Assembly: GCF_010435965.1 (NCBI RefSeq)
Contig: NZ_JAAGAA010000017.1
Location: 1-43,363 of the forward strand
Direction of reading: 5' to 3'
Origin: Crenobacter caeni
Lineage (GTDB): Bacteria; Pseudomonadota; Gammaproteobacteria; Burkholderiales; Chromobacteriaceae
DNA: 43,363 nt
Under the pieces are notes generated by a model. The model searched no databases. It had not been told where the DNA came from and was given only the letters and a program-made list of their open reading frames with translations. Below are positions 1 through 43,363 of the stretch, piece by piece. Each line of letters starts with the position of its first letter. Position 1 is the first letter of the stretch. The translations under genes were made by a program, and so were the position numbers.

Positions 1-167
1 CAGCAGGCTTCCATCACGATGCGGGTGACGGGCTGCCTGGCAAGAAACTCAAGCAGGCTGTTGCGGCTGAACTGGCGCTTGAACACCGGCCGCCCCTGCG
101 CGTCATGTCCGACTACGTGGAAGGTCTGCTTGCCGATGTCCAGACCGAAAAGTGCGATGTTTGCCAT
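1..167 (-). CDS. IS110-family transposase, N-terminal 55 residues (partial)
   Basis: The translation starts MANIALFGLDIGK and reaches VMEAC at the window edge. The Asp of GLDIGK (residue 10) and the Glu of VMEAC (residue 53) match the first two acidic residues of the RuvC-like DEDD catalytic domain of IS110-family recombinases. A strong ribosome binding site (GGAGG) lies 6 bases upstream of the ATG. The protein would catalyse RNA-guided or site-specific movement of the element without a DDE transposase. The gene is cut by the window edge, so its intactness cannot be judged. Confidence 0.88.
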   Translation of the reverse strand, partial: MANIALFGLDIGKQTFHVVGHDAQGRPVFKRQFSRNSLLEFLARQPVTRIVMEAC

Positions 168-191
168 GATGATCCTCCGCGCCGAATTGGA

Positions 192-224
192 AACAGCCCA
201 GCAAGCGTAGCCTGCTGGGCTGTT
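192..224 (-). repeat. Perfect 12-bp stem-loop in the IS110 left end
   Basis: AACAGCCCAGCA and its exact complement flank a 9-base loop, midway between the element boundary and the transposase start. The identical structure occurs in the right copy at 43267-43299. In IS110 elements this non-coding end can carry the bridge RNA, so this could be part of a structured guide RNA or a recombinase site. That role is inferred. Confidence 0.75.
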
Positions 225-296
225 GGAGTTCAGGCTGACCATCACATTAGCCCCGAACTTAGCGCCGCCACCGGCAAGCGGGCAAGCGATGCGCCG

Positions 297-302
297 TATA
301 AT
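297..302 (+). promoter_or_regulatory. Perfect -10 hexamer upstream of the ABC exporter
   Basis: TATAAT lies 33 bases before the TTG start of the next gene and 48 bases inside the IS boundary. The -35 position (about 274-279, GCAAGC) is poor, so the promoter may be weak or activator-dependent. The IS insertion has removed whatever once lay upstream of 250. Confidence 0.4.
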
Positions 303-334
303 CGGCCCATTCCATCCCGTCGCCGGAGCCCATC

Positions 335-2164
335 TTGCTCAACTGGTTTGAAAACCGGGTCGACCCGTACCCGGACGCAGCGCCGCCGCAGCCGGCGGCT
401 TCGTTCTTCCCCTTTGTCTGGCAGGCGACCGCCGGCATGCGCGGCCTGATCGCGGCGGTGATCGTACTCACCGCCAGCATCGGCGCGTTCGAGGCGCTGC
501 TCTTTTCGATGCTCGGCGCCATCGTCGACTGGCTTGCGGCGACGCCGCCTGCCGAGCTGTGGCACAGGGAGCAGGGCAGGCTGCTGCTGCTCGGCGCCAT
601 CGTGCTGGGCAGCCCGCTCTTGGTGTGGCTGCAGGCGATGTGCAAGTACCAGGGCCTGTTCGGCAACTTCCCGATGCGGCTGCGCTGGCAGTTCCACCGC
701 CACCTGCTCGGGCAGAGCATGAGCTTTTACCAGGACGAGTTCGCCGGCCGCGTGTCGGCCAAGCTGATGCAGACCGCGCTGGCGGTACGCGACACGGTGA
801 TGATCGTCTGCGACATCCTGGTGTTCGTGGTCATCTACTTCGTCACCATGCTCGCCGTGGTCGGCAGCTTCGACCTCTGGCTACTGCTGCCCTTCGTCGG
901 CTGGCTCGCGCTGTATCTGGCCGCACTCGCCTACTTCATCCCGCGCCTCGGCGCGGCCGCGCGCGAGCAGGCCGACGCACGTAGCCTGATGACCGGGCGG
1001 GTGACCGACGCGTACGCCAATATCGCGACGGTCAAGCTGTTCGGCCACGCCCGCCGCGAGGCCGGCTTCGTGCGTGTCGCGATGCGCGAATTCATGGGCA
1101 CCGTGCACGCGCAGATGCGGCTGGTCACCGGCGTCGAGGTGGTCAACCACCTGCTCAACATGCTGTTGATCGCGTCGACTGCCGGACTCGCGCTGTGGCT
1201 GTGGGCGCGCGGCGAAGTCGGTGTCGGCGCAGTTGCCGCCGCCACCGCGATGGCGCTCAGGCTCAACGGCATCGCGCACTGGATCATGTGGGAGCTCTCC
1301 AGCCTGTTCGAACATATCGGCACCGTGCACGACGGCATGGCGACGCTGTCCAGACGCATCGCGGTTACCGACCGTCCGGGCGCGCCACGCCTGAAAGTCG
1401 GCCGGGGCGAGATCCGTTTCGAGGACGTGGTGTTCGGCTACGGCGGCGAACGGCGGGTGATCGACCACCTGTCGCTGACCATCCGCGCCGGCGAGAAGAT
1501 TGGCGTGGTCGGCCGCTCGGGCGCTGGCAAGTCGACGCTGGTCAACCTGCTGCTGCGCTTTTACGACGTGGAATCTGGCCGCGTACTGATCGACGGGCAG
1601 GACGTGCGCGACGTGCAGCAGGAGAGCCTGCGCGCCCAGGTCGGCATGGTGACGCAGGACACCTCGCTGCTGCACCGCTCGGTGCGCGACAACCTGCTGT
1701 ACGGCCGGCCGGACGCGACCGAGGCGCAAATGCTGGAGGCGGCCCGCCGCGCCGAGGCCGACGGCTTCATCGCCGAACTGACCGACGCCCGTGGCCGCCA
1801 CGGTTACGACGCGCATGTCGGTGAACGCGGCGTCAAGCTGTCCGGCGGCCAGCGCCAGCGCATCGCGATCGCGCGGGTGATGCTGAAGGACGCGCCCATC
1901 CTGCTGCTCGACGAGGCGACCAGCGCGCTGGACTCGGAAGTCGAGGCGGCGATCCAGCAAAGTCTGTACACGCTGATGGAAGGCAAGACGGTGGTCGCCA
2001 TCGCGCACCGGCTGTCGACCATCGCGGCGATGGACAGGCTGGTGGTGATGGACGGCGGCCGCATCGTCGAGGAGGGCAGCCACGCCGAACTGCTGGCCAG
2101 GGGCGGGCTGTACGCGCGGCTATGGGCACACCAGAGCGGTGGCTTCCTCGGCGAGGAAGACTGA
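335..2164 (+). CDS. ABC transporter, fused permease and ATP-binding protein (MsbA/MdlB type)
   Basis: 609 residues forming a half-size ABC exporter that would work as a homodimer in the inner membrane. The N-terminal half has about six membrane segments (first near residues 37-65). The C-terminal nucleotide-binding domain shows Walker A GRSGAGKST (393-401), signature LSGGQRQR (from 502), Walker B ILLLDEAT (522-529) and the H-loop IAHRLST near 555. I chose the TTG start because GGAG sits 6 bases upstream and the hydrophobic part follows normally. It is monocistronic, with its own terminator at 2183. The substrate cannot be read from the sequence; lipid, peptide or drug export are all possible. 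Confidence 0.9.
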   Translation: MLNWFENRVDPYPDAAPPQPAASFFPFVWQATAGMRGLIAAVIVLTASIGAFEALLFSMLGAIVDWLAATPPAELWHREQGRLLLLGAIVLGSPLLVWLQAMCKYQGLFGNFPMRLRWQFHRHLLGQSMSFYQDEFAGRVSAKLMQTALAVRDTVMIVCDILVFVVIYFVTMLAVVGSFDLWLLLPFVGWLALYLAALAYFIPRLGAAAREQADARSLMTGRVTDAYANIATVKLFGHARREAGFVRVAMREFMGTVHAQMRLVTGVEVVNHLLNMLLIASTAGLALWLWARGEVGVGAVAAATAMALRLNGIAHWIMWELSSLFEHIGTVHDGMATLSRRIAVTDRPGAPRLKVGRGEIRFEDVVFGYGGERRVIDHLSLTIRAGEKIGVVGRSGAGKSTLVNLLLRFYDVESGRVLIDGQDVRDVQQESLRAQVGMVTQDTSLLHRSVRDNLLYGRPDATEAQMLEAARRAEADGFIAELTDARGRHGYDAHVGERGVKLSGGQRQRIAIARVMLKDAPILLLDEATSALDSEVEAAIQQSLYTLMEGKTVVAIAHRLSTIAAMDRLVVMDGGRIVEEGSHAELLARGGLYARLWAHQSGGFLGEED

Positions 2165-2182
2165 GCGCCTGATCACCCCAGC

Positions 2183-2212
2183 AAAAAGCGCAGCCTGTGG
2201 CTGCGCTTTTTT
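2183..2212. terminator. Bidirectional Rho-independent terminator
   Basis: A 13-bp perfect stem (AAAAAGCGCAGCC against its complement) closes a TGT loop and is flanked by A and T runs on both sides. It lies between the stop codons of the convergent ABC exporter and the minus-strand membrane protein, and so serves both. Confidence 0.92.
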
Positions 2213-2973
2213 CAGGCGGAGGGCTGCCGGGCAGGCGGGTGGCCGCGAAACCGCGACGCACCGAACAGCGCGAGCGCGACGCTTGCCGCGAGCGCGAGGT
2301 AGAACGGCAGGCCCAACGTGAGCTGGCCGAGGAAGGCACGCGCCGGCGCCGTGGCCTGCTCGCTGGCGCCGACCGCGGCGGACAGGCTGCGCAGCGATTC
2401 GGCAAGCGTGCCGTATTCGTTGAACAGCGAGAACAACGCAAGCACCACGCTGGCGAGCGGCAGCAGGAAGCCCAGCCAGGCGAGGCGATCGCGCCACAGG
2501 CAGGGCAACACCAGCGCCAGCGCGGACAGCCACACCAGCGCGGAGAGGCCGCCGTGCGCGAGCATCGCGTACAGGCTGCCGCCGACCCGGCTGCCGAGCA
2601 CGGCAGCGCTCGCCGCGTCGCCCAGCAACATGGCGGCGGCGAACAGCGCGAAGCCCGCCAGCGGCATCCAGCCTATGCTGCCCAGCACGCTGCGTACGGC
2701 GCAGGCGGCACGCCGGCGCACCAGTACGAGCCACGGCTGCGGCGGGCAGGTACACGCCGCGTCGGGCTGCGCCAGCCGCGGGAACACCGCACAGCAGGGC
2801 ACCACGTCCTCTACCGTGCCGGCCTCGTCCAGCAGCAGGCCGACCTCCATGTTCAGCTCGGGCGCGTAATCGGCCCGCCAGTGGCCGATCTCGAACGGAT
2901 ATTGCCGGCAGTCGACGCTGACGATGCCGTGACCGCCGTCGCGGTTGTAGTGGATGATCCTGCCCTGTTTCAC
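2212..2973 (-). CDS. Membrane protein with N-terminal cold-shock-like domain
   Basis: 253 residues. The first 60 or so (MKQGRIIHYNRDGGHGIVS, then VGLLLDEAGTVEDVV) resemble a cold-shock/OB-fold beta barrel with the K-x-G-x-I and G-x-G-x-I pattern. Two Cys pairs follow (residues near 61-76). The rest contains about four hydrophobic segments typical of an inner-membrane domain. A GTG start is chosen because GGAGG lies 5-6 bases upstream. Soluble OB-like domains fused to small membrane domains occur in proteobacteria, but I know no function for this one. It has its own promoter (3022-3050). Confidence 0.7.
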   Translation of the reverse strand: MKQGRIIHYNRDGGHGIVSVDCRQYPFEIGHWRADYAPELNMEVGLLLDEAGTVEDVVPCCAVFPRLAQPDAACTCPPQPWLVLVRRRAACAVRSVLGSIGWMPLAGFALFAAAMLLGDAASAAVLGSRVGGSLYAMLAHGGLSALVWLSALALVLPCLWRDRLAWLGFLLPLASVVLALFSLFNEYGTLAESLRSLSAAVGASEQATAPARAFLGQLTLGLPFYLALAASVALALFGASRFRGHPPARQPSA

Positions 2974-2999
2974 GTCGTCCTCCGTCCGGAACCTCGGGT

Positions 3000-3013
3000 A
3001 CGCCGTACGGCGT
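3000..3013. promoter_or_regulatory. 14-bp perfect palindrome at a transcription start
   Basis: ACGCCGTACGGCGT is perfectly self-complementary and lies at or just after the predicted start point of the minus-strand promoter at 3022-3050. This position suits a repressor operator. No cognate regulator is recognisable nearby. Confidence 0.4.
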
Positions 3014-3021
3014 GGACGACC

Positions 3022-3050
3022 ATTATATTTTGCTTATACAGATACGCCAA
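3022..3050 (-). promoter_or_regulatory. Sigma-70 promoter for the cold-shock-like membrane protein
   Basis: Read on the minus strand, TTGGCG (3045-3050), a 17-base spacer and TATAAT (3022-3027) form a good sigma-70 promoter. The predicted start is near 3015, about 40 bases before the GTG codon. Confidence 0.6.
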
Positions 3051-3060
3051 ACCGCCAGCG

Positions 3061-3741
3061 TCACAGCTCGGTCCACATCCTCAGCAGGTTGTGGTAGTTC
3101 GCCGTCAGCATCACCGTTTCCTCACCGTCGCCGACGCGCGCGCGCAGGCTGCTGATCGCGCGGTCCATGTCGAACAGCAAGGTGCGCTTGGCGTCGTCGC
3201 GCACCATGCTCTGCGTCCAGAAGAACGACGCGACGCGCGCGCCGCGCGTCACCGGCTCGACCCGGTGCAGGCTGGTCGACGGGTAGAGGATCATGTCGCC
3301 GGCCGGCAGCTTGACGCGGTGTTCGCCGTAATTGTCCTCGATCACCAGTTCGCCGCCGTCGTACTCGTCGGGTCCGGTGAAGAACAGCGTGCACGACACG
3401 TCGGTGCGCACCCACTGCCCGCTGAACGGGTCGGCGCGCACCGCGTTGTCGACGTGGTTGCCGAAGTCCATGCCACCCTGGTAGCAGTTGAACAGGGGCG
3501 GGAACACCTGCTTGGGCAGCGCGGCCGAGAAGAAGGTCGCGTTGCGCGCGAGCGCCGCCTCGACCATCGCCTGCAGTTCGCGCGCGGCAGGCACGTCCTG
3601 CGGCAGCTGCAGGTTGCGTTTGGCCTGTGCCGACTGGGTGCCGGCGGTGATGCGGCCGTCGGCCCACGGCGCGCCGTCCAGCAGCGCGCGAGCATGCGTG
3701 AGTTCTTCGGGGGTGAGGACCTGGGGGATGTGCAGCAGCAT
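3061..3741 (-). CDS. piuC: Fe(II)/2-oxoglutarate PKHD-type hydroxylase PiuC/YbiX
   Basis: 226 residues, the usual length of the YbiX/PiuC family. It starts [14 protein letters not shown] as family members do, which fixes the ATG at 3741 rather than an upstream codon. Iron ligands are visible as H96-x-D98 (in GNHVDNAV) and H159, with R169 placed to bind 2-oxoglutarate. It is the last gene of the tonB-exbB-exbD-receptor cluster, 70 bp after the receptor stop. Family members are habitually linked to catecholate siderophore receptors and are thought to act in iron acquisition; the true substrate is unknown. Confidence 0.93.
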
Positions 3742-3811
3742 CGCGTTATTCCGGAATGAAAAAGTCCGCGCGGGCGCGAGGGGTCGCGCGCCCGGCGGCA
3801 AGGTTGGAGAA

Positions 3812-5977
3812 TCAGAACTTCACGCCCAGCGTCAGCTCGGCGTTGCGGCGGGCGCCGTAGGTGGCGTGGCCGCCGTACAGCCCCTCGTAGTACTTCTCGT
3901 CGAACAGGTTGTTCACGTTCAGCTGCGCCTTGTAGTGGCGCGTCTCGTACGCGAGCATCGCATTAGCGACAACGTATTCGGGCAGCACGTTGGTGTTGGC
4001 CTCGGTCGCATAGCGCTTGCCGACCCAGTTGGCGCCGCCGCCGACCGTCCACTCGGACGACAACCGGTAGCTGGTCCACAGGTTGGCGCTGAAATTCGGC
4101 GTGTTGCGCGGACGCTTGCCTTCGGTGCCCAGATGCGAGCCGGCCTTGTCGATGGTCGCGTCAAGGTAGGTCGCGCCGGCGAATACCTCCCAGCGCTCGG
4201 TCAGCCGCCCGGCGGCCTCGAATTCGACACCGTCGGTGTGGCGTTTGCCGGACAGCGTCACCACGTCCGGGATCAGCGGGTCGGTGTTACGCTCGTTGGT
4301 CTTCTCGATGCGGAACAGCGCGCCGCGCAGCAGCAGGTCGCCGTCCAGCAAGTCGAACTTGGCGCCCAGCTCCATATTGCGGTTCTTCTCGGGCGCGACC
4401 TTCTGGGTTGCCTTGTCCAGCGCGTACGCCTCGCCCGACGGGTTGAACGAGGTGCCGTAGCTCGCGTAGTAGGACTGCATCGCGTCCGGCTGCCAGATCA
4501 GGCCGGAGCGCCAGCTCCACACATTGTCGGTGCGGCTGGCGTCGTACGACGTCTTGCTATCCAGCACGCCAGTGTCCTTGTTGAAGTTGCGGGTGCGGTA
4601 GTCGCCGGACAGGCGGTCGAAACGCGCGCCGAGCAGCGCCTTCCACTCGCGGTTCAGCGTGACGAAGTCCTGCGCGTACAGCGCGGCGCCGTCGGCGACG
4701 TAGTCGCGGTGGCTGGTCTTGCCCCAGCGCAGATTCGGCGTATCGGACGGATTGGGCGCGCCGACGCTGGTCGACGGCTGGCTGGTGCCGGTCAGGTTGT
4801 CGTGGCGGTCGGTGTACGAGCGCTCGCGGGTCAGCTCCAGGCCGGCCAGCAGCTGGTGTTTCAAACCGGCCGCTTCCAGCTCGGTGGTGAAGTCGGTCTG
4901 GTTCGACCAGGTCTCGTCGACGCCGTTGCGCTGCTTGAGTTCACGCCTCATCACCGTCTGGCCGGTCACCGGCATGCCCGGTTTCAAGCCGGAGAGGCGC
5001 GGCGCGGTCGGCGCGGCGTCACGCTGGTAGCGCGCGTAGCGCAGCTGGTTCTTGACCTTGCTCTTGTCGCTGACGCGGTGCTCGAGCACGGCGGTGGCAA
5101 GGTCGGTCTTGGTGTCTTCGTAGTCGAGCCCGGACAGGCCGTAGTAGCGCTCGTACGGCACGTCGAGCGGCTCGAGCGTGTTCGGGTTGAACGGCACGCC
5201 GTAGTCGGTGTTGTTGTGCTCGGTCAGGTGCAGGTAGGACAGCGTCAGCGAGGTCGGGCCGTCCAGGCCGATTGCCACCGACGGCGCGAAGCCGTAGCGC
5301 TCGTCGTCGTGCACGGTGCGGCCGTTGTTCTTCTTCTCCGCCATCACGTTCAGGCGCAGCGCCACATCATCGGTTTCGGCGTAGTTGATGTCGGCGCTCA
5401 CCCGGCGCTTGTCCTCGGTGCCGATGGTCAGTTCGGCTTCCTGCTTGTTGCCGGCGTAGGGCTGCTTGCTGACCAGGTTGATCACGCCGCCGGTCGAGCC
5501 GCGGCCGAACAGCATCGAGCTCGGCCCCTTCAACACCTCGACCTTCTCGGTGTTGAAGAGGTCTCGCGTGTACTGGCCGATGTCGCGCGCGCCGTCGACG
5601 AACAGGTCGGTCGTCGTCGCGAAGCCGCGCATCACGATCTGGTCGCCGGTACGGCCGCCTTCGCCGGCGGCGAAGGTCAGCCCGGACACGTTCTTCAGCG
5701 CATCCTTCAGCGAATCCGCGCCCTGGTCTTCGATCAGTTGCTGGTTGACCACGGTCACCGACTGCGGGATGTCGCGCAGCTGCTGCCAGGTCTTGCCGAT
5801 GGTCGACGCGCCGGTGGCCAGCGTGCCGCGCTGGGCCTGCTCGCCGACCACCTCGACCGCCTGCAGCCGGGTGTCGGCGGCCTGGGCGAAGGCGGGGTTG
5901 AGGGCGAGGGCGAGGACGCCGGCGCCGACGACGGCACCGCGCTGCCCCACCAGCAGGGGGGCGGATTGCTTCTTCAT
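3812..5977 (-). CDS. TonB-dependent siderophore receptor (Fiu/PiuA-like)
   Basis: 721 residues. A signal peptide ends near residue 33 (AFAQA). It is followed by a TonB-box-like segment (LQAVEVVGE), a plug domain (about 55-170, with DIPQSVTVV and [20 protein letters not shown]) and a 22-strand outer-membrane barrel ending in the aromatic LTLGVKF required for assembly. Its neighbours tonB/exbB/exbD upstream and piuC downstream indicate import of catecholate-type ferric siderophores, with energy from the adjacent Ton complex. Fur control probably comes through the operon's head at 7837-7860. The ligand is inferred from the piuC linkage only. Confidence 0.95.
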
Positions 5978-6079
5978 GTTTGCTCTCTTCTTGTGTTTTC
6001 AGCGGCGGGGTAGAAAACCCGCCCGCGCCGGGCGCACGCAGCCCTCCCGCCGGGGCGGGATGCACGGACGGGGGGAAAC

Positions 6080-6487
6080 TCAACGTTCGGTGGTGATGAA
6101 GCCGATGCGGCTGATGCCGGCCTCGCGGGCCTGAGCGAGCGTGCGGGCGACCGCCTCGTAGCGCACGGCGCGGTCGGCCTGCAGTTCGAGTTCGAGCGCG
6201 GGGTCGGCAGCGAGGCGGGCCAGTTCGGCGGAAAGCTCAGCTTCACCCACCGCGCGCTCGTCCAGCCACAGCTGGCCTGCGGCGTCGATGGCCAGCGTCA
6301 CGCGCGTGTTCGCGCCGGCCTTCTGCGTACTGGCGGTTTTCGGCAGCTCGACGCGCACCGACTGCTGCATCAGCGGCATGCCGACGATGAAGACGACCAG
6401 CAGCACCAGCATCACGTCGACCAGCGGGGTCATGTTGATCTCGGAGAGCGGCGCCGCGCGCTCGCTGTCGAAATTACCGAACGCCAT
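6080..6487 (-). CDS. exbD: Biopolymer transport protein ExbD
   Basis: 135 residues. A short cytoplasmic N-terminus is followed by one membrane helix (PLVDVMLVLLVVFIVGM, about 21-37) containing the essential Asp (D24), and then by a periplasmic domain. With ExbB it forms the proton-driven stator that energises TonB. Its ATG lies inside the end of exbB (14-bp overlap), indicating translational coupling. The receptor gene follows 102 bp downstream. Confidence 0.95.
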   Translation of the reverse strand: MAFGNFDSERAAPLSEINMTPLVDVMLVLLVVFIVGMPLMQQSVRVELPKTASTQKAGANTRVTLAIDAAGQLWLDERAVGEAELSAELARLAADPALELELQADRAVRYEAVARTLAQAREAGISRIGFITTER

Positions 6488-7148
6488 CGCCGCTCCCTTC
6501 GGTCAACAGTTGCGCGTGCACGTCGTGCGCGAAATGGTCGAGCTGCTGCGCGATCAGCCGCTGCGCGCGGCCCAGCGCGTTGTACGCAAGTACTGCAGGG
6601 ATCGCCGCGGCGAGGCCGGCGGCGGTCGCGACCAGCGCCTCGCCGATCGGGCCGGCGACCACGGCTATCCCGGCCTGGCCGCTCACGCCGATGCCCAAGA
6701 GCGCGTGGTAGATGCCCCACACCGTGCCGAACAGGCCGATGAACGGCGCGGTCGAACCGATCGACGCCAGTAGCACCATGCCGGACTCCAGCCGGCCGGA
6801 CTCCAGCGACAGCCGCTTGCGCAGCGCTCGGGTCAGGAATTCGTCGACACCGCAGGCCTGGCCGAGCGAACGGCCGGCGTGGCTGCGGTAGTGGGCGAGG
6901 GCGGCGGTACCGTCGCGCACCAGACGCGCCGCCGGCGCGTCACTGTGCTCAAGCGCGGCCAGCGCGCCCGTCCAGTCGGGCGCGTCCCACAGTCGTGCCT
7001 CGGCCTCGCGGTTGGCGCGGCGCGCGCGCCACAACTGGACGGAACGGACGATCAGCAGCGTCCAGGTCAGGATCGACATCGCGATCAGGCTCAGGAAGAC
7101 GGTGGCGAGCACGGCGTCCCCCTGCTCGAAGACAAGCATCAGGTTCAT
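6474..7148 (-). CDS. exbB: Biopolymer transport protein ExbB
   Basis: 224 residues with the three-helix layout of the ExbB/TolQ/MotA family: helix 1 near 10-35, then a large cytoplasmic loop. Helices 2 and 3 contain the family block SIGSTAPFIGLFGTVWGIYH (about 130-149) and an Ala-rich segment with GEALVATAAGLAAAIPAV. It is the proton-channel pentamer of the Ton system. The start overlaps the tonB stop by ATGA, and the end overlaps exbD. Confidence 0.95.
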   Translation of the reverse strand: MNLMLVFEQGDAVLATVFLSLIAMSILTWTLLIVRSVQLWRARRANREAEARLWDAPDWTGALAALEHSDAPAARLVRDGTAALAHYRSHAGRSLGQACGVDEFLTRALRKRLSLESGRLESGMVLLASIGSTAPFIGLFGTVWGIYHALLGIGVSGQAGIAVVAGPIGEALVATAAGLAAAIPAVLAYNALGRAQRLIAQQLDHFAHDVHAQLLTEGSGDGVR

Positions 7149-7831
7149 GATTTGGCGGTTTTCAGCGAGAAATGGACGGGAACGACAAAACTGTGCGCAA
7201 CGCTCTGGCTGCCCAGCCGGGCCGGGATGAAGCGCCAGCGCGCCACCGCTTCGCGTGCGGCGCGGTCAAGCCGCGGAAAGCCGCTGCTGCGGAAGAGTTC
7301 GACGGAAGTCGCCTCGCCTGCCGCGCTGACGGCGACCCTGAGCTCGACGACGCCCTGTTCGGCCAGTTCGAGCGACAGCGGCGGATAGGCGGGCTTGGGA
7401 TTGTGCAGGTAGTCGCCGCGGTACTGCGGCGGCGTCAACGCAGGCGCATCACCTTCACCTGTGGCCGGTGCCCCTTGCCGCTCGCCGGAAGCGGACTGCG
7501 CGCCCGCGCTGGCTGCAGGGGCAGTGCTGGCCACGGCTGGTGCCGTGGCAGCCGGCTTGGCAGATGCCGGACGGGGTGCATCCGCCTTGGCTTTCGCTGC
7601 GACTTCGCGCGCCGGCACGCGCCTGGCCGGCGCAGCGGGTTTCGCCTGGGCGGGCGCGGCAGGGGCGGGCTGTGCCGCCACGGCTGGCGCAGGCTTGGCG
7701 AGCAGCGCGACTGCGACCACCGGCAAGGCCTCGGGCGGCTGCAGCGGCGGCGCATCCGCCGCGTACAGCAGCACCGCGTGGCCCAGGGTCACCGTGGCGA
7801 GCGTCGTCAGGACAAAGTAATTGCGTTTCAT
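7145..7831 (-). CDS. tonB: Energy transducer TonB
   Basis: 228 residues. An N-terminal membrane anchor (KRNYFVLTTLATVTLGHAV) is followed by a long Pro/Ala/Lys linker (about 40-145) that spans the periplasm. The C-terminal TonB domain contains YPPLSLELAEQGVVELRV and ARWRFIPA. The ATG at 7831 gives a normal anchor, but no Shine-Dalgarno is visible because the Fur-like palindrome sits directly before it. In-frame starts at 7861 (ATG) or 7867 (TTG) would add an Ile-rich tail. This is the first gene of the five-gene iron operon. Confidence 0.93.
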   Translation of the reverse strand: MKRNYFVLTTLATVTLGHAVLLYAADAPPLQPPEALPVVAVALLAKPAPAVAAQPAPAAPAQAKPAAPARRVPAREVAAKAKADAPRPASAKPAATAPAVASTAPAASAGAQSASGERQGAPATGEGDAPALTPPQYRGDYLHNPKPAYPPLSLELAEQGVVELRVAVSAAGEATSVELFRSSGFPRLDRAAREAVARWRFIPARLGSQSVAHSFVVPVHFSLKTAKS

Positions 7832-7836
7832 GGCGA

Positions 7837-7860
7837 TGATAATAACGCGAATTATTATCA
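7837..7860. promoter_or_regulatory. Fur-box-like palindrome controlling the tonB operon
   Basis: Two 9-base arms, TGATAATAA and its exact complement, are separated by 6 bases. The GATAAT/ATTATC hexamers are those of Fur boxes. A minus-strand GATAAT (7854-7859) can also serve as the -10 element, so bound Fur would block both polymerase and, given its 5-base distance from the ATG, initiation. Iron-repressed expression of the whole operon is the natural reading. Confidence 0.75.
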
Positions 7861-7904
7861 TTTCCAATAGTCATGAAAATTTGCAGAACCTTCACGTTCG
7901 CCAA

Positions 7905-7938
7905 TGAAAAAAGCCGGCGGCACAAGGCCACCGGCTTT
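7905..7938 (-). terminator. Rho-independent terminator after hemL
   Basis: A 12-bp stem with one G-T pair (7910-7921 with 7927-7938) and a 5-base loop is followed on the minus strand by a run of T. It lies 18 bp beyond the hemL stop codon and separates hemL from the tonB operon. Confidence 0.9.
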
Positions 7939-7955
7939 CGGACACAAGGCCAGAC

Positions 7956-9233
7956 TCAGACGCGGGCGAATGCGCGGCGCGCGGCGTCTATCGTCTCGTC
8001 GATGATCGCGTCGGTATGCGCGATCGACACGAAGCCCGCCTCGTAAGCGGACGGCGCGAGGTAGACGCCTTCTTCCAGCATCGCGTGGAAGAAGCGGTTG
8101 AAGCGCTCGCGGTCGGACGCAGTCACCTCGGCGTAGCTCGCCGGCACCTGTTCGCAGAAGTAGAGGCCGAACATGCCGCCCACGCTGTCCGCACACATGG
8201 TCACGCCGGCGTCGCGCGCGGCGGCCTCGAGGCCCATGGCGAGGCGGCGGGTAGAGGCCGACAGCTCGTCGTAGAAGCCGGGGCGCTGGATCTGCCTGAG
8301 CGTGGTGAGGCCGGCGGCGACGGCGACCGGGTTGCCCGACAGCGTACCGGCCTGGTAGACGTTCCCCAAGGGAGCGATGCACGACATGATGTCGGCGCGG
8401 CCGCCGAAGGCCGCCAGCGGCATGCCGCCGCCGACCACCTTGCCCAGCGTGGTCAGGTCGGGCTGGATGCCGTGCAGGCCCTGTGCGCAGCCGAGGCCGA
8501 CGCGGAAGCCGGTCATCACCTCGTCGTAGATCAGCACGCTGCCGTGCTTTTCGGTTAGCGCGCGCAGCGCCTTGACGAAGGCCTCGCTCGGCTTGATCAG
8601 GTTCATGTTGCCGGCGATCGGCTCGAGGATCACGCAGGCGATGCTGTTGCCGATCTCGGCGAAAGTGCGCTCGAGCTGCTCGACGTTGTTGTACTCGAGC
8701 ACCAGCGTGTGGCGGGTGAAGTCGGCCGGCACGCCGCCCGAACTCGGGTTGCCGAAGGTGAGCAGGCCGGAGCCGGCCTTCACCAGCAGGCTGTCGGAGT
8801 GGCCGTGGTAGCAGCCCTCGAACTTGATGATCGCGTCGCGGCCGGTATAGCCGCGGGCGAGGCGGATCGCGCTCATGGTCGCTTCGGTGCCCGACGACAC
8901 CAGCCGCACCAGCTCGACCGAAGGCAGCAGCTTGCGGATCTCTTCGGCGATCTCGATCTCGGCCTCGGTCGGCGCGCCGAACGACAGGCCGCCCACCGCC
9001 GCCTGCTGGACGGCTGCGATCACTTCGGGGTGCGCGTGGCCGAGGATGGCCGGTCCCCACGAGCCGATGTAGTCGATGTAGCGCTTGTCGTCGGCATCCC
9101 AAAAATGCGCGCCGAGCGCCTTCTTCACGAAGCGCGGCGTACCGCCGACCGAGCCGAAGGCACGTACCGGCGAGTTGACACCGCCGGGGATCGATTGCTT
9201 GCCACGTTCGAACAGTTCGAGGTTGCGGGACAT
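7956..9233 (-). CDS. hemL: Glutamate-1-semialdehyde 2,1-aminomutase
   Basis: 425 residues, the normal length. This PLP enzyme converts glutamate-1-semialdehyde to 5-aminolevulinate, the first committed step of haem synthesis by the C5 pathway. The PLP lysine is K265 in [10 protein letters not shown]; the Asp of [10 protein letters not shown] and [10 protein letters not shown] for cofactor binding are also present. The ATG at 9233 has GGAG 9 bases upstream. A strong hairpin terminator sits immediately upstream (9255-9296), so the promoter must lie within or beside that structure, or the gene relies on read-through. HemJ, encoded just upstream, acts later in the same pathway. Confidence 0.97.
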
Positions 9234-9254
9234 CGTTGCATTCTCCAAAGCCAG

Positions 9255-9296
9255 AAAAACGGGGCGGGGCGCCGGCGCCTACGCGGGCGCCCCGCC
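9255..9296 (-). terminator. Terminator overlapping the CYTH gene stop codon
   Basis: An 11-bp GC-only perfect stem (9263-9273 with 9286-9296) holds the TAG stop of the upstream CYTH gene in its loop. On the minus strand a TTTTT tract follows. It ends 22 bases before the hemL start, leaving almost no room for a separate hemL promoter. Confidence 0.75.
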
Positions 9297-9749
9297 GAAA
9301 TGGTGGTTGCGCAGCAAATAGCCGTAGCTGTAGCGTGCGTCGAAAGTCACTTCCTCACCCAGCCACGGCGGGCGCGAAAAACCGGTGTCGGCGTCAGGCA
9401 GTTCGATCTCGGCGAGCACAAGACCGCCTAGGCCGGCGCCATACTCGTCAATCTCCCAGCACAGTCCGTCATATTCCACCCGGTAACGCCATTTGTCGAC
9501 TCTTAGCGCGCACATGCTCGCCAACATAAGTTCGGCATCGGCGAGCGCCAGCGGATATTCGAACTCGGCGCGGACCGCAACCGGGCCTTCTGTCTTGACG
9601 GTCAGCCACGCCTCATCGCCGGCGATGCGTACCCGTACGCTGCGTACCGCATCTGCCACCATGAAGCCCTGACGCAGTCGGACGCCGGCAGCACTTTTGC
9701 GCCAGCCATTGCCTTGCACCAGGAAGCGGCGTTCGGTCTCGATCGCCAT
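9279..9749 (-). CDS. CYTH-domain phosphohydrolase (triphosphate tunnel enzyme)
   Basis: 156 residues. It begins with the family's E-x-E-x-K/R signature (E4-T-E6-R-R8), followed by alternating basic and acidic strands (RLRQGF, RVRIAGDEAWLTVKT, EFEYPL, EIDEYG, LAEIELP) that line the tunnel. Bacterial relatives hydrolyse inorganic triphosphate in a Mg-dependent way; the physiological substrate here is not known. Its ATG overlaps the hemJ stop (TGATG), so the two are translationally coupled. Confidence 0.88.
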   Translation of the reverse strand: MAIETERRFLVQGNGWRKSAAGVRLRQGFMVADAVRSVRVRIAGDEAWLTVKTEGPVAVRAEFEYPLALADAELMLASMCALRVDKWRYRVEYDGLCWEIDEYGAGLGGLVLAEIELPDADTGFSRPPWLGEEVTFDARYSYGYLLRNHHFGGAPA

Positions 9750-10165
9750 CAGAACGGCTTGACGACGACCAGCACGACGACGGCGACCAGTACCAGCACC
9801 GGCAGTTCGTTGAACCAGCGGAACCACACATGGCCGTGCCGGTTGCGGTGTTCGGCGAACGCCGCGTACAGCCGGCCGCACCACGCGTGGTAGCCGAGCA
9901 GCACGCCGACCAGCGCAAGCTTGGCGTGCAGCCAGCCGCCGCTGATGCCGAAGCCTAGCCACAGCCACAGGCCCAATGCCAGCGCCAGCACCGCCAGCGG
10001 CGTCATGAAGCGGTACAGCTTGCGCGCCATCAGCAGCAGCCGGTCGTATTCGGCGCCAGGCGACGCCATCGCCAGGTTGACGAAGATGCGCGGCAAGTAG
10101 AACAGGCCGGCGAACCAGGCGGTCACCAGCACGATGTGGAACGCCTTGACGTAGAGGTAGGCCAA
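9749..10165 (-). CDS. hemJ: Protoporphyrinogen IX oxidase HemJ
   Basis: 138 residues with four membrane helices. The invariant features are His10 in the first helix (VKAFHIVLVTAWFAGLFYLPR), HAKLALVG in the third and RWFNELPVLVLV in the last. HemJ oxidises protoporphyrinogen IX to protoporphyrin IX in the inner membrane, with haem b as likely cofactor. The start is TTG, supported by GGGAG 5 bases upstream. It lies with hemL in one directional block, which strengthens the call over a generic CopD-like membrane protein. Confidence 0.9.
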   Translation of the reverse strand: MAYLYVKAFHIVLVTAWFAGLFYLPRIFVNLAMASPGAEYDRLLLMARKLYRFMTPLAVLALALGLWLWLGFGISGGWLHAKLALVGVLLGYHAWCGRLYAAFAEHRNRHGHVWFRWFNELPVLVLVAVVVLVVVKPF

Positions 10166-10199
10166 ACGATCTCCCAGTTGGGATTAAGTTGGAAAAGGC

Positions 10200-10215
10200 G
10201 GTTTCACGTGAAACA
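10200..10215. promoter_or_regulatory. parS site 1 (ParB-binding palindrome)
   Basis: GTTTCACGTGAAAC (10201-10214) is a perfect 14-bp palindrome. With its flanks it differs from the consensus TGTTTCACGTGAAACA at one end base only. It is intergenic, between the M48 protease stop and hemJ. Confidence 0.9.
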
Positions 10216-10218
10216 CAC

Positions 10219-11046
10219 TCAGCGTTTGCGCCGAGCCTCCTCGTACAGCGGCATGACTTGCGGGATGCGGGCTGACAGTTCTGCAATCCGGGTACTTCCG
10301 GACGGGTGGGTCGACAAAAACTCCGGCCCGCCCTCGCCAAGTTTCGCCATCTTCCGCCAAACATTCGGCGCGGCGGCCGGGTTGTAACCGGCGCGGGCCA
10401 TCAGCTCCAGCCCCATCACATCGGCCTCGCTCTCCATGCTGCGCGAGAACGGCAGCGTCACGGCATACTGGCCCGCCAGGTTAGCCATATCCATCTGCCC
10501 TTGGCTGAGCCCAGCCAGCGCACCGACCAATGCCAGCCCCTGCTGCTGTGCCACTTTCTGCGAGATCTTTTCCCGGCTGTGCTCGCGCAAAGCGTGCGCG
10601 ATCTCGTGCCCGATCACCGCGGCCAGTTCGTCATCATTCAGCTGCAGCTGGTCGATGATGCCGGTGTAAATGCCGATCTTGCCGCCAGGCATGCAGTAGG
10701 CGTTGACCTCGGGACTCGTGAAAACATTGACTTCCCACTGCCAATCGCGAGCCTCAGGACGGAAGACCAGTACCTGGCGAATCAGGCGGGCAGAAATCTC
10801 CTTCACCCGCCGTGTGTAGGCCGCGTTGGTATTGAGGGTCCGCTTGCTTTTGGCCTCGGTCAGCGTCTGCCGATAAGCCTGCGCCGAGCCGGCATTGACC
10901 TCCTGCGACGACACCAGCAGCAGCTGTTTCCGGCTGGCGCCGACAGCCCCCCCCATGGTCGTGCTCTGGCAGGCACTCAGTACCGCTACCAGTAACGTGG
11001 CCGCGGCCACGGCCCTTCCAGTCCGATAACGCATGTTCGCCGCCAT
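10219..11046 (-). CDS. M48-family metalloprotease lipoprotein (LoiP/YcaL-like)
   Basis: 275 residues. A lipoprotein signal peptide ends in the lipobox LSAC (Cys26), so the enzyme is probably anchored to a membrane in the periplasm. Zinc ligands are HEIAH (147-151), with the third ligand in MESEADVMG (about 202-208). A short C-terminal region carries LSTHPSGSTRI, typical of the group. Such proteases degrade misfolded envelope proteins. I prefer the ATG at 11046 (AGGA a few bases upstream); an ATG at 11034 would also work. It follows the rubredoxin stop by 14 bp and is probably co-transcribed with it. Confidence 0.92.
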   Translation of the reverse strand: MAANMRYRTGRAVAAATLLVAVLSACQSTTMGGAVGASRKQLLLVSSQEVNAGSAQAYRQTLTEAKSKRTLNTNAAYTRRVKEISARLIRQVLVFRPEARDWQWEVNVFTSPEVNAYCMPGGKIGIYTGIIDQLQLNDDELAAVIGHEIAHALREHSREKISQKVAQQQGLALVGALAGLSQGQMDMANLAGQYAVTLPFSRSMESEADVMGLELMARAGYNPAAAPNVWRKMAKLGEGGPEFLSTHPSGSTRIAELSARIPQVMPLYEEARRKR

Positions 11047-11060
11047 TTTTCCTGCCCGCT

Positions 11061-11225
11061 TCAGATTTCGATCATCTCGAATTCGTCCTTGCGCGCACCG
11101 CAGTCCGGGCAAGTCCAGTTCATCGGCACGTCGTCCCAGCGGGTCCCCGGCGCGATGCCGTCTTCCGGACGGCCGGCCGCCTCGTCGTAGATGAAGCCGC
11201 AGATCAGACACATCCAGGTTTGCAT
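11061..11225 (-). CDS. Rubredoxin
   Basis: 54 residues, the canonical rubredoxin size. Two Cys pairs, C6-L-I-C9 and C39-P-D-C42, bind one iron, with aromatic core residues around FIYDEAAG and the WDDVP and W-T-C-P signatures. It is a one-electron carrier in the cytoplasm. It starts with ATG preceded by AGGGG, and is divergent from thiD with 65 bp between starts. Confidence 0.96.
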
Positions 11226-11290
11226 CGGTTCGCCCCTGCTATTCAGTTAAAATGGCTATTGTACGTCTTGTAATGCTAAGAGGCTAAGGT

Positions 11291-12130
11291 GTGCCGTCTC
11301 CACGTCCTGCTCCCCCCATCGTACTGACCCTGTCGGCGGCCGACCCCTCGGGTGGCGCCGGCATCCAGGCTAGCGCCTTGACGCTCGCCAGCCTCGGCTG
11401 CCACCCGCTGTCGGTGGTCACCGCGCTGACCGTGCGCGACAGCCGCAACGTTGACGCGGTCCAGGTTGTCGACGCCGACTTCGTGCTCGACCAGGCGCGC
11501 ATGCTGCTCGAGGACATGCCCGTCGCCGCATTTTGCGTCGGCATGACCGGCAGCGCGGAAAATGTCGCGGCGATCACCGAGGTCGTCACCGACTACCCGG
11601 ACATCCCGCTGGTGTTCGATCCGGTACTCGCCGGCAGCGGCGAGTACGCGAGCGCCGAACTGGTCGACGCGATGCGCGAACTCCTGATCCCGCACGCGAC
11701 GCTGATCACGCCCAACCGGGCCGAGGCGCGCCACCTGGCGCTGAACGACCCGGACGAGGAAGACGAGCCGGAAGCGGCCGAATACGCACGCCGCCTGCTC
11801 GCGCTCGGCTGCGAATACGTGTTGCTGAGCGGCAGCCAGGATACCACCAGCGGCATCTGCAACCTCCTGTACGGCCCGCACGGCGAGATCCGCCGCGACC
11901 GCTGGCAGCGTCTGCCCGGCAGCTACTACGGCGCCGGCTGCACGCTGGCGGCTGCGATCGCCGGCATGGTCGCCGGCGGCGCACGGCTGCCCGAGGCGGT
12001 GCGCGAGGCGCAGGAGTACACCTGGCAGGCGCTGCGCTACGCGTTCCGCCCGGGCATGGGCCACGCGATCCCGGACCGGCTATTCTGGGCGAGTTCGGAC
12101 GCCGAGGACGACGTCAGCGGGGAAGACTGA
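11291..12130 (+). CDS. thiD: Hydroxymethylpyrimidine/phosphomethylpyrimidine kinase
   Basis: 279 residues of the ribokinase fold. It phosphorylates HMP and HMP-P with ATP in thiamine synthesis. Visible motifs are LTLSAADPSGGAGIQAS (glycine-rich N-terminus), DPVLAGSGEYAS and LITPNRAEA. The catalytic region reads GSYYGAGCTLAAAIAG, with the GxGC anion hole. GTG start with AAGAGG 7 bases upstream. The acidic tail (about 262-279) is longer than in many homologues. No TPP riboswitch is visible in the short upstream region. The last 17 bp overlap the 3' end of waaA in convergent orientation. Confidence 0.95.
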   Translation: MPSPRPAPPIVLTLSAADPSGGAGIQASALTLASLGCHPLSVVTALTVRDSRNVDAVQVVDADFVLDQARMLLEDMPVAAFCVGMTGSAENVAAITEVVTDYPDIPLVFDPVLAGSGEYASAELVDAMRELLIPHATLITPNRAEARHLALNDPDEEDEPEAAEYARRLLALGCEYVLLSGSQDTTSGICNLLYGPHGEIRRDRWQRLPGSYYGAGCTLAAAIAGMVAGGARLPEAVREAQEYTWQALRYAFRPGMGHAIPDRLFWASSDAEDDVSGED

Positions 12131-13391
12131 CACCTTGCGCGGCCAGCCGCGCCTCGACGTAGTCAGCAATCCGGCTACAGGCACCCTGGTGCGAGCGGCT
12201 GAACGCGAGCGCGGCCTCGTGCATCGCATACCGCCCGGCGTCGTCGCCCAGCAGGGTGCGGCAGGCGTCGACCAGCGCCGCCGCGTCGGCGACCTCGCGT
12301 GCGGCGCCGGCGGCCAGCGCGAGCCGGCTCGCCTCGGCAAAATTGAACATTGAAGGGCCGAACAGCACCGGCACGCCGACGCTGGCCGGCTCGATCAGGT
12401 TCTGCCCGCCTAGCGGCAGCAGGCTGCCGCCGACAAAGGCGAGGTCGGCCATCGCGTAGTACGCGAACAGCTCCCCCATCGAATCCCCGAGCCATACGCC
12501 GGTTTGCCGGCCGATCGCCATGCCTTCGCTGCGCCTTTGCAGCGCGAGACCACGCTCGGCGACCAGCGCCGCGACCGCATCGAAACGCTCGGGGTGGCGC
12601 GGCACCAACACCAGCAAGACATCGGACGGGCTGTGCGCCGCCCACGCATCCAGAATCAGCGCCTCTTCCCCTTCGCGCGTGCTGCCGCACACGACAACCT
12701 TGCGCTCGCCCACCGCTTCGCGGAACGCGCGCCCCAGTTCAACCTTGCCGGCTGGCGGCACGAAGTCGAACTTGGTGTTGCCGCAGACCTGCACGTCGGC
12801 CGCGCCAAGCGACGACAGCCTGGCCGCGTCGTCTTCGGTCTGCGCAGCCACCCCCGTCAGGCAACCCAAGGCCGGCGAGATCAGCGCGCTGACGCGGCGG
12901 TAGCCGCGCAGCGACTTTTCCGACAGCCGCGCGTTGGCGAGGAACAGCGGAATGTCGCGCTCGGCGCAGCCGTGGATCAGGTTCGGCCAGATCTCGGTTT
13001 CCATCAGGATGCCGACACGCGGCCGGTACGCGTCCAGAAAGCGCTGCACCGCCTCGCGGCTATCGTACGGCAGGTAGCGCACTTCGGCATCGGGATAGAG
13101 TTCGAGCGCGGTCGCGCGGCCGGTCGGCGTCATCTGCGTCAGCAACAGCGGCAGCTGCGGCCAGCGCCGGCGCAGCTCGGCGACCAGCGGCAGCGCCGCG
13201 CGCGTCTCGCCGACCGACACCGCGTGTATCCACAAGGCGTTCTGCTGCCGCGCCTCGGTGCGGGTCGAGAAGCGTTCGTCCCAATGCTCGAGGTAGGCGG
13301 GCGAGCGCTTGCCACGCCGCCTGAGGTAGGCCTTGGCCAGGGGCGAGAGCAGGCGCCACAGCGCCGAGTAAGGCGAGCGCCAGAAACTCAT
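12114..13391 (-). CDS. waaA: 3-deoxy-D-manno-octulosonic acid (Kdo) transferase
   Basis: 425 residues. An N-terminal membrane anchor region precedes a GT-B glycosyltransferase with two Rossmann-like halves. It transfers Kdo from CMP-Kdo to lipid A precursor at the inner membrane. Family blocks include IHAVSVGETRAALPLV, METEIWPNLI, TKFDF, FVGGSLLPLGGQNLIEP and GPSMFNF. The start overlaps the waaC stop by four bases (ATGA), so the two LPS-core genes are translationally coupled. Confidence 0.96.
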   Translation of the reverse strand: MSFWRSPYSALWRLLSPLAKAYLRRRGKRSPAYLEHWDERFSTRTEARQQNALWIHAVSVGETRAALPLVAELRRRWPQLPLLLTQMTPTGRATALELYPDAEVRYLPYDSREAVQRFLDAYRPRVGILMETEIWPNLIHGCAERDIPLFLANARLSEKSLRGYRRVSALISPALGCLTGVAAQTEDDAARLSSLGAADVQVCGNTKFDFVPPAGKVELGRAFREAVGERKVVVCGSTREGEEALILDAWAAHSPSDVLLVLVPRHPERFDAVAALVAERGLALQRRSEGMAIGRQTGVWLGDSMGELFAYYAMADLAFVGGSLLPLGGQNLIEPASVGVPVLFGPSMFNFAEASRLALAAGAAREVADAAALVDACRTLLGDDAGRYAMHEAALAFSRSHQGACSRIADYVEARLAAQGVSLPR

Positions 13392-14344
13392 GCCGTCCGT
13401 CTCGCCTGCAACAGCGCGTAGACCTCGTCCACATCCGGGCAGACGCCGGCACGGCCGACGTTGCACGCACGGGCGGTCTCGACGACGCCGGTCAGCGCCG
13501 GGTCGGTATCGGTGTAGATCGCTACCAGCGGCACGTCCTGCGCGTTGGCCAGATGAGTCAGGCCGGTGTCGACGCCGACCACCGCGGCCGCGTGGCCGAT
13601 CAAGCCGGCGGCCTCACGCAAGCGCATGCGCGGCGCAAGCACGGCGCCGGCAATCGCAGCCTGCAAGCGTGTCGCCCGCTCGGCTTCCTGTGCGTTGCCC
13701 CAAGGCAGCACGCAGGCTAGCCCTTCTTCTGCCAGCCGCGCACCCAGCGCGATCCAGTGCCGCTCGGGCCACTCCTTGGACGCCTTGCTCGTCGCATGCA
13801 ACAGCACCGCGTAAGGCTCGGCAGGCAGCCAGTCCGGCCGCTCGCCACGGCCAACGCCGAAGCGCGGCGGCCCTTCCACCGTATAGCCGAACACGCCAGC
13901 GAACAGCCTGCGGTTGCGCTCGATCGCCGACAATTCGCGGCTAACGCTGACTTGCTTGTCGTAAAAGCGGCTGGCCAGCGGCTCCCGGATACTGTGCCGG
14001 TCGTAACCGGCCAGCGGCCCGCCTGCGAGTTTCGCCGGCAAGGCGCTCTTGAGCAGGCCCTGGCTGTCGATCACGCAGTCCCACGGCCGCGCGCGCAGGG
14101 CTTCTCGCATGGCGGCCATCTGCTGCCAGCTCTGTTTGGCCAGCAGCGACTTGCGCCAACGCCGCCAGGCAATCGGAATCACCTCGCGGACAGCCGGATG
14201 CAGCGCCGCAATATCGGCAAAGGCTTCTTCCGCCAGCCAGCTCAACGCGACGTTGGGGTAATGCGCAACCAGGTCGGTAACGGCGGGCCAGGTGTGGATA
14301 AGGTCGCCCATCGACGAGGTGCGTACGATCAGCACATTCATCAT
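13388..14344 (-). CDS. waaC: Lipopolysaccharide heptosyltransferase I
   Basis: 318 residues of the GT9 family; it adds the first heptose to Kdo2-lipid A. The N-terminus MMNVLIVRTSSMGDLIHTWP is diagnostic, as are LLHATSKASKEWPERHW and GVDTGLTHLANA in the nucleotide-sugar-binding half. Two adjacent ATGs (14344, 14341) are possible. No Shine-Dalgarno is seen, and a good promoter places transcription start about 2 bases before the first ATG, so the mRNA may be leaderless. Codons for LIHT contain a perfect DnaA box (14293-14301), part of the adjoining origin-like region. Confidence 0.95.
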   Translation of the reverse strand: MMNVLIVRTSSMGDLIHTWPAVTDLVAHYPNVALSWLAEEAFADIAALHPAVREVIPIAWRRWRKSLLAKQSWQQMAAMREALRARPWDCVIDSQGLLKSALPAKLAGGPLAGYDRHSIREPLASRFYDKQVSVSRELSAIERNRRLFAGVFGYTVEGPPRFGVGRGERPDWLPAEPYAVLLHATSKASKEWPERHWIALGARLAEEGLACVLPWGNAQEAERATRLQAAIAGAVLAPRMRLREAAGLIGHAAAVVGVDTGLTHLANAQDVPLVAIYTDTDPALTGVVETARACNVGRAGVCPDVDEVYALLQARRTA

Positions 14345-14352
14345 GACCGCGC

Positions 14353-14381
14353 ATTGTACGAGTGCCCCTGTTGTTAACCAA
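14353..14381 (-). promoter_or_regulatory. Promoter of waaC-waaA at the edge of the origin region
   Basis: On the minus strand TTGGTT (14376-14381), a 17-base spacer and TACAAT (14353-14358) fit sigma-70. The predicted start at about 14346 almost coincides with the waaC ATG at 14344. Confidence 0.5.
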
Positions 14382-14770
14382 GCGGATTCCTGCGGTCGGT
14401 CCTGTTGAAAACTGCTTGTGGAAAACATCTGCCAAAGTTATCCACAATACACCAGCCTGCTGACCACCCCCCTTATCCATAGCTTTCAAAAACCGGAAAA
14501 CCCATGTTTTTCAAGGTGCTGCATGGTTATCCACAGAAAAGAGGATCCTTCATTAGTATCTTCAGTAAATACAAGAGAAAAACAAGAAAGGTAGGTCGAC
14601 ACGAAAAAAGCCTGGCAGCCATGTCCAGGGTAAGTCTGTCTCAAGTTGTGGATAAGCAGCCCGTCCGTACAGATCGCAAAACAATCCACAAGCCCTGCAA
14701 TGCTTAGGATGCGTGCTTCACACAGGAAACCAGGGTCTGCAACTGCTTGATTTGCACTGGACAAACATGC

Positions 14771-14838
14771 TTATCCACAGAAACGGACGGCCTTCTACTA
14801 GTTTCATCGTTTTTTACAAGTAAAAACAATAAACAGAT
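14771..14838 (+). other. Possible basal unwinding system: DnaA box, GC cluster, DnaA-trios, AT tract
   Basis: A perfect DnaA box (14771-14779) is followed by a GC-rich segment (CGGACGG, 14784-14790). Next comes CTTCTACTA (14792-14800), whose complement reads 3'-GAA-GAT-GAT, matching the DnaA-trio rule 3'-[G/A]A[T/A]. A T/A-rich run follows (14808-14838). This order is that described for bacterial origin unwinding elements. Three trios only, so the match is suggestive. Confidence 0.5.
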
Positions 14839-14854
14839 TGTGGCCGGGAAAGCT

Positions 14855-14870
14855 GGCATGCGCGCATGCC
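14855..14870. repeat. 16-bp perfect palindrome inside the origin region
   Basis: GGCATGCGCGCATGCC is perfectly self-complementary, and the flanking AGCTGG and CCAGCT partly extend it. It lies just beyond the AT-rich tract of the putative unwinding element. It could bind a dimeric origin regulator or be structural. Confidence 0.5.
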
Positions 14871-15167
14871 TAACCAGCTCGCACACGACTTGCAGACGAA
14901 AGCAACATGACAAACACGATAGACCCAACCTATCAGTGTCGGATTACCCACAGAAAAGTGGCTGTATCGATGTTCTGACGGGGTTTCTGACGCAGAAAAG
15001 CCCGGATTGGAGGGTTCTGGAAGATGGGGGACGACCGCGATTGGGCCGTTCAACAACGACGGACTTGGCCGGAAGGCACTGGAAGGGGCTGCACGATGCT
15101 GCTGGATCAGCAGCGGCAAATGCCCGGCCAGTACATTTGCCTCATGCTGGAAAAACGGCAGGCCTAC

Positions 15168-15851
15168 TTATCCACACCATTGGATGGGTGCGAACCCTTT
15201 TTGCTGCAACCAGGCATTCGCTTGGCTGAAATGCCTGCAACCGAAGAAGCCACGGTACGCCGACAGGGGGGAGGGATGTGGAGCCGTCAGCACCAGATGC
15301 TTGTTCGCGTCGATCAGCGGGCGTTTGCCGTGCGCCCAGCTGCCCCACAGCATGAACACGCAGGCTGTGCTGTGCACGCTGGTTTCGTGGATCAACGCGT
15401 CGCTGACCGCCTGCCAGCCGATCTTGCCGTGACTGCCTGCGCGGTCGGCGCTGACCGTCAGCACACTGTTGAGCAGCAGCACGCCCTGCTGCGCCCAGCT
15501 GCTCAGATCGCCGTTTGAGGGCGGCTGACAATCCAGGTCGCTGGCGATTTCCTTGTAGATGTTGCGCAGGCTGGGCGGGATGCGTACATCCGCGGGAACC
15601 GAAAAACTCAGTCCCATCGCCTCGTGGGCGCCGTGGTACGGGTCCTGGCCGAGGATGACCACCCGGATGTCGGCAGGGTCGCGGTAGGACAGGGCGGCCA
15701 GCGTCTGTTCACGCGGCGGGTAGATGGTTTCGCCGGCCGCCTGCAGTGTGGCAAGCGCGTGGTCGATGCCTTGCAGCCGGCTTTCCTGCAGTAGCGGCTG
15801 CCAGCCGGGGCGGACACGGGTGAGGGCGGGGGTCAGGTAATCCAGATTCAT
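15168..15851 (-). CDS. ung: Uracil-DNA glycosylase
   Basis: 227 residues of family-1 UNG. It excises uracil from DNA. The water-activating motif is GQDPYH (68-73, catalytic D70), the uracil-specificity segment is LLLN (125-128), and the DNA-intercalation loop is HPSPLS (192-197). The ATG at 15851 gives a normal length; no clear Shine-Dalgarno is present, and a terminator hairpin for the upstream genes lies only 15 bp before it. Its TAA stop codon is the first three bases of the outermost DnaA box. Confidence 0.97.
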   Translation of the reverse strand: MNLDYLTPALTRVRPGWQPLLQESRLQGIDHALATLQAAGETIYPPREQTLAALSYRDPADIRVVILGQDPYHGAHEAMGLSFSVPADVRIPPSLRNIYKEIASDLDCQPPSNGDLSSWAQQGVLLLNSVLTVSADRAGSHGKIGWQAVSDALIHETSVHSTACVFMLWGSWAHGKRPLIDANKHLVLTAPHPSPLSAYRGFFGCRHFSQANAWLQQKGFAPIQWCG

Positions 15852-15866
15852 GAGGTGAAGACGCAA

Positions 15867-15893
15867 TGAAAAAGGGCCGCGATCGCGGCCCTT
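15867..15893 (-). terminator. Terminator after the rhodanese gene
   Basis: A 22-bp perfect palindrome centred on GCGATCGC (15872-15893) is followed on the minus strand by TTTTT. It stops the pcm-rhodanese transcript just before ung. Confidence 0.9.
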
Positions 15894-15914
15894 CGGGTTT
15901 GGGGGTGGCATGCC

Positions 15915-16238
15915 TCAGTAGCGTGCCATCGTGGGGTCCACGCTGTTCGCCCATTCTTCCACGCCGCCTGCGAGGCTGTACACCTCGTCGAAGCCGGCTT
16001 TTTCAAGGTAGAGCGCGATCTGGTAGCTGCGCACGCCATGGTGGCAGATGGTGACGACAGGCCCGTCCGGCAGCTCGTTCATCCGCATGGGGATGAGATG
16101 CATCGGGATCGCGACGCTGCCGGCGATCGCCGCGCGCTCGATTTCCCACGGCTCGCGCACGTCGAGCAGGCAGGGCTTGTGCCGTGCCTCGTCGGCCAGC
16201 CATGCGGCCAGCGCGGTGGCGCCGATCTCGCGGACCAT
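15915..16238 (-). CDS. Single-domain rhodanese-like protein
   Basis: 107 residues forming one rhodanese domain. The active-site loop is C65-H-H-G-V-R-S, with the CH2-type DVREPWEIERAAI near the N-terminus and LAGGVEEWA near the C-terminus, as in GlpE-like sulfurtransferases. It probably carries persulfide sulfur in the cytoplasm; the acceptor is unknown. Its ATG overlaps the stop codon of the upstream methyltransferase gene by one base (TGATG), indicating coupled expression. Confidence 0.9.
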   Translation of the reverse strand: MVREIGATALAAWLADEARHKPCLLDVREPWEIERAAIAGSVAIPMHLIPMRMNELPDGPVVTICHHGVRSYQIALYLEKAGFDEVYSLAGGVEEWANSVDPTMARY

Positions 16239-16897
16239 CAGAAGCTGAAGCGTTCCGGTTCGATCGCCTCGGCACCGTCCAGGCGCTGAGTGCAGATATC
16301 GAACATCTCTTCGCTGGCGAAGTCGGTCTCGGACACGCGGCGGATGCGCAGTGCGCGCATCACCGGCAGGTCGCCGACCACGACGACCATGCGGCCGCCG
16401 ATGGCCAACTGCTGCTTGAGTGCCTCGGGGACGACTGGCAGCGAGCCGCCGACGTAGATTGCGTCAAACGGCGCCTGGCCGGGCAGGCCTTCGACGCCGT
16501 TGCCTTCGAACAGGCGGGCATTGCCGACGCCGGCCTTGCGCAGCGCGGCGGCAGCGCGTTCGAGTTGCTCACCGTCGATTTCGACGCTGAGCACTTCACG
16601 GGCGAGCTTGGCGATCAGCGCGGTAACATAGCCCGAGCCGGTACCGACTTCGAGCACCTTGTCGCCGGCGGTGACTTCCAGGTCCTGCAGCAGGCGTGCC
16701 TCGACCTTCGGTTGCAGCATCAGCTTGCCATTGGGTAGCGGCAGCTCGCGGTCGGTGAACGTGAGGTTGCGCAGGTTGGCGCTGACGAAATCCTCGCGCT
16801 TGACTTCGAACATCAGGTCGAGAATCCCGGTGTCGAGCACATCCCACGGGCGGATCTGCTGCTCAATCATGTTGAAACGTGCTTTTTCGAAATCCAT
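16238..16897 (-). CDS. Protein-L-isoaspartate O-methyltransferase-family protein
   Basis: 219 residues. The SAM-binding motif is VLEVGTGSGYVTALIA (81-96), and the N-terminal block NMIEQQIRPWDVLD is typical of the betaproteobacterial branch. True PCMT repairs isoaspartyl residues. This branch is divergent, and I cannot confirm the activity because the substrate loop region is not clearly conserved. GAGG lies 7 bases upstream of the ATG. It forms a two-gene unit with the rhodanese and is divergent from rlhA. Confidence 0.85.
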   Translation of the reverse strand: MDFEKARFNMIEQQIRPWDVLDTGILDLMFEVKREDFVSANLRNLTFTDRELPLPNGKLMLQPKVEARLLQDLEVTAGDKVLEVGTGSGYVTALIAKLAREVLSVEIDGEQLERAAAALRKAGVGNARLFEGNGVEGLPGQAPFDAIYVGGSLPVVPEALKQQLAIGGRMVVVVGDLPVMRALRIRRVSETDFASEEMFDICTQRLDGAEAIEPERFSF

Positions 16898-17028
16898 GCT
16901 CAGCCTCGGTGTGCTTCATGACAATAACTTGCGAGTATCGCATATTTGTACAGCATTGACAGCGTACCGCCTTGTCCGCGCGCAGCCTCGATGCTTGCGA
17001 TCCGTTTCCTGCAAGTGCCTGATTCCGC

Positions 17029-17034
17029 TATACT
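17029..17034 (+). promoter_or_regulatory. -10 element for rlhA
   Basis: TATACT lies 53 bases upstream of the rlhA ATG in the divergent pcm-rlhA gap. The -35 region (TTTCCT at 17005-17010) is weak. Confidence 0.4.
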
Positions 17035-17086
17035 TCCGCCCCTCCCGCGCAAGCGCACCTCTTAGCCCCCGTCGCAAGGAAAGATC

Positions 17087-19060
17087 ATGAGCCTGTTGCC
17101 GCATCAGCTCGAGCTGTTGTCGCCCGCCAAAACCGCCGAAATCGGGCGGGAAGCCATCCTGCATGGCGCGGACGCCGTCTATATCGGCGGCCCGAGTTTT
17201 GGTGCGCGGCATAACGCGTGCAACAGCGTCGCCGACATCGCCGAACTGGCGCGTTTCGCGCACCGCTACCACGCGCGGGTGTTCGTCACCCTCAACACCA
17301 TCCTGCACGAGGCCGAACTCGAGCCGGCGCGCACGCTGGTCCACCAGTTGTACGACGCGGGTGTCGACGCGCTGATCGTGCAGGACATGGCGATGCTCGA
17401 ACTGGACCTGCCGCCGATCGAACTGCACGCGTCGACCCAGTGCGATATCCGCGACGCGGCGAAGGCCCGCTTCCTCGCCGACGCCGGTTTCTCGCAGCTG
17501 GTGTTGGCGCGCGAGCTGACGCTCGCGCAGGTCGGCGAGATCGCCCGCTCGGTGGGCGACGCCGCCGCGATCGAGTACTTCGTGCACGGAGCGCTGTGCG
17601 TGGCGTTCTCCGGCCAGTGCTATATCAGCCACGCCGACACCGGGCGCAGTGCCAACCGCGGCGACTGCTCGCAGGCGTGTCGCCTGCCGTACACGCTGAC
17701 CGACGGCGAGGGCAGGGTGGTCGCGTACGACAAGCACCTGCTGTCGATGAAGGACAACAACCAGAGCGCCAATATCGGCGCGCTGATCGACGCCGGCGTG
17801 CGCTCGTTCAAGATCGAGGGGCGTTACAAGGACGCGTCCTACGTGAAGAACATCACCGCGCATTACCGGCAGCTGCTCGACGAGGCGCTTCAGGCGCGGC
17901 CCGCGCTCGCGCCTGCGTCCAGCGGCCACGCCGAGGTGTTCTTCACGCCGGACCCGGACAAAACTTTCAACCGCGGCGCGACCGATTACTTCGCCACCGG
18001 CCGCAAGGCCGACATCGGCGCCTTCGATTCGCCCAAGTTCGTCGGCAAGCCGCTGGGTGTGGTCACCCGGGTGACCGACCGCTATCTGGAAATGGAAAGC
18101 GGCGAGACGCTGGCCAACGGCGACGGCCTCAACTTCATGAAAAAGCGCGAGGTGGTCGGCTTCAACGTGAATACCGTCGAGCGGCTGGGCGACATGGATG
18201 GCGGCGCGCGCTGGCGCGTGGTGCCGAACGACACGTCGCTGCTGCAGGGGCTGCGCGCCGGGACCGAACTGTGCCGCAACCGAGACCACGCGTGGGAGCT
18301 TGCCTTGCTGCGCCCGTCGGCCGAGCGACGGGTCGGCGTCTGGCTGACGCTGTCCGACGATGAACAGGGGCTGGTGTTGAGCGCGGTCGACGAAGACGGT
18401 GTGGCCGCCTGCGTGTGCGCGCCGATGGCGCTGGAAACGGCGCGCGACGCCGAGCGGGCGCTGGCCGGCCTTACCGCATCGTTGAACAAGTCCGGCAACA
18501 CCATGTTCCGCGCCGAGTCGGTCGAGTTGAAGTTGGGCGCGCCGTGGTTCGTGCCGGCGTCCACCGTCAACGCGCTGCGCCGGGACGTGCTCTGTGCGCT
18601 TGAAGAGGCGCGTGTCGCCGCCTGGCAGCGCCCGCAGCGCAAACCCGAACTCGACCCGCCGCCGTCCTACCCGGAAGGCTCGATCAGCTACCTTGCCAAT
18701 GTCTACAACCCGCTGGCCTGGCAGTTCTACCGCCGTCACGGCGTCGAGCTGATCGACCTCGCGTACGAGGCGCACCACGAGGCGGGCGAGGTCAGCCTGA
18801 TGATCACCAAGCACTGCCTGCGCTACAGCTTCAACCTGTGCCCGAAGCAGGCGAAGGGCGTGCAGGGGGTGATGGGGCAGGTGCGTGCCGACCCGATGAC
18901 GCTGAAGAGCGGCGACGAGACCTACACGCTGCGTTTCGAATGCCGGCCGTGCGAGATGCACGTGATGGGCAAGATGAAGAAGCACGTGCTGCAGGCACCG
19001 CCGCCGTCCGACGTAGCGGTCGCGCAGCCGATGACCTTCTACCGTCAGCGGCCGCGCTGA
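17087..19060 (+). CDS. rlhA: 23S rRNA 5-hydroxycytidine C2501 synthase RlhA (U32 family)
   Basis: 657 residues, close to E. coli RlhA (653) and far longer than TrhP/YegQ. The first 350 residues form the U32 barrel with LLSPAKTAEIGREAILHGA and HASTQCDI. A cysteine set starting at C171 (GALCVAFSGQCYISH, RGDCSQACR) probably binds an iron-sulfur cluster. The C-terminal collagenase-like region ends in CLRYSFNLCPKQAKG and ECRPCEMHVMGKMKKH. The enzyme hydroxylates C2501 of 23S rRNA using prephenate-dependent chemistry. AAGGAAAG precedes the ATG. Confidence 0.93.
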   Translation: MSLLPHQLELLSPAKTAEIGREAILHGADAVYIGGPSFGARHNACNSVADIAELARFAHRYHARVFVTLNTILHEAELEPARTLVHQLYDAGVDALIVQDMAMLELDLPPIELHASTQCDIRDAAKARFLADAGFSQLVLARELTLAQVGEIARSVGDAAAIEYFVHGALCVAFSGQCYISHADTGRSANRGDCSQACRLPYTLTDGEGRVVAYDKHLLSMKDNNQSANIGALIDAGVRSFKIEGRYKDASYVKNITAHYRQLLDEALQARPALAPASSGHAEVFFTPDPDKTFNRGATDYFATGRKADIGAFDSPKFVGKPLGVVTRVTDRYLEMESGETLANGDGLNFMKKREVVGFNVNTVERLGDMDGGARWRVVPNDTSLLQGLRAGTELCRNRDHAWELALLRPSAERRVGVWLTLSDDEQGLVLSAVDEDGVAACVCAPMALETARDAERALAGLTASLNKSGNTMFRAESVELKLGAPWFVPASTVNALRRDVLCALEEARVAAWQRPQRKPELDPPPSYPEGSISYLANVYNPLAWQFYRRHGVELIDLAYEAHHEAGEVSLMITKHCLRYSFNLCPKQAKGVQGVMGQVRADPMTLKSGDETYTLRFECRPCEMHVMGKMKKHVLQAPPPSDVAVAQPMTFYRQRPR

Positions 19061-19076
19061 CGTTCCACGTGAAACA
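19061..19076. promoter_or_regulatory. parS site 2
   Basis: GTTCCACGTGAAAC (19062-19075) matches the parS core with one arm carrying C instead of T. It sits directly after the rlhA stop codon and before the next gene. Confidence 0.82.
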
Positions 19077-19089
19077 GGATTGAAAACGG

Positions 19090-19476
19090 ATGTACGCAGA
19101 CATCGAAAGGCTGGAAACCTGGACCCGCTACAAGCAGGGCCTGTGCAAGGATTGCATGGGTAGCTGCTGCACGATGCCGGTCGAGGTGAAGCTGCCCGAC
19201 CTGGTCCGCATGGGGTTGGTCGACGAATTCGAGCTCGAAGAGCCGGCGAAGAACATCGCCAAGCGCCTGCAGAAGGCGCGCCAGATCGAGCACTTCAACC
19301 ACAAGTACGGCGTGTTCACGCTGGCGCGCCGCGCCAATGGCGACTGCGCGTGGCTGGACCCGGTCAGCCGCCTGTGCACGGTCTACGACAGGCGGCCGGA
19401 AACCTGCCGCAAGCATCCGCAGATCGGGCCGCGCCCGGGTTACTGCGCGTACACTCGCAAGTCGCTGGTGCGCTGA
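19090..19476 (+). CDS. YkgJ-family cysteine cluster protein
   Basis: 128 residues. Cysteines at 19, 22, 26 and 27 (CKDCMGSCC) and later CAWL, CTVYDRRPETC and GYC form the zinc- or iron-chelating pattern of the YkgJ/UPF0153 family. It is a soluble cytoplasmic protein; members are suspected metal-site chaperones, but the function is not established. It follows rlhA closely in the same direction, with only a parS site between them, and is probably co-transcribed. Confidence 0.9.
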   Translation: MYADIERLETWTRYKQGLCKDCMGSCCTMPVEVKLPDLVRMGLVDEFELEEPAKNIAKRLQKARQIEHFNHKYGVFTLARRANGDCAWLDPVSRLCTVYDRRPETCRKHPQIGPRPGYCAYTRKSLVR

Positions 19477-19545
19477 CGCCTTCCTCATCCGTCGGCCGCT
19501 TTTGTGATAAAGTCTGCGCCGTCCGCTGCATCCGTGCTGCGGGCT

Positions 19546-19630
19546 GCCCCGATGGTGAAATTGGTAGACACAAGGGACTTAAAATCCCTCGGCTTAGGCT
19601 GTGCCGGTTCGACCCCGGCTCGGGGCACCA
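19546..19630 (+). tRNA. tRNA-Leu (anticodon TAA)
   Basis: 85 bases including an encoded CCA. The acceptor stem pairs GCCCCGA with TCGGGGC. The anticodon loop CTTAAAA gives TAA, the long variable arm is that of a class II tRNA, and the T-loop is GTTCGAC. It is followed by a small lower-GC islet whose far end has a degenerate copy of the tRNA 3' end. Confidence 0.97.
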
Positions 19631-19664
19631 ATAAGCGTTCCAACGAGTTCCAGAGAAGTCCAGC

Positions 19665-19699
19665 AAAAGCCCCGTAGACAAAGGTTTGCGGGGTTTTTT
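19665..19699 (+). terminator. Terminator after tRNA-Leu
   Basis: Short GC arms (GCCCCG with CGGGG) around a 13-base loop are followed by a T run (TTTTTT). It lies 35 bases after the tRNA. Confidence 0.65.
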
Positions 19700-19816
19700 G
19701 TGGCCAATGCGTTGCGAGGGGCCTCCGTTGCTTCCGGCTGATCGCGGGGGTATGTTTGGGGGTATCTTGTAGTTCGCTTGTGGCTGCCACATCCATCCAT
19801 TCATTTGCCCCGCGCA

Positions 19817-20854
19817 TTAGTTGCCTGCCGAATCCTTCGTCTTTTCCGCCCTTTGTTCCAGTCGTTTGAGCACGTTGTCGAATGTGCTCCGCAGGAGCTT
19901 GTCGGCTCCGAAGCCCGACGCGACCGCCAGCGCCGCGTAGACATAGCCGGCGTCGGCCGTTCCTACGTTGATGGTGATCAGTTGCGAGGCCGCGGCATGG
20001 CCTGCAGAGCCGTCCGGGGTCACGATCGCGAACAGCAGCTTCGACTTTTCCAGTACGAACACGAATAGCGCGGCAAACGCGCCCATCAGTGGCTTGGCCA
20101 GCAAGTGGAGCAGAAAGTAACGGAAGAACGGGCCGCCGCGCACGTAGAGGAAGTCCTCTCGCGTGAGCACATTGCTGACATAGGCGCCCATCAGTCCGAG
20201 TACAAGCAGCGTCTTGGAGTGCGCTTCCAGGCCGCCTTGCGCGAGGCCGTGAAGCGCATTGCCGTCGTGGAGACACCACGCTAGCACCAGCAGCAGGCCG
20301 AGGATCATCGCGCTCCATAGGCTGGTCAGGGTATTGGCCGACAGCTGCCAGAAGCTACGGTCCATCTGCTCGTTGACCTGCTGCAGTGCGTCTTTCGCCG
20401 TGGCGTGATCGGCGGGTGTCGCGTTGCCATTGTTCACCCTATCGATTACGCCGATCAGTCGTCCTTTGGGACCGATCCAGTCGGCGCGAGACTTCTCTTC
20501 CGTGATGTTCAGGTCGAACGCCGTCTTTATTTCAACCGCCTTGCCGGCGAACTCTTCCGGCGTCATCAGCAGGATGAGCTGTTCATCGACCCGGTGCAGC
20601 AGCTCCCACACGAGGTGCGGGTGCTTGTGGCTCAGGAACGGGAACTTCGGACCGAATGCCGGCCGATCGAGGAGGTCATGTGCTCTGCCCAGATAGACCT
20701 TGCAGATCCCGACCACACGCTTCTGTTCGTCCGTAAGCTGGCGCGCCTCGAATTCGTTGAGCGATACCTCCAGGCTGGTGATCTTGGACTGTAGCCGTTC
20801 AGCCGACGGACTCATCCAGTCCGGGACTAGACGGCGTTGCGTTCGTTCGCTCAT
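19817..20854 (-). CDS. Membrane protein of unknown function, helical N-terminal half
   Basis: 345 residues. The first 190 are charged and likely helical (SAERLQSKITSLEVSLNEFE reads as a coiled coil). The C-terminal part has about four hydrophobic segments (LTSLWSAMILGLLLVLAW, TLLVLGLMGAYVSNVL, MGAFAALFVFVLEK, AGYVYAALAVASGFGADKLL). The ATG at 20854 has AGGGG 5 bases upstream; ATGs at 20857 and 20871 are alternatives. Base composition is lower in G+C than its neighbours and it lies in the islet after tRNA-Leu, suggesting transfer. I do not recognise the family. Confidence 0.75.
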   Translation of the reverse strand: MSERTQRRLVPDWMSPSAERLQSKITSLEVSLNEFEARQLTDEQKRVVGICKVYLGRAHDLLDRPAFGPKFPFLSHKHPHLVWELLHRVDEQLILLMTPEEFAGKAVEIKTAFDLNITEEKSRADWIGPKGRLIGVIDRVNNGNATPADHATAKDALQQVNEQMDRSFWQLSANTLTSLWSAMILGLLLVLAWCLHDGNALHGLAQGGLEAHSKTLLVLGLMGAYVSNVLTREDFLYVRGGPFFRYFLLHLLAKPLMGAFAALFVFVLEKSKLLFAIVTPDGSAGHAAASQLITINVGTADAGYVYAALAVASGFGADKLLRSTFDNVLKRLEQRAEKTKDSAGN

Positions 20855-21480
20855 CATTTCCCCTGCGCTCATGTGGCGATCGCGGCGGCGAACCCTCTGC
20901 ATCCACAGCCCGGTTCATGCCGTCCGCTGCACCCTCTGCAGCATGCTGACCATATTGTTTCGTAGATCTTCGGGGCGCCGTTGGCAAAGCGCCAGAGATG
21001 CGAATCGCCATTAACGGTAAGCTTCATTTCCTGCAGGTTGTTGCAGGCACGGCCAAGAACCAGAAACTGCAGGGGAGGAGGGCGTTGTCCCGACTCCTAG
21101 GCGCGCATCCTGCACGCTTTGCATCACCGCTGCCGCTGCCTTCCTTGCGCTCTGTCCGACTGTTTGATCGCTTGCGTGAGCGTCAGTCCTTCGAGCATTA
21201 AAGTCTGCGCGCCGAAACAATCCAGAGTTGGCGAGGGCGGGTCCATGCACGGCAGCTCGGCCAGTTTTCTTCATGGGGTACGGAGTGATGGCTGATCAAA
21301 ATGCGGCAGCCGTGCTAGCATCCGGGGGTGCCGCCAGTGCGCTGGCGGGTAATGCGGGCTACTTCGCATTTGCTTGTTGTGCTACACCCGGTGTTTACAA
21401 GGCTTTGAGGCGGTGTGTTCACCCCCGGCTCGGCACCGTCCATCCTCATCCGGCGCGAGAGCGCTGACCGAAAATCCGCC
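20855..21480. other. Gene-poor 626-bp stretch of the islet
   Basis: Short open frames exist here (for example 21011-21274 minus and 21285-21467 plus) but none has a convincing ribosome binding site together with a recognisable product. The segment ends with the tRNA-like repeat at 21418-21436. It reads as decayed mobile DNA. Confidence 0.4.
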
Positions 21481-21747
21481 ATGAACATTCCGCAACCCGG
21501 CAACCCGCTGCACGGCGTCACGCTCGAGCGCATGCTGACCGAACTGCAAGAGGCCTACGGCTGGCCGACGCTGGCCAGACGCATCGAGATCCGCTGTTTC
21601 AGCCACGAGCCCAGCATCAAGTCCAGCCTGAAGTTTCTGCGCCGTACGCCGTGGGCGCGTACGCAGGTCGAGGCGCTGTACATGGAACTGTTGCGCGAGC
21701 GCGCGGCGGACAAGCGTCCGCGCCTGTTCGCGCGCAAGGAGAAGTGA
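21481..21747 (+). CDS. VF530-family (DUF2132) small DNA-binding-like protein
   Basis: 88 residues. The family block is NPLHGVTLERMLTELQEAYG, then RRIEIRCF and PSIKSSLKFLRRTPWART, typical of the VF530/DUF2132 family, a compact helical fold thought to bind DNA. The function is unknown. No strong Shine-Dalgarno is visible before the ATG, but the family N-terminus fits this start. The stop overlaps the next start (TGATG), so the two genes are coupled. Confidence 0.85.
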   Translation: MNIPQPGNPLHGVTLERMLTELQEAYGWPTLARRIEIRCFSHEPSIKSSLKFLRRTPWARTQVEALYMELLRERAADKRPRLFARKEK

Positions 21748-22121
21748 TGCGGGAAGACGGGAAGAAGGGCGACGCGCCGCTGCTTGAGGTATCCGCCCTG
21801 TGTGGGGCGTTGCAGCGTTTCGCGGACGAGCGCGACTGGCAGCGCTTTCATACGCCGCGCAACCTTGCGCTCGCGCTGGTCGGTGAAGTCGGCGAGCTTG
21901 CCGAGATTTTCCAGTGGAAGACCGACGCCGAGGCGGCGTCGATCGGCGACGACCCCGCCGCGTTCGAGCATCTGGGCGAGGAGATCGCCGACGTGCTGCT
22001 CTACCTGGTCCGTCTCGCGCAGGTCACCGGCATCGACCTGCCGCACGTGGTGGCCGACAAGCTCGCCAAGAACGCGCAGAAGTACCCGGCGCCGGGCCTG
22101 GCCGGCTCACAGGAAGCGTAA
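21747..22121 (+). CDS. MazG-like nucleotide pyrophosphohydrolase
   Basis: 124 residues of the all-alpha NTP pyrophosphatase fold. Acidic metal ligands are visible in LVGEVGELAEIFQW (about 47-60) and EEIADVLLYLVRLA (about 83-96), the ExxE...ExxD arrangement of the dCTPase/RS21-C6 branch. It likely hydrolyses a canonical or modified dNTP to the monophosphate, cleaning the nucleotide pool. AGGAG is 5 bases upstream of the ATG. Its last 15 bp overlap the 3' end of the HD-GYP gene in convergent orientation. Confidence 0.9.
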   Translation: MREDGKKGDAPLLEVSALCGALQRFADERDWQRFHTPRNLALALVGEVGELAEIFQWKTDAEAASIGDDPAAFEHLGEEIADVLLYLVRLAQVTGIDLPHVVADKLAKNAQKYPAPGLAGSQEA

Positions 22122-23306
22122 AGGGTCGAGCCGCCATTTTTCCGCGGACTCGTGGCGGACGATCCTGTCCTGGCTGCGGGTAAGGTCGACCAGCTCTGGC
22201 GGGATGTGCGTGTTGCCCTTGCTGCTGAAAAACACCTTCACCAGCGGGCTGATCAGGCTGCTTTCGTTCTGCTCGACGACCACGCCCAGCCGGCCGCTCT
22301 CCAGGATCACCAGCGTACCGACGGGGTAGATGCCGATGCAGCGCATGAACGCCTGCACTAGCTTGGGGTTGAAGTGGAACTTCGACCATTCGTAGATCTT
22401 GCGCAGCGCGTCGGTCGGCGTCATCCCCTTGTGGTAGCAGCGGTCGGAGGTCAGCGCATCGTAGACGTCGACGATGGCGGCCATCTGGCCGAGCATCGAG
22501 ATCTGGTCGCCCTTGAGGCCGGCCGGGTAGCCGCTGCCGTCGTGCCGTTCGTGGTGCTGCGCGGCGACTTCGACCGATAGCGGCGAGATGCCCGACGTCT
22601 GCTCGAGGATGCGCTGGCTTTCGACGACGTGGCACTTGATCACCGCGAATTCCGCCTCGGTCAGCTTGCCCGGCTTGTTGAGGATCTCGTCCGGCACCTT
22701 CATCTTGCCGATGTCGTGCAGCATGCCACCGATGCCGGCCAGGTGGATGCTCTGCTTGTCCATCCCCATCGCGTTGCAGAAGCTAACCATCAGCGCGCCG
22801 ACGCTGACCGAATGGCGGAAGGTGTAGTCGTCCTTGTTCTTGATCCGGCACAGGGAAAGCAGCGCGCCGTTGTTGCGCAGGATGGACGAGGTCATGCGCC
22901 CGACCACGGGCTCGACTTCTTCCAGTTCGACCTGCTTGCCCAGCCTGACGTCGCGCATGATGTCGAAGACGATGCGGTTGGCCTGCTCGTGGATGACCCT
23001 GGCCTGCTGCAGCTCGGCGCCGGCTTCCAGCTTCTGCGGCAAGGCCTGTTCGCGCGCGGCGAAAGCGGTCATCTCGCTTTCCAGCCGCTCGCGCACCTCG
23101 CTGACGGTCGGCGCGTGCGAGACGTCCAGCCCGCGCAGGGTGTCGATATATACCTCGTGGATGCCGCTGGCGGCGATCTTGGCGATCGCGGACTCGTCGC
23201 GGACTAGGAAGCGCTGCATCAGGAAGGGATGCGACATCCAGTCGCAGTTCAGGTCGTGGATGTACATGCCGACCTTGAGGTCGTCAACTTGGATGCACTT
23301 GATCAT
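22107..23306 (-). CDS. HD-GYP domain cyclic-di-GMP phosphodiesterase (DUF3391 N-terminus)
   Basis: 399 residues. The N-terminal ~100 residues match the DUF3391 domain that often precedes HD-GYP (MIKCIQVDDLKVGMYIHDL). The catalytic part has the HD pair at 197-198 in GMLHDIGKMKVPDEILNKPG and the GYP signature HDGSGYPAGL (255-264). It would hydrolyse c-di-GMP and thereby influence motility or biofilm. All main metal-ligand motifs appear intact. No Shine-Dalgarno is obvious at the ATG. Confidence 0.93.
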   Translation of the reverse strand: MIKCIQVDDLKVGMYIHDLNCDWMSHPFLMQRFLVRDESAIAKIAASGIHEVYIDTLRGLDVSHAPTVSEVRERLESEMTAFAAREQALPQKLEAGAELQQARVIHEQANRIVFDIMRDVRLGKQVELEEVEPVVGRMTSSILRNNGALLSLCRIKNKDDYTFRHSVSVGALMVSFCNAMGMDKQSIHLAGIGGMLHDIGKMKVPDEILNKPGKLTEAEFAVIKCHVVESQRILEQTSGISPLSVEVAAQHHERHDGSGYPAGLKGDQISMLGQMAAIVDVYDALTSDRCYHKGMTPTDALRKIYEWSKFHFNPKLVQAFMRCIGIYPVGTLVILESGRLGVVVEQNESSLISPLVKVFFSSKGNTHIPPELVDLTRSQDRIVRHESAEKWRLDPLRFL

Positions 23307-23576
23307 GATGGAGACGACTGTTTGGTGTTATCAATATCTGAATCAACAAGTTAAGCTAACAATTGCGCCGTTTTTTTACTAGCGCTTGTTGCCAGGCTAT
23401 CTTGCTTCAAATGATGGGTGGTTTGGGGTTTTTGTTGGTGTTTTGTGTCTTTATTGTAATATTATGCTTTTTGAGTTGATTTTTTTCGACGCTTTGTTTC
23501 GTTTTTGCGACCACGTGGCTGGCGTTGAAACGATAAAGTGATTAGAATTGCGCGGTTTGTTCGGACGACCCCCGCA
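23307..23576. other. AT-rich intergenic region between HD-GYP and pyrBI
   Basis: 270 bp, distinctly richer in T and A than the rest of the window, with long T runs. It holds a good plus-strand promoter (23432-23460) for the pyrBI leader and presumably the minus-strand promoter of the HD-GYP gene. No gene is seen. Confidence 0.6.
23432..23460 (+). promoter_or_regulatory. Promoter of the pyrBI operon
   Basis: TTGTTG (23432-23437), a 17-base spacer and TGTAAT (23455-23460) fit sigma-70. Transcription would start near 23467, about 110 bases before the leader ATG and 290 before pyrB. Confidence 0.5.
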
Positions 23577-23687
23577 ATGTTGAAAATTCTTCAAGTGAAA
23601 CAAGGGCTTGCAGACCGCCTCGGCGGCGCAGACGCATTGTTTCCCGCATTGCCCGGGCCCAACCGGATCCACAAGAAAAGCTCCTGA
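23577..23687 (+). CDS. Putative pyrBI leader peptide
   Basis: A 36-residue open frame (MLKILQVKQGLADRLGG at the start, RIHKKSS at the end) whose TGA stop lies inside the 5' arm of the attenuator hairpin. The E. coli pyrBI operon is controlled by UTP-sensitive attenuation through such a leader: a ribosome close behind a paused polymerase prevents the terminator from forming. The position fits that model well. Against it, no Shine-Dalgarno precedes the ATG, and the sequence differs from E. coli PyrL. Confidence 0.5.
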   Translation: MLKILQVKQGLADRLGGADALFPALPGPNRIHKKSS

Positions 23688-23709
23688 TTTTATCAGGGGC
23701 TTTTTTTTT
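23676..23709 (+). terminator. Attenuator hairpin in the pyrBI leader
   Basis: A 13-bp stem with one G-T wobble (AAAAGCTCCTGAT with ATCAGGGGCTTTT) and a TTT loop runs into nine T residues. No plus-strand gene lies upstream for 1.5 kb, so its only role can be to regulate pyrB, which starts 45 bp later. Confidence 0.85.
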
Positions 23710-23753
23710 AAGTATTAATAAGAGCGTGCGAGAAACCCTACAGGAGCGTGAAC

Positions 23754-24674
23754 ATGGCTAACCCGCTGTACCGCAAACACATCATTTCCATCCCCGACTT
23801 CAGCCGCGAGGAGCTGGAGCTGGTGGTCGAGACTGCCGGCCGTCTCAAGCGCGAGCCGCGCAACGACCTGCTCAAGGGCCGCCTGATCGGCAGCTGCTTC
23901 TTCGAGGCGTCGACCCGCACCCGCCTGTCGTTCGAAACCGCCGTGCAGCGTCTGGGCGGCACCGTGATCGGCTTCGCGGACGGCGGCAACACCTCGGCCA
24001 AGAAGGGCGAGACCCTGGCCGACTCGCTGAAGATCATCGGTTCGTACACCGACGCGGTGGTGATGCGCCACCCGAAAGAAGGCGCCGCCCGTCTGGCCAG
24101 CGAGTTCTCCGAAGTGCCGATCATCAACGGCGGCGACGGTTCGAACCAGCACCCGACGCAGACTCTGCTCGACCTGTTCTCCATCTACGAGACACAGGGC
24201 CGCCTCGACGGCCTGACCGTTGCCTTCGTCGGCGATCTCAAGTACGGCCGCACCGTGCATTCGCTGACGCAGGCGCTGTCGCTGTTCGGCGCGCGATTCT
24301 ACTTCGTCGCGCCCGAGGCGCTGGCGATGCCGGATTACATCTGCGAAGAGCTCGACGAGAAGGGCATCGAGTACACCATCGTCAACTCGCTCGACGACGT
24401 GGTCCCGCAGGTCGACATCCTGTACATGACCCGCGTGCAGCGCGAGCGCTTCGACGAGGCCGAGTTCAAGAAGATCCAGGGCAAATACATCCTGAAGGCA
24501 GACATGCTCAAGGGCGCGCGCACCAACATGAAGGTGCTGCACCCGCTGCCGCGCGTGGACGAGATCGAGGTCGACGTCGACGCGACGCCGCACGCGTACT
24601 ACTTCCAGCAGGCGAAGAACGGCGTGTACGCCCGCCAGGCGCTGCTGTCGCTGGTGCTCAACGAAACCGTCTGA
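23754..24674 (+). CDS. pyrB: Aspartate carbamoyltransferase catalytic chain
   Basis: 306 residues, the class-B length. It condenses carbamoyl phosphate with aspartate in pyrimidine synthesis. Carbamoyl-phosphate-binding STRTR is at 53-57, with the KKGETLADS loop, [10 protein letters not shown] and HPLPRVDE also present. CAGGAG lies 7 bases before the ATG; a GTG 6 bases further up is rejected on spacing. It is followed by pyrI after 29 bp, so the holoenzyme is the allosteric c6r6 type. Confidence 0.98.
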
Positions 24675-24703
24675 ACCGAACCGGGAACTAGAAAGGATAC
24701 GCC

Positions 24704-25162
24704 ATGCAATACACCCGTACCGTCGAAGCGCTGAAAGAGGGCACCGTTATCGACCATATCCCGGCCGGTCAGGGGCTGAAGATCCTGCGCCTGTTCCGCC
24801 TGGCCGATACCGGCGAGCGCGTGACCGTCGGCCTGAACCTGGTCAGCCGCCATATGGGCAGCAAGGACATCATCAAGGTCGAGAACATCGCGCTGACCGA
24901 AGACCAAGCCAACGAACTGGCGCTGTTCGCGCCGCAGGCGACCGTCAACGTGATCGAGAACTTCGAGGTGGTGAAGAAGCACAAGCTCGAGCTGCCGGAG
25001 ACCATCGAGGGCATCTTCTCGTGCCCGAACTCGAACTGCATCTCGCATAACGAACCGGTTAGCAGCTTTTTCTATGTCAAAGCCGGTAAAAATGACACGA
25101 AAATGCGCTGCAAGTATTGCGAAAAGTCCTTCAGTAAGGATATCGTTGCCGAAGTGCGCTAA
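24704..25162 (+). CDS. pyrI: Aspartate carbamoyltransferase regulatory chain
   Basis: 152 residues. The N-terminal allosteric domain binds CTP/ATP. The C-terminal zinc domain has Cys107, Cys112, Cys136 and Cys139 (CPNSNC, CKYC), which contacts PyrB. AAAGGATACGCC precedes the ATG. A strong terminator (25229-25260) ends the operon. Confidence 0.98.
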
Positions 25163-25228
25163 GTCGTACCAAGGGAATAGAGAGAAATATCAAGAGCAGA
25201 CGCTGCGCAAGACAGCTTAAGCCAGAGT

Positions 25229-25260
25229 CAAAAGCGCCACGGTTCGCCGTGGCGCTTTTG
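25229..25260 (+). terminator. Terminator of pyrBI
   Basis: A perfect 14-bp stem (CAAAAGCGCCACGG and complement) with a TTCG tetraloop, followed by CTTTT. Confidence 0.93.
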
Positions 25261-25315
25261 CTTTTCCGGCACGCCGTTTGCTAGGAAAGCCCGGTCTCCC
25301 AGCCCAGGGGCTTCC

Positions 25316-25552
25316 ATGCCGCCCATCCAGACTTTGCACGCCGTAAGCCAAGAAGAAGGCCGTACCCGCGAGTTGCTGATGTTCAATACGCCGCGTTCGG
25401 TACGCGCGCGCGAAATTGTCCGCCACGACGGCGGACGGCTCTGGCTGGTCGAGCGTTACGACGCGAACCTTTGCCAGTGGCTGCGGCGGGCCGCGTGCGC
25501 GGACGCGGCCGCCGTGTTCGAGCAGGTCGAGCGGCTGGGCGCCGGCGGCTGA
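25316..25552 (+). CDS. Small conserved-looking protein of unknown function
   Basis: 78 residues (MPPIQTLHAVSQEEGRTREL at the start), soluble, mixed charge, no membrane segment. AGGGG lies 5 bases before the ATG and codon use matches the neighbours, so I think it is real. It sits between the pyrBI terminator and the 3' end of the indolepyruvate oxidoreductase gene. I do not recognise a family; a small beta-hairpin-rich fold is possible from IVRHDGGRLWLVERYD. Confidence 0.55.
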   Translation: MPPIQTLHAVSQEEGRTRELLMFNTPRSVRAREIVRHDGGRLWLVERYDANLCQWLRRAACADAAAVFEQVERLGAGG

Positions 25553-25556
25553 CTGC

Positions 25557-28500
25557 CTAGGCGGCACTCTGCTGGCTGTCTGCGGCCGCAAGCTCCGTAC
25601 GCAGCGCCTGCTGCGCCGCGCCGACCTCATGCCAGCTGGCCGCCTTCACATGGCCGTAACCGCGCACGCGCTGGTAGCTCTCCAGCAGCCGGCACGCCGT
25701 CTCCAGCGTGGCGGCGGACAGGCCTGACAGCACGGCGTCGGCGTCGCGTTCGAAGCGCGACACCAGCTCGCGTTCGAGCTTGCGGTCGGCCTGGTGCGCG
25801 AACGGGTCGAAGGCGGTGCCGCGCAGGAAGCGTAGCCTGGCGAGCAGGCCGAGCGCGTGCAGCAGCCACGGGCCGAAGCTCCGCTTGCGGCCGTCCTTGG
25901 GGACGAGCCACGCCGGCGCCAGCTGGAAGACGATGCGGTAGTCGCCCTCGAACTGTTTCTCCAGCGATTGCCGGAACTCGGGCTGGCTGTACAGGCGTGC
26001 CACCTCGTACTCGTCCTTGCTGGCGAGCAGCTGGTAGTAGCTGCGCGCGACGGTGCAGGTGAGGCGGGTGCTGCCCGGCGTGCGGGCTTCTTCCGCCGCC
26101 TGCACCCGTTCGACCAGCGCGCGGTGGCGGCTGGCCAGCGCGGCGTCCTGGTACGCGGTCAGTTCGCTGCCGTAGCGCTGCAGCAGCGCATGCGGTGTTT
26201 CACGTGGAACGAAGTGGACGACGTTGGCGCGGGTGACGCGGCGGGCAATTTCATCGGGCTGGTGCGCGGCATGGCGCCCCCAGGCGAAGGCGGCGAGGTT
26301 GAAGTCGATCGCGTTGCCGTTGATGCGGATCGCCTCGGAGATGGCCTGGCGCGATAGCGGGACCAGCCCGAGCTGCCACGCGTAGCCGAGCATGAACATA
26401 TTGCTGGCCAGCGCGTCGCCCTGCAGCGCGACGGCGGTCGCCGTCGCGTCGACTTCGTACACATGGTCGCGGCCGACCGCGGCGGCGAGGGTATCCAGCA
26501 TCGCCTGCGCCGGGAAGCCCTGGTCCGGGTTGCGCAGGAAGGCGCTGGTCGGCGACTCGAAACGGTTGACGACGACCCGGCTGAACCCCTCGCGCAGCTT
26601 GGCGAGCGCCTCTTCGGCCGCGCCGACCACCAGGTCGCAGGCGAGCACCAGGTCGGCGTCGCCGGCGGCGATACGCACCGCGTGCAGCGCCTGCCCCTCC
26701 GGCGCGATGCGCACGTGCGACCACACCGATCCGCCTTTCTGCGCGAGCCCAGCCATGTCGAGCACGGTCACGCCGGCGCCGTCCACCCACGCCGCCATGC
26801 CGAGTACCTGGCCGATGGTCACCACCCCGGTGCCGCCGACGCCGGCGATCATGATGCCGTACGGGCGGTCGAGTGTGGGCAGCGTCGGCTCCGGCAGCGG
26901 CGGCAGCGTGTCCGGGCTCAGCTTGTCCGCCGCCGGACGGCGCAGCCGGCCGCCTTCGACGATGACGAAGCTCGGGCAGAAGCCTTCGACGCAGCTGTAG
27001 TCCTTGTTGCAGCTTGACTGGTCGATGCGCCGCTTGCGGCCGAACGGCGTCTCGACCGGCAGCACCGACAGGCAGCCGGACTTCTGCGAGCAGTCGCCGC
27101 AGCCTTCGCACACCCGCTCGTTGATGAAGGCACGGCGCGCCGGGTCGGGGTACTGGCCCTTCTTGCGGCGTCGGCGCTTCTCGGCCGCGCAGGTCTGGTC
27201 GTGGATCAGCACGGTGACGCCGGCCGTCTCGCGCAGCTCGCGCTGCAGCCGGTCGAGCTCGCGGCGGTGGAATACCTCGACGCCGGGGGCGAGCGAGGCG
27301 AGCAGACCGTGCGCGACACGGTACTTCTCCGGCTCGTCGCTGGTGATCACGATGCGCGCGACGTTCTCGGCGGCGAGCTGGCGGGTGATCATCGGCACGT
27401 CGAGCGGGCCGTCGACATGCTGGCCGCCGGTCATCGCCACCGCGTCGTTGTACAGCAGCTTGTAGGTGATGTTGACGCCGGCGGCGACCGCGGCGCGGAT
27501 CGCCAGCAGGCCGCTGTGGAAATAGGTGCCGTCGCCCAGGTTGGCGAACACGTGGCGGGTGCGGGTGAACGGCGCCTGGCCGATCCACGGCACGCCTTCG
27601 CCGCCCATCTGGCTGAAGGTCTTGGTGTCCGGGTCTATCCACGTCGCCATGTAGTGGCAGCCGATGCCGGCCAGCGCCCGGCTGCCCGCGGGCACGCGGG
27701 TGCTGGTGTTGTGCGGGCAACCGGAGCAGTAGTGCGGCAGGCGCGCTAGCGTCTGCCGCGGTCGGGTCAGCTGCGCCTCCTTGTCCGCGTAAAAGCGCAG
27801 CCGGTCGTGGATGTTGACGCTGTCGACGATGTTGGCGAGGCGGTCGGCAATCGCGCGCGCGATGCGCGCCGGCGTCAGCTCGCCGGCGGCCGGCAGCAGC
27901 CAGTCGCCGTGCGGCAGCGTCCATTCGCCCTTCTCGGCGAACTTGCCGACCACGCGCGGGCGCACGTCCTCGCGCCAGTTGTACAGCTGTTCCTTCAGCT
28001 GGTATTCGATGATCTGCCGCTTCTCCTCGACGACCAGGATTTCTTCCAGCCCCTCGGCGAAGTGGCGGATGCCTTCCGGCTCGAGCGGCCAGCTCATGCC
28101 GACCTTGTAGATGCGCAGGCCGATGTCGGCGGCGAGCGCGTCGTCGATGCCCAGGTCGTCGAGCGCCTGGCGCACGTCGAGGTAGCTCTTGCCGGTGGTG
28201 ACGATGCCGAGACGCGCGTTCGGTGAGTCGAGCACCACCCGGTTGAGGCGGTTGGCGCGCGCGTAGGCGAGCGCCGCGTACAGCCGGTGGTGCAGCAGGC
28301 GTTCTTCCTGCGCGAGCGGCGGGTCCGGCCAGCGGATCGACACGCCGCCGTCCGGCAGCGGGAAGTCGGCGGGCAGCACCGGCGCGAAGCGCCCGGGCGA
28401 CACGTCGACGATGGCGCTGCTCTCTATGGTGTCGGTCACCGCCTTCAGCGCGACCCAGCAGCCGCTGTAGCGGCTCATCGCCCAGCCGTGCAGGCCGAAG

Positions 28501-29042
28501 TCGATCACTTCCTGCACGCCGGAGGGGTTGAGTACCGGGATCATGCTGGCGGCGAGGATGTGGTCGGACTGGTGCGAGAAGGTCGACGACTTGGCGGCGT
28601 GGTCGTCGCCGCACACCAGGAGCACGCCGCCCAAGGGGCTGCTGCCGGCCGCGTTGCCGTGCTTGAGCACGTCGGCCGAGCGGTCGACGCCGGGGCCCTT
28701 GCCGTACCACATCGAAAACACGCCGTCGACGGTCGCGCCCTCGAACAGCCCGAGCTGCTGGGTGCCCCATACCGCCGTCGCCGCCAGGTCCTCGTTGATG
28801 CCGCGGCGGAACACCACGTCGTGCGCGCGCAGGGGGTCGGCGGCCGCTTCCATTGCCAGGTCGACGCCGCCCAAGGGAGAACCCCGGTAGCCGGTGACGA
28901 AGCCGGCGGTGTTCAGGCCGCGCGCGCGGTCGTGGTCGCGTTGCAGCATGGTCAGCCTGACCAGTGCCTGGATGCCGCTCATCAGTACCAGCCCGGTCGG
29001 CTGCAAGTACTTGTCGGCGAGGGTTGCATGCCGGATCGACAT
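25557..29042 (-). CDS. Indolepyruvate:ferredoxin oxidoreductase, fused large form
   Basis: 1161 residues fusing the parts of IorA and IorB. It decarboxylates aryl-2-oxoacids such as indolepyruvate to acyl-CoA, reducing ferredoxin. The order is an N-terminal pyrimidine-binding domain, SGCPHNTS (about 442-449), a TPP-binding region (GDGTYFHSGLLAIRAA to NDAVAMTGGQH), and an iron-sulfur segment CEGCGDCSQKSGC (about 641-653). The gamma-type domain (GVGGTGVVTIGQVLGMAA) and a C-terminal extension follow. AGGAG lies upstream of the ATG. A parS site lies within the coding sequence at 26197-26210. It is probably used in amino-acid catabolism. Confidence 0.93.
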   Translation of the reverse strand: MSIRHATLADKYLQPTGLVLMSGIQALVRLTMLQRDHDRARGLNTAGFVTGYRGSPLGGVDLAMEAAADPLRAHDVVFRRGINEDLAATAVWGTQQLGLFEGATVDGVFSMWYGKGPGVDRSADVLKHGNAAGSSPLGGVLLVCGDDHAAKSSTFSHQSDHILAASMIPVLNPSGVQEVIDFGLHGWAMSRYSGCWVALKAVTDTIESSAIVDVSPGRFAPVLPADFPLPDGGVSIRWPDPPLAQEERLLHHRLYAALAYARANRLNRVVLDSPNARLGIVTTGKSYLDVRQALDDLGIDDALAADIGLRIYKVGMSWPLEPEGIRHFAEGLEEILVVEEKRQIIEYQLKEQLYNWREDVRPRVVGKFAEKGEWTLPHGDWLLPAAGELTPARIARAIADRLANIVDSVNIHDRLRFYADKEAQLTRPRQTLARLPHYCSGCPHNTSTRVPAGSRALAGIGCHYMATWIDPDTKTFSQMGGEGVPWIGQAPFTRTRHVFANLGDGTYFHSGLLAIRAAVAAGVNITYKLLYNDAVAMTGGQHVDGPLDVPMITRQLAAENVARIVITSDEPEKYRVAHGLLASLAPGVEVFHRRELDRLQRELRETAGVTVLIHDQTCAAEKRRRRKKGQYPDPARRAFINERVCEGCGDCSQKSGCLSVLPVETPFGRKRRIDQSSCNKDYSCVEGFCPSFVIVEGGRLRRPAADKLSPDTLPPLPEPTLPTLDRPYGIMIAGVGGTGVVTIGQVLGMAAWVDGAGVTVLDMAGLAQKGGSVWSHVRIAPEGQALHAVRIAAGDADLVLACDLVVGAAEEALAKLREGFSRVVVNRFESPTSAFLRNPDQGFPAQAMLDTLAAAVGRDHVYEVDATATAVALQGDALASNMFMLGYAWQLGLVPLSRQAISEAIRINGNAIDFNLAAFAWGRHAAHQPDEIARRVTRANVVHFVPRETPHALLQRYGSELTAYQDAALASRHRALVERVQAAEEARTPGSTRLTCTVARSYYQLLASKDEYEVARLYSQPEFRQSLEKQFEGDYRIVFQLAPAWLVPKDGRKRSFGPWLLHALGLLARLRFLRGTAFDPFAHQADRKLERELVSRFERDADAVLSGLSAATLETACRLLESYQRVRGYGHVKAASWHEVGAAQQALRTELAAADSQQSAA
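26196..26211. promoter_or_regulatory. parS site 3, inside coding sequence
   Basis: GTTTCACGTGGAAC (26197-26210) has the same core as the other four sites, and is the only one within a gene (the indolepyruvate oxidoreductase, C-terminal part). Confidence 0.8.
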
Positions 29043-29257
29043 GTTTGCTCTCCTGTCGGTCGCGCTTGTGGCGCGGTGCGTGGAACGAAGCCTTGCTTAT
29101 TTGTAGTGGGTAGGCGGGGGAAGACCAGAGGACGGCGACGGATAGCCGGAAATCCAATGTTTAATGCATTTGAATGGCAGAAGTTGCCAGTCAACGTCAT
29201 GATTGGCGCGTGACGGCTGTGCTAGAGTGGTCGACTGTCGTTTTCTGCCTGTCCATC

Positions 29258-30163
29258 ATGTCCACCCAACCGCTCGAGGCCCGTCGCGGCCTGATGTTCG
29301 CCGCCGGCGCCTACCTGTGCTGGGGGCTGTTCCCGCTTTACTGGAAGCCGCTGTCGCAGGTGCCGGCGCTGCAGATCCTGTGCCACCGCATCGTGTGGTC
29401 GGCGCTGCTGCTGGCGCTGATCCTTGCCGTACGCGGCGGCTGGGGCTGGCTGGCCGAGTCGCTGCGCGACAGGCGCAGGCTTGGCCTGCTCGCACTGTCG
29501 GCCGGCATGCTGTCGGCCAACTGGCTGATCTATATCTGGGCGGTCACCCATAACCGCGTGGTCGAGGCGAGCCTCGGTTACTTCATCAACCCGCTGGTCA
29601 ACGTGCTGATCGGGCGGATGGTGCTCGGCGAGCGGCTGACGCGGCCGCAGGCGCTGGCGGTCATCGTGTCTGCGCTGGGGGTGGGGTGGTTGACGCTCAC
29701 GGCCGGCACGCTGCCGTGGATCGCGCTGCTGCTCGCGGTGAGCTTCGGCGTGTACGGGCTGCTGCGCAAGACCGCGCGCTTGCCGTCGCTGGAAGGGCTG
29801 GCGCTGGAGACCTGGCTGCTGTTCCCGCTGGCGTTCGCGGGCCTTATGTGGTTCGAGTTCGAGGGGACGGGCGCCTTCCTGCACGGCGCGCCGCTGAACG
29901 ACTGGCTGCTGGTCGGCGGCGGCATCGTGACGACGCTGCCCTTGCTGATGTTCGCGTCCGGCGCGCGCCGGCTGACGCTGACCACGCTGGGGCTGATGCA
30001 GTACATCTCGCCGACGCTGCAGTTCCTGCTCGGCGTCTGGCTGTACCACGAGCCGTTCGGCGGCAGCCGCATGTTCGGCTACGCGCTGATCTGGAGCGCG
30101 CTGGCGATGTACTCGGGCAGCAGCCTGTACGCGTTGTGGCAAAAGCGCCGGCCGCGCGGGTGA
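29258..30163 (+). CDS. rarD: EamA/DMT-family transporter RarD
   Basis: 301 residues with about ten membrane helices in two EamA repeats. The N-terminus RRGLMFAAGAYLCWGLFPLYW and the blocks ANWLIYIWAV, SLGYFINPLVNVL and LQYISPTLQFLLGVW-like end match the RarD subfamily. It is an inner-membrane metabolite permease; the substrate is not known. I chose the ATG at 29258 because upstream in-frame residues are not family-like; no Shine-Dalgarno is visible. Divergent from the oxidoreductase gene. Confidence 0.88.
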   Translation: MSTQPLEARRGLMFAAGAYLCWGLFPLYWKPLSQVPALQILCHRIVWSALLLALILAVRGGWGWLAESLRDRRRLGLLALSAGMLSANWLIYIWAVTHNRVVEASLGYFINPLVNVLIGRMVLGERLTRPQALAVIVSALGVGWLTLTAGTLPWIALLLAVSFGVYGLLRKTARLPSLEGLALETWLLFPLAFAGLMWFEFEGTGAFLHGAPLNDWLLVGGGIVTTLPLLMFASGARRLTLTTLGLMQYISPTLQFLLGVWLYHEPFGGSRMFGYALIWSALAMYSGSSLYALWQKRRPRG

Positions 30164-30167
30164 CGGC

Positions 30168-30959
30168 TTACTGGTTGGCGCGCACCCAGCGCTGCCACTG
30201 CTCGAACAGCTCGGGGTCGATCGCGGCGACCGCCGAGCGTTTCCACGGCTCGCCGTGCCAGTAATCGTCGTCGTCGAGCGACACCACGCGGCCGCCGGCT
30301 TCCTCGAGGATCAGGCAGCCGGCCGCGTAATCCCATAGCCTTTGCCCGCCGTGCAGGTAGATGTCGTAGCGGCCGGCGGCGAGGTAGCACCAGTCGAGCG
30401 TGCTCGAACCCATGTTGCGCTGGCTCGCGCACGGCGCGACGCTGTGCAGGCGGGCGGTCAGCCGCGCCGAGCGCAGGTACTTGAGGTCGATGCTGGCCAC
30501 CGCGTCGGCGATCGGCTTGGCGGTCTTCTTCAGCGGCAGGCGCACCCCGTTCAGGTGTGCGCCTTCGCCGCGGCACGCGTAGAACATCTCGTCGAGCACC
30601 GGGTTGTAGATGACGCCAAGTTCGCTGCGGCCGTTCTTCATCAGCGCGACCGAAATCGCGAAATACGGCAGGCCGTTGACGAAGTTGGTAGTGCCGTCGA
30701 TCGGGTCGACCACCCACAGCCCGTCCGGGTGCGCCGCCCACAGCGTTTCCTGTTCCTGTTCTGTCATTTCCTCGCCGAGCACCGGGTAGGGCAGGATGGC
30801 TGGCAGCAGCCGTCCGAGCGCGTGCTGGCAGGCGAGGTCAGCCTCGGTGAACAGAGTGCCGTCGCCCTTGCGGTGCGAGCCGACGCGCAAGAAGCGCGGC
30901 ATCACCTCGGTCTGGGCGACTTCACGGACCACGCTGATGACCTGTTCGACGGCTTGCAT
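30168..30959 (-). CDS. Inositol monophosphatase-family phosphatase
   Basis: 263 residues. Metal-binding motifs are GEE (62-64), DPIDGTTNF (85-93) and the C-terminal WDYAAGCLILEEAGG. The family includes inositol-1-phosphatase (SuhB) and 3'-phosphoadenosine 5'-phosphate phosphatase (CysQ); the sequence alone does not decide between them. AGGAAAG precedes the ATG. It is convergent with rarD (4 bp apart) and divergent from rsmE. Confidence 0.88.
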   Translation of the reverse strand: MQAVEQVISVVREVAQTEVMPRFLRVGSHRKGDGTLFTEADLACQHALGRLLPAILPYPVLGEEMTEQEQETLWAAHPDGLWVVDPIDGTTNFVNGLPYFAISVALMKNGRSELGVIYNPVLDEMFYACRGEGAHLNGVRLPLKKTAKPIADAVASIDLKYLRSARLTARLHSVAPCASQRNMGSSTLDWCYLAAGRYDIYLHGGQRLWDYAAGCLILEEAGGRVVSLDDDDYWHGEPWKRSAVAAIDPELFEQWQRWVRANQ

Positions 30960-31007
30960 GCAGGGCTTTCCTTTATGTGGGCCGGCGGTTTGCCGGCGCT
31001 GCGCGCT

Positions 31008-31013
31008 TATAAT
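31008..31013 (+). promoter_or_regulatory. -10 element for rsmE
   Basis: A perfect TATAAT lies 61 bases before the rsmE start in the divergent gap. The -35 area (GCGGTT) is weak. Confidence 0.45.
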
Positions 31014-31074
31014 GGGCGCTGTTTTCATCGCGGCGCCGGGTGCGGCGGCCGCTTTTTCACGGGTTGCCCCAATC

Positions 31075-31800
31075 ATGCCAAGGTTTTATGTCAGAACGCT
31101 ACTGGGTGCGGGTCAGGAGTTGTCCCTGCCCGACGCCGTGGTGCGCCATATCCAGGTGCTGCGCCTGCAAGCGGGCGACGCGCTGACCCTGTTCAACGGT
31201 GACGGCTGCGAGTATCCGGCGACGCTGCTGTCGCTGGGCAAGCGCGACGCGCGCTGCCTGATCGGCGAGCGCAGCGAGACCAGCCGCGAGAGCCCGCTGT
31301 GGCTCGGCCTCGCGCAGGCGATCTCGTCCGGCGACCGCATGGAATTCACCCTGCAGAAGGGCGTCGAGATGGGGGTCAGCGTATTCCAGCCGCTGTCGAC
31401 CGAGCGGTCGATCGTTCGCCTGTCCGGCGAGCGCGCGCAAAAGCGTGTCGAGCGCTGGCAGGAGATCGTGCTGTCGGCGTGCGAGCAGTGTGGCCGCAAC
31501 ACGCTGCCGGAAGTGCGGCCCATCCTGACCCTGCGCGAGTGGCTGGCCGAGTTGCCGGCGGCCGACGCGCAGCTGGTGCTGTCGCCGCTGGGCGAACGGC
31601 GGCTGGCGGACATGGCGACGGCGCCGTCGAGGGTATGGCTGATGGCGGGGCCGGAAGGCGGGTTGTCGGCGCAGGAAGAGGCGCAGTCGCTGGACGCGGG
31701 CTGGCAGGCGCTGAAGCTCGGCCCGCGCATCCTGCGCACCGAGACCGCCGCGCTGGCCGCTGTCGCTGCGATGCAGACCTTGTGGGGCGATTACCGCTGA
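31075..31800 (+). CDS. rsmE: 16S rRNA m3U1498 methyltransferase
   Basis: 241 residues. An N-terminal PUA-like RNA-binding domain (RFYVRTLLGAGQELSLPD) is followed by a SPOUT methyltransferase knot with MAGPEGGLSAQE and LGPRILRTETAALAA, the SAM-binding trefoil. It methylates U1498 of 16S rRNA in the assembled 30S subunit. The start is assigned at the ATG where family homology begins; no good Shine-Dalgarno is seen. One base separates its stop from that of the convergent downstream gene. Confidence 0.95.
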   Translation: MPRFYVRTLLGAGQELSLPDAVVRHIQVLRLQAGDALTLFNGDGCEYPATLLSLGKRDARCLIGERSETSRESPLWLGLAQAISSGDRMEFTLQKGVEMGVSVFQPLSTERSIVRLSGERAQKRVERWQEIVLSACEQCGRNTLPEVRPILTLREWLAELPAADAQLVLSPLGERRLADMATAPSRVWLMAGPEGGLSAQEEAQSLDAGWQALKLGPRILRTETAALAAVAAMQTLWGDYR

Positions 31801-31801
31801 G

Positions 31802-32359
31802 TCAGCTTTCGCGGTAGACGAGGTGGCGCTGGTACAGCAGCTCGTTGCTGGCCAGCACCGCCGGCAGCGCGTCCGGCTGCACGCGGTCGAACACGAAGCG
31901 TCGGCCGGCGACCGACAGCGTGGCAGGGATCGGCGCATTTTCGTAGCGGCCGATCACCTCGTCCGAGGGCACCGGTTCGCTGCCCGAGGGCAGCGTCACG
32001 CCGCCGCTGGCGGCAGGCGCGTTTTCTTCCGCGTCGAAAGACCAGTCGCGCGCGTCCTGCGCCGGCGCGTTGGCCGGCGTCACCTGCTTGAGCCAGACCA
32101 GCAGCAGCCATTGCGGCAGCAGCGCCTTGTGCACGCGCTTGTCGTCGGTGACGACGCAGGTGACCTTGAACGCGTGGTTGCACTGGGTGCAGCGGGCGAC
32201 GGCGATGATGAACAGCCTGTCCTGGACCAGCGCCGCTTCCCCGATCATGCTTTCCGACTGCACCAGTGTCTTGCAGTGCGGGCAATGCTTGGCGAAACGG
32301 CTGATCGAAGCGCCGTTGGCGAAGCGGATCGGCAAAAAGCGGGAAATCTGTCCTGGCAT
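31802..32359 (-). CDS. Zinc-ribbon-like protein of unknown function
   Basis: 185 residues. Two CxxC pairs (CPHC near 26-29, CTQC near 57-60) suggest a zinc ribbon in the N-terminal third. A short hydrophobic stretch (LLPQWLLLVWLKQ) follows, then a Pro/Ala/Ser-rich linker and a C-terminal segment with AGRRFVFDRVQPDALPAVL. It is compact, with no signal peptide. I do not recognise a named family. It has a parS site 73 bp upstream of its start. Confidence 0.6.
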   Translation of the reverse strand: MPGQISRFLPIRFANGASISRFAKHCPHCKTLVQSESMIGEAALVQDRLFIIAVARCTQCNHAFKVTCVVTDDKRVHKALLPQWLLLVWLKQVTPANAPAQDARDWSFDAEENAPAASGGVTLPSGSEPVPSDEVIGRYENAPIPATLSVAGRRFVFDRVQPDALPAVLASNELLYQRHLVYRES

Positions 32360-32431
32360 GGGTCCTGACCAAAGGCAAACGTGCGCCCATTATACCCGAA
32401 AGGGGGCGGGGCGCCGGTTAGGGCGCGCAGA

Positions 32432-32447
32432 GGTTCCACGTGAAACC
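32432..32447. promoter_or_regulatory. parS site 4
   Basis: GTTCCACGTGAAAC (32433-32446), the same 14-mer as site 2, intergenic between the zinc-ribbon gene and the GntR gene. Confidence 0.8.
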
Positions 32448-32608
32448 CGGCAGCCGGTTATGACCAAGCAATCTATAGGTCAACGTCAAATGGCAAAGCA
32501 ATTTTATGTTCATTTTGTTTGATTTTGGACAACAGTGTGCTGTTTGGTCGTGGCCTCCGGCCGCGGCTTGGTGTTAAGAATGGCACAGGCAAGAGATTGG
32601 ACCTCACC

Positions 32609-33319
32609 GTGAAACAGCCCGCCGTTCCCCGTTACCAGCGCATCAAGGCGCACCTGCTCGAAAGCATCCACCAGGGACAGTACCAGCCCGGCACCAAGAT
32701 TCCGCCCGAGCTTGAACTGGCCAGGATCTTCGAAGTGTCGCGCATGACCGTCAACAAGGCGATCCACGAACTGGTCGAAGACGGCGTGCTGCTGCGCTTC
32801 GCCGGCGACGGCACTTACGTCGCCGAGATCAAGGCCGAGGCGCCGCTGATGGAAGTCAGCAATATTGCCGCCGAGATCGAGCAGCGCCAGCACGCGCACG
32901 CGTCGCGGGTGGTCGCGCACCGCGCGCTGGAGGCGGACGAGGCGCTGGCCAAGCGGATGGACATGGCCATCGGCGACACCGTGTATTACTCGCTGATCGT
33001 GCACTCGGAGGACGATTTGCCGGTGCAGCTCGAGGAGCGCTACGTGAACCCGAACTGGGCACCGGGCTACCTCGAGCAGGACTTCAGCCGCACCACGCCG
33101 AACGCCTTCCTGATGAGCAACAGCCCGCTGACTGCGGTCGAGCACCGGGTGCGCGCGGTGTTGCCCGAGAGACGCGAGCGCGAGCTGTTGCAGGTGGACG
33201 CCGACGAGCCCTGCCTGCTGGTGCTGCGCCAGAGCTGGGCGCACCGCTGCCTGGTCGCGTACGCGCGCCTGCTGCACCCGGGCAGCCGCTACACCCTGCA
33301 TTCGCACCTGAAGATGTAG
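32609..33319 (+). CDS. GntR-family regulator, HutC subfamily (UTRA domain)
   Basis: 236 residues. A winged helix-turn-helix (PRYQRIKAHLLESIHQG through VSRMTVNKAIHELVEDGVL and FAGDGTYVA, about 7-75) precedes a UTRA ligand domain ending in CLVAYARLLHPGSRYTL. HutC represses histidine-utilisation genes using urocanate as inducer, but no hut gene is nearby, so the target and ligand are open. I chose the GTG start from where homology begins; a TTG at 32597 is an alternative. It ends in a bidirectional terminator. Confidence 0.85.
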   Translation: MKQPAVPRYQRIKAHLLESIHQGQYQPGTKIPPELELARIFEVSRMTVNKAIHELVEDGVLLRFAGDGTYVAEIKAEAPLMEVSNIAAEIEQRQHAHASRVVAHRALEADEALAKRMDMAIGDTVYYSLIVHSEDDLPVQLEERYVNPNWAPGYLEQDFSRTTPNAFLMSNSPLTAVEHRVRAVLPERRERELLQVDADEPCLLVLRQSWAHRCLVAYARLLHPGSRYTLHSHLKM

Positions 33320-33367
33320 CCTGCCGGCCCACTCCTGCGCGCATGGTCGCGCGTAGACGCCAGACGT

Positions 33368-33395
33368 AAAAAAGCCTCCGCGTGCGGAGGCTTTT
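33368..33395. terminator. Bidirectional terminator
   Basis: AAAAGCCTCCGC pairs with GCGGAGGCTTTT over 12 bp, with A and T runs on the outer sides. It lies between the convergent GntR and DUF2059-like genes. Confidence 0.92.
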
Positions 33396-33412
33396 CCATG
33401 CCGCGAAGCGGC

Positions 33413-33958
33413 TTACTTGCCGACCACGCTCTTCGCGTAGTTGGCGGCGGCGGCTTCCATCTTGCCGCTGAGCGCCTTCTCGGCACCCTTCATCGTCTCG
33501 GCGGCGACCTTGGTCATCACCTGCTCGTTGGTCTGCGCCCACTTCTGGCCGGCCGGCGACTTCACGAATGCGGTCACCTGCTTCACTTCCTCGGTGGTGA
33601 ACGCTTCGCCGTATTGCTTGACCAGCGCCTGCTCGAACTGCTGCTTGGTCGACGCGGCGTCGAAGTAGTCCTTCACCAGCTTGCCCTGGGTTTCGGCGTA
33701 GCCCTTCATGCCTTCCTGCATCTTCTTCTGCTGGGCCGGGGTCAGCTTGATCTTGTTGTCGACCAGGTACTTCTCGAGCATCGGCAGCGAAGCGGAGAAC
33801 GCGCGCTGGGCGAGCGCCGGCAGCATGTTCTGCATATTGGTGGCCTGGACCAGCTCCTTGACCGCGGCCGTATCGGCCGCCGGCGCAGCCTGGGCCATCA
33901 TCGGGACAGCCAGGACAACGGCGGACAGCAAGGCGGCGAGACGGCGTTGAGTGAACAT
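33413..33958 (-). CDS. Secreted DUF2059-like protein
   Basis: 181 residues. A clear signal peptide (MFTQRRLAALLSAVVLAVPM, cleavage after MAQA near residue 24) is followed by an all-helical, Lys/Gln-rich domain with VKELVQATNMQNMLP, LTPAQQKKMQEGMKGY and AFVKSPAGQKWAQ, the pattern of the DUF2059 family. It is probably periplasmic. The function is unknown. AAAGGAAAC precedes the ATG, which rules out the longer upstream frame. Confidence 0.85.
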   Translation of the reverse strand: MFTQRRLAALLSAVVLAVPMMAQAAPAADTAAVKELVQATNMQNMLPALAQRAFSASLPMLEKYLVDNKIKLTPAQQKKMQEGMKGYAETQGKLVKDYFDAASTKQQFEQALVKQYGEAFTTEEVKQVTAFVKSPAGQKWAQTNEQVMTKVAAETMKGAEKALSGKMEAAAANYAKSVVGK

Positions 33959-34060
33959 GAAGTTTCCTTTGTGTGGGTGGACATGGCAGATGGCCAGTTT
34001 GTCACTGCTGCCGGACAAGGTCAAAGCCAAGGGCAGGATGGTGGCGGCCGGACTTACCAT

Positions 34061-34624
34061 TCAAGCAGCACAGGTGGGGACTTGCACGCCTTCCTTCAAG
34101 GCGTCCAGCTCGGCGAAGCCCTCGTCCCAGCGCGCGTGGCCGGACGCGGCGTTGATATGGCCGGCGCCCGCCAGCACCGACAGCGGCGCGCCCCAGGCCT
34201 CGGCGAGCACGCGGGCACGGCCGATCCGGCAGAACGGGTCGTCGTCGCTGGCGACCACCCGCGCCGGGAAGGGCAGGCGACCCTTCGGCAGCGGCGCGAA
34301 GTCCAAGAGCGGTTCCGGCGCGTCGGCGCGTTCGACGTCGGCCGGCGCGACCAGCAGCGCGGCGGCGACTCCGGCGCCGCCAAAGCGTGCACTATAGTGG
34401 GCGAGCGTCACGCAGCCCAGGCTGTGCGCGACGACGATCACCGGGCGGCGGCAGGCGGCGAGTTCGGCGCGCAGCGCGTCGACCCAGTCGTCCAGCTGCG
34501 GCAACTGCCAGCTCTCGGGCCGCGGCCGGCGTGCGGTTAGCTGCTGTTGCCAGTGGCTCTGCCAGTGGCCGGCTGGCGAGTCGTTCCAGCCGGGCTGGAT
34601 CACGTAGTCGAAGTCTGCAGGCAT
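34061..34624 (-). CDS. Alpha/beta hydrolase (RBBP9/YdeN family)
   Basis: 187 residues. The nucleophile elbow is AHSLGC (serine at about 70), an Asp lies in ASDDDPFC and the catalytic His in GAGHINAASG, giving a full Ser-Asp-His triad. The N-terminal DYVIQPGWNDSPAGHWQ is typical of the RBBP9/YdeN (DUF1234) group of small serine hydrolases. The substrate is unknown. AGGAGAT precedes the ATG at 34624. Confidence 0.87.
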   Translation of the reverse strand: MPADFDYVIQPGWNDSPAGHWQSHWQQQLTARRPRPESWQLPQLDDWVDALRAELAACRRPVIVVAHSLGCVTLAHYSARFGGAGVAAALLVAPADVERADAPEPLLDFAPLPKGRLPFPARVVASDDDPFCRIGRARVLAEAWGAPLSVLAGAGHINAASGHARWDEGFAELDALKEGVQVPTCAA

Positions 34625-34666
34625 GTGCGGGTATCTCCTTGTCCGCACCCAGCGTATGCGCAAACA

Positions 34667-34692
34667 GATATTTCCAGAAGGAATGAAATATC
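34667..34692. promoter_or_regulatory. Operator-like inverted repeat in a divergent gap
   Basis: GATATTTC and its exact complement GAAATATC are separated by 10 bases, in the AT-rich part between the hydrolase and the M24 peptidase gene. Confidence 0.35.
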
Positions 34693-34816
34693 AGTTGTTT
34701 ATTCCATATGGTTTTCATGTGACGGGCTGCAGGCTGGCATCCGCCCCGCGCCGCGTGCTAACGTGCAAGATTGGATACAAAAGACAGCCACCGGCTGCCC
34801 TGACTAGGACCCGACC

Positions 34817-36205
34817 ATGTTTGCTGCTGAAGTCTACGCCGCGCGCCGCGCGCGGCTCGCCCAGGCCGGCCTCGACGGCCTGCTGTTGTTTGTCGGCAAC
34901 GTCGACGCGCCGATGAACTACGCGCACAACCCTTACCCCTTCGTCCAGGATTCGAGCTTCCGTTACTTCTTCGGCCTCGACATGCAGGGGCTCGCCGGCG
35001 TGATCGACGCGCAAAGCGGCGAGGCGGTGCTGTTCGGCGACGAGCCGGACGTGGCCGACATCGTGTGGACCGGGCCGGTGCCGTCGCTCGCCGAGCGCGC
35101 AGCCAAGGCCGGCATCGCCGCGACCCGCCCGTACGCCGAACTGCTCGAAGCGCTGGCCGAGGCGCGTGCCGCCGGCCGCGCCGTTCATTACCTGCAGCCT
35201 TACCGCGGCGAGACCCGCCTCGAGCTCGCGCGCCTGTTCGGCGTCAGCCCGGCCGAGGCGGGCGAGGCGTTCTCGCACCCGCTGACCCACGCCGTGGTTC
35301 AGCTTCGTGAAATCAAGGAAGCCGGCGAAGTCGCCGAGATCGAGCAGGCGCTGGCGGTGACCCGCCAGATGCACCTCGCGGCGATGCGCGCGGCCAAGCC
35401 CGGCGTGCCCGAGTACCAGGTGGTCGGCGCGATGGAAGGGCTGATGCGCAGCCACGACCTGCACCTCGCGTACCCGAGCATCTTCTCGCGCCGCGGCGAA
35501 GTGCTGCACAACGAACATCACCGCGGCGTGCTGCAGGCGGGCGACCTCGCGCTGAACGACACCGGCTGCACCTCGGCCGGCGGCTACGCGAGCGACATCA
35601 CGCGCACGCTGCCGGTCGGCGGCCGCTTTAGCCCTCGCCAGCGCGAGATCTACGACACGGTGCTGGCGATGCAGCTCGCGGTGATCGACGCGCTGCGCCC
35701 GGGCGTGCGCTACCTCGACATGCACAAGCTGGCCTCCAAGGTGATGGTCGAGCGCATGACCAAACTCGGCTTCTTCCGCGGCGACGCGGATGAAATCGTC
35801 GAATCCGGCGCGTACGCGATCGCGTTCCCGCACGGCCTGGGCCACCAGATCGGCCTCGACGTGCACGACATGGAAGCGCTGGGTGAAGACCTGGTCGGCT
35901 ACGGCGAAGGCCTGTCGCGCAGCCCGCTGTTCGGCATGGGCTACCTGCGCCTGGCCAAGACGCTGCGCGAGGGCATGGTGCTCACCGTCGAGCCGGGCGT
36001 CTATTTCATCCCGGCGCTGATCGAGGCGTGGCGCGCCGAAGGCCGCTACGCCGACCTGATCGACTACGCGCGCTTCGCCGAGTACGCCGGCTTCGGCGGC
36101 GTGCGCATCGAGGACAACGTGCTGATCACCGCCGACGGCAGCCGCGTGCTCGGCGAGCCGATCCCGAAGACCGCGGACGAGGTCGAGGCGGCGATGGCCG
36201 GCTGA
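34817..36205 (+). CDS. M24-family metallopeptidase (Xaa-Pro aminopeptidase type)
   Basis: 462 residues. An N-terminal creatinase-like domain (about 1-170) precedes a pita-bread catalytic domain. Metal ligands are visible: two Asp in LNDTGCTSAGGYASDITRTL, His in FPHGLGHQIG (near 339), Glu in TVEPGVYF and Glu in VRIEDNVLIT. It removes N-terminal residues preceding proline, or cleaves related dipeptides. It is the only gene before the terminator at 36232. PepP or PepQ-like substrate preference cannot be told from sequence alone. Confidence 0.93.
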   Translation: MFAAEVYAARRARLAQAGLDGLLLFVGNVDAPMNYAHNPYPFVQDSSFRYFFGLDMQGLAGVIDAQSGEAVLFGDEPDVADIVWTGPVPSLAERAAKAGIAATRPYAELLEALAEARAAGRAVHYLQPYRGETRLELARLFGVSPAEAGEAFSHPLTHAVVQLREIKEAGEVAEIEQALAVTRQMHLAAMRAAKPGVPEYQVVGAMEGLMRSHDLHLAYPSIFSRRGEVLHNEHHRGVLQAGDLALNDTGCTSAGGYASDITRTLPVGGRFSPRQREIYDTVLAMQLAVIDALRPGVRYLDMHKLASKVMVERMTKLGFFRGDADEIVESGAYAIAFPHGLGHQIGLDVHDMEALGEDLVGYGEGLSRSPLFGMGYLRLAKTLREGMVLTVEPGVYFIPALIEAWRAEGRYADLIDYARFAEYAGFGGVRIEDNVLITADGSRVLGEPIPKTADEVEAAMAG

Positions 36206-36231
36206 GCCTGCCGTGCTGGCATGTCCGCCAC

Positions 36232-36257
36232 AGGCCGCCCCACCGGGCGGCCTTTTT
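36232..36257 (+). terminator. Terminator after the M24 peptidase
   Basis: An 8-bp GC stem (GGCCGCCC and complement) with a CACC loop is followed by TTTTT. Confidence 0.9.
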
Positions 36258-36330
36258 GCGTGCGCGGCGCTTGCGCGCGTCGACAGGCGCGGCATAGCCT
36301 GAAGGCGGACCTTGCACCGGAAGAGCCGCC

Positions 36331-36792
36331 ATGAGCCGAGACGTGAGAATACGCAGTGCCGACGGGCAGGACATCGACGCGATCCTGCCGCTGTTCACCG
36401 CCTACCGGGTGTTTTACGAGATGGAACCGCGCGCCGGCGACAGCTGGGTGTTCCTGGTCGACCGGTTGGCCGACGGTTCGGCCAGCGTGCTGCTGGCCGA
36501 GGACGAGGAGGGTGCCGGGCTGGGGTTCGCGCTGTGCTACGCGAGCTTCGATTCGTTATCGCTCGCGCCGCAACTGATCCTGCACGACCTGTTTGTCGAG
36601 CCGGAGGCGCGCGGCCACGGCATCGGCCGCGCCTTGCTGGGTGCGGTGCAAGAGCTGGCCCAGGAGAGCGGTGCCTGCGCGGTGGTGTTGCAGACCGCGC
36701 ACGACAACGCGGCGGCGCAGGCGCTGTACCGCGCGGCCGGTTACCGGCGCGACGAGGTGTTCGCGAGCTTCCGGCTCGAGTTGCCCGCCTGA
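36331..36792 (+). CDS. GNAT-family N-acetyltransferase
   Basis: 153 residues. The acetyl-CoA loop is RGHGIGRALLGAV (motif A), preceded by the strand LILHDLFVEPEA and followed by the C-terminal NAAAQALYRAAGYRRD. It would transfer an acetyl group to an amine or N-terminus; the substrate is unknown. GGAAGAG precedes the ATG. A 141-bp repeat begins 4 bp after its stop. Confidence 0.9.
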   Translation: MSRDVRIRSADGQDIDAILPLFTAYRVFYEMEPRAGDSWVFLVDRLADGSASVLLAEDEEGAGLGFALCYASFDSLSLAPQLILHDLFVEPEARGHGIGRALLGAVQELAQESGACAVVLQTAHDNAAAQALYRAAGYRRDEVFASFRLELPA

Positions 36793-36795
36793 CTC

Positions 36796-36936
36796 AGAGC
36801 CTGTTCACGATCTGCTGCGCATCGACGATACAGCGTTGAAAACGGTTTCGAAATGCTCATGTACCAGATGTACATTCCGCTTTCCCAGCCGTTTCGCCTT
36901 GTCTCGCCCTCGCTCGCGAGAGCGTGAACACGCTCT
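36796..36936. repeat. 141-bp repeat-like element with 14-bp terminal inverted repeats
   Basis: AGAGCCTGTTCACG (36796-36809) and CGTGAACACGCTCT (36923-36936) are inverted repeats with 13 of 14 matches. Inside are further nested arms (AAACGG/CCGTTT and ATGTAC/GTACAT). The last base is the first of the MATE stop codon read on plus. It has the form of a MITE or a structured intergenic repeat; no second copy is present here. Confidence 0.7.
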
Positions 36937-38336
36937 TACAGCCGCGCGCCGCCCTGCAGCGCCCGGATGCGGCCGGCGAGCCGGTATTGCGATAGCGCGC
37001 CGATCAGCAGCAGGCCGGCGCACATCCCCCACCATACGCCGGCGCCGCCCAGGCCGTGGCGCGACAGCAGCCACGCCAGCGGCAGGCCGAAGCCCGCGCA
37101 GCCGGCCGCGTAGATCAGCATGCTGGCGCGCGCGTCCTTCAGCGCGCGCAGCATGCCGCCGGCGAGCGCCTGCCACGCGTCGAGCACGAACATCAGCGCG
37201 GCCGGCAGCAGCAGCGCGAGCGCCGCCGTGCGCGCGGCGTCCACGCCTTCGCGGCCGTCGGGCAGGAACAGCGCGATCAGCGGCAGCGGCATCGCCAGCA
37301 GCAGCAGCGCCGCCACGCAAGACCAGCCGACCGCCAGCCACACCCCGCAGCGGCTGTAACGGCGCACCTGCGCCCAGTCGCCGGCGCCGGCGGCCTGGCC
37401 TGCGCGCATCGACGTCGCGTACATCAGGCCCAGCGGCACCATGAAGCTCGCGATCACCAGCTGGATCATGCTCTGGTGCGCGGCCAGCTGCGCGGCGCCC
37501 AGCGCGCCCATCAGCCACGCGCCGACGTTGAACAGGCCGCTCTCCAGCCCCAGCGTCACGCTGGTCGGCACGCCGACGCGCAGCAGCGGGCCCAGCGCGG
37601 CGAAGTCGCGCCGGGTGAAGCGCGCGAATAGCGGGTAGCGGCGGAAGGTCGGGTGCCAGGCGACCACCGCGCTGAAGGCCAGTCCCATCCAGCCGTAGGT
37701 GAGCGCCGCCGACAGCGCGACGCCGTACACGCCCAGCCATTGCGACAGCGCCCAGCCGGCGATAGCCGAGAACGCCAGCGCGCTGAAGGTGATCACCGGC
37801 ACCGGCCCGGGGCGGCCGATGCCGGCGGCGAAGCTGCGCAGCGCGAGGAACAGCAGGCCGAACGGCATGCCCCACACCAGCACGCGCAAAAAGTCGCGCG
37901 CGATCAGCGCGGTGTGCGCGTCCTGCCCCAGCCACAGCATCAGCGGGTGGATGTTCCACAGCAGCACGCCGAAAAAGAGCGACGCGGCGGCGGCGAGCAG
38001 CAGGCCGGCGCGCACCGCGGCGACCACGTCGCGGCGGCGGCCGGCGCCGTGGTGGATGGCGACCAGGTTGCCGGCGGCGGCGACCATCCCGAACGCCAGC
38101 ACGTAGCACAGGTAGAAGGTCGACAGCGCCAGCGCGCCGCCGGCCAGCGCCTGCGCGCCGAGCCGGCCCATCAGCAGGGTGTCGATGAACAGGATGCCGG
38201 TTTGCGCGAGCTGCGACAGGATCAGCGGCTTGGCCAGCACACCGATGCCGCGCGCGTCGTGCATGAAGCGGCTGCATCGGAACCAGGCGAGCGCGCGGGC
38301 AGGACGGGGCAGGGTGGACAAGGCGGCGTTGAACAT
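36936..38336 (-). CDS. MATE-family efflux transporter
   Basis: 466 residues with about twelve membrane helices. The N-terminal helix block AKPLILSQLAQTGILFIDT and MGRLGAQALAGGALA are typical of the MATE fold. The second half (VPTSVTLGLESGLFNVG, AAHQSMIQLVIASFMVPLG, MRAGQAAGAG) repeats it. It is a cation-coupled exporter of drugs or metabolites in the inner membrane. I chose the ATG at 38336; the next Met (MHDARGIG, residue 24) would give a more compact start. Divergent from a LysR gene with a palindromic operator between them. Confidence 0.9.
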   Translation of the reverse strand: MFNAALSTLPRPARALAWFRCSRFMHDARGIGVLAKPLILSQLAQTGILFIDTLLMGRLGAQALAGGALALSTFYLCYVLAFGMVAAAGNLVAIHHGAGRRRDVVAAVRAGLLLAAAASLFFGVLLWNIHPLMLWLGQDAHTALIARDFLRVLVWGMPFGLLFLALRSFAAGIGRPGPVPVITFSALAFSAIAGWALSQWLGVYGVALSAALTYGWMGLAFSAVVAWHPTFRRYPLFARFTRRDFAALGPLLRVGVPTSVTLGLESGLFNVGAWLMGALGAAQLAAHQSMIQLVIASFMVPLGLMYATSMRAGQAAGAGDWAQVRRYSRCGVWLAVGWSCVAALLLLAMPLPLIALFLPDGREGVDAARTAALALLLPAALMFVLDAWQALAGGMLRALKDARASMLIYAAGCAGFGLPLAWLLSRHGLGGAGVWWGMCAGLLLIGALSQYRLAGRIRALQGGARL

Positions 38337-38453
38337 GGCGGACCACGCAAAAAATGCGGCCGGCCACGACAAACGCGCGGTCGGCCGCGATGGAGGGGGA
38401 GAATCGGACTTCCAGCTTAACGGGCTGCGCCACCGCGCCGCAAAGCAGTAATA

Positions 38454-38470
38454 TGCATGCCTAGCATGCA
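38454..38470. promoter_or_regulatory. LysR-type operator between MATE and LysR genes
   Basis: TGCATGC and GCATGCA are exact inverted arms around CTA, 17 bases before the LysR start. The location in the divergent gap fits autoregulation and control of the exporter by the LysR protein. Confidence 0.55.
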
Positions 38471-38487
38471 AGAAACGCATACCTGAT

Positions 38488-39402
38488 ATGGCCAGACTGC
38501 CCCCGCTCAACGCGCTGCGCGTGTTCCTCGCCGCTGCCGCCACCCGCTCGTTCACCCGCGCCGGCGAACAGTTGTTCCTCACCCAGGGCGCGGTCAGCCG
38601 CCAGGTGCAGACGCTGGAGGCGTTCTACGGCACGCCGCTGTTCGTGCGCGGCCGCCGCGGGCTTGCGCTCACGCCGGAGGGCGAGGCGCTGTACGCGCCG
38701 GTGCGCGACGCCTTCGACCGCCTGCAGGCGGCCAGCGAAGCGCTGAAACGTCGGCAGGGCGACTTGCGGGTACGCAGCCCGGCGACGCCGGCGATGCGCT
38801 GGCTGCTGCCCAACCTGCCGTCGTTCCAGCAGCTCTACCCCGAGTACACGGTGCATCTGATCACCCAGCTCGACCCCGACCTGCCGTTCAACCGCGCCGA
38901 GTACGACCTGGCGATCGTCGGCCTGCGCGACGGCGAGCTGCCGGCCGGCCTCGCCGGCGAGCGCATTGCGCAGGAAGAGCTGGTCGCGGTGTGCGCGCCG
39001 GCGCTGCTCGCGCGCGCGCCGCTCAAGGTGCCGGCGGACCTCGCGCGGCACACGCTGCTGCACCCGTGGCGCGGCGACGACACCTGGGCGCGTTATCTTG
39101 AAAAGCTCGGGGTGGCGGGCGAGGTCGACGCCGCGCGCGGCGTCACCTTCGACACCCAGGAGTACGCGCTGGCCGCTGCGCTGGGCGGCATGGGGGTGAC
39201 GCTGGCGCAGCGCTCGATGATCGAGGGCGAGCTCTCCAGCGGGCGGCTGCTGAGGCCGTTCGCCGAGAGCCTGTACACCGAGTGGGCGTACTACCTGGTC
39301 TACCCGCGCGAGAACGCCGGCCAGCCCAAGCTGGCGGCGTTCCGCGACTGGCTGCTCGGCGTGCTCGGCGCGCCTCAGGCGAGCGCCGGGTTGAGCGTGT
39401 AG
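38488..39402 (+). CDS. LysR-family regulator (GcvA-like)
   Basis: 304 residues. The N-terminal winged helix-turn-helix is LPPLNALRVFLAAAATRSFTRAGEQLFLTQGAVSRQVQTLE, shown here by its core FLTQGAVSRQVQTLE (about 31-45). The effector domain spans about 95-295. The LPPLNALRVF opening is that of the GcvA group. It probably regulates the divergent MATE gene through the palindrome at 38454; the effector is unknown. The last 28 bp overlap the PEBP gene in convergent orientation. Confidence 0.9.
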   Translation: MARLPPLNALRVFLAAAATRSFTRAGEQLFLTQGAVSRQVQTLEAFYGTPLFVRGRRGLALTPEGEALYAPVRDAFDRLQAASEALKRRQGDLRVRSPATPAMRWLLPNLPSFQQLYPEYTVHLITQLDPDLPFNRAEYDLAIVGLRDGELPAGLAGERIAQEELVAVCAPALLARAPLKVPADLARHTLLHPWRGDDTWARYLEKLGVAGEVDAARGVTFDTQEYALAAALGGMGVTLAQRSMIEGELSSGRLLRPFAESLYTEWAYYLVYPRENAGQPKLAAFRDWLLGVLGAPQASAGLSV

Positions 39403-40001
39403 GTGCCGGTCAGCGTGGCGCTGGCCAGCATGTGCGGGCGGATCGCCGCCAGCACGGCGTTGCCGGAGAAGTCTTCGCCCATGGGCAGGCGTTCGCAGTC
39501 GAGCGCGTACAGCGTGAACACGTAGCGGTGCACGCGCGCGTCGTTCCACGGCGGGCACGGGCCGTCGTAGCCGTAGTAGTCGCCGGCCATCTCGCTGTCG
39601 CCGGCGTTCCAGCCGGTGTAGTCGTTCAGGCCGTGGCGCATGCCGCCGGGCGCATCCGGCCCCGGCTTGCCGCGCGGCGTCACCTCATGGCTGTGGCCAC
39701 CCTCGTCTATGCCGCGCACGTTCTCCGGGATGTCGACCAGCAACCAGTGGAAGAAGTCGGCGCGCGGCAAGTCGGCGGCGATGGTGCGCCCCTCGACGTT
39801 GACGTCGGTGGCGACGCTCGGCGCGTCCGGGTCGTGGCACACCAGCGCGAACGACCGGGTACCGGCCGGCACGTCCTGCCACGACAGTTGCGGGTTGAGG
39901 TTGCTGGAGAGTTTCAGGTGGTGCTGCGGGTCGGGTACCGCGAACGCGCATTTGCCGGGAATCCGGCCGCCGTCGGTGAAGGTCTGGCTGCTCAGTTGCA
40001 T
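39375..40001 (-). CDS. YbhB/YbcL-family PEBP-like protein
   Basis: 208 residues, cytoplasmic. The phosphatidylethanolamine-binding-protein fold is recognised by CHDPDAPS, FFHWLLVDIPENVRGI, YYGYDGPCPPWNDARVHRYVFTLYAL in part, and LASATLTGTYTLN near the end. The ligand-binding residues DPDAP and GPCPP-x-x-x-x-H are intact. Members bind small anions or lipids; the bacterial role is unclear. AAGGAG precedes the ATG at 40001, so longer frames are excluded. Confidence 0.9.
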   Translation of the reverse strand: MQLSSQTFTDGGRIPGKCAFAVPDPQHHLKLSSNLNPQLSWQDVPAGTRSFALVCHDPDAPSVATDVNVEGRTIAADLPRADFFHWLLVDIPENVRGIDEGGHSHEVTPRGKPGPDAPGGMRHGLNDYTGWNAGDSEMAGDYYGYDGPCPPWNDARVHRYVFTLYALDCERLPMGEDFSGNAVLAAIRPHMLASATLTGTYTLNPALA

Positions 40002-40053
40002 CGCACACTCCTTGCGTGGAAAAAATCGTTTCCAATCGCATGCCAACTTCTCT

Positions 40054-40103
40054 TGAGTCCGCTGCGCGGACGTGTTTGGGTGCCGCTTCCGCGCGGCGAA
40101 CGG
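40054..40103 (+). repeat. Intergenic repeat, copy A
   Basis: About 50 bp matching 43187-43236 with a handful of differences; the shared core includes TCCGCTGCGC and TGCCGCTTCCGCGCGGCG. In this copy a hairpin (40104-40133) follows; in the other an IS110 element has replaced the hairpin. Confidence 0.8.
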
Positions 40104-40133
40104 GCAAGGGGCTTGTGGCGACAAGCCCCTTGC
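40104..40133. repeat. Perfect 13-bp hairpin
   Basis: GCAAGGGGCTTGT and its exact complement enclose a GGCG loop. An outer pair GTTTGGG (40074-40080) with CCCAAAC (40136-40142) extends the fold around the repeat copy A. Confidence 0.8.
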
Positions 40134-40164
40134 ATCCCAAACGCCCCCGACGGCCTGCGAAACC

Positions 40165-40270
40165 CCGGCGTAAAGACGGCCGGCGAGGCGCTGGCCAACT
40201 CGCGATTCGCTACCGTCGAATCGCTCGGACAAGAGCCAGCTTAAAACCTCGCCGGCCGCCTTTACGCCGG
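40165..40270. repeat. Nested long palindrome
   Basis: Three concentric inverted repeats: an outer 24-bp arm (40165-40188 with 40247-40270, 23 of 24 matches), a middle GCTGGC/GCCAGC (40190-40195 with 40235-40240), and an inner 8-bp GCGATTCG/CGAATCGC hairpin (40202-40209 with 40217-40224) with a 7-base loop. Confidence 0.85.
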
Positions 40271-40398
40271 CGCGGGCCTGACGGGGAAGGGTGGCTGGCG
40301 CAGGAAGTGGTCGCCAGACAAACCCTATCCGTTACGGCAAATCAGGGAGAAATCGGCACACACTCGTCAACAGTATGCGGCAGCCGGTGCGGCTTTGC

Positions 40399-40414
40399 CG
40401 TTCCACGTGGAACA
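40399..40414. promoter_or_regulatory. parS site 5
   Basis: GTTCCACGTGGAAC (40400-40413) is a perfect palindrome of the parS type, intergenic, right after the stop of the next minus-strand gene. Confidence 0.82.
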
Positions 40415-40415
40415 C

Positions 40416-40835
40416 TCAGAACGGCAGCGGACGTTTGCTGGCGGGGCCACCCAACTTGTGGTTGTCTTCCAGCACCGTGTAGGCGGCAGCGCCGGCGGCA
40501 GAGAGCGCGTCGGCGCCGGGCAGGCCGGCGAAGGCGAGCGCCGGGTCTAGCTGCAGCAGCGCGCGGCGCGCGGCGGTGCACAGCTTGACCGCGACGTCGA
40601 AATCGGCGCTGGAGAGCACGTTGCCGTTGCGCAGCTTGGCCGCGTACACGCGGCACATCTGCGCGTACTGGCGCGCGGTGTCGTGGCCGGCGAAGCCGTC
40701 GGCGGCTTCCAGCGCGTCGAAGGCGGCGAGCACCGCCTGGCAGGCGGCCTGCGCGCGGGCGTGGCGTTGCTGGGCGGCGGCGCGCGCCGCCGCGTCGCCG
40801 GTGTTGGGGGTGGCGGGTTTCTGCTTGCGGGCCAT
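40416..40835 (-). CDS. Hypothetical protein, Ala-rich helical
   Basis: 139 residues, soluble, very Ala-rich and predicted helical (AAQQRHARAQAACQAVLAAF in the middle). It begins MARKQKPATPNTGD and ends in a charged tail with NHKLGGPASKRPLPF. AAGGA lies about 9 bases upstream of the ATG. No motif is recognised. It is divergent from the PAP2 gene. Confidence 0.6.
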   Translation of the reverse strand: MARKQKPATPNTGDAAARAAAQQRHARAQAACQAVLAAFDALEAADGFAGHDTARQYAQMCRVYAAKLRNGNVLSSADFDVAVKLCTAARRALLQLDPALAFAGLPGADALSAAGAAAYTVLEDNHKLGGPASKRPLPF

Positions 40836-40923
40836 CGCGGGCGTCCTTGTACGGTTCGGCGGGCCGCCATTGTAACGGATGGCGGCGCTGGCGGCGGTGG
40901 CGCCGCTCGGCCATGATGAGCGG

Positions 40924-41502
40924 ATGTGGCTCTTCCTGACCAACGCCGGCGACTCGGCGGTGACCCTGCCCGCCGCGCTGGCCATCGCGCTGGCGCAAGC
41001 CGCGCGCGGCCACCTGCGCAGCGCGGGGCTCTGGCTATTGCTGCTGGGCGCGGGCGGCCTGCTGGTGCTGGCGAGCAAGCTCGCCTTTCTCGGCTGGGGC
41101 GTCGGCGTACCGGCGCTGCGCTTTACCGGCGTCAGCGGGCACAGCTATCTCGCCGCCGCCGTGCTGCCGGTGCTCGGCCGCCAGTTGTGGCCGCGCGACA
41201 GCGCGCGTGCGCTGTACGGCCAGTTGGCCGGCGTGCTGCTGGCGCTGTTGGTCGGCGTGTCGCGGCTGATGATAGGCGTGCACTCGGTGTCCGAGGTGGC
41301 CAGCGGCCTCGTGCTCGGGCTGTGGGTGTCGGCCGGCTACCTGAAGGCCTGCGAAGGCGCCGGCACCCTGCCGATGCGCCGGCTGATCGGCGCCGGCGGC
41401 GCGCTGGTGCTGGCCGGCGTGCTGTTCGGCCTGCAGTCGCCGTCGCACGCGCTGGTGGTGCACCTCGCGCATTACCTCGCCGGGCGCGGCCACGACTGGT
41501 AG
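40924..41502 (+). CDS. PAP2-family membrane phosphatase
   Basis: 192 residues with about six membrane helices. Catalytic motifs C2 (SGHSY) and C3 (SRLMIGVHSVSEV) of the PAP2 superfamily are present with both His; motif C1 (KX6RP) is not canonical. It would dephosphorylate a lipid phosphate at the membrane. The ATG at 40924 begins directly with the first helix (MWLFLTNAGDSAVTLPAAL). 98 bp separate it from the bestrophin-like gene in the same direction. Confidence 0.88.
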   Translation: MWLFLTNAGDSAVTLPAALAIALAQAARGHLRSAGLWLLLLGAGGLLVLASKLAFLGWGVGVPALRFTGVSGHSYLAAAVLPVLGRQLWPRDSARALYGQLAGVLLALLVGVSRLMIGVHSVSEVASGLVLGLWVSAGYLKACEGAGTLPMRRLIGAGGALVLAGVLFGLQSPSHALVVHLAHYLAGRGHDW

Positions 41503-41600
41503 CGTTTGCCGTCGCGCGCCACGCGCGGGCAGATTCGCGCCGCGCGTGCTGCGCACGGACGCCACGGCGCCTATGCTGCCGCTTTTGCCGGCTGCCCTTC

Positions 41601-42530
41601 ATGATCGTCCTGCCCCACCGCCACTGGGTGCGCCTGCTGTTCGCCGGGCGCGGCTCGGTGTTGCCGCGCCTGCTGCCCCGCCTCGCGCTGATCGGCGGCG
41701 TGTCCTGCCTCGCGCTGTGGTTGCGCCCTTGGTGGCCGCGGCATGCCGGCGACAGCATGCTGACCGTCTCCGCGTTTACCCTGATGGGGGTGACGCTCGC
41801 GCTGTTCCTCGGTTTTCGCAACACGGTCAGCTACGAGCGTTACTGGGAAGGGCGCAAGCTGTGGGGCACGCTGCTCAACAGCTCGCGCTCGCTGGCGCGG
41901 CAGATGCTGTGTTTCACGCCGCACCCCGAGGTGAGCGAGGCGCGCCGCCAGTTCGTGCGCGGCGTGGCCGCCTTCGCGCAGGCGCTCGCCCACCACCTGC
42001 GCGGCAGCGACGCCGGCGCCGACCTCGAACGCCTGCTGCCGGCCGACGCTTGCGAGCGGCTCGCGCGCGCCGACAACCGGCCGCTGATCGTGCTGTTGTG
42101 GCTGGGCAAGATGGCGAGCGGCCTGCAACAGCAGGGCCGGCTCGAAATGCTGCAACTGCAGTTGCTGGAGACCCACCTCAACACCTTGAGCGAGGTGCAG
42201 GGCGGCTGCGAGCGCATCGCCGGCACGCCGTTTCCTTATACCTACCGCGTGCTGCTTACCCGCACCGTCAGCGTGTACTGCCTGCTGCTGCCGTTTGCGC
42301 TGGCCGCCAGCATCGGCTGGTGGACGCCGCTGATCGCCTGCTTCATCGCGTACACCTTCTTCGCGCTGGACGAGATCGGCGGCGAGATCGAAGAGCCGTT
42401 CGGCGTCGAGCCGAACGATTTGCCGCTGTTCTCCCTCAGCTACAACATCGAGGCGTCGCTGCACGAAATGCTGCAGGAGCCGATGCGCGTGCTGCCGCCG
42501 CCGCCCGAGCGGCGCTTCAACCTGATCTAG
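41601..42530 (+). CDS. Bestrophin-family membrane protein (YneE-like)
   Basis: 309 residues. Membrane segments near 25-45, 52-72 and 225-265 flank a cytoplasmic helical part. Family marks are FLGFRNTVSYERYWEGRKLWG (shown by its core RNTVSYERYWEGR) and the C-terminal IGGEIEEPFGVEPNDLPL. Bacterial members form chloride- or cation-permeable pentamers. Its stop overlaps the convergent ABM gene by four bases. Confidence 0.9.
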   Translation: MIVLPHRHWVRLLFAGRGSVLPRLLPRLALIGGVSCLALWLRPWWPRHAGDSMLTVSAFTLMGVTLALFLGFRNTVSYERYWEGRKLWGTLLNSSRSLARQMLCFTPHPEVSEARRQFVRGVAAFAQALAHHLRGSDAGADLERLLPADACERLARADNRPLIVLLWLGKMASGLQQQGRLEMLQLQLLETHLNTLSEVQGGCERIAGTPFPYTYRVLLTRTVSVYCLLLPFALAASIGWWTPLIACFIAYTFFALDEIGGEIEEPFGVEPNDLPLFSLSYNIEASLHEMLQEPMRVLPPPPERRFNLI

Positions 42531-43069
42531 CGGCCGGCCAGAGAAGACGGCAGCGGCGGCGCCAGCCAGCGGCGCAGCTTGCGGCTGACGAACGGGATCA
42601 CCACGCCGACCATCAGCGGCGTCAGCATCAGCGTCGAGATCAGCACTCGCCACAGCAGCGGAAACTGCGACAGCCAGTCGCCCAGCACGCCGTTGAGCGC
42701 CAGCGACACCGGAAAAAACGCCAGCCACACCGCGATGGTCTGTTTCCAGCGCGGCGGCGGTGCGGCAAACCAGCCGTCCAGCCCGCGCGCGCACTGCGCC
42801 TCGCTCGCCTGCACCAGGTGGGTGCCGTTTGCCAGCCAGGCGCCCCGTTCCGGGTCGTGCAGCCACGCGGCGAGGCTCGCCTCGTCGGCGAAGCGGAACA
42901 CGATCTGCCAGGCGTCGCCGCCGGCCGGCGGCGAGAACAGGCCGGCGCCAAGAAAGCCCGGCCGCGTCGCGGCCAGCGCCTCTCCGGTACGCATCCAGCG
43001 CAGGAATTCATCGTGGTGTGCCGCGTCTACGCGGCGCGACAGCAAAAAGGTCAACGGTTCGGCGGGCAT
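42527..43069 (-). CDS. ABM-domain protein with C-terminal membrane segments
   Basis: 180 residues. The first 95 resemble an antibiotic-biosynthesis-monooxygenase (ferredoxin-like) domain (LTFLLSRRVDAAHHDEFLRW, RPGFLGAGLFSPP, QIVFRFADEASLAAWL). Two membrane helices follow (IAVWLAFFPVSLALNGVLG and LISTLMLTPLMVGVVIPFV). The ABM-membrane combination is known in a few proteobacterial proteins; the function is unknown. AGGAG lies 7 bases before the ATG. Confidence 0.82.
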   Translation of the reverse strand: MPAEPLTFLLSRRVDAAHHDEFLRWMRTGEALAATRPGFLGAGLFSPPAGGDAWQIVFRFADEASLAAWLHDPERGAWLANGTHLVQASEAQCARGLDGWFAAPPPRWKQTIAVWLAFFPVSLALNGVLGDWLSQFPLLWRVLISTLMLTPLMVGVVIPFVSRKLRRWLAPPLPSSLAGR

Positions 43070-43186
43070 GGTGGCTCCTCGCGGTCAGCGTCCGCACGCC
43101 GGGATGGTAGCAGCGGACCTGCCCCCGGATGTGGGGGCGGTTGATCTTAAGCAAGAAGTGGCCCTACGGGAAGAACATTGGCATGA

Positions 43187-43236
43187 TGAATCCGCTGCGC
43201 AGATGTGTTTCTTGCCGCTTCCGCGCGGCGGACGGG
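43187..43236 (+). repeat. Intergenic repeat, copy B, interrupted by IS110
   Basis: Matches copy A (40054-40103). The similarity ends within a few bases of the IS boundary at 43242, where copy A continues into its hairpin. Confidence 0.78.
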
Positions 43237-43266
43237 GCCATTAATGTGATGGTCAGCCTGAACTCC

Positions 43267-43299
43267 AACAGCCCAGCAGGCTACGCTTGCTGGGCTGTT
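43267..43299 (+). repeat. Perfect 12-bp stem-loop in the right IS110 copy
   Basis: Same structure as at 192-224: arms 43267-43278 and 43288-43299, with a 9-base loop. Confidence 0.75.
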
Positions 43300-43323
43300 T
43301 CCAATTCGGCGCGGAGGATCATC

Positions 43324-43363
43324 ATGGCAAACATCGCACTTTTCGGTCTGGACATCGGCAAGC
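43324..43363 (+). CDS. IS110-family transposase, N-terminal 13 residues (partial)
   Basis: The ATG follows GGAGG, and the frame reads MANIALFGLDIGK up to the window edge, as in the left copy. Confidence 0.85.
   Translation, partial: MANIALFGLDIGK

Follow-up and report, generated by a model that had tools for sequence, protein, structure and literature searches.

The interval 14293–15176 of the window, by which we mean the entire 43,363-nucleotide contig of Crenobacter caeni that was analyzed, is very probably the chromosomal replication origin (oriC) of this bacterium, and as such would be separated from dnaA. This assignment draws on features computed from sequence, namely a cluster of DnaA boxes, a switch of GC skew at these boxes, an array of parS-like sites, a dif-like site roughly opposite the cluster in two complete relatives, a conserved box spacing, and two modules of similar layout. 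From these features we infer DnaA binding, the site of melting, the use of both modules, and the role of ParB. A preliminary description of this DNA had left two readings side by side. The first, an oriC that has been separated from dnaA, is now backed by skew minima, the parS array, dif in two complete family members, and the conservation of both the cluster and its spacing. The second, a datA-like titration locus, is disfavored since it predicts no skew switch, and the skew minimum sits at the cluster.

The interval contains nine DnaA boxes, six perfect copies of TTATCCACA and three copies with one mismatch. These counts reproduce those of the preliminary description. Allowing for up to one mismatch, the window holds 10 matches, nine of which fall within 14293–15176. 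In 100 shuffled windows we found 1.72 such matches on average and six at most; none reached the 10 of the real window. The first perfect box (14293–14301, minus strand) is located inside the 5' end of waaC. It is followed by a one-mismatch box, TTTTCCACA (14417–14425, minus), which anchors the spacing series discussed below as position zero (r = 0), by a perfect box at r = +21 (14438–14446, plus), and by a second one-mismatch box, TTATCCATA (14473–14481, plus). The next perfect box (14527–14535, plus) starts module A, another one at r = +230 points in the opposite direction (14647–14655, minus), and a further one (14771–14779, plus) starts module B. The series ends with a one-mismatch box, TTACCCACA (14944–14952, plus), and a perfect box that overlaps the end of ung together with the stop codon (15168–15176, plus). 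Indeed, the final codons and the stop of ung (TGT GGA TAA) are part of this last box, and the claim that boxes reach into the coding ends of both waaC and ung is correct. The draft genome of 3,404,533 bases (3.40 Mb) contains 15 perfect boxes, of which six are in the cluster; the reversed pattern, used as a control on the same draft genome, matched five times.

All three genes adjacent to the cluster are encoded on the minus strand. To the left lies waaC, coding for LPS heptosyltransferase I (13388–14341 with an alternative start at 14344; TIGR02193, 386.5 bits), followed by waaA/kdtA for the Kdo transferase (12114–13412; NF004386, 595.8 bits). To the right lies ung for uracil-DNA glycosylase (15168–15851; NF003589 and TIGR00628). 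The 0.83-kb gap between waaC and ung contains no evident gene, just overlapping short frames. The GC content in 150-bp windows starting between 14300 and 14900 is 0.42–0.53 as compared to 0.67 for the full window, and the gap contains 50% AT as compared to 33% for the window. The region had been described from the sequence as locally AT-rich and gene-free, in line with these values. A scan of 14200–15300 for promoters and terminators gave no match, and the only Rfam match at gathering thresholds in the full window is a tRNA. One supporting count was not reproduced: 13 of 15 genes to the left of the locus had been counted on the minus strand, whereas a crude ORF caller places nine of 13 on this strand within 14 kb leftward.

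The cluster is a property of the family. We counted a cluster wherever four or more perfect boxes fall within a single stretch of 2.7 kb. By this definition 24 of the 25 genomes of the family contain one, the genome under study included, as do all four genomes of the genus. In the 25th genome (G020) the contig ends 11 kb from ung, and one perfect box is found near the contig end. In at least 22 family genomes, the cluster lies beside waaA/waaC; for eight of the genomes waaC was itself the search anchor, and the flanks of G017 are outside this neighbor count. Among 15 regions examined, waaA adjoins the cluster in 14; the exception, G009, where the ORF caller recovered no flanking waaA/waaC, is probably a failure of ORF calling. 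The other flank is occupied by a glycosyltransferase family 2 gene in all 11 regions from other genera (one confirmed by Pfam). The four genomes of the window's genus have no such gene at this place, so that the origin abuts ung. Outside the genus, 22 of 23 ung loci have no perfect box within 1.5 kb, and there is no box within 10 kb of ung in Vogesella oryzae, which encodes the best named Ung relative among the matches listed (68%), a match that suggests Neisseriales. Because conservation of the cluster next to ung fails outside the genus, we take waaA/waaC as the more constant neighbor. The best waaC match in 14 genomes outside the family (12 of them above the family cutoff) has no perfect box within 1.5 kb.

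Not only the presence but also the spacing of the boxes is conserved. Counted from 14417, boxes recur near positions −124, −48, −14, 0, +21, +110, +231, +267, +355, and +580. This series is kept in 20 of the 23 genomes placed, in some with insertions of about 10–65 bp, and a box at r of about −115 to −125 is present in most of these 20. No genome need have all ten positions; the window has six of them with up to one mismatch. The spacing script requires a box at position zero and misplaced the three g9 genomes (G011, G019, and G024) among the 23; by eye, the G024 locus (L190) has the same box series. These data also bear on the idea that the origin of a replicon or prophage has inserted between core genes. 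An AT-rich patch in a GC-rich genome could have such a source, but the 0.83-kb gap carries no evident gene, the same cluster and spacing recur in 20 family genomes, mostly beside the same LPS genes, and every genome of the genus has the cluster. We consider an inserted replicon to be next to impossible.

The preliminary description noted that dnaA and dnaN are absent beside the cluster, and we located dnaA elsewhere. The sole full-length DnaA gene of this genome is on a different contig (C9) in an intact rpmH-dnaA-dnaN-gyrB order, with all four genes confirmed by family models and a gap of 39 bp between the frames of dnaA and dnaN. The gene for Hda, the product of which inactivates DnaA after initiation in E. 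coli, is on a third contig (C8). In three genus mates, dnaA and the cluster share one contig and are separated by 34–59 kb: dnaA lies at 36.6 kb and the cluster at 71.2 kb in G002, at 5.4 and 62 kb in G001, and at 251 and 191–193 kb in G003 (contig C32, 258 kb). BLAST of the window and C9 against the G002 contig (C4) places the right end of the window about 2 kb from the block of C9 that contains dnaA. C9 extends 11 kb beyond this block without a match to the G002 contig; assuming that the contigs are joined here in the way seen in G002, dnaA would be about 43 kb or more away from the cluster. The separation had been ascribed to one lineage; instead it is common to the whole family.

Could initiation take place at dnaA as well? 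The region upstream of this gene has a dip in GC content (150-bp minimum 0.46) and one perfect box, the only one in the 19.5 kb of C9 examined. Among the dnaA loci of 15 family genomes, 14 contain exactly one perfect box within 1.5 kb; the fifteenth (G011) is cut at the start of the record, and its one box is at the opposite end of the record. A box cluster of the kind expected for an oriC adjacent to dnaA was thus not found in the family genomes examined. No DnaA-dependent oriC is known to us that has as few as one box. Two active origins, one at the cluster and one at dnaA, would also leave two marks in the GC skew, but the 258-kb contig of G003 has a single skew switch, and G011 has no second switch of the origin type at dnaA. 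This model is thus highly improbable, and we return to one oriC at the cluster.

The cumulative GC skew of the window reaches its minimum at 14951, inside the cluster, with the reservation that the skew of the window is noisy and is also positive at 1–9 kb. Relatives provide longer stretches. In G002 the minimum of contig C4 is at 71502, and in G003 that of C32 is at 192431, both inside the cluster. The G003 contig is particularly clear: skew in 6-kb bins is negative throughout up to 192 kb and positive throughout beyond, with no switch at dnaA (251 kb). In G011 the minimum over 220 kb that include dnaA is at 3472212, again inside the cluster, and at dnaA the skew becomes negative. In the complete genome of G022, sampled by 20 stretches, negative values extend from 3.6 Mb across the zero point to 1.156 Mb, and the stretches between 1.156 and 3.2 Mb are mostly positive, apart from a negative one at 1.26 Mb, right of the origin; within the 40 kb examined around the cluster, the minimum is 123 bp outside it. 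Measured from the box of module B, the minimum comes about 105–305 bp further on in the window and in G002, G003, and G022. In G008 the minimum misses the cluster by 11 kb and dnaA by 171 kb. Another genome, G031, has an ambiguous skew near its box group.

The complete genome of G015 behaves differently. Its skew is very weak, and the minimum within 180 kb is 13 kb from dnaA and 87 kb from the cluster, so that the local skew is at least as compatible with dnaA as with the cluster. Along the whole chromosome (29 stretches) the switch falls roughly at 1.10–1.24 Mb, stray stretches at 0.80 and 1.42 Mb aside. Since the switch is placed only this roughly, G015 does not decide between the two loci. 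The preliminary description had proposed that a skew minimum and a replication-coverage peak elsewhere, for example next to dnaA, would refute the origin. Applied to relatives, the skew part of this test supports the cluster in G003, G002, and G011, to within 123 bp in G022 and to within 11 kb in G008; in G015, with its very weak skew, the minimum is nearer to dnaA.

The same data speak to the proposal that the locus is datA-like and titrates DnaA, with the true origin at rpmH-dnaA-dnaN. Dense high-affinity boxes away from dnaA are what such a locus would offer, there is one perfect box upstream of dnaA, and the local skew minimum of G015 is nearer to this gene. On the other hand, the skew switches at the cluster and not at dnaA in G003, G002, G022, and G011, and the dnaA loci of the family (n = 15) hold a single perfect box each. 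The distribution of parS and dif, described next, also contradicts this proposal. Taken together, we regard a datA-like locus as very unlikely, and continue with the cluster as the probable oriC.

The window contains five parS-like sites with up to two mismatches, all on the plus strand, as compared to 0.06 expected. Four have one mismatch (10200–10215, 19061–19076, 26196–26211, and 40399–40414) and one has two (32432–32447). On the G003 contig all four sites with up to one mismatch are 2–19 kb from the cluster; none is near dnaA on this contig, and none occurs anywhere on C9. The stretches examined in G011 and G008 contain five and three sites, respectively, spread over 38 kb or more around the cluster. 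Eight further regions of 17–20 kb contain at least one parS-like site in six cases; no site with up to one mismatch was found near the cluster in the other two (G006 and G007). In G015 there is likewise none near the cluster at this threshold; at two mismatches, eight sites lie within 80 kb to the left of the cluster and one at 1.51 Mb. We also considered an origin at the par genes. This candidate is ruled out by the position of parB, which is 262–343 kb from the cluster in three complete genomes (G011, G015, and G022) and on other contigs than the cluster in the four genus genomes, although parS-like sites stay at the cluster.

Since the genome under study is a draft, the position of dif was taken from relatives, namely from the two complete family genomes with a match to the dif consensus used for this search. 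In both, the cluster lies roughly opposite the dif-like site: the point facing the cluster misses this site by 31 kb in G022 and by 73 kb in G015, whereas the point facing dnaA misses it by 163 and 176 kb, respectively. G011 gave no dif-like match.

Two of the plus-strand boxes are followed by related sequences. Module A (14527–14590, plus) consists of a perfect box, a 12-nt spacer, a motif (CTTCATTAGTATCTTCA), and an AT tract, with a weak run of trio-like triplets. Module B (14771–14836, plus) consists of a perfect box, a 12-nt spacer, a motif (CTTCTACTAGTTTCATC), and an AT-rich tract, and contains the predicted unwinding site. The modules are co-oriented, about 244 bp apart, and share a conserved CAGTTTC-type motif after 12 nt. 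Across 20 genomes the layout is the same: a plus-strand box near +110 (A) or +355 (B), a 12-nt spacer, an 18-nt motif, and an AT tract with a mean AT content of 75% (A) and 81% (B). Information content is low in the spacer (0.35 bits per column for A and 0.47 for B), and amounts to 0.88 (A) and 1.34 (B) in the motif, as compared to 0.64 (A) and 0.60 (B) in the 40 nt before the boxes. Compared with this pre-box sequence, the conservation of motif B is clearly higher and that of motif A modestly so. Our confidence in the motif and its spacing is firm for B and lower for A.

A search pattern made for module B found 18 of the 23 family origins; it had no other match in 3.15 Mb, much of which is from the same genomes. 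It also matched the origin of G017. The pattern misses G004, G007, G015, G016, and G021, in which diverged copies are present at the expected position. In 17 of 20 genomes (not in G007, G015, and G016) the flanks of boxes A and B resemble each other more closely than any of the control pieces taken from that origin. Also in 17 of 20, the weakest 40-mer of the origin has its start 20–35 nt downstream of one of these two boxes, 12 times at B and five times at A (exceptions: G008, G010, and G023), which places a predicted AT-rich unwinding element beside a box. These counts are not independent since the genomes are related. Elsewhere in the window, 40-mers starting at 23444–23451 equal or exceed the predicted unwinding site in AT content.

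Behind box B in the window, a spacer of 12 is followed by four triplets on the opposite strand that resemble a DnaA-trio. This arrangement agrees with the published rule for a basal unwinding system (BUS; PMC8287927), which asks for a box, a spacer of up to 16 nt, and at least three middle-A triplets on the opposite strand. A narrow pattern caught seven of the 23 module B rows, and the runs in these seven are two to four triplets long; module A of the window has a run of two. Module B resembles a DnaA-trio unwinding unit, but we use this label with only moderate confidence. Taken alone, the trio reading is weak: by chance, 1.5% of window positions are followed by a run of at least four, several genera have a broken third triplet, and the fit of module A is poor.

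These observations suggest the following sequence of events. DnaA produced from the rpmH-dnaA-dnaN-gyrB locus on the other contig would fill the boxes between waaC and ung. Starting at the plus-strand box at 14771 (B), and perhaps also at that at 14527 (A), it would probably extend over the motif 12 nt downstream. The AT tract beyond the motif would then melt, at about 14560–14590 (A) and 14800–14836 (B), helicase would be loaded, and forks would depart in both directions. ParB bound to the surrounding parS sites would subsequently segregate the new origins. More tentatively, and at somewhat less than even odds, modules A and B could be paralogous unwinding units that point the same way at a distance of about 244 bp. 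Each would consist of a box, 12 nt, a CTTC..CAGTTTC[AT]TC-type motif, and an AT tract, and selection would have maintained the pair in at least nine genera. Each unit would open its own bubble or load one of the two helicases. If so, the paired modules would be a built-in way to load both helicases once an origin has moved away from dnaA.

In genome finishing and in coverage-based estimates of growth, the origin is often set at dnaA. For this family that practice would be wrong if oriC is indeed at the cluster, and judging by skew and dif it would also mislead in a complete genome from a different family of the order (G028, 414 kb). The conserved spacing and the duplicated module also provide a natural comparison for asking which elements of an origin are required by DnaA, and whether each of two helicases has an opening site of its own. 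Among the literature matches listed, with subscription papers and DoriC entries outside the scope, we found no account of a waaC-side location of oriC or of a duplicated module. A database prediction of a waaC-ung oriC may exist. The double opening element is possibly new.

How does this locus compare with known systems? The datA locus of E. coli is a cluster of DnaA boxes away from dnaA that is not an origin. The cluster described here shares this position off dnaA, but unlike datA it marks a skew minimum and a parS array. The oriC of E. coli, between gidA and mioC, is about 44 kb from dnaA. That it lies away from this gene is also stated in excerpts of two reports (PMC4285127, PMC8287927). 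As in origins of the E. coli type, several DnaA boxes share one intergenic region off dnaA, and the skew switches at the boxes. In contrast to E. coli, the flanking genes are waaC and ung (in other genera waaA/waaC and a glycosyltransferase gene) instead of gidA and mioC, and a pair of co-oriented box-motif-AT modules takes the place of a single unwinding region. Furthermore, the 884-bp cluster contains only four GATC sequences, which is about chance level; hence there is no SeqA-type GATC cluster, and this speaks against SeqA-type sequestration.

According to the available part of one of these reports, the spacer of the BUS in Bacillus subtilis and many other bacteria peaks at 10–13 nt (PMC8287927). 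Measured against this account, module B has a box, a 12-nt spacer, opposite-strand middle-A triplets (GAA-GAT-GAT-CAA), and then AT-rich DNA. The differences are that two copies occur about 244 bp apart, that the third triplet is broken in several genera, and that module A fits the triplets poorly. For Laribacter hongkongensis, a probable relative, the accessible portion of the genome report gives an oriC predicted by Ori-Finder with eight DnaA boxes (PMC3135505); this is likewise a predicted multi-box oriC. A further case appears in an extract from the DoriC 10.0 paper (PMC6323995), where the oriC of Synechococcus lividus PCC 6715 is far from dnaA and dnaN. There too, as far as the extract goes, a box cluster off dnaA and dnaN is taken as oriC, but the organism is a cyanobacterium with TTTTCCACA boxes and one exception within its group, whereas the location described here is family-wide. 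Origins apart from dnaA are thus already known in kind; the location beside waaC and the double module are the variant.

The separation of oriC from dnaA extends beyond the family of Crenobacter caeni, as seen from GC skew and the position of a dif-like site (an approximate match to the dif consensus) in the complete genome G028, which represents another family of the order. This genome contains four perfect DnaA boxes at G028:C1:1695269-1695399, separated by 414 kb from its dnaA at G028:C1:1281501. The sampled GC skew switches at this box group, with the minimum at position 1700308, 5 kb off, and the group also lies approximately 4 kb from the point opposite the dif-like site. Since a box group at the skew switch lies this far from dnaA, the separation is not a feature of one family alone. 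In a third family, four perfect boxes (G031:C1:5138163-5138719) occur about 48 kb from dnaA. They are offset by 43 kb, and dnaA by 92 kb, from the point opposite a dif-like site in G031, but the skew near these boxes is ambiguous.

The window contains five parS-like sites across 10200-40414 with 6–9 kb between neighbors. Because the parS consensus is palindromic, the strand of these approximate matches is hardly informative. The parB gene of the same genome is located on another contig. To the left of the origin cluster, a TonB-dependent receptor, an ExbB-type protein and a TonB-type protein are encoded side by side (3812-7867, minus strand), and this row is kept in that position across the genus. 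The minus strand at 25557-29042 encodes a protein of 1161 residues in which a DUF6537 domain accompanies domains of the pyruvate ferredoxin oxidoreductase type; it is probably an indolepyruvate-type oxidoreductase, a name that we infer.

Near the dnaA block, approximately 22 kb of the genus-mate contig G002:C4 (about 10420-32426) are missing from the C. caeni genome (contig G000:C9, about 11250-11296). Beyond position 20451, G000:C9 has a GC content of 50–55% and no match longer than 400 bp to G002:C4. Genomic islands may be present at the dnaA locus.

C. caeni also encodes Hda, the regulatory inactivator of DnaA (G000:C8:36257-36856; TIGR03420, 237 bits, above cut-off). In the same family, two genomes of genus g7 have a further group of perfect boxes, smaller than the origin cluster and 11–12 kb away from it, with four boxes at G017:C151:3182-3431 and three at G022:C1:1143071-1144028. 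This second group could be a titration site.
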